Assembly (NCBI GenBank): GCA_900299345.1
Contig: OMJM01000044.1
Span: 1-64,000, forward strand
DNA: 64,000 bases
Source of the DNA: a bacterium
GTDB lineage: Bacteria > Fibrobacterota > Fibrobacteria > UBA11236
Direction: 5' to 3'
Shown: positions 1 through 64,000 of the stretch, in pieces
How the letters are laid out: the number at the start of each line of letters is the position of its first letter
Numbering within the stretch: the first letter of the stretch is position 1
Made by a program: the position numbers and the translations under genes
The notes under the pieces: model-generated
What the model saw: the letters and a program-made list of their open reading frames with translations, nothing else
What the model was told of the DNA's origin: nothing
Databases searched by the model: none

Positions 1-103
1 ACCCACAAAACAGCACAAAAACGACACTATCACACAATGATATTACCAGTGGTACGGAATTGTTTCTAGACCACAAACACCCTTGTTTCACGTATCAGGG
101 CAT

Positions 104-138
104 GAAAAAAGCGGCAGGAGTTTGTCTCCCACCGCTTT
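104..138 (-). terminator. Putative rho-independent terminator of the HU/IHF-like gene
   Basis: On the minus strand: AAAGCGGtgGGAG acaaa CTCctGCCGCTTTTTT, an imperfect stem followed by a T run just downstream of the 162..536 CDS. Confidence 0.6.
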
Positions 139-161
139 CTAGCAAAGAGAAGATTTGAAAA

Positions 162-536
162 TCAGACCAAGGTCTTGGTACCAGTGGTTGCGCGAGGGGC
201 TGCGATTTCAACGAGGTCTGCATTGGCGTTCAATGCTTCTTGCAACTCAGGCATTTCATGAATGTGTTCGCGCACTTCAGGTGAGAAACGGAACAGCGCC
301 ACACGGCGCCGGCCTAGCGGGCAGATCTCACCAGTGCGAGGATTGCGTGCCGGACGCGGCTTGCGTTCCTTGGTGTAGAATGTTCCGAAGCCGCGCAGTT
401 CAATGGTTTTGTCTTCGTACAGCATTTCCAGAATCACCTTCATGAACTGCTCCGCAACCGCGCGGGTTTCAGTTTGAGGATGACCGCTGGAGACGGATGT
501 TTCGTGAATGAGATCTTGCTTGGTGATGTTTTTCAA
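162..536 (-). CDS. HU/IHF family DNA-binding protein
   Basis: ORF with HU/IHF motifs (ELRGFGTFYTKERKPRPARNPRTGE) and a C-terminal tail of about 30 aa. Confidence 0.9.
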   Translation of the reverse strand: MKNITKQDLIHETSVSSGHPQTETRAVAEQFMKVILEMLYEDKTIELRGFGTFYTKERKPRPARNPRTGEICPLGRRRVALFRFSPEVREHIHEMPELQEALNANADLVEIAAPRATTGTKTLV

Positions 537-625
537 CCGGACCTCCTACCCAACATCTAGTGGTTGGTGTCCGGGAAAATAACAACTGAAGGTATATGTC
601 AAGCCTTTTTTTGAAAAAAAATGGA

Positions 626-1618
626 CTACTTCACCATAAGGATGGCTTTGCCCACCAAAAAAGCCGTCATGGCGGATGCTGGGATGGTAAGAATCCAAGC
701 CACCAACATATTACCCGCCACTTCCCACCTTACAGCGCTGGCGCGCTTCGCGGTGCCGACCCCCAAGATGGTGCTCGAGATGACGTGTGTGGTGGAGACG
801 GGGGTGCCCACGTGCGAGGCGCCAAGGATGATGAGCGAGGCGGCGGATTCGGCGGCAAAGCCATTGACCGGAGCCAGCTTGATCATACGCACGCCCATGG
901 TGCGGATGATGCGCCACCCGCCCGCCGCGGTTCCCAATGCCATGGCCGAAGCGCAGGCAAGGATGACCCATTTGGGAACGCTGAAGTCATGGATATAACC
1001 CATGCCGAATAGCGCCATCGTGATCACTCCCATGACTTTTTGTGCGTCATTGGATCCGTGACTCACGGCCATGAACGATGCGGACACGACTTGCAGTCCC
1101 TTGAACAGGCGATTCACAAAACCCGCGTGAACTTTGCGGAAAGCCCACATGATGAGCGCCATGAACGCGAAGCCTCCGATGAGTCCGATGATGGGAGAGA
1201 CAAGCAGCGCTGTGATGATGGTGTTGAGCCCCTTCCAGTTCAGTGCACCGAAGCCATGAAAAGCCACCGTGCCACCCATGATGCCACCGATGAGCGCATG
1301 TGAGGAACTGCTGGGAATGCCGTAATACCAGGTGAGAAGATTCCATCCGATGGCGCCCAGCATTGCGGCGGCCACCAACCCTTGGGTGACCATGGCGGGA
1401 TCCACGATGCCTTTGCCGATGGTTTTGGCCACGGCAGTCGAGAGAAACGCCCCCGCGAAATTGAGGCATGCTGAAAGCAGAATCGCCTGGCGCGGCGACA
1501 ACACGCGCGTGGACACAACCGTGGCGATGGCGTTGGCCGCGTCGTGCATTCCGTTGATGTAATCGAAGATGAGGGCGATGGCGATGACCGCCCAAAGACC
1601 CCACGCGGCCTCAGCCAT
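626..1618 (-). CDS. Inorganic phosphate transporter, PiT family
   Basis: PiT signatures (FDYINGMHDAANAIATVVSTRVL; SHGSNDAQKVMG; GTPVSTTHVISS). Confidence 0.95.
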   Translation of the reverse strand: MAEAAWGLWAVIAIALIFDYINGMHDAANAIATVVSTRVLSPRQAILLSACLNFAGAFLSTAVAKTIGKGIVDPAMVTQGLVAAAMLGAIGWNLLTWYYGIPSSSSHALIGGIMGGTVAFHGFGALNWKGLNTIITALLVSPIIGLIGGFAFMALIMWAFRKVHAGFVNRLFKGLQVVSASFMAVSHGSNDAQKVMGVITMALFGMGYIHDFSVPKWVILACASAMALGTAAGGWRIIRTMGVRMIKLAPVNGFAAESAASLIILGASHVGTPVSTTHVISSTILGVGTAKRASAVRWEVAGNMLVAWILTIPASAMTAFLVGKAILMVK

Positions 1619-2234
1619 GCTTGAGCACGATCCTTTCCACGATGCCGGCCACGTCCTCGCATTTGTCCGTGGCGGTTTCGAGATAGTCGTAGATGTCTTT
1701 CCACTTCATCACTGTCAGCGGCTCCGTGGTTCCCTTGAACAAATCGGCGAGAGCCTCGCGCAACAGCTTGTCGCCCACGTTTTCCAACCGGTTGATCTCC
1801 TTGCAATGCGGGATGATCTTCTCGTACTTGAAGCCGGAAATGAGCGGCAGCAGGATATGGATTTCCGCCGCTTGTTTGCGGATGACATCCACCATTTGCT
1901 TCATGAATTCCGTGGGTTGCGTGAGGCCATATAGCTGCATGCGCTCCGTCACCGACTCCATGTAGTCGAGACAATCGTCCAACGCCTGCACCAGTGCATG
2001 GATATCCTCGCGATCGATGGGCGTGAGGAAACTTTTGTCCAGCAGACTGAGAATGTCGTGGGTGAGAGTATCGCCGTCATGTTCAAGACGTTCGAGTTTG
2101 AGAGCGAACTCGCCGGAGCGCGCCGGATTTTCAACGGCTTGAGCCAGGGCTTCGGCGCCTTGTCTCAGTAGATCAGCGCTCTGGGTGAAAAGTGCGAAGA
2201 AACGTTTGTCGGTGGGGATCAGCTTGTTGAGCAT
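1611..2234 (-). CDS. DUF47 / PhoU-like phosphate transport accessory protein
   Basis: Overlaps the PiT gene by 8 nt; sequence typical of TIGR00153/DUF47 partners of PiT transporters. Confidence 0.9.
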   Translation of the reverse strand: MLNKLIPTDKRFFALFTQSADLLRQGAEALAQAVENPARSGEFALKLERLEHDGDTLTHDILSLLDKSFLTPIDREDIHALVQALDDCLDYMESVTERMQLYGLTQPTEFMKQMVDVIRKQAAEIHILLPLISGFKYEKIIPHCKEINRLENVGDKLLREALADLFKGTTEPLTVMKWKDIYDYLETATDKCEDVAGIVERIVLKHG

Positions 2235-2237
2235 GCC

Positions 2238-4682
2238 CTAGAAACGTAGAATCATGCTGAAGCGTTTTTGACCGTTCCGGATGCCGTTGTCGAAGGATTT
2301 GATGAAAGTTCCGTCGATTTGCAGAATATCCGAGAGCATGAAGCCCAATCCGATGTCCATTTCGTAGCGCTGGCCGCTGATGTCGTGCAAATACCCCCCG
2401 CGCACGGCCACCACATTGGCATAGACGTATTCCGCACCGGTATTATAAACGGTGCGTCGCAGGTTTTCGTTGAGGGAGAATCCATCGGTGCCGCTGGGTT
2501 GCAGGATTTCCTTCCAAGCCCCGACCCACACCGGAGCCGCCTTGTTGCCGTAGCGGTAGAATGCTTCGCGATTGGCATCGCCCGCGATGGTGAGACGATG
2601 ATTGGGCGTGTGAATGAGTTCGTAGGCGAGGCCGACTTTCCACGTGAAGGGGATGGGATCGGATTGTGCCTGATCCACATAGAACACCGCGGGTCCCATG
2701 TTTTGCATCATCAACCCGAAGGAAAGGCCTTTCAACGTAAAGAGATTTTTCTGGATGAAACCCAGGTCCACCGCATAGCTGGCCGCTACACCATCGGTTT
2801 TCTCGCCGCTGGAAGTCACGCCCTGGGTCAACGCGGAATAGATGAACTTGGCGTTCACGCCCACGCCCGCATTTTTGTTGAGACGGGTGGCGTACGTCAA
2901 TGCCGCGACGAGTTCGTACGCATCGAACTTGGCCTGATCGCTTGCATCCGTGCCTGTCTGAAGGTTCTGACCGAAAGAGACGAAATTCACGAATCCGCCC
3001 AGGGTTCCCCATTCTTCAATCGGAAAGGTCGCACCAAGAAACGCGTGGTAGAGATCGGTCAGGTTCAATACCGGCAAAAGGTTTTCGTAGAAGAATCCGA
3101 CTTGCGCCTTGGCGTTGTGATAGCGTTCGACGCCCGCGTCGGTGAGAAACCACACGTCCCCGCCCTGTGTTTTCAGCGCCAGCACATCCTTGCTGGTCAG
3201 GCCGTTGCCGGTGTGAAAATGTGCCCAGTCTCCTCCGAGATTCTCCGAGCTTTCGCTGCCACCTGATGAACCGGCTCTCTCTGCGGCGTCGCGCCGGCCT
3301 TTGGGCGTGGTGTGTGCCGGAGTGAATTTCCATGCGCCTTCCGAGGTGGCGATCCACACGCGACCGTCATCATCTACAGACATGCCGCGCACATGCTGGT
3401 TGCGAAAGTGGAGTTTCTCCCATGCGCGCAGGGAGAAATGCGAAACGCCGCCATCGTGGGAGGTGTAAACATGGCCATACTTGTCCAGCGCTATTTGCGT
3501 GATGTTGGAATCCAGAAGACCATCGGCCGTGGTGAAGATTTTCCATTTTGCCGCAGCGCCCGAGGCTTTCGGACCCTTGTAGCGGGCAAGGCCACGCCCC
3601 TTCAAGCCCACGTAGATTTCATCGATCTCGGGGTGGGTTCCGATGGAGGTGATGTACTGGGAGGGAAGAATATTTTCACCGCGGCGGATGATGGAGTTCT
3701 TCTTGTATTCGTACAATCCATCCTCGGTTCCGATCCAGATGCTGACGCCTTTCACAGCCAGCGCGGTGACGGAGAGCTGACGGAAAGGACTTTTTGCAGG
3801 AGCAGCAGAAGCCTTGATCGAATCGGATTTTCCCGCGGATTCCACCTGCGCGGAAGAGGTGTCGGGAACGTAGGTGAATCCTTCCTCGCGATCGAAAGAC
3901 TTCCATCCCTGCCCATCGAAACGGAACAGGCCGCTGGCCGTTCCCACCCAAAGACGATCCGAATTGTCCAGCGTCAATGCGCGCACAGTTTGGCCCGGAA
4001 AGAGAAGATTGTAAGGCATCTTGAGGGTGATAAGTTCTTCTTCGTCTTCCTTGGTATAGACGTGGTTGTACCGCTTCACGCGAGCCACCAGCGAATCCAG
4101 ATGATCACCGCCGCCGACATAACGGCGCACGATGGATTCGATCTTGTCGCCCTCTTCCATCACGTATTCATGGGCCTCGCGCCATCGCTTGCCGTCGTAG
4201 TAATACAGGCCGTCCTGCGCGCCGGCCCACACAATGGATTTGACCAGGAATCCGGAACGGGGCCGCGTCACGAGGGTGGTGAAGTGCCGGTGTTTGGTGA
4301 CGGAATCCTTGCCGGAAACGCGGGGAAGCATCAACTCCCATTCATTGGCCACGGGTCCGAAAGCGAGGCCGCCCGGATTCCAATAGGTTCCGTAGACGTC
4401 GTCGGAAATCGCGGTCGCGGCTTCGCCCATGCCAAGCTGCCGTGCGCCCACGGGCATCACCAAAGTGATGACTGCGGAACCTCCCTGGGCATGCACGGAC
4501 TCCACGCCTCCGAGGGAGGCGAGCAGGGTACACGCCAAGGCAACGGCGCGGAAGTCGCGGAAATTATTGGCGGACAACAAAACTCCAATCCGGCGAGTCG
4601 TATCGGCTCGAGGGAAAAGGCGAAAAACCGCCGGAGGCCCCTCTGGCTTCAAATGACCTTGATTAGGGGGGTATTTATACAA
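2238..4682 (-). CDS. PorV/PorQ-like outer-membrane beta-barrel protein with inserted two-component-regulator-type propeller repeats
   Basis: N-terminal PorV/PorQ-like segment (PVGARQLGMGEAATAISDDVYGTYWNPGGLAF), central repeats of the type DNSDRLWVGTASGLFRFDGQGW / VSIWIGTEDGLYEYKK / DDGRVWIATSEGAWKF, and a C-terminal barrel ending in F. The true start is probably a TTG near 4580, just before the signal peptide. Confidence 0.8.
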   Translation of the reverse strand: MYKYPPNQGHLKPEGPPAVFRLFPRADTTRRIGVLLSANNFRDFRAVALACTLLASLGGVESVHAQGGSAVITLVMPVGARQLGMGEAATAISDDVYGTYWNPGGLAFGPVANEWELMLPRVSGKDSVTKHRHFTTLVTRPRSGFLVKSIVWAGAQDGLYYYDGKRWREAHEYVMEEGDKIESIVRRYVGGGDHLDSLVARVKRYNHVYTKEDEEELITLKMPYNLLFPGQTVRALTLDNSDRLWVGTASGLFRFDGQGWKSFDREEGFTYVPDTSSAQVESAGKSDSIKASAAPAKSPFRQLSVTALAVKGVSIWIGTEDGLYEYKKNSIIRRGENILPSQYITSIGTHPEIDEIYVGLKGRGLARYKGPKASGAAAKWKIFTTADGLLDSNITQIALDKYGHVYTSHDGGVSHFSLRAWEKLHFRNQHVRGMSVDDDGRVWIATSEGAWKFTPAHTTPKGRRDAAERAGSSGGSESSENLGGDWAHFHTGNGLTSKDVLALKTQGGDVWFLTDAGVERYHNAKAQVGFFYENLLPVLNLTDLYHAFLGATFPIEEWGTLGGFVNFVSFGQNLQTGTDASDQAKFDAYELVAALTYATRLNKNAGVGVNAKFIYSALTQGVTSSGEKTDGVAASYAVDLGFIQKNLFTLKGLSFGLMMQNMGPAVFYVDQAQSDPIPFTWKVGLAYELIHTPNHRLTIAGDANREAFYRYGNKAAPVWVGAWKEILQPSGTDGFSLNENLRRTVYNTGAEYVYANVVAVRGGYLHDISGQRYEMDIGLGFMLSDILQIDGTFIKSFDNGIRNGQKRFSMILRF

Positions 4683-4923
4683 ATATGAGTGAAATCAGCC
4701 AAACGAATGAGGCGATTGCCACGTAAGACGGATAGTTTACCCGAAATTTGCGCAACCAGAATCCCAATCCAGCCCCGAACAGCATGCTAAATCCGATCAA
4801 GGCCCACAGAGAGGAGACATGGGAGGCGAGTTCGGGGTCATGTCCATGCCTCCACAGAAAAAACGTTGTCGCATCCCCCATGAGCATGAGGACGATTGAA
4901 AGGATGGGAAGAAACGGGTGCAT
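4675..4923 (-). CDS. Small hypothetical membrane protein
   Basis: 82 aa with hydrophobic segments; overlaps neighbours on both sides by a few nt, suggesting an operon. Confidence 0.55.
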   Translation of the reverse strand: MHPFLPILSIVLMLMGDATTFFLWRHGHDPELASHVSSLWALIGFSMLFGAGLGFWLRKFRVNYPSYVAIASFVWLISLIFV

Positions 4924-5762
4924 CAGGATTTCATCTCGTATGAAAAGGTTGTTTCGTGTGTGGTTTTTTCCGAAAGTCTGACGCGGTGACCAGGGTACGT
5001 TGCACTGTGTTTAAAACGCGCGTGCAGAAATCCGTACCAATAACCGGGATGTTTGCGAATCAAGGTTTCGAGCACCCGATGATAGCGTTGCGTCAACCGC
5101 TGCTGCCAGTTCCCGTCGAAGCGCTTCAACAACATTACAAGCCGCAATCTCCCGTTGGGAAGGATAATGCCGAAATAAGCCGGGCAAGGACGGTGGGATA
5201 AAAGAAACAGAGGGAGCGGGTTCATGTTCACGGGAAGCCCAAAAAATCGTCCTTGATATTCTGAATCGGGAGAGTGTTGGTCCCACAACAACGCAAAACA
5301 TCCCTCTTCCTGCAAATGCCGGAGCGCCGCGCGCGGGACATTCTCGGAAACCGTGGGCACATTGATGCGACGCCGCAGTTGGAGCAGCAGTTTTTGTGCC
5401 TTTGGATTGCGAAGTGTTCGCGCAGCGGCCAGCAAAGGGACTCTCTTGCGGTGTAAAAAGCTCCCGAGGAACTCCCAGTTGTGAAAATGCGCTGTAAGCA
5501 ACAGACTTGGATTTTCGCGCATCGCCTGAAGTGCCGCATTTGAACGGCGCTCCACTCGAGTTTGGGGTTTAAGTCCCATCAAGAGTTCGGTCAAATCACG
5601 TGATGCATTGAAGCAGATTTTCCAATACAGGCCGGCGCGGTGATTCCACCGCATCAATTGGAAATTACGCCGCAGGATTCTTTTGCGGAACCCCAAAGTC
5701 CAGACTGTTGCCGCCAGAAGAAGGGCCGGAGGGAAAACACAAATACGAAGCAGTTTGTTCAC
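4923..5762 (-). CDS. Lysophospholipid/lipid A acyltransferase family protein (LpxL/HtrB-like)
   Basis: TAHFHNWEFLGSFL motif (HX4-5E type), LLWDQHSP and GRFFGLPVNMNPLPLFLLS. Confidence 0.85.
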   Translation of the reverse strand: MNKLLRICVFPPALLLAATVWTLGFRKRILRRNFQLMRWNHRAGLYWKICFNASRDLTELLMGLKPQTRVERRSNAALQAMRENPSLLLTAHFHNWEFLGSFLHRKRVPLLAAARTLRNPKAQKLLLQLRRRINVPTVSENVPRAALRHLQEEGCFALLWDQHSPDSEYQGRFFGLPVNMNPLPLFLLSHRPCPAYFGIILPNGRLRLVMLLKRFDGNWQQRLTQRYHRVLETLIRKHPGYWYGFLHARFKHSATYPGHRVRLSEKTTHETTFSYEMKS

Positions 5763-6016
5763 CTGGTGAAGTTTCTGTTAATCCGTGTCAGAGGCGTAGA
5801 ATCCAAATACCCCACCGTAGTGGGGATTGCCACGTTCGTGGACTCGCCAAAGCACAGAACAGCAGTCAACGGCAATGGAAACAAGAATCTCATGTCGCGT
5901 AATTTTACTCGAAACCTGCTCAAAATTAGCTGATTTGATATTGAAACAGCTTAGTCCCTTGAATTTCAAGGCTTTGAGGATGTAAATTCTCCCCCTCTTA
6001 GAACGGGGTTTTTGCC

Positions 6017-6178
6017 ATGAAACGTACCTTCAACCCGCGCAACCGCAAGCGAGTCAACAAGCACGGCTTTCGCGCCCGCATGGAAACCAAGGACGGCCGC
6101 AAGGTCTTGTCCAGCCGTCGCGCCAAGGGACGTCATCGCCTGACGGTCAGCGACACCATGGCTCACAAGGACATTTAG
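6017..6178 (+). CDS. rpmH: 50S ribosomal protein L34
   Basis: Translated by hand: [53 protein letters not shown]. Absent from the supplied ORF track because of its size; directly precedes rnpA. Confidence 0.97.
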
Positions 6179-6195
6179 TCCGCCGGTTCCCCGGA

Positions 6196-6564
6196 TTGAA
6201 CCCGAACCGGCCTTCGAAAACACCGCTTCGCTCCTACAGGATGAGTTCGCCGGAGGAGTATCGCCGGGTGAAAACGGAAGGCGGAGTTTTGCGTAAATTC
6301 CCCCTCTCCATGCGCTACCTTCATGCTCCTGATATTCAGCAAAGCCGGATCGGATTCGTGATCCGCAAAGGCGCGGGCGATGCCGTCTATCGCAACACGC
6401 TGCGTCGAACCTTGCGTGAAATGTTCCGAGAGGCAAAAGGCCGTTTTGTGAACCCCGCCTGGGTGGTGTTTGAAGTTTCGGATCGGGCTGCAGAAAGCAC
6501 CCGCACCCAGTTTCGTGGCAGCACCGAATTTCTCCTTGCCTCGTTGTGCGGGCATCCCGCATGA
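6196..6564 (+). CDS. rnpA: Ribonuclease P protein component
   Basis: [28 protein letters not shown] resembles the RnpA core; position between rpmH and yidD. Confidence 0.9.
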
Positions 6565-6824
6565 AAACCTTGATCCTTTTTCTGATTCGTTTTTATCAGG
6601 CCGTGCATCTTCCGTTCTTTCGCGGTACATGCCGGTTTTACCCCACCTGTTCCTCCTATGCCGCCGAAGCTGTGGAAACGCACGGAGCTTTGCATGGAGC
6701 ATGGCTTGCGGTGCGCAGGCTGCTGCGTTGCCAACCTTTCTGTCGCGGTGGATTCGATCCGGTTCCACCGGTTGAGAAAGCGCCGAAACTTTCCCTGAAG
6801 ATGTCGTTAAGGAGGTTCGCTTGA
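6561..6824 (+). CDS. yidD: Membrane protein insertion efficiency factor YidD
   Basis: [42 protein letters not shown]...[14 protein letters not shown]; internal ATG preferred over the track start at 6546. Confidence 0.95.
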
Positions 6825-8560
6825 ACCGCAATCTGTTGTTGGGCTGGGCCTTGCTCATGTCCCTGTTTTTGATCTGGACCCAATACAAGACGCATCAGGC
6901 CAAGGAAAGCCTGAAGCTGGTGGAGCAGCAGAAAGCGGATTCACTGGCGCAATTCAACAAAACGCATCCGAAAGTTGCGGACACCACGTCAGCGGCTTCG
7001 TTGACTGCAACGCCGGATTCGGCGTCATCCGTTCCAACGTCCGCAAATGACGCGACCACCGAGCCGCATCGCACCATCCGTGTTGTCACACCGCATTTCA
7101 CCGCGATGCTCGACAATCAGGGCGCGCGCATTGCAGGACTGAGCATTGCCAGTCTGGAAGGCAAACCGGTTTATAACCCCACGCTGATTCGTCCCGAAGG
7201 CGAAGGAGCCTTGACGCTCGCCATCAACAACAAGGATTTGGGCCCCGTCGTCTGGAAGGTGGACACGCAGGACACGTTGATTCAATTGGGAAGCGCACCG
7301 GTCACAATTTCGTTTTCCACTAATGTTCCGGGCATGGGCGAAGTCGTCCGCAAATACACCTTCCTCACTGACAAGCCCGCCATCCGTCATGAGACCGTGT
7401 TGCCCAATGGCGTATCCAGTTATGCACTGGAGTGGAAGGGCGGTCTGGAAGAAACTGAGAAGTTGGCTTCGGGCCGCGGGTTCGGACTCCTCTCGAGTTA
7501 TTTCAGCGAAGTCGTGTATGACAATGGCGTATCCGTGCAGCGGACGTCCTTTCAGGGTGAAAAAACTTTCAACGCTGAAAGCGGCGTGGTGCGCTGGTTG
7601 GGGATGCGTCGCAAGTACGTCGCCGTGCTTCTCGATTTTCATAAGGAGATTCAGGACCGCATCGTGGCGACGGGGAAGGGCGATCCCAACCAATCCACCG
7701 CCCCCAAGCATTACAGTCTTCGCGTGGCGGGAACAGCCGATGATGCTAACGCGCTCGATTTCGACGTCATGGTGCTGCCCTTGCAGTACGCCAACATCAA
7801 GGCGCTGGGGCGTAATTACGAGCAAATTCTGTTCTCGGGTTGGGAATGGTTTTTCAGGGCCGATTTGTGGTACGTCAAACTGTGCGGTCTGGTGCTGCGC
7901 CTCTTGAACACGTTCCACAGTTGGATCCCCAACTACGGCATTGCTATCATCCTGCTGACGTTACTGGTTCGTTTCATCACCTTGCCCCTCTCCATCAGCC
8001 AGACGCGGCAGGCCGCGAAAATGGCGCAGCATCAGCCCGAGATCAAGAAGATTCAGGAGAAATACCGCGGCGATCGTCAGAAGACACAGATCGAAATGAT
8101 GGCGTACTATAAGCAGCAGGGCATCAACCCTCTGGCTCCGGTCATGGGGTGTTTCCCGGCATTGTTGCAAATGCCAGTGTTCATCTCCCTGTTCAATGTG
8201 TTGGGCCGAGCCGTGGAACTTCATGAGATGCCGTTCTTCGGTTGGATCCGCGACCTTTCACAGCCTGACGTGGTGCTGTACTCCTTTCAAGTGCCGTTTG
8301 TGTTTCCCGTGGGGCTGACCATTCTGCCCTTCCTCATGGCCGGAACCATGTGGGTGCAGATGAAAATGACGCTCAAGGATCCGAATCAAAAGGCCATGGT
8401 GTGGCTCATGCCCATCATGATGTTCCTGTTCTCGTGTTCCTTCCCCTCGGGATTGGTAGTGTACTGGACGGTCTCCAACTTGTTCACCATTGCGCAGACG
8501 AAAATTTTCACCCCCAAACCCTCTCCTATCGTCGGCCGGATCAAGACGGCCAAGGCCTGA
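6821..8560 (+). CDS. yidC: Membrane protein insertase YidC
   Basis: Periplasmic domain plus conserved C-terminal domain ([38 protein letters not shown]). Confidence 0.97.
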
Positions 8561-8566
8561 GGATTC

Positions 8567-9874
8567 ATGCACGGCGACACCATCGCCGCTTCATCCACCC
8601 CACCGGGAATTTCCGGGCTGGCGGTGGTTCGCCTTTCCGGACCAGACTGTGCCGAAGTTGCGCGACAGTGTCTTGGCCGCACAGAGTGCAGGCCGCGCTT
8701 TTTGCATTCGGCCGATTTTCAGAATCCAGATACAGGCGAGGTTCTCGATTCACTGACCTTTCATCTCTTGCCTGGCCCGCATTCTCCCACGGGAGAAGAT
8801 GTGCTGGAGATTTTCCCGCACGGAAATCCCTTGTTGGTCGAATCGATCCTGCGCGCCCTGCTGCGCATGCCCGGTGTGCGTCTCGCTGAAGCGGGAGAAT
8901 TCACCCGTCGCGCTTTTGAAAACGGCAGGATCGATCTAGTTCAGGCGGAAGCGGTCGGAGAACTCATTCATGCCCAGAGTCAGGCGGCGTTGCGAAATGC
9001 CCGCCGGTTGTTGCGCGGCGAACTTTCGGAAAAGTTGCGCGGTCTTCGCGACGCCTTGATCGATCTTTCCGCGCGGCTCGAACTTGACGTGGATTTTGCG
9101 GAAGAAGAGGCCGATCCGGACTATTCTTCGTGGAAGCCTCGCATCGCCGCCATCCGCAACGACGTTGAAAACATGTTGCGCGGTTTCGAGCACAGCCGCT
9201 CCTGGCTGCGTCCGCCGCGGCTCGTCTTTTTCGGCGCGCCCAATGCGGGAAAGTCCAGCTTGATCAACGCACTGCTTGGAAAGGATCGTCTGCTGGTCTC
9301 CGAGGTGGCGGGAACCACGCGCGATTTCGTGGAGGTTCCACTGCGCATCGCGGGAACCTCTGTGCAACTCATTGACACCGCCGGCCTGGGAAAGCCCGTG
9401 GATGCCGTGGATGCGTTGGCCATGGAGCGCACACGCGGACAGCTCGACGATGCGGACATTCGAATTCATGTGATGGATGGAGCCATTTCTTACCCGTCCC
9501 TCCAAGAAGGAACACTGTGCGTTCTTACCAAAAGCGATCTTCCTGAATTTTCCCCGCGAGACGGATTCATTTCCGTATCCAGCAATACAGGCGCGGGATT
9601 GGATGAGCTACTGCGCGCCATCGAAGCTCACGTTTCCGTGCTTGCACCGGAAAGCGACGAGGCGGTGGCCGTGACCGAGCGCCAGCATCAGGCATTGGAA
9701 CAGGCAGGCGTCCGTCTGCTGGCCGCAGAAGCCAACCTTGATGGTCGTCCCGCCGTGGAAATCCTCGCCTTCGAGGTGCGTGAGGCCTGTCAGGCCTTGC
9801 GGGAACTGCTGGGCGAAGTGACGGCGGACGAGGTGTTGAACCGGCTATTTTCGGGATTTTGCATCGGCAAATAA
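8567..9874 (+). CDS. mnmE: tRNA uridine-5-carboxymethylaminomethyl(34) synthesis GTPase MnmE
   Basis: G1 GAPNAGKSSLINALLG, G3 DTAG, C-terminal FCIGK. Confidence 0.97.
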   Translation: MHGDTIAASSTPPGISGLAVVRLSGPDCAEVARQCLGRTECRPRFLHSADFQNPDTGEVLDSLTFHLLPGPHSPTGEDVLEIFPHGNPLLVESILRALLRMPGVRLAEAGEFTRRAFENGRIDLVQAEAVGELIHAQSQAALRNARRLLRGELSEKLRGLRDALIDLSARLELDVDFAEEEADPDYSSWKPRIAAIRNDVENMLRGFEHSRSWLRPPRLVFFGAPNAGKSSLINALLGKDRLLVSEVAGTTRDFVEVPLRIAGTSVQLIDTAGLGKPVDAVDALAMERTRGQLDDADIRIHVMDGAISYPSLQEGTLCVLTKSDLPEFSPRDGFISVSSNTGAGLDELLRAIEAHVSVLAPESDEAVAVTERQHQALEQAGVRLLAAEANLDGRPAVEILAFEVREACQALRELLGEVTADEVLNRLFSGFCIGK

Positions 9875-10001
9875 ACATCCGGTGATCAACGTCACCAGGC
9901 CATGAGAAGACTCGTTACTCCGTGACGAAGCCTTGCGTCGAAGTCGCGACTGGCGAAAATGCCAGCGGCAGATAACGCAACTCTCACTGGAGGAACCCCT
10001 C

Positions 10002-10763
10002 ATGCTCACACAAACTCTTCCTGTCACAGTCCTTTCTTTTCCCGCCGTTCGTCCCGTCAGCGGCGCGTCGATCTACGACTCACTGCGCAGTATGGATCTG
10101 TTTTCGCAATGGCCCGATGCCGATGTGTTGAAATTGTCCTCCATGGGCCGTGAACGCCGTCTCGACAAGGGCGATGTGTTGATCCGTCAGGATGAGTCCA
10201 ATGGCCGCCACCTTTTCCTTGTGATGACGGGAGAGGCCACGGTGACCTGGGAGGATGCTCAAGGCGTCGAATTGCTGTTGGCCACGTTGGGAACCGGGGA
10301 TATGGCCGGGGAAATGGAGTTGTTTGACGGCGGGCCGCATTGCGCCACCGTTCGCGCGGCAACAGCTGTGCGCGTGCTGGCATTTCATCGCGAAGATATC
10401 CTGCGGGTGTTGAAGGAAAAGCCAGAACATGCGATGGGATTTCTCGGAGAGATTTCACGCCGGCTGCGTCAATCCAATCGTCGTATCACGGGAATTTGCA
10501 ACCACAAAACCCCGCGCCGCGTGGCATCTATTCTGGTTTCCATGCTGGATGAACGCGGCGTTCGCATGAAGGACAGCGACGGTCGCCGTTGTGTGCTGTT
10601 GCGACAACGGCCCACGCAACGCCGCATCGCCGAACTCGCGGGAACCACGCGTGAAACCGTCTCGCGGCTGTTCACCCGCTGGGAAGGCTGGTGCGAGGAC
10701 CGAAACAACGATCTGATGATCTACGACGAAGCCAAACTGCGCCGCATGGCGGGCGAGGAATGA
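10002..10763 (+). CDS. Crp/Fnr family transcriptional regulator
   Basis: cNMP-binding fold and C-terminal HTH (QRRIAELAGTTRETVSRLFTRWE). Start chosen at MLTQTLP; no N-terminal Cys cluster, so not FNR-type. Confidence 0.9.
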   Translation: MLTQTLPVTVLSFPAVRPVSGASIYDSLRSMDLFSQWPDADVLKLSSMGRERRLDKGDVLIRQDESNGRHLFLVMTGEATVTWEDAQGVELLLATLGTGDMAGEMELFDGGPHCATVRAATAVRVLAFHREDILRVLKEKPEHAMGFLGEISRRLRQSNRRITGICNHKTPRRVASILVSMLDERGVRMKDSDGRRCVLLRQRPTQRRIAELAGTTRETVSRLFTRWEGWCEDRNNDLMIYDEAKLRRMAGEE

Positions 10764-10766
10764 AGG

Positions 10767-11789
10767 TCATTCTTCATCGCGCTTGAACACCCGGAACAGA
10801 TAAAACAGCGCGGGAAGGATGAAGGCGCCGCCGACGATCAATGCCCAAGCCAGATTCACCAAGGTTCGTTCCGGAGCGTGGGCGTTGAAGAAAGTCAGAT
10901 CGCCTTGCGGCATGTGGACCAACACTGGAAATTGAAGCCACATCCATCCCGCGAGAATCAGAATCACCTGCATTCCCGCCAACATCCGGGCCCGCCAGAT
11001 TTGTGCATTGCGCAGTGCCAGCCACAACAACGGCAAAGACAAGGTCGCCAGCAGCAGACATCCCATGGCGGTTTTGGAGCGCAGGAATTGCGGAATGAGT
11101 TCGAGCCCATCGAGATGTGCGGAGACAAACACCACGCCTCCCGCCAGCACTGTTGCGGCACTGGCCCAACGCGCTTTGCGGACAAAGGAAAGACGCAACT
11201 CGCCTTCCGGACTTTCACCGATCAAATAAACCGCCGCCAGAAAAGCGAACAGGGCGATGGTGAACAAACCCAAGGCCAGAGGGAATGGCCGAAACCAGGG
11301 GTGGATAAAACCTTCGGCATAACCTGCCGCCGCCGGGTTGATGTTTCCCAACGTCAACGCCCCCATCACCACGCCAAGACAAAACGGCGTCCACACGCTG
11401 GAGAAGATGAAGAAGCCGGAGTACATCCGCTGTGAGCGGCCTTTTACCGCGTCGTAGTGCCGGAAGGTGAAGGAGCATCCCCGTGCAATGACTCCGAGCA
11501 GCATGGCCGTGAGGGGAATGTGAAGATTGACGGACACACGGCTGTACACTTCTGGAAAGCCGGTGAAGAGGATGACCACGATCAAGATCAGCCAGATATG
11601 ATTGGCTTCCCATACCGGTCCCATGGCTTTGCCGATGATTCCGCGCTGTGCTTCGCGTCGTTCACCGCTCATGAAGATTTCGAGCACGCCCGCACCGAAA
11701 TCGGCTCCCGCGAGCAGGCAGTACAGAAGCAATGAGAAGGCCAGAAATCCAATCACCACCCACAGCATGAAGGGTGCGACTTCAAGCAT
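10767..11789 (-). CDS. cydB: Cytochrome bd ubiquinol oxidase subunit II
   Basis: CydB signatures (LAGADFGAGVLEIF; GPVWEANHIWLILIVVILFTGFPEVYS); start chosen at MLEVAPFML. Confidence 0.92.
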   Translation of the reverse strand: MLEVAPFMLWVVIGFLAFSLLLYCLLAGADFGAGVLEIFMSGERREAQRGIIGKAMGPVWEANHIWLILIVVILFTGFPEVYSRVSVNLHIPLTAMLLGVIARGCSFTFRHYDAVKGRSQRMYSGFFIFSSVWTPFCLGVVMGALTLGNINPAAAGYAEGFIHPWFRPFPLALGLFTIALFAFLAAVYLIGESPEGELRLSFVRKARWASAATVLAGGVVFVSAHLDGLELIPQFLRSKTAMGCLLLATLSLPLLWLALRNAQIWRARMLAGMQVILILAGWMWLQFPVLVHMPQGDLTFFNAHAPERTLVNLAWALIVGGAFILPALFYLFRVFKRDEE

Positions 11790-13134
11790 GCGAACCTCCT
11801 TCAGGCATCGCCGAGGGATAATTGCGTGCCACGGCACGGATGTGGCGCAGCATCAACCACGCCACCACGACGGTGAGAAAGAGATAGACCGCAGAGAACA
11901 GCAGGAACGGATAGACGAGTCCGGGCATGGGTGTTACTGCCTCTGCGGTTTTCATGATGCTGTAGATGATCCACGGTTGTCGTCCCACTTCCGTGACCAC
12001 CCATCCGGCTTCCAATGCAAGAAACCCCAGCGGTGTAGCGAGCACGACGAGAATTAAAAAGCGCCTGTTGCCCAGCCATGCCGGTTTGCGCCAGATGAAG
12101 AACAGGGATAATAGCGCCAACCCTGCCAAAGCCGTTCCGCATCCCACCATGATTTGGAAAGCCACATGAACCGGCAACAGTGGCGGCCAAAGCACACGCG
12201 GAAAATCATTCAACCCTTTCACCTCTGCGCGGATATCGCCCTTGGCCAGGAAACTCAACAAACCCGGAACGGGAATGCCGTGGCGCACTTCACGCGCTGT
12301 GGCATCCGGCAGGCCTCCCACGATCAGGGGTGCGAACGTGGATGTTTCGAAATGCGATTCCATGGCTGCCAGTTTGAGCGGTTGTCGGGCGGCCGTGCCT
12401 TTGGCAAGTCGATCGCCGCTCAAGGGTTGAATCAAAGCTGCGCAGGCTCCCACCAACAAGGCGATTCTGAAAGCTTCCCGGTGACAAGAAGAGGGACGGA
12501 ATAGAAGCATCAAGGCGTGCACTCCCGCCACTGCGAACCCTGTGGCTTCGAAGGCAGCCAGAATCATGTGAAGCGACTCCGTTTTCCATCCGGGGTTGAA
12601 CATGGCGGCTACAGGATTGATGTTCGCCGCTTGTCCGCCAATCCAGTCGAAGCCTGAAGGGTTGTTCATCCATGCGTTGGCGCAGACCACGAAGATGCCG
12701 GAGAGGACACCGGAGATGCCGACCACGACTCCGATGCCCCAGTGGACCCAGCGGTTAAGCCGCTTGCGTCCGTAAAGAAAAAGGCCGAGCGCAATGGCTT
12801 CGACGAAGAACGCGGTGCCTTCCCACGAGAACGGCATGCCGATAATCGGCCCGGCGTGTTGCATGAATTTCGGCCAGAGCAGGCCAAGCTCGAAGGACAG
12901 TGCCGTTCCCGAAACCGCGCCCGTTGCGAAAAAGATGGCCACGCCGCGCGACCAAGCCCGGCTGACGTCGAAGTAAACCTGACGACCCGTGCGCAGCCAT
13001 TGGTAATGGGAAATGGCCATGAGAAACGGCATGGCCATGCCGATGGCGGCAAAAACAATATGGAAACCGAGGGAGAGGGCCATCTGCGCCCGCGCGGCAA
13101 GCAGATCTTCCATGATGTGGAAAGTAGGAATCAT
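11782..13134 (-). CDS. cydA: Cytochrome bd ubiquinol oxidase subunit I
   Basis: LLAARAQMALSLGFHIVFAAIGMAMP; GWVVTEVGRQPWIIY; overlaps cydB. Confidence 0.95.
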   Translation of the reverse strand: MIPTFHIMEDLLAARAQMALSLGFHIVFAAIGMAMPFLMAISHYQWLRTGRQVYFDVSRAWSRGVAIFFATGAVSGTALSFELGLLWPKFMQHAGPIIGMPFSWEGTAFFVEAIALGLFLYGRKRLNRWVHWGIGVVVGISGVLSGIFVVCANAWMNNPSGFDWIGGQAANINPVAAMFNPGWKTESLHMILAAFEATGFAVAGVHALMLLFRPSSCHREAFRIALLVGACAALIQPLSGDRLAKGTAARQPLKLAAMESHFETSTFAPLIVGGLPDATAREVRHGIPVPGLLSFLAKGDIRAEVKGLNDFPRVLWPPLLPVHVAFQIMVGCGTALAGLALLSLFFIWRKPAWLGNRRFLILVVLATPLGFLALEAGWVVTEVGRQPWIIYSIMKTAEAVTPMPGLVYPFLLFSAVYLFLTVVVAWLMLRHIRAVARNYPSAMPEGGSHA

Positions 13135-13205
13135 GGCCCGGTATGACGGCTTTTTTTAAATATGCGACTCCACGGCATTCGTCGCTGTTTCGGAAAGAGG
13201 AAAGC

Positions 13206-14024
13206 ATGAGCATCGTCAAGGGAAAAATCAAACCCGCGCTTCCAACATGGCCCATGGGCCTCTGTCACCCTGAAAAATGGTCGCTCGAAAAAATCTGCCA
13301 GGTTGCGAAACAGTTTGGAATGGAAGCGGTTGAGGTCGTGAACCCCGAGGATTTTCCGACGTTGAAGGCTCACGGACTCACCTGCGCCTTGACCATGTCC
13401 CACTGGTTCATCAAGGGGCCGAATAACCGCGCCCACTGGGATGAATGCATGGCGGCCTTGCGCAAGGGGATCGACGCCAACGCAGAATACGGCTTTACCA
13501 ATGTGATCACGTTTTGGGGTTACGAGGACACCACCGCAGATGGCGGCAGCAGAGTCAGCCTCGAAGAAGGCAAGAAAAATCTCATCGAGTTTTACCGCCA
13601 GATTGCGCCGTATGCGGCGGAGAAGAAAGTGCAGATTCTTCTGGAAGCTTTGAACACCCGCGACCCCGCGGACTGGAAAGGGCACCCTGGATATCAAGGC
13701 GCCAACGTGGATGACTGCATGGAGGTGGTCAAGGCGGTGAATTCTCCCGGCCTCCGCCTACTGCTGGACATCTATCATGTGCAGATCATGAACGGCGATC
13801 TGGTTCGCCGCATTCAGGAATACAAGGACTACATCGGTTACGTTCAGGCCGCCGGCGTTCCGGGCAGGAATGAACTGGATGAGAGCCAGGAGATCAACTT
13901 CCCCCTCATTCTCCGCACTCTGGCGGAAAACGGCTACCGGGGTTACTTGGGTCTGGAATTCATCCCGACCAAGAAGGATCCGATGGAATCCATCGCCGAA
14001 ACCGTGAGCTGGTTCAACGCCTGA
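13206..14024 (+). CDS. Sugar phosphate isomerase/epimerase (TIM-barrel, hydroxypyruvate isomerase-like)
   Basis: AP-endonuclease-2/xylose-isomerase-like TIM barrel pattern (LLEALNTRD; LLLDIYHVQIMNGDL; YLGLEFIPT). Confidence 0.85.
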   Translation: MSIVKGKIKPALPTWPMGLCHPEKWSLEKICQVAKQFGMEAVEVVNPEDFPTLKAHGLTCALTMSHWFIKGPNNRAHWDECMAALRKGIDANAEYGFTNVITFWGYEDTTADGGSRVSLEEGKKNLIEFYRQIAPYAAEKKVQILLEALNTRDPADWKGHPGYQGANVDDCMEVVKAVNSPGLRLLLDIYHVQIMNGDLVRRIQEYKDYIGYVQAAGVPGRNELDESQEINFPLILRTLAENGYRGYLGLEFIPTKKDPMESIAETVSWFNA

Positions 14025-14064
14025 TCGCCTTGTATACTCTTTCCCCGAAAGTACGGGTGGGGTC

Positions 14065-14769
14065 ATGAGTCCATTTTTGTTGCGCGAGGAAATTCAGACG
14101 TTACGCGAAAAACGTCAGGGGGTTCTTTCGCCTGAGTATTACCGCGAGCTTTCTGATTTGTTGTTGACGGCCGGGAAAATTCCCGCCGCCATGAATTTGC
14201 TCGAACACGCGTTATTGAACAGAGAGCGGTTTTCCCCCAATCCTTCCGTGTTAGGGCTTGAAGAGGTCCGCGCCTGCTTTCGTCGTGGCCTCGAATATGC
14301 CGATGCCTGTCTTTACGAGGAAGCTGCCGACTGCCTGATTCAGGCGCTGGAAGCGGGTTACGACACCTTTGAAACGCACTATTGCCTCGCCGGTGTTTAC
14401 AAGAGTCTCGGAAATCTGAATCTTGCCGGGCAGCACTGTCGCAAATCGCTGGAGCACTATCCTGCTTTTTCTCCGGCTTTTATTCTGCTGGGCTCCATTG
14501 TAAAACTGGAAGGGCGCCTGCCCGAAAGTATTGATGCGGTCCGGCAAGCCTTGTCCATCGACCCCGATTGTGCCGCGGCATATTACGATTTGGCATGCTA
14601 TCTGGCTCTTGCGGGCGACCGTGAACCCGCATTAGATGCCTTGGAACAAGCGCTGGCCAAGGGTTTTGAGGATCTTGAATGGTTATTACGCGACCCAGAT
14701 CTCGATTCGCTGAGAAAGCTGCTGCGTTACGAGCTTCTTTTGCGTTTTCATAACCCCAAAAACGGCTGA
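14065..14769 (+). CDS. Tetratricopeptide repeat protein
   Basis: Repeated TPR-like helices (YEEAADCLIQALEAGYDTFETHYCLAGVYKSLGNLNLAGQHCRKSLEHYP). Confidence 0.8.
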   Translation: MSPFLLREEIQTLREKRQGVLSPEYYRELSDLLLTAGKIPAAMNLLEHALLNRERFSPNPSVLGLEEVRACFRRGLEYADACLYEEAADCLIQALEAGYDTFETHYCLAGVYKSLGNLNLAGQHCRKSLEHYPAFSPAFILLGSIVKLEGRLPESIDAVRQALSIDPDCAAAYYDLACYLALAGDREPALDALEQALAKGFEDLEWLLRDPDLDSLRKLLRYELLLRFHNPKNG

Positions 14770-14918
14770 AAATCCGCATTTCTTGCCCGCAAAATGCGGG
14801 GCAGTTGTTATATTCCATCGGCTTTTTTGACAGGGTAATAACCCCTTGCAGCGCTTGCTTTTAGCGGCGGTGGAGGAGTTTTTGCCGCCACGCTTTTTCC
14901 TTAAGGATTCAAAACAGC

Positions 14919-17591
14919 ATGAAAAGGGAAACCGGCCTTCGCACCATCGTCCTGATCGGAGTTTTGTTGCTCTGCATCTGGAGTCTGGTGCCCACCTTGC
15001 TTGTCTTCACCAAGAGCAACGATCCCAGCCTGCCTCTCGAGCAGCGCACACGGGAGATTTACAAGAAAGAACATCCCACGGTCGCCTCCAAGGCTCTGAA
15101 CCTGGGCCTCGACTTGGCGGGCGGAACCCACATCATCGTTGAAATCGACAAGTCCAAGCTGGACGAGTCTGCCCAGCGCGACGTGCTGGATCGCTGCCTT
15201 GAAATCATCCGGAACCGCGTGGACCAATATGGTTTGAGTGAACCCGTCATTGCCAAGTCCGGCAACAACCGAATCGTGGCCGACCTTGCAGGCATGGATG
15301 CCGAGGATGCGCGCAAGCTGATCGGAGCCACCGCTTTGCTGGAGTTCAAGCTTGTGCCTGAACCCCAGGAATTCAAGCCTGTATTGGACAAGTTGGACGC
15401 ATTCCTTGCGGCCCGCAAGAAAGGCCTCAAACCCGGAGCAGCGGATCTCGCAGCCGCCGTGAAGCCCTCTTCCTCGGTTGAGAACGTCTTTGGACGCGTG
15501 GTGTCGGATACTGGCGCTACGACAAAACCCGCTGCGATTTCCGCAATGGGAGATACAACCAAGAAAAACGACACGGCCGTGGCCGCGATGGACAGCAACA
15601 AGACAGACACGACTGCTGGTGAATTGGCGCTGAAGGATCGTCCTTTCAGTTCGATGCTGGTGGGATTGGGCCGCGATATCGGCGTTCCCGCCGAGAACGT
15701 GGACAAGGTGCGCCAGATTCTGGAAGATCCGGAAATGCGCGAAATCATTCCTTCGCGCTATCAGTTCCTCTGGGGTCGCGACGTTGAGGATTTGGGTGGC
15801 GGCAAGAAGGTTCGCCGCTTGTACATGCTCAAGCATCGCGCTGAGATGACGGGCAAGGATATTTCCGACGCCAACTTTTCGCATTCACAGGGCGGTCTTA
15901 AGGCGGGCGAGCTGGAAGTCGGCCTGACGTTCAAGGGGTTGGGTCCAAAAGAATTTGCCCGTGTGACCGGAGCAAATATCGGACGTCAATTGGCCATTGT
16001 GCTCGACTCCGTGGTGTATTCCGCGCCTGTTATTCAGGGCCGTATTCCCAATGGTCGTGCCTCCATCACGGGTGTGAAGAACATTGTTGAAGCAAAGCAA
16101 CTGGCCGTAACCTTGCGTGCCGGTTCGCTGCCTGCCCCCATGAAGATCGCGGAATTGCGTTCCGTGGGTCCGAGCTTGGGCGAGGAAAACATTCACAAGG
16201 GGCTTCTGGCGGCCCTGGTCGCATTGCTGTTGGTGGCCGTGTTCATGGTCATCTATTACCACGGTGCCGGCTTGATTGCGGACGTCGCGTTGTTGTTGAA
16301 CGTCGTGATTCTGTTCGCCGTGCTCTCGGCATTCCACGCTACACTGACGTTGCCGGGCATTGCCGGTATCGCCTTGACCATCGGTATGGCTGTGGACGCC
16401 AACGTGCTGATCTTCGAGCGCATTCGTGAAGAATTGCGGCTTGGTAAATCGCCGCGCACCGCGATTGACATTGGTTACAAAAAAGCGTTCAGCGCCATTC
16501 TTGATTCGAACGTGACCACGCTGGGAACGGCGGCCATTCTGTATTACATCGGCGTTGGCCCCATCAAGGGTTTCGGTTTGACGCTGATGGTCGGTCTCTC
16601 GGCCTCGATGTACACGGCCATCGTCGTCACCCGTTTGGTATTCGACTACCTCCTCGCGCGCCGCGAAGTCAAGGAGCTCAGTATCGGACGCGGCATCGCC
16701 TGGTTCCACAAGGTCGATATCAAGGTCATTCCCTGGGCGCGCTACTATGTGGGCCTGTCCATCGCCGTGTTCCTGCTTGCCGCGGGAGCCATCGCCGTGC
16801 GCGGCCTGAACTTCGGCATCGACTTCACAGGTGGACACGTCTATCAAGTCCGCATGCAGGAAACGCCGGACGTGGAAAAAATCCGTCATAATGTCACCGC
16901 TGCGGGATTGGAAGAACCGCAGGTGCAGACCGTGGGCTCTCTGAGTGAAAACAGAATCCTTGTGTCCGTGGCCAAGGTGGCCAATGATTCACTCGCTCGC
17001 GAGCAGATTCACGCGGCCGTGGGTTCGGGCGTGATTGAAAGCGAGGACACCGTCGGTCCTTCGGTGGGCAGCGATTTGCGCATGTCCGCTTTGTGGTCCA
17101 TTCTGGCATCGCTGGTGTTGATCGTGCTCTACATCTGGTTCCGCTTCGGCCGCAATGGCCTCGGTTTCGGTCTGGGTGGCGTGTTGGGTCTGGTCCACGA
17201 CTCCATCATCACGCTGGGCTTGTTCGCACTCTTCGGGCGCTCCATCTCGCTCGACTTCGTGGCGGCCATTCTCACCATCATCGGTTATTCGCTGAACGAC
17301 TCGATCATCATCTTCGACCGCATCCGCGAATTGACCGGCACGGCCAGCCTGAAGGAAAGTTTCGCGACGCGAGTGAACAGCGCCAACAACCAGTGCCTCA
17401 GCCGCAGTATCATCACCCACGTCACGGTGTTCTTCACCGTGTTCATCATGGCTATCATGGGCGCATCAGAAGTGCGTGACTTCAGCATCGCCATGATCAT
17501 CGGTGTGGTGGTCGGAACTTACTCCACCATCGCGGTGGCCTGCCCCTTTGTGGTCTGGTGGGATAATCGCCGGCTCAAGGCCTCGACGTAA
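14919..17591 (+). CDS. secDF: Protein translocase subunit SecDF (fused)
   Basis: SecD half (LGLDLAGGTHIIVEID; GMAVDANVLIFERIREE) and SecF half (GIDFTGGHVYQV; GYSLNDSIIIFDRIRE) in one ORF. Confidence 0.96.
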   Translation: MKRETGLRTIVLIGVLLLCIWSLVPTLLVFTKSNDPSLPLEQRTREIYKKEHPTVASKALNLGLDLAGGTHIIVEIDKSKLDESAQRDVLDRCLEIIRNRVDQYGLSEPVIAKSGNNRIVADLAGMDAEDARKLIGATALLEFKLVPEPQEFKPVLDKLDAFLAARKKGLKPGAADLAAAVKPSSSVENVFGRVVSDTGATTKPAAISAMGDTTKKNDTAVAAMDSNKTDTTAGELALKDRPFSSMLVGLGRDIGVPAENVDKVRQILEDPEMREIIPSRYQFLWGRDVEDLGGGKKVRRLYMLKHRAEMTGKDISDANFSHSQGGLKAGELEVGLTFKGLGPKEFARVTGANIGRQLAIVLDSVVYSAPVIQGRIPNGRASITGVKNIVEAKQLAVTLRAGSLPAPMKIAELRSVGPSLGEENIHKGLLAALVALLLVAVFMVIYYHGAGLIADVALLLNVVILFAVLSAFHATLTLPGIAGIALTIGMAVDANVLIFERIREELRLGKSPRTAIDIGYKKAFSAILDSNVTTLGTAAILYYIGVGPIKGFGLTLMVGLSASMYTAIVVTRLVFDYLLARREVKELSIGRGIAWFHKVDIKVIPWARYYVGLSIAVFLLAAGAIAVRGLNFGIDFTGGHVYQVRMQETPDVEKIRHNVTAAGLEEPQVQTVGSLSENRILVSVAKVANDSLAREQIHAAVGSGVIESEDTVGPSVGSDLRMSALWSILASLVLIVLYIWFRFGRNGLGFGLGGVLGLVHDSIITLGLFALFGRSISLDFVAAILTIIGYSLNDSIIIFDRIRELTGTASLKESFATRVNSANNQCLSRSIITHVTVFFTVFIMAIMGASEVRDFSIAMIIGVVVGTYSTIAVACPFVVWWDNRRLKAST

Positions 17592-17610
17592 AATCAAACC
17601 GCTCGACATA

Positions 17611-17647
17611 AAAAAGGCCGCTGGATTCCAGCGGCCTTTAATTTTTT
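17611..17647. terminator. Bidirectional intrinsic terminator between secDF and the convergent AraC-type gene
   Basis: AAAAAGGCCGCTGGATTCCAGCGGCCTTTAATTTTTT: strong stem with A tract and T tract. Confidence 0.9.
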
Positions 17648-17658
17648 CATTGATTCTC

Positions 17659-18471
17659 TCAGTCGTCTGAAAGACCGCCCGCTCCGGGGTCAATCATTCC
17701 GAGCGGGTAGAAGCGCGCCTGTTCCGGCTTTTCACGGAAGCAGCGGCGGAACTCCTTGGGCGTCATGTTTTTGTACTTCACGAATTGCTTGGTGAAGAAG
17801 CTGTGGTCGTAGAATCCTGCTTCGAGCGCAATGTCCGAAATGGATTTGTCGGTGCCAGTGAGCAGACGGCACGCCACGTTGAGCCGCACCATGGTGAGGT
17901 AGCGGTTGGGTGTCACCTGAAATTCGCGTTTGAAGCGTCGTGCGAACGAAGGGGAACTCATTCCCGCCATCACGGCGAGGCTTCCCGTTTGAATCGGATT
18001 GGAATAATTCCGCAGGATGTGCTGGATGATGGGCTCCATCGTGCGATAGGGTTGCAGGGCTGAATTGGCCTTGCGCAAATCCTTCGACACGCCGGCAATG
18101 CCGATGACGCCGCCATCTTTGTCATGCACCGGAATCTTTGTGGTCTGATACCAATCCACCAATCCATCCGCCGTGGGGATGAGTTCGCGTTTGTCGATTT
18201 GGGGCTGTCCCGTTCTAATGACCATCGAGTCATCGTGACGGTAAGCGTCAGCCTGCGAACGCCAGAAGAAATCATAATCCGTAAGGCCGATCATCTGATC
18301 TTCGGAAGACACGCCGAGGCTTTCGCAAAAGTTGCGATTGCACATTACGAAGCGGCCATTGTTGTCCTTGACGAAGAAATAAATGTCCGGGACGTAATCG
18401 AGAACATTGTCCCCGATTTCGTGCTCACGCAGGGCAGAAAGGAAAGAAGATTTGATTTCAGCGTTCGTCAT
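17659..18471 (-). CDS. PAS domain-containing AraC family transcriptional regulator
   Basis: N-terminal PAS (DNVLDYVPDIYFFVKDNNGRFVMCNRNFCESLG) and C-terminal AraC HTH (ISDIALEAGFYDHSFFTKQFVKYKNMTPKEFRR). Confidence 0.9.
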   Translation of the reverse strand: MTNAEIKSSFLSALREHEIGDNVLDYVPDIYFFVKDNNGRFVMCNRNFCESLGVSSEDQMIGLTDYDFFWRSQADAYRHDDSMVIRTGQPQIDKRELIPTADGLVDWYQTTKIPVHDKDGGVIGIAGVSKDLRKANSALQPYRTMEPIIQHILRNYSNPIQTGSLAVMAGMSSPSFARRFKREFQVTPNRYLTMVRLNVACRLLTGTDKSISDIALEAGFYDHSFFTKQFVKYKNMTPKEFRRCFREKPEQARFYPLGMIDPGAGGLSDD

Positions 18472-18544
18472 TTTTTGTGCTCGCGCTTTCCTGAAGGACA
18501 GATACTAAAAAAATATACGTGAAAACGTCATTTTGTGCTGAAAA

Positions 18545-19639
18545 ATGCCCGTTGCGAGGGATTTGTTAATTGCTCTCTTTTCTGTGATGCCACCAATGGA
18601 CAGGGACCAAAAATTCATGGAAATGGCTTTTGCCGAAGCCGAAAAAGTGAAAGGAATGACGTTACCCAATCCGCCCGTGGGGGCGGTGATGGTCAAAGGC
18701 GACCACATCGTCGCCAAGGGAGGGACCCGGCCCGCAGGCCAAGCCCATGCCGAAATTGTTGCATTGAGGCGGGCGGGTGTTAATGCTCGTGGGGCAACGC
18801 TATATGTCACTTTGGAGCCTTGTTGTCATTTTGGAAAAACTCCCCCATGCACTAAAGCCATCATTGCAGCCGGGATCAAACGGGTCGTAATTGCCTGCCA
18901 GGATCCAAATCCGAAGGTTTCGGGCAAGGGAATAGCGGCGCTGCGGAGGGCTGGAATCACCACGAAAGTCGGGGTTTTGCAGACGCGAGGACAATGGTTT
19001 TACGAAGGATTTTTCTTTTATATCACCCACAGGCGTCCAAAAATCATTCTGAAAATCGCACAAAGTCAGGATGGACGGATCAATGCGCGGGCTGGCGTGG
19101 AAACACGGATTACGGGCGCCAAAGCAAAAGTTTTTTCGCATGGTTTGCGTGCTCAATCAGATGCCGTGTTGATCGGCGGAAAGACCCTTCGGGTCGATAA
19201 CCCTGCCTTGACTCCGCGATTGCATCCAGGCTCAATTCCGGAAGCTCTTGTTTTGACTCGAAAACATCGATTTTTAGCCAAATACAAGCTTTTTTCTGCA
19301 AAGAGAGTCTCTAAGACCACAAAAGTGAGCTTATCACCAAGTTTGGATTCGGATAAAAAAAAGGCCCATGCCCTGATAGAGCTCTTTCAGCAAAAAGGGT
19401 ATCACATGGTCTTGGTGGAGGGCGGACGCTCCGTATGGGCTCCCTTTTTAAACTCCGGGCTTTTCGATACCCTGTATTTATTGACCGCTCCGGTTCTGTT
19501 TCCCAAGGGGGAACGGTGGGTTTCAAACCTCAAGCCGGGATGGGTTAAAACCCTTGAATTTCATAGATTTACCCCCTTCGGACCGGATATTTTGGCCGAA
19601 TTTCGGAATGTTTACGGGCATCGTACAAGAAAAAGGTGA
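18545..19639 (+). CDS. ribD: Bifunctional riboflavin biosynthesis deaminase/reductase RibD
   Basis: HAEIVAL and PCCHFGKTPPC zinc-deaminase motifs, reductase domain; start may be 18590 (MPPMDRD). Confidence 0.93.
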   Translation: MPVARDLLIALFSVMPPMDRDQKFMEMAFAEAEKVKGMTLPNPPVGAVMVKGDHIVAKGGTRPAGQAHAEIVALRRAGVNARGATLYVTLEPCCHFGKTPPCTKAIIAAGIKRVVIACQDPNPKVSGKGIAALRRAGITTKVGVLQTRGQWFYEGFFFYITHRRPKIILKIAQSQDGRINARAGVETRITGAKAKVFSHGLRAQSDAVLIGGKTLRVDNPALTPRLHPGSIPEALVLTRKHRFLAKYKLFSAKRVSKTTKVSLSPSLDSDKKKAHALIELFQQKGYHMVLVEGGRSVWAPFLNSGLFDTLYLLTAPVLFPKGERWVSNLKPGWVKTLEFHRFTPFGPDILAEFRNVYGHRTRKR

Positions 19640-20288
19640 AATCCGGGAGAGCACACCGGCAGGGAAAGCTGTGCGCTTTTCTTTCGGGGCACCTGTTATG
19701 GCGGCAAAGGTCAAGGCCGGAGACAGCGTGTGTTGTGACGGTGTTTGCTTGACTGTGGAACAATGTGATCCTTTGATGGGCCACTTCTCGGTGTGTGCGG
19801 TTCCCGAAACTCTTTCCAAAACCACATTAAGCGATTGGAAGGTTGGACGCAAGGTCAATCTCGAATCCGCGTTGACTCTCCAAACTCCATTGGGTGGACA
19901 CTTTGTAATGGGGCACGTGGACGATGTTTGTGACGTGGTTGCAGCTAGCGATCTGCCGAATGGTGAAGGCTGTGAATTGACGGTGCGGTTGCCGGAGGAG
20001 TTCCTGCGCTATTGCGTTTACAAGGGTTCTTTGACCTTGTCGGGTGTAAGTCTGACCATTGCCGCAGTGGATGGCGATCTCCTGCGATTCGCGCTCATTC
20101 CCCACACGCTTCAAGAGACCACCTTTGCCTCGCTCAAGGCGGGTGATCGGCTTAATTTCGAAGTCGATATGCTGGCCAAATACGTTGAGCGGCAATTGGC
20201 AACGGGATTCCGCGGTCATGCTTCTTTGCAACCCATTCCCTCGTTCAATGAATCCGATCTGGAGAAGTGGGGCTATGGAGTTTCATAG
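19608..20288 (+). CDS. ribE: Riboflavin synthase subunit alpha
   Basis: MFTGIVQEKGEI start and duplicated lumazine-binding domains (GHFVMGHVD). Confidence 0.95.
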   Translation: MFTGIVQEKGEIRESTPAGKAVRFSFGAPVMAAKVKAGDSVCCDGVCLTVEQCDPLMGHFSVCAVPETLSKTTLSDWKVGRKVNLESALTLQTPLGGHFVMGHVDDVCDVVAASDLPNGEGCELTVRLPEEFLRYCVYKGSLTLSGVSLTIAAVDGDLLRFALIPHTLQETTFASLKAGDRLNFEVDMLAKYVERQLATGFRGHASLQPIPSFNESDLEKWGYGVS

Positions 20289-21447
20289 CATTCCCGAAGC
20301 GCTGGCCGACTTGAAGCGAGGCCGCCTGATCGTGGTCGTGGACGACAAAAGCCGCGAAAACGAAGGCGATGTCGTTTTCGCGGCGAACACATCCACTCCC
20401 GCCAAGATCAATTTTCTGGCCAAGCATGCGCGGGGATTGATTTGCGTGGCGCTGGCACCGGAACGGGTTGAACAGTTGCGCCTGCCGCAGATGACCGGCC
20501 AGAACCGTTCGCGACACGAGACCGCTTTCACCGTCTCGGTGGAGGCGCGCGAAGGAACCACCACAGGGATTTCTGCAGCGGATCGGAGTGTCACAGCCCG
20601 CCTTCTGGCCGATGAAAAAAGAGGCTCCGAAGCATTTGTCAGCCCCGGTCATGTGTTTCCCATTCAATCCCGTCGTGGCGGCGTTCTCGTGCGCGCGGGT
20701 CATACCGAAGCCGCGGTGGATTTGGTGCGCATGGCCGGACAGGGTTGTGCCGGCGTGATCTGCGAGATCATGAACGAAGACGGATCCATGGCTCGCCTTC
20801 CGGATTGCATGCGGTTCGCCAAAAAGCATGGAATGAAGATCATATCGGTGGAAGATCTCATCCATTACCGCCGGGCTAGCGAAAAGCTGATCCGCGCGTG
20901 TGGCGTTTTCCGGCTTCCCACCCCGCAAGGTGAATTTCAGGCGCACGTGTACGAAGATCTCATCCACCGCCGCAAGCACATGGCCTTGGTGCGCGGTAAC
21001 CTGTCCCCATCCAAGGTGATGACTGTGCGCGTGCACTCGGAATGCCTTCTTGGCGATGTGTTCGGGTCCGATCGTTGCGATTGCGGGGAACTGCTCCATC
21101 AGGGATTAAAGGTCATTGGCCGTGAAGGTGGGGTGTTCCTATATATGCGCCAGGTTCAGGCGGAAGAGGATTTCGGCCGCAAGGTGGACGGTTATGCCCT
21201 GGAGGACGCACAGGCCCGTAGTCGTCCCGCAAAGCCGCATGTCCATCATGGCTCCTCCATGGATGCCAGGACCTATGGTATTGGAGCACAGATTCTTTTT
21301 GATCTCGGCGTCCGCAGGCTCAATCTTTTGACCAATCATCCCAAGCGGATACAGGGTCTGGAAGGTTACGGATTGCGTATTGCGCGCCAGACGCCGTTTT
21401 CCGTACAAGGGCGGAAGACGAAGGTTCGCAGGAAGGGGGGCGCATGA
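20275..21447 (+). CDS. ribBA: Bifunctional 3,4-dihydroxy-2-butanone 4-phosphate synthase / GTP cyclohydrolase II
   Basis: DDKSRENEGDVVFAA (RibB) and VRVHSECLLGDVFGSDRCDCGELL (RibA); start chosen at MEFHSIPEAL. Confidence 0.95.
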   Translation: MEFHSIPEALADLKRGRLIVVVDDKSRENEGDVVFAANTSTPAKINFLAKHARGLICVALAPERVEQLRLPQMTGQNRSRHETAFTVSVEAREGTTTGISAADRSVTARLLADEKRGSEAFVSPGHVFPIQSRRGGVLVRAGHTEAAVDLVRMAGQGCAGVICEIMNEDGSMARLPDCMRFAKKHGMKIISVEDLIHYRRASEKLIRACGVFRLPTPQGEFQAHVYEDLIHRRKHMALVRGNLSPSKVMTVRVHSECLLGDVFGSDRCDCGELLHQGLKVIGREGGVFLYMRQVQAEEDFGRKVDGYALEDAQARSRPAKPHVHHGSSMDARTYGIGAQILFDLGVRRLNLLTNHPKRIQGLEGYGLRIARQTPFSVQGRKTKVRRKGGA

Positions 21448-21917
21448 GCGCCGCGAAAATTCTGGAAGGCATGTTGAACGCTCAGGGAAAATCCTTTGGC
21501 ATCGTGGTTTCGCGTTTCAACTCCTTGGTCACGCGGGAGCTGTTGCGCGGCGCCCAGGATTGCCTGTTGCGTCATGGTGTTCAGGAAAAGGACATCACCA
21601 TCGCGTGGGTTCCGGGAGCCGGCGAGATTCCGCAGGCGTTGAAGCGACTAGCCGACTCCAAAAAATTCGACGCTTTGATCGCGCTCGGTTGCGTGATTCG
21701 TGGCGGCACACCGCATTTCGATCAGGTGGTGGCGCTTGTGACACGTGGCGTGGGGGAAATTGCATTGCAGGGGAATGCTCCTGTTGCGTTTGGCGTTCTG
21801 ACAACCGAAAACCTCGAGCAGGCGCTGGAACGCGCCGGCGCCAAGGCGGGCAACAAGGGATGGGACGCGGCGCTCGCAGCCGTTGAGATGTCCAGTTTGT
21901 GGGAAAAGCTTCCGTGA
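21444..21917 (+). CDS. ribH: 6,7-dimethyl-8-ribityllumazine synthase
   Basis: FGIVVSRFNSLVTREL; WVPGAGEIPQALKRL; ALGCVIRGGTPHFDQV; 4-nt overlap with ribBA. Confidence 0.96.
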   Translation: MSAAKILEGMLNAQGKSFGIVVSRFNSLVTRELLRGAQDCLLRHGVQEKDITIAWVPGAGEIPQALKRLADSKKFDALIALGCVIRGGTPHFDQVVALVTRGVGEIALQGNAPVAFGVLTTENLEQALERAGAKAGNKGWDAALAAVEMSSLWEKLP

Positions 21918-22360
21918 TTTCACGTCGCCGGGGCAGGGAATTCACGATGCAAGTGCTGTATGCATCCGAAGTGGGGGGTGAGACCCTTGAACAGGCTGCG
22001 GAGACGCTGGCCCGTGAAGAACCTCCCGTGCCTCCCGATGCGAAGGCGTACGGGCTCCAGCTCGCGCGCACGGTGCGCATGCGCGCCGGAGAAATCGATC
22101 GGCTCATCGGCGGCGTCTCCGATCGCTGGGACGTGACCCGGCTGGCCGTGATCGATCGCATCATTCTGCGCATGGCCGTTGCTGAACTGCTCGCGGAACC
22201 CGACGTGCCCGTCAAAGTCTGCCTCAACGAGGCCGTCGAAATCGCCCGAAAGTTTTCAACCGAGGACAGCAGCCGCTTCGTCAACGGCGTCCTGGACGCC
22301 GTGGCGCGTGAACTGCAAAACCTTCCTTCCGAATCACACACAGAATCCGCACAAGGATAA
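21899..22360 (+). CDS. nusB: Transcription antitermination factor NusB
   Basis: SRRRGREFTMQVLYA and C-terminal VCLNEAVEIARKFSTEDSSRFVNGVLDAV. Confidence 0.95.
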   Translation: MGKASVISRRRGREFTMQVLYASEVGGETLEQAAETLAREEPPVPPDAKAYGLQLARTVRMRAGEIDRLIGGVSDRWDVTRLAVIDRIILRMAVAELLAEPDVPVKVCLNEAVEIARKFSTEDSSRFVNGVLDAVARELQNLPSESHTESAQG

Positions 22361-22365
22361 AACGC

Positions 22366-25182
22366 ATGAACGACAAAACCCTGCAACGCATCATGGCCCT
22401 CGCGGTGTTCGCGCTGGCCTTCATCGTCTATCTCGCCACCATGGCGTCGACCGTGTCCTTCTGGGATTGCGGCGAGTTGTTGGCCGCGTCCAACATCCTC
22501 GGCAATCCCCATCCGCCGGGAAACCCCCTCTTCACCTTGATCGCCCGGGTGTTCATCATGGTGATGCCCTTGCACGAAATCGCCATGCGCGTCAATTTCA
22601 TTTCCGTGTTGACGTCGGCGCTGACCGTGATGATGTCCTTTCTCTTCACGATCAAGGCGCTGCGCATCATCTTCAAGGGCGAGATTACGAATTTCATGCT
22701 CTACTGCGGCGGCCTGATCGCCGCTTTCCTTGTGGGTTTTGCCGACACGTTCTGGTTCAGCGCCGTAGAAGCGGAAGTCTACGGTTCCTCCATGTTCCTC
22801 GTGATGACCATTTCCTGGTTGACGCTGTACTGGTATGAAAACCGAGGGACTCCCAAGGCGGATCGCGCGCTCATCCTGATCGGGTATCTCGGATTTTTGG
22901 GCATGGGCATCCACCCGTTTTCCTTCATTACCATGCCCGTCGTGGGGTTGTTCATCCTGCTGACTGACGCGGATTCCCGGGCCAACGTCCCGTTGTTTCT
23001 CGCATCGCTCGCTCTTCTCTCCCTCATTTACGACATCGGAAACTTCATTGTGTATGCCGGAGCGGCGCTGGTCGTGTGTGTGGTTGGATTGCTGATGGTG
23101 AAATCCCCGCAATGGAAACGCCGCTGGTCGCTTTCGACCTGGATGTGCATCGTCGCATTGCTCGGGTTTTCAAGCTACCTGTATGTTCCCATCCGCTCCA
23201 TGACGATTCCCCGTGTGGACGAGGGTGAGGCGCGCACCTGGCCGCTCTTCAAGGAGTATCTCGAGCGCAAGCAATACGGTTCCGAGGGGATGTTGACGCG
23301 CGCCTTGCATCGCCGTGCGCATGTTCAGAACCAGTTTCTGGTATACCCCCACATGGGCTATGGCGGCTATATGCTCCAGCAGTATGTTCCGTGGAAGGTG
23401 GGTGAGACCCGTGCCGAGGACAACGAGCCCGTGATTCGCCACGTCTTCGGAAAGGATGTGAATTTCAAAACACTTCACGTTCTTCTTCAAAGCAAGCCGC
23501 AGATACAGTTCCTGCTGTTCCTGCTCATGCAGCTTCCGTTCTTGTATGGAGGATATCTCGTGTACCGGCGCAACAGGCAGCTCGGGATCTACCTGCTCGT
23601 GCTTTACGCGGTGACCAGTTACGGTCTGCTGTTTTACATGAACTTCGCGGACGGATCCCAACTTGAGATGCGGGACTACGACTACTGGAAATCCACGGGC
23701 TTTGATCCCAACCAGAAGCCGCCTCCAGTGCATCTGGAAGTGCGCGATCGCGACTACTTCTTCACGCCCGGGTTTATTTACATGGGAATTCTTTTCGGCA
23801 TCTCCGCGGTCTTCCTGCTGCGCTGGATTGCGGCGCGGCGCGGGGCGCTGGTCCGGCCGCTGGGAATCATCCTTGCGGGACTGGCCTTTGCCGTGCCCGT
23901 GTGGTCCAACTACAAGGAGCACAACCGCACCGGCGATTACGTGCCGTGGGATTACGCCTACAACCTGTTGATGTCGTGCCGTCCCAACTCCATCCTGTTC
24001 ACCAACGGGGACAACGACACCTTCCCCGTGTGGTTCCTGCAGGAGGTGGAAGGCGTCCGCAAGGACGTGCGCGTGGTCAACCTTTCGCTGGCCAACACCA
24101 ACTGGTATCTCCAGCAATTGACCGAGCACGAGCCGTACCTGAAGATCGGATTCAACCGCGAGCAGATTGACGCCCTGCAGCCCATGGGCTGGCAGGGCAA
24201 GGGGCCGATGGACATCCAGATTCCCCACTCGAAAATCCGCTATCAGCTCGGGCCGCTGCCCTACCTCAAGGTGCAGGACATCATGGTCCTTCACATCGTG
24301 ATGAACAATTATCCGGAAAAACCGATCCACTTCGCCATCACCGTCGGGGATGAGAATGAGATGGGCCTGGACAAGTTCACTGTGATGGAAGGCATGGTAT
24401 ATACCTTGGTCGAGGATCCGGTGAACAAGGTCATCGATCCGGTCGCCACGTCACGAATGGTGGATTCCGTCTATCGTTTTCGCGGATTGGGCGATCCGAA
24501 GGTCTACATCGATCTCAACACCGAGGGATTGCTGACCAACTACTCCTCCACGAACTTTCATCTGGTGACGTGGGCTCATGACACGTTGCAGGTCATCAAC
24601 CAGGCGCTCACGGATTTGCGCAAGGTGGCCGCACCCTCGGATTCCGTCAAGGCGCGCATTGCGGTGCTGGAAAAGGCGCGCGCGGACAAGATCGCCTTTG
24701 CGGAGAAATATCTCGCTTTGAACATGCGCATTCTGCCTCGCGAATGGCGCGTCCATTATTACGCGGGCCAGCTCTACGGTGACATCGGTGAAACGCAAAA
24801 AGCCGAGGAATCGTTGCGGCGCGGAATCCGTGAAGCGGGAGACGGACCCAATTCCCGCATCTTCGCGATGAATCTGGCCCAGTTGTATTCCCAGAACGGG
24901 CAGAACGCCAAAGCCGAATCCACGGTAGCGGAAATGTATGCCCAGATGCCGGACGACTTTGAGGCCATGTACACGCTCGCCGGATTGTACCAGCGTCGCG
25001 GTGAATTGCGCAAGACGCGCGATCTGTTCGCGGAATGGCTGGCGCGCAATCCCGGACATCAGTACGCAAGTCCGATTGCCCAGCAGATCCAGCAGCTTGA
25101 TGCCCAGATGCGGACGCCTCCAGCTCCGGCGGTTCAGGCAGTGGTTCCCACGGCTACAACCGTGCAATCTGCCAAGAAGTAA
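22366..25182 (+). CDS. DUF2723 (TMEM260-like) polytopic membrane protein with C-terminal TPR-like region
   Basis: N-terminal STVSFWDCGELLAASNILGNPHPPGNPLFTLIARVF is characteristic of DUF2723; multiple TM helices, then a soluble TPR-like C-terminus. Confidence 0.88.
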   Translation: MNDKTLQRIMALAVFALAFIVYLATMASTVSFWDCGELLAASNILGNPHPPGNPLFTLIARVFIMVMPLHEIAMRVNFISVLTSALTVMMSFLFTIKALRIIFKGEITNFMLYCGGLIAAFLVGFADTFWFSAVEAEVYGSSMFLVMTISWLTLYWYENRGTPKADRALILIGYLGFLGMGIHPFSFITMPVVGLFILLTDADSRANVPLFLASLALLSLIYDIGNFIVYAGAALVVCVVGLLMVKSPQWKRRWSLSTWMCIVALLGFSSYLYVPIRSMTIPRVDEGEARTWPLFKEYLERKQYGSEGMLTRALHRRAHVQNQFLVYPHMGYGGYMLQQYVPWKVGETRAEDNEPVIRHVFGKDVNFKTLHVLLQSKPQIQFLLFLLMQLPFLYGGYLVYRRNRQLGIYLLVLYAVTSYGLLFYMNFADGSQLEMRDYDYWKSTGFDPNQKPPPVHLEVRDRDYFFTPGFIYMGILFGISAVFLLRWIAARRGALVRPLGIILAGLAFAVPVWSNYKEHNRTGDYVPWDYAYNLLMSCRPNSILFTNGDNDTFPVWFLQEVEGVRKDVRVVNLSLANTNWYLQQLTEHEPYLKIGFNREQIDALQPMGWQGKGPMDIQIPHSKIRYQLGPLPYLKVQDIMVLHIVMNNYPEKPIHFAITVGDENEMGLDKFTVMEGMVYTLVEDPVNKVIDPVATSRMVDSVYRFRGLGDPKVYIDLNTEGLLTNYSSTNFHLVTWAHDTLQVINQALTDLRKVAAPSDSVKARIAVLEKARADKIAFAEKYLALNMRILPREWRVHYYAGQLYGDIGETQKAEESLRRGIREAGDGPNSRIFAMNLAQLYSQNGQNAKAESTVAEMYAQMPDDFEAMYTLAGLYQRRGELRKTRDLFAEWLARNPGHQYASPIAQQIQQLDAQMRTPPAPAVQAVVPTATTVQSAKK

Positions 25183-25184
25183 GA

Positions 25185-26321
25185 GTGGTTCCTTTGCAAG
25201 GCAGCGGATTGCGGTTTCTCCTCGTCAATTGGAGGGATCCCCGCAATCCGGAAGCCGGCGGCGCCGAAGTGCATCTGCATGAGGTGGCCCGTCGCTTGGC
25301 CGCGCAGGGTCATTTCTGTCTTCAAGTCTCGCATGCATTCCCCGGAGGTTCCGCCGAGGAAATCCTTGATGGCGTGCATATCCTCCGTCGCGGCGGGAAG
25401 TTCCTCTTCAACTTCACTGTGTTGTTCAATCTGCGCCGCTGGTGCAAGGAACACCGCATCGACGTGGTGCTCGACGATTCCAACAAGATTGCCTTTCTGA
25501 CGCCGTGGTTTTCCAACCGGCCGTTGGTATTGCAGCTCCATCATCTTTTCGGTCGCGCCCTGTTCCGGGAAACCGCATGGCCCATGGCGTTGTATGTGCT
25601 GTTCTTCGAGAAGCTCATGCCGTGGTGCTATCGCAACGCGCGTGTCCTCACCGGATCCGCGAGCAGTCAGAAGGAACTTTTGTCCAAGGGGTTTCGCAGA
25701 GTGGACATCGCTCCGGAAGGCGTGGAACTTTCACGTTATGTCCTGCCTCACATTCCTGAACGCAAGAAGGATTTGATCCTCTATGTGGGCCGCGTCAAGC
25801 GCTACAAGGGGCTGGACGTTCTTTTGCGCGCCCTGGTCCTGCTGCTTCCGCGTCATCCGGAGATGAGGCTGGCCGTGGCCGGTTCGGGCGACGATGTGCC
25901 GCGTTTGCGCGACCTTGCCGCACAACTGGGCGTGGAATCCTCCGTGGATTTTCTCGGCTTCGTCACGGAGACGCGCAAGGTGGAGTTGTATCACGAAGCC
26001 ATGATCGTGGTGAACTCCTCCCTCAAGGAGGGCTGGGGCCTCACGTCCATTGAAGCCAATGCCTGCGGCACTCCTGTGGTGGCGACCGATGTGCCGGGTT
26101 TGTGCGACAGCGTGCGAAACGGCGAGACGGGATTTCTGGTGCCGTTTGGGGACGCGGATGCTTTCGCAAGATCCATGGAGCGCCTGCTGGAGGATTCGCA
26201 ACTGTGGCTGACCTTTTCGGAAAACGCCCGCCGCTGGGCCGAAGCGCATACTTGGGAACCGGCCTATCTCAAAACGCGTGAAGCCTTGCTCGCGGCTTAC
26301 GAGGAACATCATCGTGCATAA
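25185..26321 (+). CDS. Glycosyltransferase family 4 protein
   Basis: LYVGRVKRYKGLDVLLRAL; SLKEGWGLTSIEANACGTPVVATDVPG. Confidence 0.92.
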   Translation: MVPLQGSGLRFLLVNWRDPRNPEAGGAEVHLHEVARRLAAQGHFCLQVSHAFPGGSAEEILDGVHILRRGGKFLFNFTVLFNLRRWCKEHRIDVVLDDSNKIAFLTPWFSNRPLVLQLHHLFGRALFRETAWPMALYVLFFEKLMPWCYRNARVLTGSASSQKELLSKGFRRVDIAPEGVELSRYVLPHIPERKKDLILYVGRVKRYKGLDVLLRALVLLLPRHPEMRLAVAGSGDDVPRLRDLAAQLGVESSVDFLGFVTETRKVELYHEAMIVVNSSLKEGWGLTSIEANACGTPVVATDVPGLCDSVRNGETGFLVPFGDADAFARSMERLLEDSQLWLTFSENARRWAEAHTWEPAYLKTREALLAAYEEHHRA

Positions 26322-27318
26322 GCCGTGGTTCTGGGTACGCTTGTTGATTGTGGCGGCCGTGTTGTATTGGGTTGTGGCGCACAATGGCCGCGAGCGGATT
26401 GCGCAGGCCTTGCTGGGGGCGGATCCGAAATGGGCGTTCGCTGCGGCAGTGTGTTTTTTCCTCTCTATCGTTGCGGGGGCGTATCAGTGGCATTTGCTGT
26501 TGAAGTTTCAGGGAATCGAATACGGATTCGGCGGCTGTTTCCGTTCCTACTACGCGGGACTGTTCCTCAATAATTTTCTGCCGGGTACCGTGGGCGGGGA
26601 CGCCTTGCGCGTGTGGGACGTGCATCGCAGCGAAGCCACGGGCGTGGGTCGCGCCGCAGCGGCCACGTTTCTGGATCGGCTGCTCGGATTCAGCGCACTG
26701 GCCTTCTTTTCCCTGCTGGCGCTGGCCTATGAGTTTCACCGCAACGAATTGCCCGCCGATCTTCTCCGTCATCTGCTCTGGTCGGTGGGTTCGGTGTCAT
26801 TGGCGTTTCTTCTTCTCCTGTTGCCCCTGCTGAGTCGTCGTACCTCGAAAGTCCTGCATGCCATTATCCGCGCCCTCGGATTTCAAAAACTGGACGCCGC
26901 GTACGCCAAGGCGCAGGATTCCCTTGTGGCGTACAAGGCGCGGTGGGGTAATATGGGATCGGTGTTTGTCCTTGCCTGTGTGGTCCAGTTTCTTCGCGTG
27001 GGGGTGCATGCGCTCAGCGCATGGGCATTGCATCTTTCCCTGGCACCGACGCTGTTCTTTTCCTTTGTGCCGCTGATCGCTTTGGCGGCTGTTCTGCCAT
27101 TGAACGTCGGTGGTTGGGGGCTGCCGCAAGGCCTGGGAGCATATCTCTACGCACTGCCGGGAGTTTTCTCGATTTCAGCAGGTTCCGTGCTGGATGTGCG
27201 TTCCGCCGCGGCTGCACTGACGTTTCTTCCCACCGCCATCGGCATGGTTGTTATGCTCGGGGGCGGATTCTACTTTGTCTTCCGTCCTTCATCTTCAGCA
27301 CAGGGGCGTGCGGCCTGA
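26314..27318 (+). CDS. Lysylphosphatidylglycerol synthase TM-region / flippase-like membrane protein
   Basis: Polytopic; SYYAGLFLNNFLPGTVGGDALRVWDVHR and PLNVGGWGLPQG motifs. GTG start assumed at 26314; an upstream ATG at 26278 is possible. Confidence 0.87.
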   Translation: MHKPWFWVRLLIVAAVLYWVVAHNGRERIAQALLGADPKWAFAAAVCFFLSIVAGAYQWHLLLKFQGIEYGFGGCFRSYYAGLFLNNFLPGTVGGDALRVWDVHRSEATGVGRAAAATFLDRLLGFSALAFFSLLALAYEFHRNELPADLLRHLLWSVGSVSLAFLLLLLPLLSRRTSKVLHAIIRALGFQKLDAAYAKAQDSLVAYKARWGNMGSVFVLACVVQFLRVGVHALSAWALHLSLAPTLFFSFVPLIALAAVLPLNVGGWGLPQGLGAYLYALPGVFSISAGSVLDVRSAAAALTFLPTAIGMVVMLGGGFYFVFRPSSSAQGRAA

Positions 27319-28268
27319 TGCAACTTTCCATCCTGATTCCCGCTTACAACGAAGTCGAAAGCCTCCCGCATTTGCTGGAAGAAATCCGTGTCGTGTGCGA
27401 ACGGGAGAAAATCGAATACGAGGTGCTGGTCATGGACGACGGCAGCACCGACGGCACTTTCGACAAGGCGCGCGAAATCAGCGCGAAGGACAATCGAATC
27501 CACGCCTTGCGTTTCCGGCGCAACAGTGGAAAAGCCGCGGCGCTGGCCGAAGGCTTCCGCCGCGTGCGAGGCCGCTATGTGATCACCATGGACGCCGATT
27601 TGCAGGATAATCCTTCCGAAATCCCCGGCTTGATCCGCATGCTGGACGAGGGAGCCGATCTGGTTTCCGGCTGGAAGAAAATCCGGCACGATCCCTGGCA
27701 CAAGACCGTGCCGTCCAAGCTGTTCAACGCCGTGACCAGCGCCGTTTCCGGAGTCAAACTGCACGACTTCAATTGCGGGCTCAAGGCGTATCGCTCCGAA
27801 GTGGTGAAAAGTGTGGAGCTGTACGGGGAGTTTCATCGCTATATCCCCATGCTGGCGCATTGGAACGGCTTCAATCACATTGAAGAAAAGGTCGTGGAGC
27901 ATCGCGCACGCCAGTTCGGCCATTCCAAGTATGGATGGGCGCGACTGACCAATGGCTTGTTCGATTTGGTCACCTTGGTGTTCCTTCATCGCTACACCCG
28001 CCGCCCACTCCACCTTTTCGGGTTGATGGGTCTGATTTTCGCGATGGCGGGTCTTTTTGTGTTGGCCGGCTTCGGCATCAGTTGGGCTGTGACAGGACAA
28101 TTGCATGTCCGTCCCATGATGCTGGCGGGCGCCGCTTCCGTGATCGTCGGCATCCAGTTCATTTCCATCGGCTTGCTGGGGGAGATGCTCAACCAGCGTT
28201 TCGCACCCGCGACACCCCCACCGATTGCCGCCGTGACTCCGGGGTGCCCTGCCGGAACCGGCGCATGA
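27318..28268 (+). CDS. Glycosyltransferase family 2 (GtrB/DPM-like with C-terminal TM helices)
   Basis: MQLSILIPAYNEVESLPHLLEEI; MDADLQDNPSEIPGLI; two C-terminal TM helices. True start lies well inside the track ORF. Confidence 0.92.
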   Translation: MQLSILIPAYNEVESLPHLLEEIRVVCEREKIEYEVLVMDDGSTDGTFDKAREISAKDNRIHALRFRRNSGKAAALAEGFRRVRGRYVITMDADLQDNPSEIPGLIRMLDEGADLVSGWKKIRHDPWHKTVPSKLFNAVTSAVSGVKLHDFNCGLKAYRSEVVKSVELYGEFHRYIPMLAHWNGFNHIEEKVVEHRARQFGHSKYGWARLTNGLFDLVTLVFLHRYTRRPLHLFGLMGLIFAMAGLFVLAGFGISWAVTGQLHVRPMMLAGAASVIVGIQFISIGLLGEMLNQRFAPATPPPIAAVTPGCPAGTGA

Positions 28269-29149
28269 AGGTTCTCGTCACGGGTTGCAACGGCCTGCTC
28301 GGCCAGAATTTATTGCGTGCGGCCGGAGCCACGGGAATGGAACTCGCAGGCATGGGCATTGAGCCCGAACCCCTGCTGTCCCAACAACTTTCCGGCGGCT
28401 ATCAGAAAGTGGATCTCGGTGATCGCGCCGCGTTGCTATCTGCGGTCGAAAAATCCAAACCGGATTTCATCATCAATGCCGCAGCCATGACCGACGTGGA
28501 CGCATGCGAACGCAATCCCGAATTGAACGATCGCATCAACCGCGACATGGTGGGGTGGCTGGCCGGAACCGGCATTCCCCTGGTGCAGATTTCGAGTGAC
28601 TATGTGTTCGACGGTGTTGCCGGGCCTTACGCAGAAAATGCAGCCACAGCTCCGCTGAGCCGGTATGGCCGCGCCAAGCTGGAATCCGAAATGCTGGCAT
28701 TGGCGGTATCGCCCCTTTCGTTGGTGTTGCGCACGATGCTGTTGTGGGGCCGGGGGAAAGGCGCCAAGAAAAGTTTCACGGATTTCGTGAGAGAAAGCCT
28801 GGCCGCCGGAAAGACCGTGCGTATCGTCACCGATCAGTGGGGAAATCCGACATTGGCGAACGATTTGGCTGACGCCGTGTGGGCCTTGATTGCCGGGAAA
28901 CGCGCGGGCTTGTATCATGCCGCGGGAACGGATTGGATGAGCCGATTCGATTGGGCGGTCGAAGTGGCCAAGTTTTACGGCTTGGACGCATCTTTGATTC
29001 AACCGGCGGTCACGGCTGATTTGAAGCAGGATGCAACCCGACCCCTGCGCTCGGGATTGATCTGCGATAAGCTGGCGCGGGACGCTGGGGTTCGTTTGCG
29101 CGGATTGCGTGAACAGCTGGCATGGCACCGCGATGCGGGAGAGGTTTGA
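28265..29149 (+). CDS. SDR family, dTDP-4-dehydrorhamnose reductase-like
   Basis: MKVLVTGCNGLLGQNLL; ISSDYVFDG; WGNPTLANDLADAVWAL. Confidence 0.85.
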   Translation: MKVLVTGCNGLLGQNLLRAAGATGMELAGMGIEPEPLLSQQLSGGYQKVDLGDRAALLSAVEKSKPDFIINAAAMTDVDACERNPELNDRINRDMVGWLAGTGIPLVQISSDYVFDGVAGPYAENAATAPLSRYGRAKLESEMLALAVSPLSLVLRTMLLWGRGKGAKKSFTDFVRESLAAGKTVRIVTDQWGNPTLANDLADAVWALIAGKRAGLYHAAGTDWMSRFDWAVEVAKFYGLDASLIQPAVTADLKQDATRPLRSGLICDKLARDAGVRLRGLREQLAWHRDAGEV

Positions 29150-29150
29150 G

Positions 29151-29861
29151 ATGGCCGGAAAAGTTTTGATTGTGATGCCTACTTACAACGAGATCGACAA
29201 TCTTCCGCGCATGCTGCCCGCGCTGGAGGCACTGAATCTCGGGCTGGAGATTCTGATCATCGACGACGGATCACCGGACGGCACCGGAAATTGGGTGAAG
29301 GGACAGCAGACCACGCGGCCGCATTTGCATTTAATCGAACGATCCGGAAAACTCGGATTAGGATCCGCCTATGTGCGCGGTTTCCGCTTCGCGCTGGAAA
29401 AAGGTTACGACTTCGTGTTTGAGATGGATGCTGATTTTTCCCACGATCCTTCTTACATCCCCGAATTTCTCGAGACCATCAAGGAATGCGATTTGGTGCT
29501 GGGAAGCCGCTATATCAACGGTGTCACCGTGGTGAACTGGCCCATGAGCCGGTTGTTGCTCAGCTATTTCGCCAATATGTATGCGCGCTGGGTCACGGGA
29601 CTGCCCTTGCGCGATGTGACCGGCGGGTTCAAGTGTTTCCGCGCCGAGGCGTTGCGCAAGCTCAATCTGGATCGCGTCCATTCCGACGGCTATTCGTTTC
29701 AGATCGAGGTCAATTACAAGCTCTGGAAAAGTGGGTGTCGTATCCGTGAAATCCCGATTCTCTTCAAGGATCGCGTGGCCGGAGTGTCCAAGATGTCCAG
29801 CAAGATCATCCGCGAAGCCCTGCTCCTCATCATCCGCATCCGCCTCGGAGGCGCGCGGTGA
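29151..29861 (+). CDS. Polyprenol monophosphomannose synthase-like GT2
   Basis: VLIVMPTYNEIDNLPRML; IIDDGSPDGTG; FEMDADFSHDP; DVTGGFKCFRAEAL; close to the DPM1/Ppm1 pattern. Confidence 0.88.
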   Translation: MAGKVLIVMPTYNEIDNLPRMLPALEALNLGLEILIIDDGSPDGTGNWVKGQQTTRPHLHLIERSGKLGLGSAYVRGFRFALEKGYDFVFEMDADFSHDPSYIPEFLETIKECDLVLGSRYINGVTVVNWPMSRLLLSYFANMYARWVTGLPLRDVTGGFKCFRAEALRKLNLDRVHSDGYSFQIEVNYKLWKSGCRIREIPILFKDRVAGVSKMSSKIIREALLLIIRIRLGGAR

Positions 29862-31474
29862 CAGTTGCCGGCCCGCGCGGCCCCGGCATTTCGGTGATCA
29901 TCGTTTCCTACAACGTGCGGGAAATTCTCGACGCGTGCCTTCAGAGCGTGTATCATGCCGCGGCCCGTTTTTCCGGAACCGTGGAAGTCATCGTCTTCGA
30001 CAATGAATCTCGCGACGGTACAGTGTCCTTGCTCAAGCCGCGCTGGCCCGAGGCGACGTGGATTTCCTCGGATCGCAATCTCGGCTTCGGTTCCGGTTGC
30101 AACCGCGGCGCAGCTGTGGCCACGCAGCCGTTGTTGCTGTTCCTCAATCCCGACACCTTGATGCGCGAAGACACGCTACAGGTGATGTGGGATTTTTTCC
30201 GGTCGCACGCTGACGCGGGCGTGGCTGGATGCAAGATCGTCAATCGCGACGGCAGCCTGCAGCTGGCCTGCAAGCGCAGTTTCCCTTCGCCGCGCGTGGC
30301 GGCCTTCAAGCTCATCGGTCTGGGTAGCCTGTTTCCCAAGAGCCGTGTGTTCGGCCGCTATAATCTGACCTATCTCGATGAGAACACCACCCACGAGGTG
30401 GATGCGGTGTCTGGGTCTTTCCTCTGCATTTCTTCGGAACTGTTCCGTGAGATCGGCGGTTTTGACGAGGACTTCTTCATGTACGGCGAGGATCTGGATT
30501 TGTGCTTCCGCGCCAAGTTGCTCGGAAAGCGCAATTATTACCACCCGATCACGCAAGTGATCCATTTCAAGGGCGAGAGCGCGAAGAGCCGTCCGCTCGG
30601 CTCCTTCCTCGACTTCCACGCCGCCATGGTGATTTTTTCCAAGAAGCATCTGGAGTTGCGGGCGCTTCCCCTGATCTTGCTCAACGCGGGCGTGGCGATT
30701 CTGGCGCTGGCCAAATTCATTTCTTCCAGGTTCCAAAAATGGCCGCGTTGGTTTGCCGATTTGCTGATCGTCAATCTGGTCTTGGGCGTTGTCGCGTATG
30801 TGTATGTTCACGCCAAAGGACACACGCTTTTCTCCTTTATAGAACCTTCGGTGTACGTATTCTGGAATGTGTTGACTTCGCTGGCCGTGGTGCTGCCGCT
30901 GGCTTATGCGGGTGAGTACGGGAGCGGGCCGGCGAGGCCCCGCAAGGTGTTTCTTTCCGTCGGTATTTCCTTCCTGGCCGTGTTCTCACTCAGTTTTTTC
31001 ATGAAGGAGCACGCTTATTCCCGCGTGGTGTTCGCAATCAGTTCCGTGTTGAGTGCCGCTCTGCTCACGAGCTGGCGGCTGGCGGGCAGCCACGGGGGAC
31101 GGTTCTGGCGCAAGGTCGTGGGCGGTGTCAAGCGCGTGGTCATCTTGGGAACGGCCGCGCGGGCGAGAACACTGGCGGCTCTCATCCAGAATGAAACTTT
31201 GGAAGGCTATGAATGCGTGGGTTTCATTCACTTTCCCGCCGGGCCCGTGCCGCAGGAAGTGCGCGCCAATGTGATTGGCGATCTGGAGACCCTGCCGACT
31301 CTCGCGCGCAAACTGGATTTGCAGGCGGTGATCATCGCGCTGGATGAGGGAACCTATCCTGCCGCGCTTCGAGTGCTTGCGGCGCACGGCGCAGGCTCAT
31401 TGGAGATTAAAATGCTGGTGGGAGATCCGGAACCCGGCAAAAACTCCCTGATAGACCTGAATTTCCGAAATTAA
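29858..31474 (+). CDS. GT2 glycosyltransferase fused to TM helices and a CoA_binding_3-like nucleotide-binding domain
   Basis: N-terminal GT2 ([56 protein letters not shown]), 4-5 TM helices, then [34 protein letters not shown]...[24 protein letters not shown]. Confidence 0.85.
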
Positions 31475-31532
31475 TCGCGTTTTACGGCACAAGGGGAAGG
31501 ATTACATTTCCCCATCAAAGAAGGAATTGTTC

Positions 31533-32489
31533 ATGTCCATCCCCAAGGGACCTCATCTCGAATTCGAACAGCCGGTCGTGGAACTGGCGGTCAAGATCGA
31601 AGACCTCCTCAAGACCGGGGAAATCACCAACAAGGATGTTGAAGACCTCATCGCGAAGAAGGAGGCGCTGCAGCGGAAAATCGCGGGTAAAATGACCTCC
31701 TGGAATCGCGTTGAACTTGCGCGACGTCCTTCCCGGCCCTATACGCTCGACTACATCCAGCGCCTGTGCACCGATTTCGTGGAGTTGCGTGGAGACCGTT
31801 GTTTCGGGGACGATCCGGCGCTGGTGACCGGACTGGCGCGGCTCGGCGATGTCAGCGTGGTGGTGATGGGCCAGCAAAAGGGTCGCGACACCAAGGAAAG
31901 CATTCGGCGCAACTTCGGCATGGCGCATCCTGAGGGTTACCGAAAGGCCCTGCGTTGCATGAAGATGGCGGAGAAATTCAACCTGCCCATCATCGCCTTC
32001 ATCGACACTCCTGGCGCGTTTCCGGGGATTGGTGCCGAAGAGCGCGGACAGGCCGAAGCCATCGCCCGCAACCTGATGGAAATGGCCGTGCTCAAAACCC
32101 CGATCATCGCCGTGGTGATTGGCGAGGGTGCCAGTGGCGGTGCATTGGGCATCGGTGTGGCCGATCGCATTCTCATGCTGGAGAACGCATGGTTTGGCGT
32201 CATCTCCCCGGAATCCTGCAGCGCCATTCTGTGGGGCGACAGCAGCAAGAAACAGGATTTGAGCGGGACGATGAAGATCACAGCCACGGACTTGAAGGAG
32301 TTGAAGATCGTTGACCGGATCGTCAAGGAACCTCTGGGCGGAGCGCATTGGGATCCCGATTCCATGTACGATATGCTGAAGAGCGTGCTCGTGGAGGAAC
32401 TGGAAGCATTGCGCGGGGTGACATCCGAAGAGCTGGTGGAAAAAAGAATGGCCAAGTACGCGGGCATGGCCCGATTTTCGGAGAAATGA
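31533..32489 (+). CDS. accA: Acetyl-CoA carboxylase carboxyltransferase subunit alpha
   Basis: [54 protein letters not shown]. Confidence 0.97.
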
Positions 32490-32743
32490 TCATGGTGGAT
32501 GCACAGTTGCTGGAAATTCTTTGTTGTCCAGAGACCAAGCAGGATCTCACATTGGCCTCCGCAGAGTTCGTCGGCGAATTGAATGGCCGCATTGAAGCGG
32601 GGACGCTGAAGAACCGCGCCGGACAACCGGTGAAGGAAAAAATGGAAGCAGGCCTTCTTCGCGCCGATAAGAAGTTTCTGTATCCCATCCGCGAAGATAT
32701 TCCCATCATGCTGATCGACGAGGCCATTCCGGTCGGCCCATGA
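32486..32743 (+). CDS. Trm112-family / UPF0434-like small protein
   Basis: [19 protein letters not shown]...[17 protein letters not shown]. Confidence 0.88.
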
Positions 32744-33429
32744 GCATTCATTATGCATTCGAGGAACTGGATCGGAAGTTTCCCGACGACAGCCTCGCAT
32801 TTGCGCGCATTGGTGAGGCGCTGATCCGGGAAGAGAGAACCGCCGAAGCGATTCGCATGCTCACCAGTGGAACGTCGCGCTACCCCCGCTACATCACGGG
32901 ACTTCTGGTGTTGGCGCGGGCCTACAAGGCCGCGGATCGCACAGCCGAAGCCAAATCCGAACTGGAAAAAGTCCTGCGTCTGGATGCGAATTGTCCCGCC
33001 GCGCTGAACATGCTGGCCGGAATCGCGGAAGCGTCTGGCGAACCCGCCGAGCGGCTGCGTCATCTGGAAGTCCTTCTCCGGCAGGAGCCGTGGGACGAGG
33101 GGTTTCGGGCGGTTCAGCAGCGCATTTTCAAGCCGGTGGAAAAGCCCAAATCGCCGTCCGTGGTGGCACGCGTCGATCACCTGACCAAGGTCGATCCCGT
33201 AATTGCCAAAATCCGCGAGGAAGAAGCGGAAGAAGAGTTCGAAGACGAGGGTTCCGACCCCTTTCCGAACGTTGCCACGGTCACTTTGGCCGAGATATAT
33301 TTGCAACAAGGCCTGAAAGAACAGGCCCTGCAGATTTACCGTCAGCTCGTGGAGCGTCAGCCGGACAACGAAGCGGCCCAAAAACGTCTCCGGGAGCTTG
33401 AAGCCTCCACGAACGGCGAAAAAACGTAA
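32740..33429 (+). CDS. Tetratricopeptide repeat protein
   Basis: TPR-like repeats with an acidic central region; 4-nt overlap with the preceding gene. Confidence 0.8.
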   Translation: MSIHYAFEELDRKFPDDSLAFARIGEALIREERTAEAIRMLTSGTSRYPRYITGLLVLARAYKAADRTAEAKSELEKVLRLDANCPAALNMLAGIAEASGEPAERLRHLEVLLRQEPWDEGFRAVQQRIFKPVEKPKSPSVVARVDHLTKVDPVIAKIREEEAEEEFEDEGSDPFPNVATVTLAEIYLQQGLKEQALQIYRQLVERQPDNEAAQKRLRELEASTNGEKT

Positions 33430-33430
33430 G

Positions 33431-33922
33431 ATGGCTGACCGAAAGGGAAACAAGGTCATGGAACTTTCCGATGTAACACAGCTGGTCAAGTTGCTCGACA
33501 AGAGCGGCCTTTCGGAGCTCCGTTTCAATGATGGGACTTCGAGCGTCGTGCTCAAGAAGGAAACCCATGTCATGGGCGTTCCCATGGTGGCCGCTCCCGT
33601 GGCGCAGGCCGCGCCTGTGGCCACTCCTGCTGCGGCTCCGTCGGCGCCTGCTGCGGCCGCCCCCAAGAGCGCCGCGCCCAAGTACAAGGAAATCACCTCG
33701 CCCATGGTCGGGACCTTCTACGCCAGTCCGTCACCGGGCGCTCCCGCCTTTGTCTCCGCCGGCTCCGTGGTGAAGCCGGGTCAGGTGTTGTGTGTCATCG
33801 AGGCCATGAAGATCATGAACGAGATCGAATCCGACGTTTCCGGCGAGGTCATGGAAGTGTGCGTGGCCAACGAAACACCGGTGGAATACGGAACCGTCCT
33901 TTTCCGCGTCAAGCCCGCCTGA
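33431..33922 (+). CDS. accB: Acetyl-CoA carboxylase biotin carboxyl carrier protein
   Basis: Ala/Pro-rich linker and biotinylation motif [19 protein letters not shown]. Confidence 0.96.
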
Positions 33923-33924
33923 CC

Positions 33925-35292
<1,368 letters not shown>

Positions 35293-35295
35293 GTC

Positions 35296-36267
35296 GTGTC
35301 CGGTTCCAGAAGCATTTCCGCGGGTGCGGAGTTGCGCGGCGTTTGGCCTGCGCTGTTCACGCCGCTCAAGAACGACGATCCGAAGCGTTTGCGCAATTCG
35401 CTGGACTTTGACAAGGCCAGACTCATCATCGACGATCTCATCGCCGAGGGTGTGAGTGGTCTGGTTCCGGTGGGCACGACGGGGCAGAGCCCCACGGTCA
35501 GCACGGAGCAGCACCTCGATTTCATCCGCTTCACGGTGGACTACGTGAACGGCCGCGTGCCTGTGATCGCCGGAGCGGGATCGAACTCCACGCGCGAATC
35601 GGTGGACATGATCCAGTCCATCCTGAAGTCATTTGGTGACATGGCCGTGCTGTGCGTGACCGGGTATTACAACAACCCGCCGCAGGAAGGCCTGGCTGCG
35701 CATTACGAGACGCTGTCGCGTGAAACCGGCGCGAAGATCGTGTTGTACAACGTCCCGGCCCGCACGGCGAGCTACCTGGAGCCAGATACCCTGATTCGGC
35801 TTGCTTCGGATCGCAACATCATCGGCCTCAAGCAGGCGGTGGATTTCCGCAATCCCGGCAAGCATCGCGACGACACTGCGCGCGTGGTCCAATCCACCAA
35901 GAATCTGGACTTCGGTATTGTGAGTGGTGAGGACGACGGCGTGGCCGCCATGATGGAACTGGGCGGCGCGGGCGTCATCACGGCGAGCGGTTCGATTCCC
36001 GAAGCTTCACGGTTGTTCCTCAAGCTGGTTGCCGCATTCGCGTCAGGAAATTCAGCCCAGGCCAAGACCTTTCAGGACGAAATCATGGCGTTCGTTAAGT
36101 TGGTGTTCTCCCGGAAGAATCCGATTCCGCTGGGGACTTTCTTCAACTCACCGTTGTTCCTGCCGTTGGTTTCCGTTAGGGAGACGAAGGGCGGGGAGGA
36201 GTTGGAGAAGGAAATTCTGGCGTTTATTCGGGCGAAGGCTCCGTTGTTGGCGAAGTATCATCCGTAA
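35296..36267 (+). CDS. DapA-family dihydrodipicolinate synthase-like aldolase
   Basis: VPVGTTGQSPTVS, IVLYNVPART, IIGLKQAV (Schiff-base Lys context). Confidence 0.88.
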   Translation: MSGSRSISAGAELRGVWPALFTPLKNDDPKRLRNSLDFDKARLIIDDLIAEGVSGLVPVGTTGQSPTVSTEQHLDFIRFTVDYVNGRVPVIAGAGSNSTRESVDMIQSILKSFGDMAVLCVTGYYNNPPQEGLAAHYETLSRETGAKIVLYNVPARTASYLEPDTLIRLASDRNIIGLKQAVDFRNPGKHRDDTARVVQSTKNLDFGIVSGEDDGVAAMMELGGAGVITASGSIPEASRLFLKLVAAFASGNSAQAKTFQDEIMAFVKLVFSRKNPIPLGTFFNSPLFLPLVSVRETKGGEELEKEILAFIRAKAPLLAKYHP

Positions 36268-36296
36268 TTATTGATTTTGATACGCCGCTTCGAGCT

Positions 36297-36725
36297 TTAA
36301 ACCTTTTCCCAGTCCCGCACATCCCCCGCAACCATCCTGAACATCGGATGTGGCGTCGGGACCAAATCCTTGTGATGCACCTTGTGCCATTCCGGATTCC
36401 GTTTCTTCAACTTTCTTTCCAAATGCTCCCACTCGTACGCTAACTGGCCTTTTGTCTCCGAAATTTTTCCCGTCCATCGCTTCTTCTGAATCTTCGATCC
36501 GTCGAAGTTGTAACCGCGTCGCACAGCGTCCTCATGGATCACCGCGAGATACGTCGCGACTCCGGCGGCCGGATCGTCGAGTTGTTGGAAGCGTATCAGC
36601 TGGGGGTGATGCTTATAACCCTTGGTCTTGCCTTGTAGCACGGCTTGTGCCAGCAAGGTTTCGCGCCACAGGGCCACCAGTCCGGCGGGATCGAGGTGTT
36701 TTGGATGGAGGGTCCACAAGCGCAT
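36297..36725 (-). CDS. Pyrimidine dimer DNA glycosylase/endonuclease V-like protein
   Basis: MRLWTLHPKHLDPAGLVALWRETLLAQAVLQGKTKGYKHHPQLIRFQ pattern of the Pyr_excise family. Confidence 0.85.
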   Translation of the reverse strand: MRLWTLHPKHLDPAGLVALWRETLLAQAVLQGKTKGYKHHPQLIRFQQLDDPAAGVATYLAVIHEDAVRRGYNFDGSKIQKKRWTGKISETKGQLAYEWEHLERKLKKRNPEWHKVHHKDLVPTPHPMFRMVAGDVRDWEKV

Positions 36726-36729
36726 GGGG

Positions 36730-37155
36730 CTACCCTACACCGTGTTTGCGGATGCGGATGATGCGGGAGGTGTCACCGGAAGGTTCCAGCTCCACTTCCC
36801 ACGTGAAGGGACTGAAATGCCCGGGCAATCGCTCCGGCCATTCGATCAGGCAAACGCCATCACCTTCCAGATAATGGTTCAGGCCGATCTCCTCCCAGTC
36901 CGCACCGGGAGCGAGGCGGTAGAGATCCATGTGATACACCGGAATCCGTCCTGCGTACTCATGCACCAGCGCATAGGTGGGGGAGTTTACCACACCGTGA
37001 TGGCCCAATGCGCGCGCCACTCCACGGCAGAACAAGGTTTTCCCCGCGCCCAACGGTCCCTTGAGCGCGACAGCATCACCGGATTGCAACTTCGCGGCAA
37101 ACGTTTCGGCGCAAGCCAGGGTCTCGGATTCTGAATGGGAATGGAATTCGGTCAT
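36730..37155 (-). CDS. tsaE: tRNA threonylcarbamoyladenosine biosynthesis ATPase TsaE
   Basis: ALKGPLGAGKTLFCRGVARALG; NSPTYALVHEYAGRIPVYHMDLYRL. Confidence 0.95.
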   Translation of the reverse strand: MTEFHSHSESETLACAETFAAKLQSGDAVALKGPLGAGKTLFCRGVARALGHHGVVNSPTYALVHEYAGRIPVYHMDLYRLAPGADWEEIGLNHYLEGDGVCLIEWPERLPGHFSPFTWEVELEPSGDTSRIIRIRKHGVG

Positions 37156-37167
37156 GGGCGATTTTGG

Positions 37168-37212
37168 GACGCCGCTGTAGGGGCGGGATTATCCCGCCCC
37201 TACAGCGGCGTC
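37168..37212. repeat. Perfect palindrome, 22-bp arms and 1-nt centre
   Basis: gacgccgctgtaggggcgggat t atcccgcccctacagcggcgtc; the right arm encodes the last residues and TAG stop of the minus-strand PorX-like gene. Confidence 0.95.
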
Positions 37213-38801
37213 AAGGTGGACAGCGGAACGATCATCTCCTCCATGGAAAGGCCGCCACTCACCATCTGATCCTTGAACTGGGTCACGAAATACTGGAACT
37301 TGTTCGGATAGACGAAGTAAAAGTTTTCCTTCGCGATGGCATAGGCGATTTCACCGGCCTCGCCGGGCAGACCATACTGCGATGGAGATTCCACAAACAA
37401 CGCCTGCCGTTCGTCGCAGGAGATGTTCGGCCCGATTTTCACGCGCGGGTTGGGCGTCTTTTCCTCCTGGCAGAACACCTCGGCGGGCGTGTCCACACGC
37501 ACCGTGCCGTGATCGCTGGTCACCACCACGGGCCGTTTGTTTTCCGCCATCACCTCGAAAGCTTGCATCAGACCCGAGGACTGGAACCATTCCCCGGCGC
37601 GGGCGCGGACTTCCTTTTCGCGCGGCGCGGGATCGAGCGGATGATCGCGGCGGTGGACGTCGAGCAGATCGATGAACTCGACTTCCACCACGATCAACCG
37701 GGCATCCTCATGGCGCGCGAGGTTCGAGGCGAGATTGGCCGCGTCCTCCTGCGTCCGCACGTGGATGAAACGGGGATCCTCCAGATCGAGTCCTTCCTTG
37801 CGCAACTGAATCTTCAGCAATTCGCGTTCGTAGGGCGCCGCATCCTCTTCTTCGCGGAGCCGCTGCCACAACTGCGGTTGATCGCGGTTGATGTCGCGCG
37901 GCATGCGCCCGGAAAACAAGGCAGCGCGGCAGAAAGCCTTGTCCGTCGGAAGCAAAGCCCAGGCGGCGTTGTTCTCCACCTTGAACCGGGACTCGATCAG
38001 CTTCTGGACGTACAGCCATTGGCCGAATCGCAGGCCGGCCATGACGAAGAGCACGCATTTTCCATGCTTCCGCAGCATGGGAATCACCTTGCGCCGTACC
38101 GTGAAGGTGTGCAGATCCGGATTGCCGCCCTGCCGCCCCGCCCAGGCGATGTAGTTGTTTTCCACATAGGAAAGAAAACGCCGCGCCAGTTCGCGCTTCT
38201 GATCGCGGTGCATGGACTCGAGGCTGGAGGACGTTGCGAAATGCAGTTCCACGTCCCACTTGCAGAGCTGGAAATAAATCTTCTCCCACTTGGACGGTGA
38301 GGGATTGGCAAGCAGGTTGGACTTGATCTCGGAAATGTCGCGCACGTAGTTGGATGTGGACTGATGCGAAGCCGCGGAGCGCGTCCGTAGAGCGGAAATG
38401 CAGACCGCCAGCGCCTGCGTCGGATTGACGGGCTTGGGCAGCCATCCGTCGAAGCTGCGGCCCCATGCGGCTTCCACGAGCCGTTCCTCGTCGTTTTTGG
38501 TCACGAGCAGCACGGGCACGCGGGGATGGCTTTCCCTGATCTCCTGAAGCGCGCCCGCGACGCTTTCCTTGCCGGAGATCTGCTCATCCAGCAGGACGAG
38601 ATCGAAACGCTGGCGTCGCAGCAGCGATAGCCCCGCGCTTTCGGAGGAGGCTTTTTCCACCTCGTAGCCGTGATCCTCCAGAAACAGGAGATGGGCACGG
38701 AGAAATTCGATCTCCGGATCCATCCACAGGATGCGTTTGCGATCACCCGTGGAGGGATCGCGCTCCAGCACGACGACGCGCTGTCCCGGCTCCCAACTCA
38801 T
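37200..38801 (-). CDS. porX: PorX-type response regulator: receiver domain plus PglZ alkaline-phosphatase-like domain
   Basis: KRILWMDPEIEFLRAHLLFLEDHGYEV...FDLVLLDEQISGKESV...PVLLVTKND...LPKPVNP (receiver), then a PglZ domain with PVVVTSDHGTVRVDTPAEV; adjacent to tsaE. Confidence 0.88.
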   Translation of the reverse strand: MSWEPGQRVVVLERDPSTGDRKRILWMDPEIEFLRAHLLFLEDHGYEVEKASSESAGLSLLRRQRFDLVLLDEQISGKESVAGALQEIRESHPRVPVLLVTKNDEERLVEAAWGRSFDGWLPKPVNPTQALAVCISALRTRSAASHQSTSNYVRDISEIKSNLLANPSPSKWEKIYFQLCKWDVELHFATSSSLESMHRDQKRELARRFLSYVENNYIAWAGRQGGNPDLHTFTVRRKVIPMLRKHGKCVLFVMAGLRFGQWLYVQKLIESRFKVENNAAWALLPTDKAFCRAALFSGRMPRDINRDQPQLWQRLREEEDAAPYERELLKIQLRKEGLDLEDPRFIHVRTQEDAANLASNLARHEDARLIVVEVEFIDLLDVHRRDHPLDPAPREKEVRARAGEWFQSSGLMQAFEVMAENKRPVVVTSDHGTVRVDTPAEVFCQEEKTPNPRVKIGPNISCDERQALFVESPSQYGLPGEAGEIAYAIAKENFYFVYPNKFQYFVTQFKDQMVSGGLSMEEMIVPLSTLTPL

Positions 38802-38802
38802 C

Positions 38803-40068
38803 TCAACCGATTTCTTCCGCGCCGCCGAGATAGGGGCGCAGCGCCGGAGGGATGCGCACGGTGCCGCGCGGCGTGTAATGCGTTTCGAGGAACGACACCA
38901 GCACGCGCGGGGTGGCGAGGCCGGAGCCGTTCAGCGTGTGCACGAGCCGCGTCTTGCCGCCGGCCTTGGTGCGGATGTTGGCGCGCCGCGCCTGAAAGTC
39001 CTCGAAGTTGGAGCAGGAAGAAACCTCCAGCCATTTCTTTTCGGCCGGGGCCCACACTTCGAGATCGTAACACTTGGCAGCGCCAAAGCCGAGATCCCCG
39101 GCGCACAGTTCCAATACGCGGTAGGGGAGTTCCAGCATGCGCAGCAGCTCTTCGGCTTGCTCGCGCAATTCCTCAAGCGCGTCGTAGGAAACTTCCGGCA
39201 AGGTGAACTTCACCATCTCCACCTTGTCGAACTGGTGCAGGCGCAGGAAGCCGCGCGTGTCCGCGCCCCACGATCCGGCTTCGCGGCGGAAACAGGCGGT
39301 GTAGGCGCAATAGGAGAGGGGCAGGCTGGCGGAGTCCAGCGTTTCGTCGCGATGCATGTTCGTCACCGGAACCTCGGCCGTGGGCACAAGGAACAGATCA
39401 TCATCGCCGCAGCGGTACATGTCCTCTTCGAACTTGGGAAGCTGGCCCGTGCCGGTCATGCTGGCTCGTGACACGAGATACGGTGGCGAAATTTCCGTGA
39501 AGCCGAATTTCTGGACGTGAACGTCGAGGAAGAAATTGATCAACGCGCGTTCCAGCCTCGCGCCCAATCCGGTGTAGATCGGGAATCCACGGCCGGATAG
39601 TTTGGCGCCGCGTTCGAAGTCGAACAGCTTGAGCTTCTCACCGATTTCCAGGTGGTGCGGAAACACTTGCGATTCGGGCGGCAACTTGCCCCAGGTTTTC
39701 GCGACCTTGTTGTCAGCGGGGGTTTTTCCGTCGGGAACGGACGGATGGGGAAGGTTGGGACACAACATCGCCAGCGCGTTGAGTTTTTCCTCGGCCTCAT
39801 TGAAGGCGGCCTGCAGCTCCTTGATGCGATCTCCCAAGGAGCGAGTCTTTTCGATCTCCGCCGAAGCATCACCCCCGGAGCGTTTGAGCTTGGCAATGGC
39901 CTCGGTGGCCGCATTGCGTTCGGCGTTCAACGTTTCCAGTTCAGAGCCGATCTTGCGTTTTTCCTGATCCAGTCGCAACAGGGCGTCGAGGTCGAAGGCC
40001 GTGCTCCGGCGTTTGAGGGCCGCCCGCACCTTTTCAGGATCGTCGCGGTACAGTTTGGGATCAATCAT
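38803..40068 (-). CDS. serS: Serine--tRNA ligase
   Basis: MIDPKLYRDDPEKVRAALKRR; class II motifs (TACFRREAGSWGADTRGFLRLHQFDKVEMV). Confidence 0.97.
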   Translation of the reverse strand: MIDPKLYRDDPEKVRAALKRRSTAFDLDALLRLDQEKRKIGSELETLNAERNAATEAIAKLKRSGGDASAEIEKTRSLGDRIKELQAAFNEAEEKLNALAMLCPNLPHPSVPDGKTPADNKVAKTWGKLPPESQVFPHHLEIGEKLKLFDFERGAKLSGRGFPIYTGLGARLERALINFFLDVHVQKFGFTEISPPYLVSRASMTGTGQLPKFEEDMYRCGDDDLFLVPTAEVPVTNMHRDETLDSASLPLSYCAYTACFRREAGSWGADTRGFLRLHQFDKVEMVKFTLPEVSYDALEELREQAEELLRMLELPYRVLELCAGDLGFGAAKCYDLEVWAPAEKKWLEVSSCSNFEDFQARRANIRTKAGGKTRLVHTLNGSGLATPRVLVSFLETHYTPRGTVRIPPALRPYLGGAEEIG

Positions 40069-40107
40069 TGGCGCAATACTCCTTGAATTCTTTCTGGAAA
40101 GGGAAAT

Positions 40108-40148
40108 CTAGAACCCGCCGCCGGGCTTTTGAGAGGCCGGGTTTCTAG
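40108..40148. repeat. Imperfect inverted repeat in the serS / OM-receptor divergent intergenic region
   Basis: ctagaacccgccgccggg...ccgggtttctag, one bulge. Confidence 0.6.
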
Positions 40149-40163
40149 TTTGTTGGGCCACCA

Positions 40164-42596
40164 TTGACCCGTGAAAAAATGACGAGAATCGCGAGCCTTA
40201 TTTGTCTCTTGGCCATGCCCTTGCTGGCCCAGACCTACGACTTCGTGGGACTGGTGCAGGATGGCGAACGCGGCGAACCTATTGGTGGGGCGGAGTTGCG
40301 CACCCCCGACGGTAAGAAGCTCGGCACCAGCCAGAGCACGGGCCGGTTTGAAGTGCAGGTGAACAATCGCCGCGCCCATGTGATCTTCCGCAAACAGGGC
40401 TACAAGGATCTCGACGTCGATCTCGGCGAGTTGCCGGAGTTGATCGACGTGGAGATCTCCATGGAATCCTCCGTGCAGGAACTGGCCGAAGTCACTGCTT
40501 TCACCAAGCGTCCCGCGCATGATCCCAATCAGGCGCAAAGCATGGAGGAGTTGGAAGCGCTGCAGGGCATGCGCATCGACCTCAACGATCACCTGCGACA
40601 GCTGCACGGCGTGGCGGGCATGAACGAGTTCACCAACGACATTTCGGTGAATGGTTCCCGCACCCAGGATGTGACCCATTATCTCGGCCACAGCCGCATT
40701 CCCAGCCTGCGTCATCTTGATTTCGGTTTCCCCGGCAACCAGAGCGTGCTCAACCCGCGCGTCCTCAAGTCGGTCACGTTGTCCGACAACCAGGCCAAGG
40801 GCCCGGTGAATCAGGGTAATGCTTCGGCGCTGGTGTATGATCTGCAGGACGGTGATCCCGAAGCCATCCACGGTGATTTCGTGTATGGTTCGGTGGATCG
40901 CGAGCTCAACCTGAACGGGTACTGGGATGGACGCACCTATCTCGTCAGCGGCCGCTTGCTCGACGACAATTCGCTTGGCAATCTCGGTTCCAAATTCTTC
41001 ACCACACCCAAAGATGCGCGCATCGGCCAGTCAGGCGGTTGCAAGGATTCCACCGTCACCTGCGCGGGCCTCAAGGATCCCCTCTCTTTCACCAGCGGCG
41101 ATCTGTTCATCGGCACGTTCAAGCGCGATAGTACGGGAGCCTTTTCGCGTCACAGCCTCGTGGTCCTGGGCGATGATTTCAAGGTGCAGGAAGATGTCGG
41201 TGCGACGCTGGAGGACGCTGAAGCCCGCGCCCTTGTGAAGGGTCATCAGGGGGCTTGGTTGTATTCCTACGAGTCGGTGACTCCCTCTTCGTCCGGTGAT
41301 TGGGAGTGGGGTTTTTCAACCTTGTTCCGCGACTATCAGGACGCGTTTCACGACACCATGACTACGACGAATGTGCCGGACTGGTATCAGTACGGCATTA
41401 ATTCCACCAATCAGGTGGATTATCAACTGGGCGACAACAAGCGCACGGACTGGCAGGCGATCTGGTCTGTGCAATATTCCCCTGCTTCCAAGACTTTCGG
41501 AGCACAACCCAGCTACGGGGTGTAACTGGAATACCATCATCAGAATCGCGGCTTCTACGATCTTCCCGTGGACTACAACAACCTGCAGACGATCAAGCTG
41601 GATGCGGGACTTGCGACGATCCTCTACCGCCTTCGCTGGAACCTTCCCAAGAAAAAGGGATTGGATCTTTCGCTTGGTGTGGCGGGAGGTTACGACGCGC
41701 CGTTCGCAGGAGACAAACCAGAGATTCTTAAGCCCCTTCCGTTGGCATCGTTGCGTTACACACATCCCTTGGGTGACGACAACAAGCTTTTTGCGGAAGC
41801 CGCCGTGCGCCAGTCCACGGATTTTGAACCCGTGGGATACAACACCGTCCACACCAAATCGACGCAGAGCGGCGAAGTGTTGTTCGGCGGCGACGGCGCA
41901 CCGCTCAATTCGTTGCGTTATGCTTGGAGCGGCTATACGCGCTGGTATCTCGATCCACTGTTGCCGGTGCCCGATGTGTTCTGGAATTATGCCGAAACAC
42001 GCTCGTCGGACTATGCGCGTGTCAGCGGAGGAAACGCCACGTTGAACTGGCTCCCCAGCCACCACGTTGGTCTGGGGATCAACGGCTCCGCAATTCAGGG
42101 CGCTTATCACATGAAGGATGGCGGCACTTTGCCGTGGGAGTCCAACCGGACGATGGACGTGGTGACCAACATTCGCTTTCTCCCGCGTTCCGATTCCCTT
42201 TTCAGTTTCATCCTCACGTACACGGTCAGCAACGATCGCCCGTTGTACGAGTACCGAGGGTTGTGGGATACCACGGGTACTGACCACCCCACAGAACAGG
42301 TCGCCGTGTACCAGAGTACGACCTTTCCCGAAGTGTCGCGCAAGCGGGTGGACGTGCGCATCAACATGGATCTCAAGAGCCACTGGCGGCCCCTCGAATC
42401 CATGCGCTTCTTCTTTGAGGCCGACAACATCTTCGCGAACTACGAAGGCACGCTGGGCGGATGGCTTGGCGGCAACAACCGCCGTCAGCGCGGTTGGACC
42501 CGTCCCGGGGACGCGAACGGCGATCTGCAACCGGTGGTGACGCGCGGACTCGGCTTTTTCATCATGTTCGGCGTGGAAGGCCGTCTGAAGATTTAA
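40164..42596 (+). pseudogene. TonB-dependent receptor-like outer-membrane protein interrupted by an in-frame TAA at 41523..41525
   Basis: Signal peptide, CarboxypepD_reg-like domain (FVGLVQDGERGEPIGGAELRTPDGKKLGTS), plug-like region and barrel. Track ORFs 40164..41525 and 41568..42596 share a frame, and the 14 codons between them translate sensibly (LEYHHQNRGFYDLP). Confidence 0.75.
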
Positions 42597-42622
42597 AGGG
42601 GTTTCTACCTTGACCGCCGTCG

Positions 42623-45055
42623 ATGCATTGGCGTAACGCCCTCGCCGCCGGAATGCTCGCGGCCCTTTCCCCGTACGCGCAAGATACCGCACATTCCATC
42701 GCGCAGGACACGCTGGCGACGGTCGTGACATCTGACAGTGGCGCCACGGACACGGTCAGTTATTCCGCGGTCCGCATCCGTTTCCGCACCGACCGGTTTT
42801 CACTCGCCGACAAGGCCCTGCTCAAGTACAAGGGAACCACCCTCACGGCCGATTCCATCGTGTATTTCTCGGAGAACGACATCATCGTAGCGACTGGAGC
42901 GCCGTTGATTCAGGACGTGGCCAACCCGCCCATCCTCGGCTACCGCATGCGGTACAGCGTCAAGAACAAGGTCGGTACCGTGTATTACGGTTCGTCGAAA
43001 CGCGGCAACCAAAGTTTCAACGGCATGGAAGTGCGGCGGCAAAGCGACGGGGACGTGTATATCTCGCGCGGGGAAATCTCCACCTGCGACAAGCCCGATC
43101 CGCACTATTACTTCTACGCCCGCCGCATGATCGTGGAGCCGGAGTCCAAAGTGCTTTCGGGTCCCGTGGTCATGGACATCGGCGACGTGCCCGTGGCGGT
43201 GCTGCCCATGATGGTGGTTCCGTTGGGCAAGGGCCGCCGCTCCGGACTGCTGCAGCCCAAGTTCGGCGGCGATCAGTTTCAGGGATACTACCTGCTCAAC
43301 CTCGGCTATTACTGGGCCATCAGCGAGTACACGGATTTTCTCGTGGCCGGAGACATGGTGGAAGGCCCCAAGGGAAATTTCGACAACACCAACCTGACGG
43401 CCACCTACCAGTGGAACAAGCGCTATGTGTGGAACGGCATGGTCAGCAGCAAGATGTACGTCTCCGAATTTGATCCGAGTCGCGCGGGCGGGTATGTGGA
43501 TTTCAGCAACGACCTCAATCTGACGCCGGACGGACGGCAGACGCTGAAGGGAAGCGGCCGCATCCAGTCCGATCCTGGCGTGGTCGCGAATAACGCCTTG
43601 ACGCAGGAAGAAGCGCTGCAGCAGACAGCCAACGCCGATCTCGGCTATCGCCGACAGATGGACCCGGGCCAGTCGGTGCTGAACGTCGATCTGTCCCAGA
43701 ACTACAACCTCACACAGAACCAGTTGGAACGTAGCCTGCCCAACGTCACCTTTCACGCCGGCGGCCCGTTCATTCCCGCTTCGGATGAAGAAACACCCGG
43801 CGTCGAAGATCCGTGGTACCGCAAGTGGAACTGGGATTATGGAAACGTCTTCAACGTGGATCAGGTGCGTAACCCTGCTTTGAGCGTGTCGCGCGGCGAC
43901 ACCAACACCTATGTCGGATATTCCGATCACGCCTCGCTGTCGGGCAAATACACCGCCGGGTACGTCAACCTCACGCCCTCGGTGGGAGTTTCGCAATTGT
44001 GGTCGGCCACGGAACGCAGCGGCGACACATCGAAACCGTATCGCAATTCCTTTGATCCCGACAATGGAAAACTGGGGCAGTACTTTTTCGCGTGGAGTAC
44101 GGGCCTGAGCGCGGACACGCGTATTTACGGTATCGCGCAGGCGGGCGATCATCCCTGGTTCGGACGGTTGCAGGCGGTGCGGCACACGGTCACGCCTTCG
44201 GTGAGTGCCACCTATGCGCCTAAGATTGACTCCAACACGAAGTACTACGCCAATCCCAAAATCGGTGGCACGGCGTATCAGGCGGAGCAGCGTACTTTGA
44301 CCTTTCAACTCGGCAACGACGTGGATCTCAAGCTCGCCGATCCGGCACATCTCACCAAGAAGGCGGAATCGTACAAGCTGTTCACCTCCAACAGTTCGCT
44401 GTCCTACAACTTCGCCAACAAGGAGCGTCCGTGGTCGGATCTGTCCAGCTCGCTCAGCCTGTATCTCACGCGCAACGTGGCATTCACCGTGAACGCTGTG
44501 CACGGCCTGTACGACGATCTCGCGCCCACGGCGCAAAAGAACAATCTCGTCTCGCCGGTGCTTAAGACCTGGCAGTTCGCATGGCGCAAGGGCATTGAAG
44601 TCGGTGGAGGATTCAGCACGGGATTGATGGCGCGCGACGCGCAGGGGAATGCCACGGATCGCTTTCAGCAGTCCCCTTGGTCGGCCTCGTTCAACTACGG
44701 ATTCGACTTCAGTGCCACACGCGTTGGCACCTCGGGAACAGGGACAGCTCCCGAGCGGTTCTTCGGCACCTCGGAAATTTATCAGACCACCAAAACCCAC
44801 CAGGCTTCGGCGGGCCTGCGCATCAACCCCACGGCGGCGTGGAAAATGACCTACGATACCCAGTTTGATTTCTCGCAGGGCGAGTTTGCCAGTCACGTCT
44901 TCGGCTTCGAGCGCACCTTGCACTGCTGGCGCATGGAGTTTCACTGGACGCCCGTGGGTGTGGCCGAGGGCTGGAATTTCCTGATCCATGTCATCGATCT
45001 TCCCGACATCAAGTTGCAGACCGGTGACACGCACGGCCTGAGGAGAAATCAGTGA
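42623..45055 (+). CDS. lptD: LptD/OstA-like LPS-assembly outer-membrane protein
   Basis: OstA-like N-terminus (ALLKYKGTTLTADSIVYFSENDIIVATGAPLI), ISTCDKPDPHYYFYARRM, GKGRRSGLLQPKFGGD, large barrel. Confidence 0.85.
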   Translation: MHWRNALAAGMLAALSPYAQDTAHSIAQDTLATVVTSDSGATDTVSYSAVRIRFRTDRFSLADKALLKYKGTTLTADSIVYFSENDIIVATGAPLIQDVANPPILGYRMRYSVKNKVGTVYYGSSKRGNQSFNGMEVRRQSDGDVYISRGEISTCDKPDPHYYFYARRMIVEPESKVLSGPVVMDIGDVPVAVLPMMVVPLGKGRRSGLLQPKFGGDQFQGYYLLNLGYYWAISEYTDFLVAGDMVEGPKGNFDNTNLTATYQWNKRYVWNGMVSSKMYVSEFDPSRAGGYVDFSNDLNLTPDGRQTLKGSGRIQSDPGVVANNALTQEEALQQTANADLGYRRQMDPGQSVLNVDLSQNYNLTQNQLERSLPNVTFHAGGPFIPASDEETPGVEDPWYRKWNWDYGNVFNVDQVRNPALSVSRGDTNTYVGYSDHASLSGKYTAGYVNLTPSVGVSQLWSATERSGDTSKPYRNSFDPDNGKLGQYFFAWSTGLSADTRIYGIAQAGDHPWFGRLQAVRHTVTPSVSATYAPKIDSNTKYYANPKIGGTAYQAEQRTLTFQLGNDVDLKLADPAHLTKKAESYKLFTSNSSLSYNFANKERPWSDLSSSLSLYLTRNVAFTVNAVHGLYDDLAPTAQKNNLVSPVLKTWQFAWRKGIEVGGGFSTGLMARDAQGNATDRFQQSPWSASFNYGFDFSATRVGTSGTGTAPERFFGTSEIYQTTKTHQASAGLRINPTAAWKMTYDTQFDFSQGEFASHVFGFERTLHCWRMEFHWTPVGVAEGWNFLIHVIDLPDIKLQTGDTHGLRRNQ

Positions 45056-45627
45056 GACTGCGCCATCCCTTGATCCTTGCCAGTCAGTCGCCACGTCGGG
45101 AGCAGATCCTGCGCATGTTGGGATTCGAATTTTCCATCGTGCCACCGGGCATCGACGAAACCCTTCCACCGGATGTTTCGCCGGAGCAGGCGCCTGTACT
45201 GCTTGCCAGAGCCAAGGCATTGCACGTCAGCGCCGAACATCCCGACGCACTCGTGCTTGGCTCCGATACTTTGGTGGTGATCGACGGCCGCATCTTGGGC
45301 AAACCCTCCGGAACGGAAGAAGCCGTTGACATGCTTCGTCTCTTGAATGGTCGAACGCATCGGGTTTACACGGGCGTGGCCCTCGCGTTGGCGGGAAACA
45401 TCACCGGTTCGGGAGTGGAATGCAGCGAAGTGACTTTTGCCCGCCGCACAGAGGCGGAACTAGAGGAATACGTGCGCAGCGGGGAACCGCTGGATAAGGC
45501 CGGGGCGTACGCCATCCAGGGCCGTGGCGCATTTCTGGTGGAGGGAATCCGGGGGTGTTTTTTCAACGTCATGGGGCTTCCCGTGCAGCGCACCTTGCGG
45601 CTGCTGGAGCCGTATCATGCCGGGTGA
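45052..45627 (+). CDS. maf: Maf family nucleotide pyrophosphatase
   Basis: LILASQSPRREQILRMLG; LGSDTLVVIDGRILGKP; DKAGAYAIQGRGA. Confidence 0.95.
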   Translation: MRLRHPLILASQSPRREQILRMLGFEFSIVPPGIDETLPPDVSPEQAPVLLARAKALHVSAEHPDALVLGSDTLVVIDGRILGKPSGTEEAVDMLRLLNGRTHRVYTGVALALAGNITGSGVECSEVTFARRTEAELEEYVRSGEPLDKAGAYAIQGRGAFLVEGIRGCFFNVMGLPVQRTLRLLEPYHAG

Positions 45628-45678
45628 ATCCGGTTGAAATTCAAGTAGATTTGGCCCAAGCACAAATGTGAAACAGGC

Positions 45679-46554
45679 ATGGAAGATTGGATTGAAAATC
45701 AGCAAACGTCGTCCGCGAAATTGAAAGCGGGGGAAATGATCCGACAGGCCCGCACCGCCGCTGGTGTGAAGGCCGAGGATTTATGCGCTTCGCTGCGCAT
45801 CTCCACCGCCGCGCTGGATGCGCTGGAAGCTTCCCAGTATGGGCGGCTTCCCGGCGATCCCTATGTCCGCGCGTTGATGATGTCCATCGCCCGTTCGCTC
45901 AACATGGATTCCCGGAAATTACTGGCCGCCTATGCGGCGGATATCGGCGCCCTTCCGCCCGAAATTCCGGCGGAAGCGTATAAGGATGTTTCCGATGCTC
46001 AGGTGGTGACCCATCGCAAGCTGTTCATTGGATTGCTCGCCGTGTTGCTCATCGCGTTGCTGTTCATTCTTGCCAAGGTGAATTCATCGCCCGAAAAGAA
46101 AAACGAAATGGCGGCTCCGGCCCCGCCGCGCACGGATACGCTTGCCGCGCCTCAACCTGCGGACACCATGCCGGAAAGTGCGGCGCTCCGTCCTGATTCT
46201 GCTGTGGCGGTGGATTCAATGGCCAAGGCCGCGCTGGCAGATTCTGCGACTGCGCAAAGGCAGAAGATCGTCGCGGATAGTATTGCCGCCCACGCGGTGA
46301 AGAGCAAGACGACGCCGAACCGCATCGGCATCACCGCCTTGACGGACAGTGCCGGATTCCGCGCCTTCCGCACGGGCCACAAGACCGTGGCGGAAACCTT
46401 GATTCAGGGCCAGCAGACCGAAGTCCGGTATGGGGACAGCGTGACGTTTTATCTCTACAAATCAAGAAGCCTCCGCCTTTCCATCGGGGATTCCACCGTG
46501 GTTCCCGTGAAGCGGCGGTTCAAGGTCATCGGCAACGTTCTTTCCTACTTCTGA
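45679..46554 (+). CDS. RodZ-like protein (cytoplasmic HTH, single TM, C-terminal DUF4115-like domain)
   Basis: AGEMIRQARTAAGVKAEDLCASLRISTAALDALEASQYGRLPGDPYVRALMMSIAR; TM; C-terminal domain ending in RFKVIGNVLSYF. Confidence 0.85.
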   Translation: MEDWIENQQTSSAKLKAGEMIRQARTAAGVKAEDLCASLRISTAALDALEASQYGRLPGDPYVRALMMSIARSLNMDSRKLLAAYAADIGALPPEIPAEAYKDVSDAQVVTHRKLFIGLLAVLLIALLFILAKVNSSPEKKNEMAAPAPPRTDTLAAPQPADTMPESAALRPDSAVAVDSMAKAALADSATAQRQKIVADSIAAHAVKSKTTPNRIGITALTDSAGFRAFRTGHKTVAETLIQGQQTEVRYGDSVTFYLYKSRSLRLSIGDSTVVPVKRRFKVIGNVLSYF

Positions 46555-46563
46555 CGGGGAACC

Positions 46564-47151
46564 ATGCGCAACGCCTCCATCTCGCGTCAAACCAAGGAGA
46601 CCCGCATCGAGTTGGTGCTGGATCTCGATCAGCCCGGCTCCGAGGGAACCATCCGCACCGGCTCCGGGTTCCTGGATCACATGCTGGATCTTTTCCGCAA
46701 GCACGGCGGCTTCGGCCTGAGCGTGATCTGCGAGGGCGACACGCACATCGACATGCACCACAGCGCCGAGGACATCGCCATCTGCCTCGGTGAGGCGCTG
46801 GCGCAGGCGGTGGGCGACAAGAAGGGCATCGAGCGGTACGGTTTCTACTACGTGACCATGGATGAAGCGCTGGCCCGCTGTGCCCTGGATCTTTCCGGCC
46901 GGGTGTCGTTCGTGTGGAACGCGCCGATCCCGTCATCCCGCGTGGGGAATCTCGACATCGAACTGGTGTCGCACTTCTTCAGCAGCGTGGCGGAGAACGC
47001 CAAGATGAACCTTCATCTGGATCTTTTGCGAGGGACCAATTCGCATCACTGCGTGGAGGCTTTGTTCAAGGCCTTTGCAAGGGCGTTGTCGATGGCGGTG
47101 TCGCCGTCGCGGCGGGTGATGGGTGTGCCGTCGACGAAGGGTAGTCTTTAG
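46564..47151 (+). CDS. hisB: Imidazoleglycerol-phosphate dehydratase
   Basis: GSGFLDHMLDLFRKHGGFGL; DMHHSAEDIAICLGEAL; NSHHCVEALFKAFARAL. Confidence 0.97.
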   Translation: MRNASISRQTKETRIELVLDLDQPGSEGTIRTGSGFLDHMLDLFRKHGGFGLSVICEGDTHIDMHHSAEDIAICLGEALAQAVGDKKGIERYGFYYVTMDEALARCALDLSGRVSFVWNAPIPSSRVGNLDIELVSHFFSSVAENAKMNLHLDLLRGTNSHHCVEALFKAFARALSMAVSPSRRVMGVPSTKGSL

Positions 47152-47171
47152 CTTTCGGACGGAATCAGAAC

Positions 47172-47462
47172 ATGAACCTGCCGATCAAATTGGGAGGCGA
47201 TTCTCCGAAGGTTTTCAAATTTACCGAATACTTCCTTAAATCCCGGAACAAGCCGGGTCATGTGGATCAGTTGACCGCATTGGAAGCCATAGCCAATGCC
47301 ATTCACCATGAACTTCAAGTACTGGACAAGGAAACCCGGCACAGCCTTGTCGGCATGGTCGAAAAGCATCCCGGCAAGTATATCAGAGTTATCTTGTTGC
47401 AAGACGGTGAAACCATCCACAACGCCTTTTTTGATCGGACGGCAAGGAAAAAGTTGAGGTGA
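47172..47462 (+). CDS. Hypothetical protein, possible partner of the following DUF2283 protein
   Basis: 96 aa; stop is immediately followed by the ATG of the DUF2283 gene. Confidence 0.55.
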   Translation: MNLPIKLGGDSPKVFKFTEYFLKSRNKPGHVDQLTALEAIANAIHHELQVLDKETRHSLVGMVEKHPGKYIRVILLQDGETIHNAFFDRTARKKLR

Positions 47463-47717
47463 ATGATGAAGTTTGAATACACGCCCGAAACAGACACTCT
47501 CTATATCGAATTCAAAAAGGGAAAGGGTGTCGAAGGGGAAGATCTCAATTCCAGAACCGTGGCCTTTTATTCGGAGACAAACGAGCTGACGGCTTTGGAA
47601 ATCGAACACGCCAAGAAAGCGGTGGACTTGAAGAAGCTCGAAGTTAACGGGAAAATTGTTTCGGCGCGGAAGCTGATTCCGGTGCGCGTTCGCAAGAAAA
47701 TGGTTTCTGGGAAATAG
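47463..47717 (+). CDS. DUF2283 domain-containing protein
   Basis: MKFEYTPETDTLYIEFKKGKGVEGEDLNSRTVAFYSETNELTALEIEHAKK. Confidence 0.8.
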   Translation: MMKFEYTPETDTLYIEFKKGKGVEGEDLNSRTVAFYSETNELTALEIEHAKKAVDLKKLEVNGKIVSARKLIPVRVRKKMVSGK

Positions 47718-47761
47718 GGGTGGATTCCAAAAGGTTTTCATTCGCACGAAATGGCGGCAAG

Positions 47762-48028
47762 ATGAAAAAATTTACGCCCCTGTTTTTTCTCGCTATGGCA
47801 GCTTGTTCTCTGAATAAACAAGATCCATCGTGGAAACTCTACAAGGACAGCACGATCTCTTCTGAACTGTTTCTTGTCCTCGACATGAGATATTTTGGCA
47901 AAACGATTCAGCAGGAAGAGTGCGAACGGCTGAAGGAGTTCTATAGCAGTATCAATCAAGAGCGAAAGTTCTATTGCATGCTGAACGATGCTTCACCGCC
48001 GGACGCTCCGCTCAAGAACACGCGGTAA
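47762..48028 (+). CDS. Small putative lipoprotein
   Basis: MKKFTPLFFLAMAACSLNKQ, signal peptide with a lipobox-like AMAAC. Confidence 0.5.
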   Translation: MKKFTPLFFLAMAACSLNKQDPSWKLYKDSTISSELFLVLDMRYFGKTIQQEECERLKEFYSSINQERKFYCMLNDASPPDAPLKNTR

Positions 48029-48031
48029 GTC

Positions 48032-48235
48032 TTATTTTTTTGGAGAGTGCCTAAGAAGCTGCTGGCGGAGATTCTTCTTGGCAGTTTCCCAATTCACGAA
48101 TTTGGCCTTGCCTTCCCGAACCATGCCTTCGGTGTGTTTCAGAGCCTCGACATGCCACGTCGGGGATTCAAATGTGCTTTCGTCGCGATTGAAATCCTGC
48201 CATCGCATTTTTACTGTCCCTTCACATACTTCCAC
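48032..48235 (-). CDS. Small protein resembling putative addiction-module component proteins
   Basis: FESPTWHVEALKHTEGMVREGKAKFVNWETAKKNLRQQL resembles the C-terminal SPxWH...W..AK..LR pattern of TIGR02574. Confidence 0.5.
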   Translation of the reverse strand: MEVCEGTVKMRWQDFNRDESTFESPTWHVEALKHTEGMVREGKAKFVNWETAKKNLRQQLLRHSPKK

Positions 48236-48477
48236 AACGCAGCGAGCACCACCACCGTCAAAAGCACCACCACCAACCCGGCGATGTCGCTGCGCCGCCG
48301 CCGCGCCTTGCGCGTTTCCTCATCAATCCCCTCCGCATTCGCCGCGGGCAAAAAGACCAGCAGGAGGAATCCGGGCAGGCCGCCGCCGAAGAGCCAGATG
48401 ATGGGATTGAAACCTTTCAGCCAGGCCATGACGGCCATCAGCACTGAAAAGGCAATGTTCATGATGATGATTTTCAT
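48211..48477 (-). CDS. Small hypothetical membrane protein
   Basis: Three hydrophobic segments in 88 aa. Confidence 0.6.
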   Translation of the reverse strand: MKIIIMNIAFSVLMAVMAWLKGFNPIIWLFGGGLPGFLLLVFLPAANAEGIDEETRKARRRRSDIAGLVVVLLTVVVLAALWKYVKGQ

Positions 48478-48508
48478 GGGACGAACCTCGGGTTCCTAAA
48501 GGGTTTCA

Positions 48509-49639
48509 TCACTTCGCCGCGTTCATGACTTCTTTATACAGCGCCTCGTACTGCTCCATCGCGATCTCCGGCGTGAACACCGTCTCCGCGCGCTTGCGGC
48601 CCGCCGTGCCCATCTTCGCGCGCAGCTCCGGCGAGCGACCGAGCTCGATGGCATACTCCGCCATGCGATCCACGTCGCCCACAGGCGCGAGGTATCCGCT
48701 TTCACCATGCACCACCACTTCCGGCACGCCGCCCGAATCGGAGGCGATCACCGGCATCTCGCAGGCCATGGCCTCCAACGGCGCCAGCCCGAAGCTCTCC
48801 AGCTCGGACGGGAACAGGAAAATATCCCCGCAACCCATGAGGCTGGGAACGTCCTGTTGGTTGCCGAGAAAGCGCACGCGGTTCGCGACACCGAGCTGCG
48901 CGGCCAGATCGCGCGCCGGGCGCTGGGTTGGACCTTCGCCGATCATCACCAACACCGCGTCCACGGTTTGCGCCGCCTTGGCGAAGATGCGAATCACGTC
49001 TTCCACGCGTTTCACCGGGCGGAAGTTGGACAGATGCATGTACACCACCTGTCCCGGCGTCGAGAACGACGGGCGATGGCAGGGATCGCGGCGGCGATGG
49101 AACAATGCGGAGTCCGCAAAGTTGTAGATGCGCCGGATTTTCTTCTGAGGATTGAAAACTTCCTCGGTCTTGCGTTTGAGGTAGTCCGACACCGCGGTTA
49201 CGGCCGAACTTTGCTCGATGCCGAAGCGCGTCAGTTCGAAGAAACTTTTTTCCTGACCCACCAGGGTGATGTCCGTGCCGTGCAGCGTGGTCACCACAGG
49301 CAGCTTGCGGGGCAGCAGCATTTGCGCGGCGAGATAGGCGCTGATAGCATGCGGCACCGCGTAATGCACATGGAGTACGTCGAGCGATTCCGCAGCCGCA
49401 ACTTCGCGCATCTTGGCCGCAAGCGCCATGTTGTACGGCGTGTGCTCGAACACCGGATACGGCTGCGGATCGACGGTGTGGAAGAAAATGTTCTCGTGGA
49501 ATTCACCGCGCAGACGGTAGGGAACTCCCAAGGTGATGAAATGCACGGAGTGTCCGCGCTGTGCCAGGAATTTTCCCAGCTCCGAGGCAAGCACGCCACT
49601 TCCACCCAAGGTCGGGTGGCAGGTAATTCCAATCTTCAC
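48509..49639 (-). CDS. bshA: N-acetyl-alpha-D-glucosaminyl L-malate synthase BshA
   Basis: KIGITCHPTLGGSGVLASELGKFLAQRGHSVHFIT; HVHYAVPHAISAYLA; NFRPVKRVEDVI; GTG start overlapping the bshB1 stop. Confidence 0.95.
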   Translation of the reverse strand: MKIGITCHPTLGGSGVLASELGKFLAQRGHSVHFITLGVPYRLRGEFHENIFFHTVDPQPYPVFEHTPYNMALAAKMREVAAAESLDVLHVHYAVPHAISAYLAAQMLLPRKLPVVTTLHGTDITLVGQEKSFFELTRFGIEQSSAVTAVSDYLKRKTEEVFNPQKKIRRIYNFADSALFHRRRDPCHRPSFSTPGQVVYMHLSNFRPVKRVEDVIRIFAKAAQTVDAVLVMIGEGPTQRPARDLAAQLGVANRVRFLGNQQDVPSLMGCGDIFLFPSELESFGLAPLEAMACEMPVIASDSGGVPEVVVHGESGYLAPVGDVDRMAEYAIELGRSPELRAKMGTAGRKRAETVFTPEIAMEQYEALYKEVMNAAK

Positions 49640-50370
49640 GGAAATCTTTCCTCTCCTAATGCCGTGGGATCTGCGACTTCGGCAAGCTCTTCGCACCAGA
49701 ACGCTTCGGCATAACGTCGCTTGATGCGCGCACCCCAGAACCGCGAACGGGCTTCCAGCGCCTCAAGGAATGCGGGCTTGGCGAGATCCGTCGTGCCCTT
49801 GTATTTCCCGGCGTTGGGATTGTGAAATTGACTTTCGTAGCAGCGGATGACGCGCTGCTTCGATTCCCAATACGGCGTGACGTCCACGCAGAATGAAGGA
49901 ATCACAGAAGTTGCGCCGACCGCATAAAACAAGCGCTTGGGTCGCCACGGTTCACCTTTGCAGTCAAGCCTGGAAATCCCGGCGCGGAACGCCGCTTCTT
50001 TCACAATCTGCGCGGTGACTCCGTGATCTGAATGTTCCTCGGAGAAGTGGTGTGTGAAAATGATGCGTGGGCGGAAACGGCGGATGGCCTCGATCAGCTT
50101 CCACTGTGCGTCCAGCGTGTTCTGCAATTTGCCGTCGGGTTCGCCAAGGCAGACCCGTTCCATGCCCAAAGCCTTGGCGGCTTTGGCCGCTTCCTTGGCG
50201 CGGATGGATGCGGAGCCGCGCGTTCCCGATCCACCATCGGTCAGATCCACCAGTACGCCGCGCTTGCCCAGCGCGCGTAATTTCAGGAATGTGCCGCCGC
50301 CGAAAATTTCCGCATCGTCGGGATGCGCGGCCACGGCCATGAAGTCCATCCCTTTTGTGTTGCGTTTCAT
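49636..50370 (-). CDS. bshB1: Bacillithiol biosynthesis deacetylase BshB1
   Basis: AVAAHPDDAEIFGGGTFLKL; DLTDGGSGTRGSASIRAKEAAKAAKALG; HSDHG. Confidence 0.95.
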   Translation of the reverse strand: MKRNTKGMDFMAVAAHPDDAEIFGGGTFLKLRALGKRGVLVDLTDGGSGTRGSASIRAKEAAKAAKALGMERVCLGEPDGKLQNTLDAQWKLIEAIRRFRPRIIFTHHFSEEHSDHGVTAQIVKEAAFRAGISRLDCKGEPWRPKRLFYAVGATSVIPSFCVDVTPYWESKQRVIRCYESQFHNPNAGKYKGTTDLAKPAFLEALEARSRFWGARIKRRYAEAFWCEELAEVADPTALGEERFP

Positions 50371-50379
50371 GAACGCCTC

Positions 50380-51975
50380 CTAATCATAAACCACCACCGA
50401 AGTCGCGGCGTCGCCGCCGTGCAACAACTCTGTCATGCCCGCAAAACCTTCCGCACCCAACGCGTTGCGCAGCGAAAGCAGATTGAGATGCCGATCCTGC
50501 GCGCCATTGCCGAGCCAGCGCAGCACAGACGCGAAGGAAGCATAGGTTTCCGAGGCCTCGCGGGCGAACACCGCCTGCTTGGCCGCCGTGCGGTAGCGTT
50601 CGAAGGCGCCTTCCAACCGGCGCATTCCCGCATCGAGCGGGCCGCGTCCCGGCAGTTGTTTTTCCTGATAGCGTTTCAATCCGGCGGTGAAATCTCCGAA
50701 GGCCCGATCCGGAAATTCTTTGGCGGCGGGATGATTCTTCCACGCCTTTTCAGACAGAATGGTGCGCAATCGCGATGGACTGAATCCGGGAAGATCTTCG
50801 GCGTTGAGTCCCAACTCCGCCAGCTGTGTCCAATCGTTGCGAGAACAGGCGATCAATTGCTGGCGTGGGGCGAGCAAGGGAAAGGATTTTCCAAAGGCGG
50901 GGAACACATCCGTAAGCTGGCCGAAGTAACGCAACTCCGCAGGACCCAACACGTGTCCCAACGTCGGGAAAAGTTCCTCGACAACCAAGGGGCGGCTCAA
51001 GGCGCTGTGCAACAAACGATGTTGTTTCAGTTCCGGCAGCACGTCGTGCCCTTCATCGCCTTGGATATAGACGCGCCCCCCGGAATCCGGAAAGAACAGC
51101 CGCGCCCGTGCGGAATCGCGCAATGTGAACACAGGAACCGCACCATGTCGCAACGGAACCTGTGGCGGCATCGACAGAACTTGAGACATTCGACGGGAAC
51201 CCTGTCCCACAGCTTCATGGAAGGCCTGTGCCTCCGCGACAATGCGCCGCAAAAACGATTGCGTCCGTGTGGCTGCCGAAAATCCATCCACGAACAATAT
51301 GCCTTCCGGTCCGAGGACCTTTTGCGCCAGATGCAGAAAGGCTTGGGTGAGATTTCTTCCGGGTTGATAGGCCGTCGTGGCCCATTCCGCGGTTTCACGA
51401 TCCCAGGTCGCTCTCAGAATTTTTTGGAGTTCCTCCAATCCATCCGGAGGCAACGAGCGCAGACTCATGGGAATGGAAGCGGATGGCTCGTCGAACTCCA
51501 GCGAGAAGCTTCGCCGCAGCGCGGAAGTTTCCGGCCATTCCACGGCATTGCATTCGGCCAAATCGGAATCGTCACCCGCCACCCAGAACACGGGAATCAT
51601 GGGACGCTTCAGGCGTTCGGTCCATGTGCGCGCCCAGGCCGCGCAGGTCATGGCCTTGCAGAACCACAAGGCTGGTCCGCCGAGTAATCCGGGTTGCTGT
51701 CCGGTGAGGACGAACAGTGAGTCCGGTTGCGCAACCGCCGCGAGATTTTTCGCCTGCGCCGGATGCAAGGGCGAAAAGGCGTTCTGTTCATTCAACCATT
51801 GTTGCAGTGAATGGCGATCGCCGGACCATGCGTTCAATGTGCTGGCCCGTTTTTCCACAGCGGCGGCGGAAGAGAGCGACCCCGCCGGATACAGCGCGGA
51901 GCCTTCCGGATGTTCCGCCAGATGCCGGCTGGCGACATCGCGAAGCGGAACGTTTTGCAGCAAGGTGACAGACAT
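50380..51975 (-). CDS. bshC: Bacillithiol biosynthesis cysteine-adding enzyme BshC
   Basis: VLTGQQPGLLGGPALWFCKAMTCAAWA; PVFWVAGDDSDLAECNAVEW. Confidence 0.94.
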   Translation of the reverse strand: MSVTLLQNVPLRDVASRHLAEHPEGSALYPAGSLSSAAAVEKRASTLNAWSGDRHSLQQWLNEQNAFSPLHPAQAKNLAAVAQPDSLFVLTGQQPGLLGGPALWFCKAMTCAAWARTWTERLKRPMIPVFWVAGDDSDLAECNAVEWPETSALRRSFSLEFDEPSASIPMSLRSLPPDGLEELQKILRATWDRETAEWATTAYQPGRNLTQAFLHLAQKVLGPEGILFVDGFSAATRTQSFLRRIVAEAQAFHEAVGQGSRRMSQVLSMPPQVPLRHGAVPVFTLRDSARARLFFPDSGGRVYIQGDEGHDVLPELKQHRLLHSALSRPLVVEELFPTLGHVLGPAELRYFGQLTDVFPAFGKSFPLLAPRQQLIACSRNDWTQLAELGLNAEDLPGFSPSRLRTILSEKAWKNHPAAKEFPDRAFGDFTAGLKRYQEKQLPGRGPLDAGMRRLEGAFERYRTAAKQAVFAREASETYASFASVLRWLGNGAQDRHLNLLSLRNALGAEGFAGMTELLHGGDAATSVVVYD

Positions 51976-52697
51976 CAGTTGCGCCTCAGTAGAAGGCCCA
52001 TGCGAGGAGATGTTTGCGGAGAAAATTCCGCTCCGCGTTCGTCACCGAAAATGCGCAACAGGGAGAGCTTCAGGCGATCCAGACCCGGCTGCAACGCGGA
52101 GAGGGAATAGAGGCGCACGCGTTCTTCGTACATGTCTCCGCCATTCCCGCAGCGGATGCGCTTCACCACTTGATCCCCTTCGAGAAAGCGATCCACTTGG
52201 ATTGTGTCGTTTCCGATTTTTTGCGTATCGTGCGCCACAAGCCCTTGAATCACCAGCGGAGGATTGGGCAGATCGAGAAAGATGCATCCATCAGGTTTGA
52301 GGGTGCGGCAAAATTCGCGGAGAACATACAGGTCTTCATCCGGTGTAGCAAAGTACCCAAATGAGGTGAAGAAACTCGTGAGCAGATCGAAACTTCCCTC
52401 AGCAAATGGTAGGTGTCGCATGTCGGCGCGCGCTACGGAAACGTTCGCAGTACGTGCATCCTGTAGTAATACGGAGCTGAGATCGATTCCGAAGGCGTGT
52501 TGAAAGCCGCGATGTTGGAAACTTTGCAGATGACGACCCGAACCGCAACCCACATCCAGCACACGCCATGACGGCGAAGCGGACAGGGATTGGATCAGTG
52601 CGCCGACCTGTTCATGAGCCTGCGTTTCGTCGCGATGGGGATAGAGGGCCTTGTATTCGTCCCCGAACCACCGTTCGAACCATTCCTGCTTGTGCAT
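51975..52697 (-). CDS. Class I SAM-dependent methyltransferase, translationally coupled to bshC
   Basis: VLDVGCGSGRHLQSF motif I; stop overlaps the bshC start (TGATG). Confidence 0.92.
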   Translation of the reverse strand: MHKQEWFERWFGDEYKALYPHRDETQAHEQVGALIQSLSASPSWRVLDVGCGSGRHLQSFQHRGFQHAFGIDLSSVLLQDARTANVSVARADMRHLPFAEGSFDLLTSFFTSFGYFATPDEDLYVLREFCRTLKPDGCIFLDLPNPPLVIQGLVAHDTQKIGNDTIQVDRFLEGDQVVKRIRCGNGGDMYEERVRLYSLSALQPGLDRLKLSLLRIFGDERGAEFSPQTSPRMGLLLRRN

Positions 52698-52734
52698 GAG
52701 ATTCCCCGTAGCGGGATCCCTGCGTTCCGGTCGC

Positions 52735-53097
52735 TTAAGCGGCCTGTGAGGAAAGCTGTTGCATCGCGGCCTGGAACTCTTCGTTCTGCAAAGGCAGCGG
52801 GCAATGGGTGGTGAAGGAACGCGCGCGGCGCAGTTTGAGTGCGGGCGCCTTGCGGTTTTTGCTGAAAAACATCAGCGGCTTCTGGTTCAACGTGTCGAGG
52901 CAGTCGAAGTAACGGAATACCGAAGCGCAGCGCTGCCAGCTTTCATAGTCGGTAAAGGTGGCGTCGAAGTTCAAATCCTTGCTTTTATCAAGTATTTCAT
53001 TGAGGCCGCGCGCTTCAACCTGATGCGAAGAGTGGGACAACAGATCCTCGATTTGCTTGCGAAAACCGGCGCTTTCGGAGAAAACCAGTACTTTCAT
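52735..53097 (-). CDS. Stand-alone receiver-like (apparently degenerate) domain protein
   Basis: MKVLVFSESAGFRKQIEDLLSHSSHQVEARG...FDATFTDYES...KPLMFFSKN resembles a CheY fold, but the acidic pocket and the conserved Lys are not evident. Confidence 0.5.
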   Translation of the reverse strand: MKVLVFSESAGFRKQIEDLLSHSSHQVEARGLNEILDKSKDLNFDATFTDYESWQRCASVFRYFDCLDTLNQKPLMFFSKNRKAPALKLRRARSFTTHCPLPLQNEEFQAAMQQLSSQAA

Positions 53098-53151
53098 GTG
53101 TCCGTCCTTTTCGGTAAATGGGGAAATGAAATGTAAATAGCCCGAGGCGGG

Positions 53152-54489
53152 TCAAAAACCCAGTTTTTGCCGGACGGATAAGACGGATTTCGCGGTAATT
53201 TCGGCTAACTGCTCGATAACTGCCGGGGCGGAGTTGAGCGGGGGCAGCCAATACACGGTGTTACCCAAGTTCCGCAGCAGGGCCCCCTGTTTCATCGCTT
53301 CCTGATAAACCTGAAAGCCGACCCGTTTGCCCCGCAGTTCCGCAGGCAGCTTCAAATCCGCGGCAACGACCGTGCCGAGGGTTCTGGAGTTTTCAAAAGC
53401 CCCCGTAGCCAACACGGTTTGTTCCCAGCACGTTGCCATTTTCCGCGACAAAGCCGAAACGGTTTTTGGGAATTCCGGTTCGGAATAGAGGCGCAAAGCT
53501 TCCAAGGCCACGGCGGCACCCAGTGCGTTTCCGGAATACGTGTTGGAATGCAGGAAGTCGCGGCCCTGTCCGTAGTCTGAAAGAAAGAGATCGTAAATCG
53601 TGGGATCGATGAGCACAGCGGAGAAAGGAAGCCATCCTCCGGTCAACCCCTTGGACAAGCACAGCATGTCCGGTGCGATGCCCGCGTGACGCACAGCCAG
53701 CTTTTCTCCGGTGCGCCAGAATCCTGTGAGGATCTCATCGGCGATGAGATAGACGCCATGCTTCCGCGTCCACTCACGCAGACGGCGCAACAGATCGGGA
53801 CTGTACACTTTCATTCCGCCCGCGCCTTGAAGTACAGGTTCCAGAATCAAGGCAGCCGCGGTTCCGGCCCAGGGTTGCAACTGCGCTTCGAGCACAGGCC
53901 AGACTTCACCGCAATCGCTCCACAGTGGATCGTTGGAGGAGGACACATAAGGCAGCGAGAGAAGAATGGAAGGTTCGGGAAGCACGGAGTCGTACGGCTC
54001 ACGGTAAAGACCCAGATCACTGACGGCCAATGCCAGACTGCTTTCCCCGTGGTATCCATTTTCCAACGCGATGAATTTCGTGCGGTGGGATTCACCCTTC
54101 ACGCGCTGGGCATGCAACGCCAGCTTGAGCGCGATCTCCACGGCCGTGGAACCATCGCCGCCGTAGAACACCTTGTCAAGCGGCGGACAAAGTTCCGCGA
54201 GTTTTTCCGACAGTTGAACCAAGACCTCGGTGGAGGTATTGGCGGAAATGACATGTTCGAATTTTCCGGCTTGCCGGATCAAGGCATCCCGCAATCCCGG
54301 ATGTCCGTGTCCCAGCGACTTGCACCACCAACTCGAAACGGCGTCGATGATTTTCCGTCCGTCTTTCAGGATGAGATGACTTCCTTCGGCGCCTACAACT
54401 TCCAGCGGAGGGAAGGAAGCGTAGTCCTTCATCTGGGAGCACGGATGCCAGACGTGGCGGAGGTCGCGGGAGATCAAATTGTCTGGCAT
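53152..54489 (-). CDS. bioA: Adenosylmethionine--8-amino-7-oxononanoate transaminase
   Basis: DLRHVWHPCSQMKDY; DAVSSWWCKSLGHGHP; GDGSTAVEIALKLAL; LSKGLTGGWLPFS. Confidence 0.95.
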   Translation of the reverse strand: MPDNLISRDLRHVWHPCSQMKDYASFPPLEVVGAEGSHLILKDGRKIIDAVSSWWCKSLGHGHPGLRDALIRQAGKFEHVISANTSTEVLVQLSEKLAELCPPLDKVFYGGDGSTAVEIALKLALHAQRVKGESHRTKFIALENGYHGESSLALAVSDLGLYREPYDSVLPEPSILLSLPYVSSSNDPLWSDCGEVWPVLEAQLQPWAGTAAALILEPVLQGAGGMKVYSPDLLRRLREWTRKHGVYLIADEILTGFWRTGEKLAVRHAGIAPDMLCLSKGLTGGWLPFSAVLIDPTIYDLFLSDYGQGRDFLHSNTYSGNALGAAVALEALRLYSEPEFPKTVSALSRKMATCWEQTVLATGAFENSRTLGTVVAADLKLPAELRGKRVGFQVYQEAMKQGALLRNLGNTVYWLPPLNSAPAVIEQLAEITAKSVLSVRQKLGF

Positions 54490-54545
54490 GAACCGAAATG
54501 TTGGAATCTTATCTTGTGCGGTCAAAATCCAATCCGGAGATTTCC

Positions 54546-54947
54546 ATGCAACCCCGTCTCAGCCTGATTACGCTTGGCGTCAGCGATCTGAAAAAATCCC
54601 GTAAGTTCTATGAAAAGGGACTGGGTTTTCCCGTGCGGCCGGAAAGCCAGGGCGATGTGGTATTCTTCGGCCTCAAGACAGTCTGGCTCGGCCTGTACCC
54701 GCGCAAGTTGCTCGCTGAGGACGCGCAGGCTCCCGCCAAGGGATCGGGATTTCAGGGCATCACTTTGGCGCACAACGTGAAGACGAAAAAAGAAGTCGAT
54801 GAGTTGATGATGCAGGCGGTGAAGGCGGGGGCCAAGGTCACGCGGCCCGCACAGGAAGTTTTCTGGGGCGGCTATACCGGGTATTTCGCCGATCCGGACG
54901 GGTATCTGTGGGAGATCGCCTACAACCCGCACTTCTGGATCGAGTAA
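54546..54947 (+). CDS. VOC family protein (glyoxalase/bleomycin-resistance fold)
   Basis: LSLITLGVSDLKKSRKFYEKGLGFPV...GYFADPDGYLWEIAYNPHF. Confidence 0.9.
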   Translation: MQPRLSLITLGVSDLKKSRKFYEKGLGFPVRPESQGDVVFFGLKTVWLGLYPRKLLAEDAQAPAKGSGFQGITLAHNVKTKKEVDELMMQAVKAGAKVTRPAQEVFWGGYTGYFADPDGYLWEIAYNPHFWIE

Positions 54948-55043
54948 GGCTCACGACTCAAGCGCGTCGACATCGATCAAATCCTTGGGTCGGCCTGCCG
55001 CTTTTTTGTTCGCGCCTCTTTTCATGCTTCTGAATTATCTCCT

Positions 55044-55868
55044 TTATGGTTTTGACCAGCTTGGTACGAGCACCGGCATATTCGGAGTATAGCTTTCAGA
55101 AAAATTGCCTTTTACATCCTTAAAGAATTGGCTCAGACATGCGGTGATGACGACTGATTCGCGTACATCAAAATCCTCTTCGTTCGCACTACAAAGCCCT
55201 TTCCAAACAGGTTGAACTGTTTTCGTCTGGCCTTTCAAGTAATTGTTTATTCCGTCCATGGAGTAAAGGGTGAAAACAATTTTTTTGTAGCTATAAAAGT
55301 TTGTTACCGACATAGGTTTTTCGATCTCTTTGGATTCATGGTAAGAAAGTTGAATGTTGCTTATAACGTCATTTCTCCAGCTCCAATTTGTAATGGGTTG
55401 ACCCAGTGTATTTCCATAGCCAGTTCCATAGTCAGATTGTTGGCCCCAGGCATTTCCGTAGCCAGAGCCGGAGTGAAACTCGGGGAAATATTCAACGCTT
55501 GCGTAACTTCCACGATCAGTCCATTGGTAAAATTCAAGAACATAGTCCATCCCTGAATCGGATGTCTTAATATCTCGTTTTTCCAGTCCATCTTTGATGG
55601 CGTACTTCAATTTTTTGTCGGATATCGTGGCAGTATCTGGTACCCAGACCTTTACGGTGCCGTCTTTTAAGATAAAGTCCGGATCGCGTTCATACTTAAC
55701 ATAGACCTGAATTTGAGGAAGACGCGGTGATTGAGAAAGCGCAGGGGAATATGATTGATCCGAAGACGATAAATAATAAGGCGATGCGCAACTCAACAGA
55801 ACCACCGCCATAGCGACACCGATTACGCAGTATCTGGATAAAAATGCTCGGCAAAACGAAAAAGACAT
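55044..55868 (-). CDS. Putative lipoprotein of unknown function
   Basis: Signal peptide with VVLLSCASP lipobox; AT-richer than its surroundings. Confidence 0.65.
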   Translation of the reverse strand: MSFSFCRAFLSRYCVIGVAMAVVLLSCASPYYLSSSDQSYSPALSQSPRLPQIQVYVKYERDPDFILKDGTVKVWVPDTATISDKKLKYAIKDGLEKRDIKTSDSGMDYVLEFYQWTDRGSYASVEYFPEFHSGSGYGNAWGQQSDYGTGYGNTLGQPITNWSWRNDVISNIQLSYHESKEIEKPMSVTNFYSYKKIVFTLYSMDGINNYLKGQTKTVQPVWKGLCSANEEDFDVRESVVITACLSQFFKDVKGNFSESYTPNMPVLVPSWSKP

Positions 55869-55955
55869 GCGATCCCTTTTTCTATTACACCTTACCCTAA
55901 AGTAATGTAAATATCACGAATCTGAAGTATTTGTGGTTGACCGTATCCGGTATTT

Positions 55956-56969
55956 TTAAGTCGTCGTTTTTTCCCATCTCAATCCCGCTGTTGCGCCGCC
56001 CTGTTGCGGCCATTTGTCGAGTTGCAAACGCTTCTGCGCCGCCGCAGCTATCATCGCGCCGTTGTCTCCGCAGAACTTCCGATCCGGCAGACACAACTGA
56101 ATGCCTTCGCGTTTGGCAAGATCCGACATGCGCTGACGCAGATAAGAGTTGGCGGCCACACCTCCGGCCACGATGAGTTTGTCTTCTCCACAAGCTTCGA
56201 GCGCCCATAAAGTTTTGGCAATCAGCACATCCACAATGGCCGTTTCAAGACTCGCGCAAAAATCGGCGCGCTCATGTAGCAAGGTTTCCGGATTACGTTT
56301 CTGGGTTTCGCGCAACACCGAGGTTTTAAGCCCACTGAATGAGAATTCCAGATTTCCGCGCTCCATCAAGGAGCGCGGAAAATCGATGAAGTCGCGTCGT
56401 CCGTGTTCCGCCAACTTTCCGATTTCCGCGCCGGCGGGATAACCCAGGCCCAGTAACTTTCCGCTTTTATCGAAGGCCTCTCCGGCTGCATCATCCCGTG
56501 TCTGTCCCAACACCGTGAATTCCAGATTCGGACCCACACGCACCAGTTCGGTGTGGCCACCCGAAACGAGCAAGGCCAGGAATGGAGGTTCGAATTTGGG
56601 ATTGGTCAAATACGCCGAAGCAAGGTGTCCTTCGAGATGGTTGAGTCCCATGACGGGTTTGTTCAGGGAGCGCGCCAGTCCCTGTGCGAACGACGACCCC
56701 ACCAGCAAAGGGCCGAGCAACCCGGGACCGCGCGTGTAAGCGACGACGTCAATCCGTTCGGGAGAGAGGTCCGTCTCTTCCAGCGCTGCGCGGAAAACGG
56801 GCCCGATCTTCTCCAAGTGTGCTCGTGCCGCGACTTCGGGCACGACCCCACCGAAGCGGGCATGAGTTTCGGCCTGGCTGTACACGCTCTGGCCAAGGAC
56901 GCGGAACTCCCCGTCCACCAAGCCGCAACCGGTTTCATCACAGGAGGTTTCGATGCCGAGAACGACCAC
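55956..56969 (-). CDS. tsaD: tRNA N6-adenosine threonylcarbamoyltransferase TsaD
   Basis: VLGIETSCDETGCGLV; NHLEGHLASAYL; LVSGGHTELV; VAGGVAANSYLRQRM. Confidence 0.96.
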   Translation of the reverse strand: MVVLGIETSCDETGCGLVDGEFRVLGQSVYSQAETHARFGGVVPEVAARAHLEKIGPVFRAALEETDLSPERIDVVAYTRGPGLLGPLLVGSSFAQGLARSLNKPVMGLNHLEGHLASAYLTNPKFEPPFLALLVSGGHTELVRVGPNLEFTVLGQTRDDAAGEAFDKSGKLLGLGYPAGAEIGKLAEHGRRDFIDFPRSLMERGNLEFSFSGLKTSVLRETQKRNPETLLHERADFCASLETAIVDVLIAKTLWALEACGEDKLIVAGGVAANSYLRQRMSDLAKREGIQLCLPDRKFCGDNGAMIAAAAQKRLQLDKWPQQGGATAGLRWEKTTT

Positions 56970-57018
56970 GCGGTCAATTTAAGATTCGCGCGGGCCTTTT
57001 TTGCATTTTTGGTGAGCG

Positions 57019-57900
57019 ATGCGGAACCAGTTCGGATTTTTGTTGCGCGAGGCTTTCCGGGGATTGCGCGCGGATCGTTTTCTTTCCGTCACCTCCATTG
57101 TCACCATCGGGGTTTGCAGCGCGGTCATGGCCTTTCTGCTGTTGGGTCTGGTGCTGGTCTTTTCGCTCAATCATCTGGGCGAAGGAGGAGACGCGCCGCT
57201 GAGGGTTTTCACCAAGCCCGAATACGAGGATGCGGCGAACGTCGAGAACCTGCGCATCAAACTGGAAAAGCTGTCGGTGTTTGATTCCGTGGTGTTCATC
57301 GGAAAAGACGATGCGCTGCAGGAGTTTCGCCGCGATTTCGGTGATGAGATGCTGCAGTATCTCGAAGCCAATCCGTTGCCGCATTCCTTCAAGCTTTATC
57401 CCTCCGAAAAACCATTATCCGCGGCCAAGGTGCGCGAACTTCAAACCACGGTCAGTGGGTTTCCGGAAGTCGAGGAGGTGTCCAGTGACATCGCCTATTT
57501 GCAATGGCTCGATCGCTGGCGTCTTCCAGCGCAGGCGGGTGGATTGTTGTTGCTGGGTTTCGTGGGTGGTGCATTGGCGCTGGTCGTGCACAACGCCATC
57601 AAGATCAGTCTGTATGCGCGCCGGACCTTGGTTGAAAACCTGAAGTACTGCGGTGCGTCGGAAGGCTTCATTCTGCTTCCTTTCGCGATCGAGGGCATGT
57701 TGCTCGGTTTGGGTGGGAGCCTGTTCGGTGCGGTGGCTTTATGGTTGTTGCGTCAGGCGGGTCTTGCCGTGGTTCCCTCCATGACGGAACAAATTTCCTT
57801 TGCGGGTCTTGCTTGCTTTCTCGTAGGTGGTGGTGTCCTCATCGCCTTGATTTCAAGTTGGCGCACCGTGCATGCCTTTTTCCGGGGAAGATTGACGTGA
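57019..57900 (+). CDS. ftsX: Cell division protein FtsX
   Basis: Four-TM permease with extracytoplasmic domain; NLKYCGASEGFILLPFAIEGMLLGLGGSLFG. Confidence 0.88.
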   Translation: MRNQFGFLLREAFRGLRADRFLSVTSIVTIGVCSAVMAFLLLGLVLVFSLNHLGEGGDAPLRVFTKPEYEDAANVENLRIKLEKLSVFDSVVFIGKDDALQEFRRDFGDEMLQYLEANPLPHSFKLYPSEKPLSAAKVRELQTTVSGFPEVEEVSSDIAYLQWLDRWRLPAQAGGLLLLGFVGGALALVVHNAIKISLYARRTLVENLKYCGASEGFILLPFAIEGMLLGLGGSLFGAVALWLLRQAGLAVVPSMTEQISFAGLACFLVGGGVLIALISSWRTVHAFFRGRLT

Positions 57901-59033
57901 ACCTTTTGCTTGCCGCCGCATTACTGTTTGCGGCGGGAACGCGGGACACGGACCGGGAACTCGCCCGTCAGCGCAAGGAGCTCGACGCGTTGCGCAGCCA
58001 ACTTGAAGCCGGTCAGAAAGAGCTCGCCCAACTCAAGGCTAAAAAGTCCGCCACGGTGGATGAACTGGAAAAGCTTTCTAACAACATCGCCATGACCGAT
58101 CAATACTTGCGCAAACTGGAAAGCGTGGAATCGCAACTCGCCGATGCCGTGGACACGGCGCAGGAACAGCTGCGTGGAACACAGGGAAGATTGGACGCGC
58201 GTTCCGACGCCATGGCGCGCCGTGCACGGGTGTTGTTCATGCAAGGCCGCCCCGAACGATTGCTGTTTGGATCCCCGGCGGGAGAGAGTGATTTTTTCCG
58301 TCGTGTTTACTGGGTGAAGCGCATGGTGCGGCAGGATCGACGTCTGGTGGGGGAAACCCGGGAGGACTTCGGCCGTCAGCAGGACAACCTCCAAAACCTG
58401 TTGTCCAAACGCGAAGAACTAAAAGAATTCCAACGCCGCAAGCGCGAAGAGATGCAACGATTCGCCCGGGCCAAGGCGGATCAGGAGCAGACGTTGGATG
58501 CGTTGCAACAGACGGAATCTGCCAAGGCTGCGGCCTTGCGCAAATTGCGTGAGAACGCGCGACTACTGAACGAGATCATTGCCGCTCTTGAAAAACGACG
58601 CAAACAGGAACTCGCCCGGAGTCCGAACAAAAAACCGCGCGAACTGGAAACGGGTTCCCGCTATTGTGCTCCGTCTGAAGGGCCTGTGGTGTCGCATTAC
58701 GGAATGCAGTATCACGCCTTGCTGGGAACTTCCACACGCAATCTCGGCATTGAGATTGAAGCTTCTTCCGGGGCTCCGGTGCGTGCGGCGGTATCCGGTG
58801 AGGTTGCCATGATCGCACGCATTCCCGGTTATGGACAGGGGCTCATTCTCGACAACGGCTCGGGGTATTTTACCATCTACGCCAACCTGAGCGAGATCCG
58901 CGTGGCGGTCGGAGAAAAAGTCAAAACCTGCCAGGAAATCGCCTCCGAAGCGCCGGATCCCGGCCGCGTGTATTTCGAAGTGCGAAAGGGCACGGAAACC
59001 TTGGATCCCGAGGCGTGGCTGAAACGAAAATGA
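57897..59033 (+). CDS. Murein hydrolase activator EnvC-like (coiled coil plus M23/LytM domain)
   Basis: Coiled coil followed by a LytM-type domain (GPVVSHYGMQYHALLGTSTRNLGIEIEASSGAPVRAAVSGEVAMIARIPGYGQGLILDNG); GTGA overlap with ftsX. Confidence 0.88.
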   Translation: MNLLLAAALLFAAGTRDTDRELARQRKELDALRSQLEAGQKELAQLKAKKSATVDELEKLSNNIAMTDQYLRKLESVESQLADAVDTAQEQLRGTQGRLDARSDAMARRARVLFMQGRPERLLFGSPAGESDFFRRVYWVKRMVRQDRRLVGETREDFGRQQDNLQNLLSKREELKEFQRRKREEMQRFARAKADQEQTLDALQQTESAKAAALRKLRENARLLNEIIAALEKRRKQELARSPNKKPRELETGSRYCAPSEGPVVSHYGMQYHALLGTSTRNLGIEIEASSGAPVRAAVSGEVAMIARIPGYGQGLILDNGSGYFTIYANLSEIRVAVGEKVKTCQEIASEAPDPGRVYFEVRKGTETLDPEAWLKRK

Positions 59034-59039
59034 CAGTGT

Positions 59040-59079
59040 GCCCATGTAGGGGCGAACAGCCGTTCGCCCCTACATGGGC
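59040..59079. repeat. Perfect palindrome, 18-bp arms and 4-nt loop
   Basis: gcccatgtaggggcgaac agcc gttcgcccctacatgggc; shares the GTAGGGGCG...CGCCCCTAC core with 37168..37212. Confidence 0.92.
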
Positions 59080-59140
59080 CTCGTGGGTTAGTTGACCATC
59101 GTCACACACATCGTTATCAACCCTTCGTAACTTTCACCGC

Positions 59141-60328
59141 ATGGCATTCACTTTTACACGCACCTTCGGCCAGAACGAGGCCAGGGAAAGGCTTTCGCAA
59201 GCCTTGGCGCAGGGGCGTTTCCCGCACGCCATGCTGGTTCACGGTGAACCGGGGTTGGGACAGCATGCCTTGCTCTTGGATCTGGCGCAAATCCTGGTTT
59301 GTGAATCCACCAAGGATCGCGCCTGCGGCAAATGTTTTTCCTGCAAGGCATTTCAAAGCTCCTCTTTGGAGTCGGTGCATTACCTGATTCCGTTGGTGAA
59401 GAAAGACAAGGAGAAGGACAAGGATTCGGAAGACGCCGAAACGTCGATGAATTCCGATCAGATCGAGGAATTGTCCAAGGCCATCCAGAGCTGGCATGCC
59501 GCACCTTATGCGTTCAGCGTTCCGGGAAAAGCCTCGGTGCGTGTGCCGCAGGTCCGGGAACTGATCGGACGCCTCGGGTATGCGCGCAATCGCGGCGCAC
59601 GCATCGTACTGGTTCCTTATCTTGAATCCTTGACCACGGAAGCTTCCAATGCGTTGCTCAAGACTTTGGAAGAACCTCCGATGGATGTTTATTTCCTCAT
59701 CGCCAGCGAAAATCGCGCAATGTTGTTGCCGACTTTATTGTCGCGTTGCCTGCATTTGGGACTATCACCCTTGCCTTTGAAAGAGTTCAAGGAGACCGCT
59801 TCGATCCTGTCCGAGAAGGTTGGACGACCGTTGTCTTCGCACCTGCTTCCGTTCTCGGAAGGATCGCCGGGTGTCTATCTCGACTTGCTGGAGCATGGCG
59901 GGGACGAATTGCTGGAGGCTTCCGCAAGCTTTCTTTCCGCCATCACCGCATCGGATTGGCGTGTGTTCGCCGATTATGCGGGAACGATGGAGGAACTCGA
60001 AGACACGGCGCGGCTGATCCAATTCCTGTTGCGGTGCGCACGTTTGCATCAAGCCTTGCGGGCTCGCCACAACGGAGTGATGCACGGCAAGTCAGATGGC
60101 TATCGCTGGACTTCGCAGGCACTGCAAGCCGAGGGATGGGACACTTCGTTGTGCGTTCATATCGGCCCGTTGGAAGACATTGGCGATCTGCCCGGCTTCA
60201 CGGCCTACTTGCAATCCGCCTATCAGGCGGTGAGGGATTACACGCGCCCGCATGTGGCTTTGCTGGGATTGTTTCTCGAATATGATGCCAAGACGCACCG
60301 TGGGCATGCGACCGCAGGAAGAGTCTGA
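59141..60328 (+). CDS. holB: DNA polymerase III subunit delta' / clamp-loader ATPase-like
   Basis: GQNEARERLSQALAQGRFPHAMLVHGEPGLGQHALLLDLAQILVC...CGKCFSC; TTEASNALLKTLEEPP. Confidence 0.88.
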   Translation: MAFTFTRTFGQNEARERLSQALAQGRFPHAMLVHGEPGLGQHALLLDLAQILVCESTKDRACGKCFSCKAFQSSSLESVHYLIPLVKKDKEKDKDSEDAETSMNSDQIEELSKAIQSWHAAPYAFSVPGKASVRVPQVRELIGRLGYARNRGARIVLVPYLESLTTEASNALLKTLEEPPMDVYFLIASENRAMLLPTLLSRCLHLGLSPLPLKEFKETASILSEKVGRPLSSHLLPFSEGSPGVYLDLLEHGGDELLEASASFLSAITASDWRVFADYAGTMEELEDTARLIQFLLRCARLHQALRARHNGVMHGKSDGYRWTSQALQAEGWDTSLCVHIGPLEDIGDLPGFTAYLQSAYQAVRDYTRPHVALLGLFLEYDAKTHRGHATAGRV

Positions 60329-60329
60329 G

Positions 60330-62042
60330 ATGGAATCCCTCGTTGTTGACCTTCCACGCATTGTTCCGCCCACTGCTCCGGCGGATGAAACGACGCGTCG
60401 GAAACTGGCCAAGGAAATCAACGGTCCTTTGTTCGTCGCGGATTTGTTGTTGCTGCGCGGCATTCGCGGCAAGGAAGAGGCGCGCGCCTTCTTTCTGCCT
60501 GAACCGGCGCCCTCTTCGCCGCAATCCTTTCTGAATCTCGAACGCGCTGTAACCTTGTTGTGCGAAGCGCGCGCGCGGGGAGAACGCGTGGCGGTGCATG
60601 GAGACTACGACGTGGATGGCGTGACCGGCACGGCCTTGTTGTATCTCGGATTGAAGGAATTGGGATTCGATGCCCTCTGGATTTTACCCAATCGTTTCGA
60701 CGGCGGATACGGCATGTCGCGTCGCAGCCTGGGTTTGTTAAAAGAGCGTGGAGCTCAATGGGTCATTTCGGTGGACACGGGGATTGCGGCGGTGGAAGAA
60801 GTCGACCACGCGCGCGAACTCGGGTTGAAGGTCATCGTCACGGATCACCATCAGGCTCCGTCGGTGCTGCCGCGCGCTGAGGTGATTCTGAATCCCAACC
60901 AACCCGGCTGTCCGTATCCCAACAAAGGGCTTTCCGGCTGCGGGGTTGCGTATCGTTTGCTCGAAGCGCTGGCCGTAGCCTTGGGTGGTTCCGAACCGGA
61001 GCGCTATCTCGATCTTCTCGCCATGGGCAGCCTCGCGGACAGCGTTCCCGTCACCGGGGAAAATCGCGCCTTGATGCGTGCGGGGTTGCGGCGCATGGCA
61101 AATCCCACCAACGTGGGATTGAAAGTATTGCTCAAGCGTGCGGGGGTGGATTCCGTGGCGTTGACCAGCAGTGAAATTCTTTTCAAAGTCACGCCATTGC
61201 TCAATGCCGCCGGTCGCATGGGAAGTCCGGAGATCAGCCTGCGTCTTTTTCTGTCGCAAAGTGAAAGTGAAGCGCACCAGTGCCTGGACCGCATCGAAGT
61301 GGAGAATACCCGACGTCGCAAGCTCGATCAAACCAACACGGCGGAAGCCGTGCAGCGGGCGGAAAACGATCCGGAGTTTCGGGATGCGTCGTGTCTGGTT
61401 CTGGACTCACCGGACTGGCACGAAGGCGTGATCGGCATCGTGGCCGCGCGTCTTGTCGACAAATTTCGCCGGCCGTCCTTTGTGATGGCGATCGATGCGG
61501 AAGGGTTTGCGCGAGGAAGCGGCCGCACGGTCCCCGGCTTTAATCTCCACAAGGCGCTGTCCGATAATGCGGAACTGTTCGAGAAATGGGGAGGACACGA
61601 ATTCGCCTGCGGGTTCACCATCCGCAAGGAAAATATTCCCACATTCCGCGAACGCATGGTTCTTCGTGCCCGGGATATCCTCGTCAATGGACCGCCCCGC
61701 CTGGAAATCATTCCAACCTTGGCAGTGAGCCTCAGCGAGGTCAATGAGGAAGGTCTGTTATGGCTGCGCCGTTTCGAACCTTTCGGCACGAGCAACATCG
61801 CCCCTTTGTTTTATGCCGAGAATGTGGAACTGAACGGTGAACCGCGCACGGTGGGAGAAAAGCACTTGAAGTTTTCCGTGCGCGAAGGGAATCAGGTGTT
61901 GGACGCCATCGGCTTCAACCTCGGCCATCTCGCGGACTGGATGCGGACAAGGGCGCGGATCGAACGTCTGGCATTTTATCCGGAATGGAATGTGTTCCGG
62001 GGAACGAAACGAATCCAGCTGCGTGTAACGGCGCTGGAATAA
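60330..62042 (+). CDS. recJ: Single-stranded-DNA-specific exonuclease RecJ
   Basis: VHGDYDVDGVTGTALL; VTDHHQAP; GCGVAYRLLEAL; GSGRTVPGFNLHKAL. Confidence 0.96.
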   Translation: MESLVVDLPRIVPPTAPADETTRRKLAKEINGPLFVADLLLLRGIRGKEEARAFFLPEPAPSSPQSFLNLERAVTLLCEARARGERVAVHGDYDVDGVTGTALLYLGLKELGFDALWILPNRFDGGYGMSRRSLGLLKERGAQWVISVDTGIAAVEEVDHARELGLKVIVTDHHQAPSVLPRAEVILNPNQPGCPYPNKGLSGCGVAYRLLEALAVALGGSEPERYLDLLAMGSLADSVPVTGENRALMRAGLRRMANPTNVGLKVLLKRAGVDSVALTSSEILFKVTPLLNAAGRMGSPEISLRLFLSQSESEAHQCLDRIEVENTRRRKLDQTNTAEAVQRAENDPEFRDASCLVLDSPDWHEGVIGIVAARLVDKFRRPSFVMAIDAEGFARGSGRTVPGFNLHKALSDNAELFEKWGGHEFACGFTIRKENIPTFRERMVLRARDILVNGPPRLEIIPTLAVSLSEVNEEGLLWLRRFEPFGTSNIAPLFYAENVELNGEPRTVGEKHLKFSVREGNQVLDAIGFNLGHLADWMRTRARIERLAFYPEWNVFRGTKRIQLRVTALE

Positions 62043-62048
62043 TTTTTT

Positions 62049-62234
62049 TTACGACAACCAGTTGTCGCGGGACCACCAAAAGGCCCAAGTCACCGCGTTG
62101 CAGAATCCGAAAAACGAAGTCCACAGGAGGAGTCCAAGCAGTTTGGTGCCACCGAGCGACACGGACCAAGACGTGCAGGCCGCGATGCCGATGAGGTAAA
62201 CGACGAGTATTCCGAGAATTTTTGTGCGGGACAT
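62049..62234 (-). CDS. Small hypothetical membrane protein
   Basis: 61 aa, two hydrophobic segments. Confidence 0.45.
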   Translation of the reverse strand: MSRTKILGILVVYLIGIAACTSWSVSLGGTKLLGLLLWTSFFGFCNAVTWAFWWSRDNWLS

Positions 62235-62274
62235 GGATTCCTCTTGCGTTCGATTTAAAGCGGGTAAAATTTAA

Positions 62275-62508
62275 TCATTCGGCAGGTTTCAGGGTTTTGC
62301 ACCGCGCGCACTTGGTTTTTCCGTCCCAGTCGCGGATCCATGCATGGCCTTTCAGGCAAAGATTCGCCTCCGGCGCCTTGGATTTGAACAAATCGTCCAA
62401 TCCCTTCTTCACCTGGTTGCGATCCACGGGTTTGTCCTGCATGCTCTGCTGGAAAAGCTTGTCGCGTTCGTCGTAGTTGGAGGAGCCCCGGTAACCCATT
62501 CTGGACAT
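62275..62508 (-). CDS. Small hypothetical protein with a CxxC-type C-terminal motif
   Basis: LCLKGHAWIRDWDGKTKCARCKTLKPAE; Cys/His arrangement suggestive of a zinc ribbon. Confidence 0.5.
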   Translation of the reverse strand: MSRMGYRGSSNYDERDKLFQQSMQDKPVDRNQVKKGLDDLFKSKAPEANLCLKGHAWIRDWDGKTKCARCKTLKPAE

Positions 62509-62555
62509 TTCCCGAAACCGTACAGTCCGGCATATCCAATCTAATTTTGCAACCC

Positions 62556-64000
62556 ATGTCCCAGACCCCCATGATGAAGCAGTATCTGGAGATCAAATCC
62601 AGATACCCGGACACACTGTTGCTTTATCGCATGGGTGATTTTTACGAAACCTTTGACGACGATGCCGTCACGGCTTCGCGTGTACTGGGTCTCACCTTGA
62701 CCCGGCGCAACCACGGCGGCAAGGATCCGACGCCGCTGGCGGGTTTCCCGCACCATGCGCTGGAGCGCTACATGCCCAAGCTCATCGCGGCCGGACTCAA
62801 GGTGGCGGTGTGTGAACAGACCGAGGATCCCGCGCAAGCCAAAGACGTCGTGAAGCGTGAAGTTACCGAGGTGGTGACCCGGGGCACGGCGTTGTCGGAA
62901 AATTATCTGGAAGCCAAGTCCAACAACTATCTCGCGGCCGTGTATCCCGCTCCGGGCGAGGACAAGTACGGCCTGTCGTACCTCGATCTCAGCACGGGTC
63001 ACTTTGCCGTGGCCGAGGGAGGATTGGAAGAAGTCGCGGGTGAACTCTACCGCATGAACGCGCAAGAGCTGTTGTATCCCGAAGCAGCGGAACTTCCTCC
63101 TGAACTGGATCGGTTCCGCGACCGCGAGCGGCTTCCGTTCACCGCCTTACCCAAGGGATATTTTCACCTCGACGAAGGTGTCGCATCATTGCAGCGTCAC
63201 TTCAAGGTGCATTCGCTTGAAGCCTTCGGTTGTACGCATCTGCCGTTGGCGCTGCGTGCCGCATCCGCCGCACTGGCTTATGCCAAGGACAGCAAAAAAT
63301 CCGAGTTGTCCCATCTGGTGCAACTCACGGCAACGCGCTTCGACCGATACATGACATTGGACGAAGCCACGGTACGCAACCTCGAGTTGATCAAACCGAT
63401 CCATGGCGAGGATGAATCGGGCACGCTGTTCCATCTCTTGGATCGCACGGTCACGGCCATGGGCGGCCGCACACTCAAGTTTTGGTTGACGCATCCGCTG
63501 TTGGATCGTCCGGCCATCGAAGCGCGTCTCGATGCGGTGCAGGAACTTGCCGATCATCCGGAGATTTTGCGCGCTCTGTGGCAGCATTTGCAGGGCATCA
63601 ACGACATTGAGCGTATCACCGCCAAGTGCGGTGCAGCGCGTGTGCATGCCCGCGATCTTTCCGGGCTGGGTTCCTCGCTGATCGAAGCTGGCAAGCTCGC
63701 GGAAGTATTGCAAGGTTTGAAGTCCGCGTTGTTCGCCGAGTGTGCAAAGCCCCTGGAAGGGCTGGGACAAAAAGGCGCGGATCTGGCGGATAAGTTCACC
63801 GAACGTCCACCCTTGACCGTGCGTGAAGGCGGCATGATCCGCCCCGGTGTATTTCCCGAACTCGATGCGCTGAATCACAATATCCGTGATGGACGCGAAT
63901 GGTTGAACGGGCTGCAACAGCGCGAGCGGGATGCCACGGGTATTCCCAGCCTCAAGGTCGGCTACAACAAGGTGTTCGGCTATTATCTCGAAGTCACCAA
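62556..64000 (+). CDS. mutS: DNA mismatch repair protein MutS (N-terminal part, truncated by window edge)
   Basis: Translated by hand: MSQTPMMKQYLEIKSRYPDTLLLYRMGDFYETFDDDAVTASRVLGLTLTRR; not in the ORF track because no stop lies within the window. Confidence 0.96.
   Translation, partial: MSQTPMMKQYLEIKSRYPDTLLLYRMGDFYETFDDDAVTASRVLGLTLTRRNHGGKDPTPLAGFPHHALERYMPKLIAAGLKVAVCEQTEDPAQAKDVVKREVTEVVTRGTALSENYLEAKSNNYLAAVYPAPGEDKYGLSYLDLSTGHFAVAEGGLEEVAGELYRMNAQELLYPEAAELPPELDRFRDRERLPFTALPKGYFHLDEGVASLQRHFKVHSLEAFGCTHLPLALRAASAALAYAKDSKKSELSHLVQLTATRFDRYMTLDEATVRNLELIKPIHGEDESGTLFHLLDRTVTAMGGRTLKFWLTHPLLDRPAIEARLDAVQELADHPEILRALWQHLQGINDIERITAKCGAARVHARDLSGLGSSLIEAGKLAEVLQGLKSALFAECAKPLEGLGQKGADLADKFTERPPLTVREGGMIRPGVFPELDALNHNIRDGREWLNGLQQRERDATGIPSLKVGYNKVFGYYLEVT

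Follow-up and report, generated by a model that had tools for sequence, protein, structure and literature searches.

PorX has been studied as a switch of type IX secretion (T9SS) and as a possible drug target. In the PorX of F. johnsoniae (PorX_Fj), the receiver pocket consists of D11, E12, D54, T82 and K104, and D11 and D54 hold the metal with their side chains, D11 being a direct ligand in the crystal structure (PMC10951265). The zinc phosphodiesterase of PorX has been described as highly conserved. In PorX_Fj, it uses seven zinc/catalytic residues, D237, T271 (the nucleophile), D360, H364, D414, H415 and H499, and the T271V and D360A/H364A mutants have no phosphodiesterase activity (PMC11320123). 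PorX homologues are said to occur in all species having T9SS components (PMC10951265). Response regulators are called atypical when a recognised receiver lacks at least one of the five conserved residues, and orphans are known to be over-represented among the characterised ones (PMC12632262).

We analysed a window of 64,000 nucleotides, which sits in a 144.7-kb contig of a Fibrobacterota metagenome-assembled genome (2.24 Mb, 100% complete). As the original prediction had read it, a receiver (Response_reg PF00072, 48.9 bits) and a PglZ domain (32 bits; cut-off 25) are fused in one 533-aa open reading frame (Table 1). Residues 20–532 of this protein align end to end with PorX_Fj (272 bits in the phmmer alignment) and with P. 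gingivalis PorX (261 bits). It scores 420.5 bits with the NCBIfam PorX equivalog NF052313, against a cut-off of 300, and in the tree it falls in a clade with other Fibrobacterota PorX. We also built an AlphaFold2 model from 26 sequences (the window protein and relatives). Its mean pLDDT was 85, mostly above 90 in the phosphatase-like domain and low near residues 381–390 and 502–505. The 17 best PDB matches of this model were all PorX structures, and the receiver–helix bundle–PglZ architecture and fold of PorX are present. Because of the full-length match, the equivalog score, the position in the tree and the fold, we concluded that the gene is almost certainly a PorX orthologue, in agreement with what had been proposed.

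We also asked if the protein could instead be a BREX or other defence PglZ protein, with which it has the PglZ domain in common and to one of which, the BREX-3 PglZ (NF033449), it has a weak match. This match of 68.2 bits falls far short of the 250 that the family requires, whereas the protein passes the PorX equivalog and aligns with PorX over its full length. The neighbouring serS and tsaE are housekeeping genes, and the source genome encodes this one PglZ protein only. A defence origin is thus ruled out for practical purposes, and the grouping with BREX that would have spoken against the prediction was not observed.

The predicted tsaE neighbour was also found on the porX strand, 44 bp downstream, and the porX–tsaE adjacency is phylum-wide in Fibrobacterota. 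The porX stop codon and the porX–tsaE gap are overlapped by a perfect 19-bp hairpin (37170–37210, minus strand; predicted −44 kcal/mol, z −10.8). The palindrome at its core is found four times in the genome, every time on another contig, and it therefore looks like a dispersed palindromic element.

Table 1. Features of the porX locus and of the PorV-family gene in the window (residue numbers of PorX_Fj where indicated)
Feature	Position	Strand	Evidence
porX-like gene, 533 aa: receiver, three-helix bundle, PglZ/alkaline-phosphatase-like domain	37200..38801	-	Domain profiles, alignment, NCBIfam, AlphaFold2 model
tsaE, directly downstream of porX	36730..37155	-	Pfam TsaE, 128.9 bits
serS, directly upstream of porX	38803..40068	-	serS stop one base before porX start
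Acidic pair codons, D28 P29 (D10 D11 in PorX_Fj); P in place of direct metal ligand	38715..38720	-	Alignment
Phosphoacceptor D72 codon (D54 in PorX_Fj)	38586..38588	-	Alignment
A255 codon; zinc ligand D237 of PorX_Fj replaced	38037..38039	-	phmmer alignment and residue alignment
K288 codon; catalytic Thr nucleophile T271 of PorX_Fj replaced	37938..37940	-	Alignment; T271 role from PMC11320123
S515 codon; zinc ligand H499 of PorX_Fj replaced	37257..37259	-	Alignment
PorV-family barrel with inserted propeller-like repeats	2238..4682	-	NF033709, 147.5 bits at 2244-3116; split N-terminal match at 4353-4475

Residues were compared in an alignment of 47 Fibrobacterota PorX with two Bacteroidota PorX. 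The PglZ domain had been taken as normal in the original prediction since VVVTSDHGTVRV (D414/H415) is kept. This did not hold up: D, T, D, H, D, H and H at the seven zinc/catalytic positions have become A, K, D, V, D, H and S in the window protein, so that four of the seven are replaced. The column of H364 is aligned with the least certainty, since the next residue along is a His. Given these replacements and the inactivity of the T271V and D360A/H364A mutants of PorX_Fj, the phosphodiesterase is very likely broken, although the kept equivalents of D360, D414 and H415 mean that one metal might be bound. All seven residues are intact in only 4 of the 47 Fibrobacterota PorX (two in family f9 and two in f11). 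D237 is lost in f7, where D414/H415 are mostly kept; f8, f10 and f12 keep D237 and have lost D414/H415; and f5 has lost all seven. In family f1, K recurs at the nucleophile position (8/10), and an A237/K271 pair is recurrent, with D360, D414 and H415 kept. Damage to the phosphatase site has therefore followed several different routes.

In the receiver, the motifs are as originally read (ILWMDPE, LLDE, LVTK and PKP). The noted change of the acidic pair from DD to DP aligns to position 11 of PorX_Fj, giving D10, P11, D54, T82 and K104 (D,P,D,T,K versus the intact D,D,D,T,K). The metal-binding pocket is changed as had been suggested, since the residue replaced by P is the direct metal ligand D11 (PMC10951265). 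The window's genus (g1) is represented by four genomes, in which position 11 is P, T, G and G; every other Fibrobacterota PorX with letters at that column has D. The substitution is thus genus-wide, which rules out an assembly or sequencing error. D72, T101 and K123 are kept across g1, E30 is also kept in the window protein, and the D54 equivalent is present in all 47 Fibrobacterota PorX. Having a PF00072 receiver whose second acidic residue is Pro, the window protein is an atypical response regulator by the published definition, and its receiver switching is probably lost or much reduced.

The usual gene order in Fibrobacterota is serS–histidine kinase–porX–tsaE; the kinase lies between serS and porX in g2, f2, f5 and most other families. 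In this kinase, KETAHQLGTPISSLMGW is the phosphoacceptor motif and a HATPase_c domain scores 74 bits. No PorY-specific NCBIfam model matched it and its PDB matches were generic kinase cores only, so that naming it PorY would be guesswork. In g2, porX overlaps the stop of the kinase gene. In 4/4 g1 genomes, serS abuts porX instead (TGA, one base and ATG in the window; ATGA in genome G161; TAATG in G162).

We searched whole genomes for this kinase using an HMM built from 17 porX-neighbour kinases. Full-length orthologues scored ∼510–685 bits, and only where the gene was split or cut off by a contig end were the values lower. In g1, in g21 and in the genomes G004, G018 and G025, nothing scored above 95 bits, a level reached by the generic kinase core only, and these include genomes that are 98–100% complete. 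Among the genomes searched, the kinase was never seen without PorX; in genus g31 of f8 it is present and does not adjoin porX. It is very probably truly absent from g1, and it was lost there and about three further times (three to four independent events in total).

Next, we compared the receivers of PorX with and without the kinase. The D,D,D,T,K signature was intact in 32/32 kinase-bearing PorX and in 7/13 kinase-less ones. Extending it by E55 and K83, which were picked after the data had been seen, gave 32/32 versus 0/13. A phylogenetic sign test gave p = 0.25, significance being out of reach because there are just three to four independent losses; the independent pairs with differing receivers all went in the same direction. 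The distance ratio of the receiver to the phosphatase-like domain (REC/APS) was 1.38 in g1 (bootstrap 1.04–1.86), where the receiver is thus the faster to change, as compared to 0.40 (0.18–0.68) in its sister genus g2. Similarly, within f7 it was 0.65 (0.47–0.86) in the kinase-less g21 and 0.20 (0.14–0.26) in the kinase-bearing members, while the value for the kinase-bearing f9 was uninformative (0.96; 0.39–1.95). Receiver change with kinase loss fits the over-representation of orphans already known for characterised atypical response regulators (PMC12632262).

The porX gene of g1 stays under purifying selection. Whole-gene dN/dS (Nei–Gojobori; values are rough as dS is near saturation) was 0.12–0.29 in g1 pairs and 0.03–0.09 in g2 pairs, and the PglZ-fold domain, 76% identical to its nearest relative, is better conserved than the receiver. 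A decaying pseudogene on its way to being lost would explain why several functional residues are gone, and PorX is wholly missing from Fibrobacteraceae and other families. However, the frame is open in 47 genomes, dN/dS is well below 1, the PglZ-fold domain is the better conserved part and a phylum-invariant D-E-R (463–465) is kept. We therefore rejected this reading as highly improbable. The porX of G162 has an Asn/Glu-rich low-complexity insertion, a few tens of residues long, inside the phosphatase-like domain; a gene break was rejected in this case, as the insertion and an N-terminal read-through account for the length of its open reading frame.

We then examined the T9SS context. SprA/Sov was detected in 168/168 Fibrobacterota genomes at E 0.001 and was above the cut-off in 160, including the source genome, and Por secretion tails and PorV-family proteins were present in 22/22 genomes tested. 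The source genome itself has SprA/Sov, PorV-family proteins and ∼25 Por secretion tails, so that the lack of all T9SS genes, which would have counted against the original prediction, was not observed. HMMs of GldL (TIGR03513) and GldM gave nothing convincing (silent or sub-threshold) in the tested Fibrobacterota genomes, which is not proof of absence. ECF sigma factors gave four matches in the source genome, none identifiable as SigP. At one locus of this genome (G000:C22:77000-85000; L068 2704-5513), a gene for an ECF-type sigma factor (222 aa) precedes a co-directional PorV-family barrel gene by ∼1 kb, and a response regulator faces the sigma factor; this is possibly a SigP-like arrangement. 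The split PorV-family match seen in the window recurs across the phylum in frames of 740–955 aa, and the barrel interrupted by propeller-like repeats is therefore a conserved Fibrobacterota architecture.

Full-length PorX was found in 47/168 Fibrobacterota genomes and in 0/111 Fibrobacteraceae (family f4, G043–G153, a name based on published work on Fibrobacter T9SS and on group sizes), and the porX-associated kinase was not found in the f4 genomes sampled. As nearly all of these 111 genomes have SprA/Sov, the presence of SprA/Sov and Por tails does not require PorX in Fibrobacterota, contrary to the earlier statement (PMC10951265). Of the proposed link of this region to T9SS control, only the presence of secretion components, including the PorV barrel in the window, is supported; doubt is cast on the control role by the missing kinase, the broken site, the lack of recognisable GldL/GldM and the Fibrobacteraceae that have SprA/Sov and no PorX. 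It is possible, though on balance doubtful, that the window PorX acts as a T9SS regulator in this organism.

We propose, with a probability of roughly 0.7, that the PorX relay was dismantled stepwise in the window's genus while the protein was retained, most likely acting by binding without phosphorylation. The sequence of steps was read from the tree by parsimony and is undated. The decay of the PglZ phosphodiesterase site would predate the split of the window's family and would have happened independently in most other families. Then g1 would have lost the histidine kinase encoded between serS and porX, bringing porX to abut serS. Along with this loss, the receiver would have lost its metal-binding aspartate (D11 to P, T or G) and then outpaced the effector domain in change. 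The protein left by these steps would be an atypical response regulator, its receiver a pseudo-receiver and its phosphatase-like domain catalytically dead. Folded and probably dimeric, it would serve as a scaffold that holds a partner through its receiver, helix bundle and phosphatase fold without a kinase-driven switch. D-E-R and the recurrent K of f1 are candidate residues for a new binding role. The invariance of the D54 equivalent, with D72, T101 and K123 kept, points either to some remaining phosphorylation, from acetyl phosphate or a different kinase, or to a structural requirement.

The same conserved residues, together with E30, could mean that the protein is still a phospho-switch, where another histidine kinase (the source genome encodes others) or acetyl phosphate acts on D72 with weaker Mg dependence, and phosphorylation alone, without hydrolysis, drives binding to a T9SS motor protein. 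The receiver of PorX_Fj binds GldL and requires D54 for this (PMC10951265), and P. gingivalis PorX retains partial function with the single mutation D58A or T272V (PMC11320123). We consider this unlikely for the window protein, as each of the four g1 genomes has P, T or G for the direct metal ligand, the dedicated kinase is gone, receiver constraint is relaxed relative to the sister genus and GldL was not recognised in the source genome by TIGR03513.

Two other readings are closer to the binding-only function that we favour. CheY having Lys at the equivalent acidic position (D13K) is active without phosphorylation. As a special case of binding-only action, kinase loss and the D11 change might likewise have fixed PorX in a constitutively active-like, dimeric and partner-binding state. 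Unphosphorylated PorX_Fj crystallises as an active-like dimer (PMC10951265), and many pseudo-receivers dimerise without phosphorylation (PMC12632262). P, T and G at position 11, rather than one fixed residue, suggest drift over selection of a locking residue and leave this a rather improbable variant. More tentatively, because of the A237/K271 pair of f1 with D360, D414 and H415 kept and of D-E-R in 47 proteins, the phosphatase fold of Fibrobacterota PorX may have been repurposed from an enzyme into a ligand- or protein-binding module, and the kinase-less genus would then use PorX as a phosphorylation-independent nucleotide sensor or scaffold; we hold this as a speculative possibility that is less likely than not.

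The Fibrobacterota offer a natural experiment, having PorX with an intact enzyme, with a dead enzyme and a kinase, and with a dead enzyme and no kinase, as well as SprA/Sov genomes without PorX. This comparison separates which parts of PorX are kept by selection. It also provides an example, repeated and at the level of the locus, of receivers that changed once the kinase was lost, and this is relevant to the origin of pseudo-receivers. A literature search of open-licence papers found no report of Fibrobacterota PorX with such changes.

Compared with the PorX of P. gingivalis and F. johnsoniae (NF052313; PDB 7pv7, 8ted and 8p6f), the window protein shares the receiver, the three-helix bundle and the PglZ/alkaline-phosphatase fold end to end and keeps the phosphoacceptor D, T and K. 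It differs in the replaced equivalents of D237, T271, H364 and H499, in the replaced receiver metal ligand D11 and in the absence of a dedicated kinase; D-E-R, invariant in Fibrobacterota PorX, is different in both Bacteroidota PorX compared. With BREX PglZ it has the PglZ fold in common, whereas BREX PglZ has no receiver and another gene neighbourhood, and the window protein is below that family's cut-off. It resembles the atypical response regulators with pseudo-receivers (PMC12632262) in missing the second acidic residue and in having no partner kinase gene. It differs from them in that its effector is a PglZ/phosphatase-like domain, itself broken, and in that the kinase loss is readable from the locus across a whole phylum.
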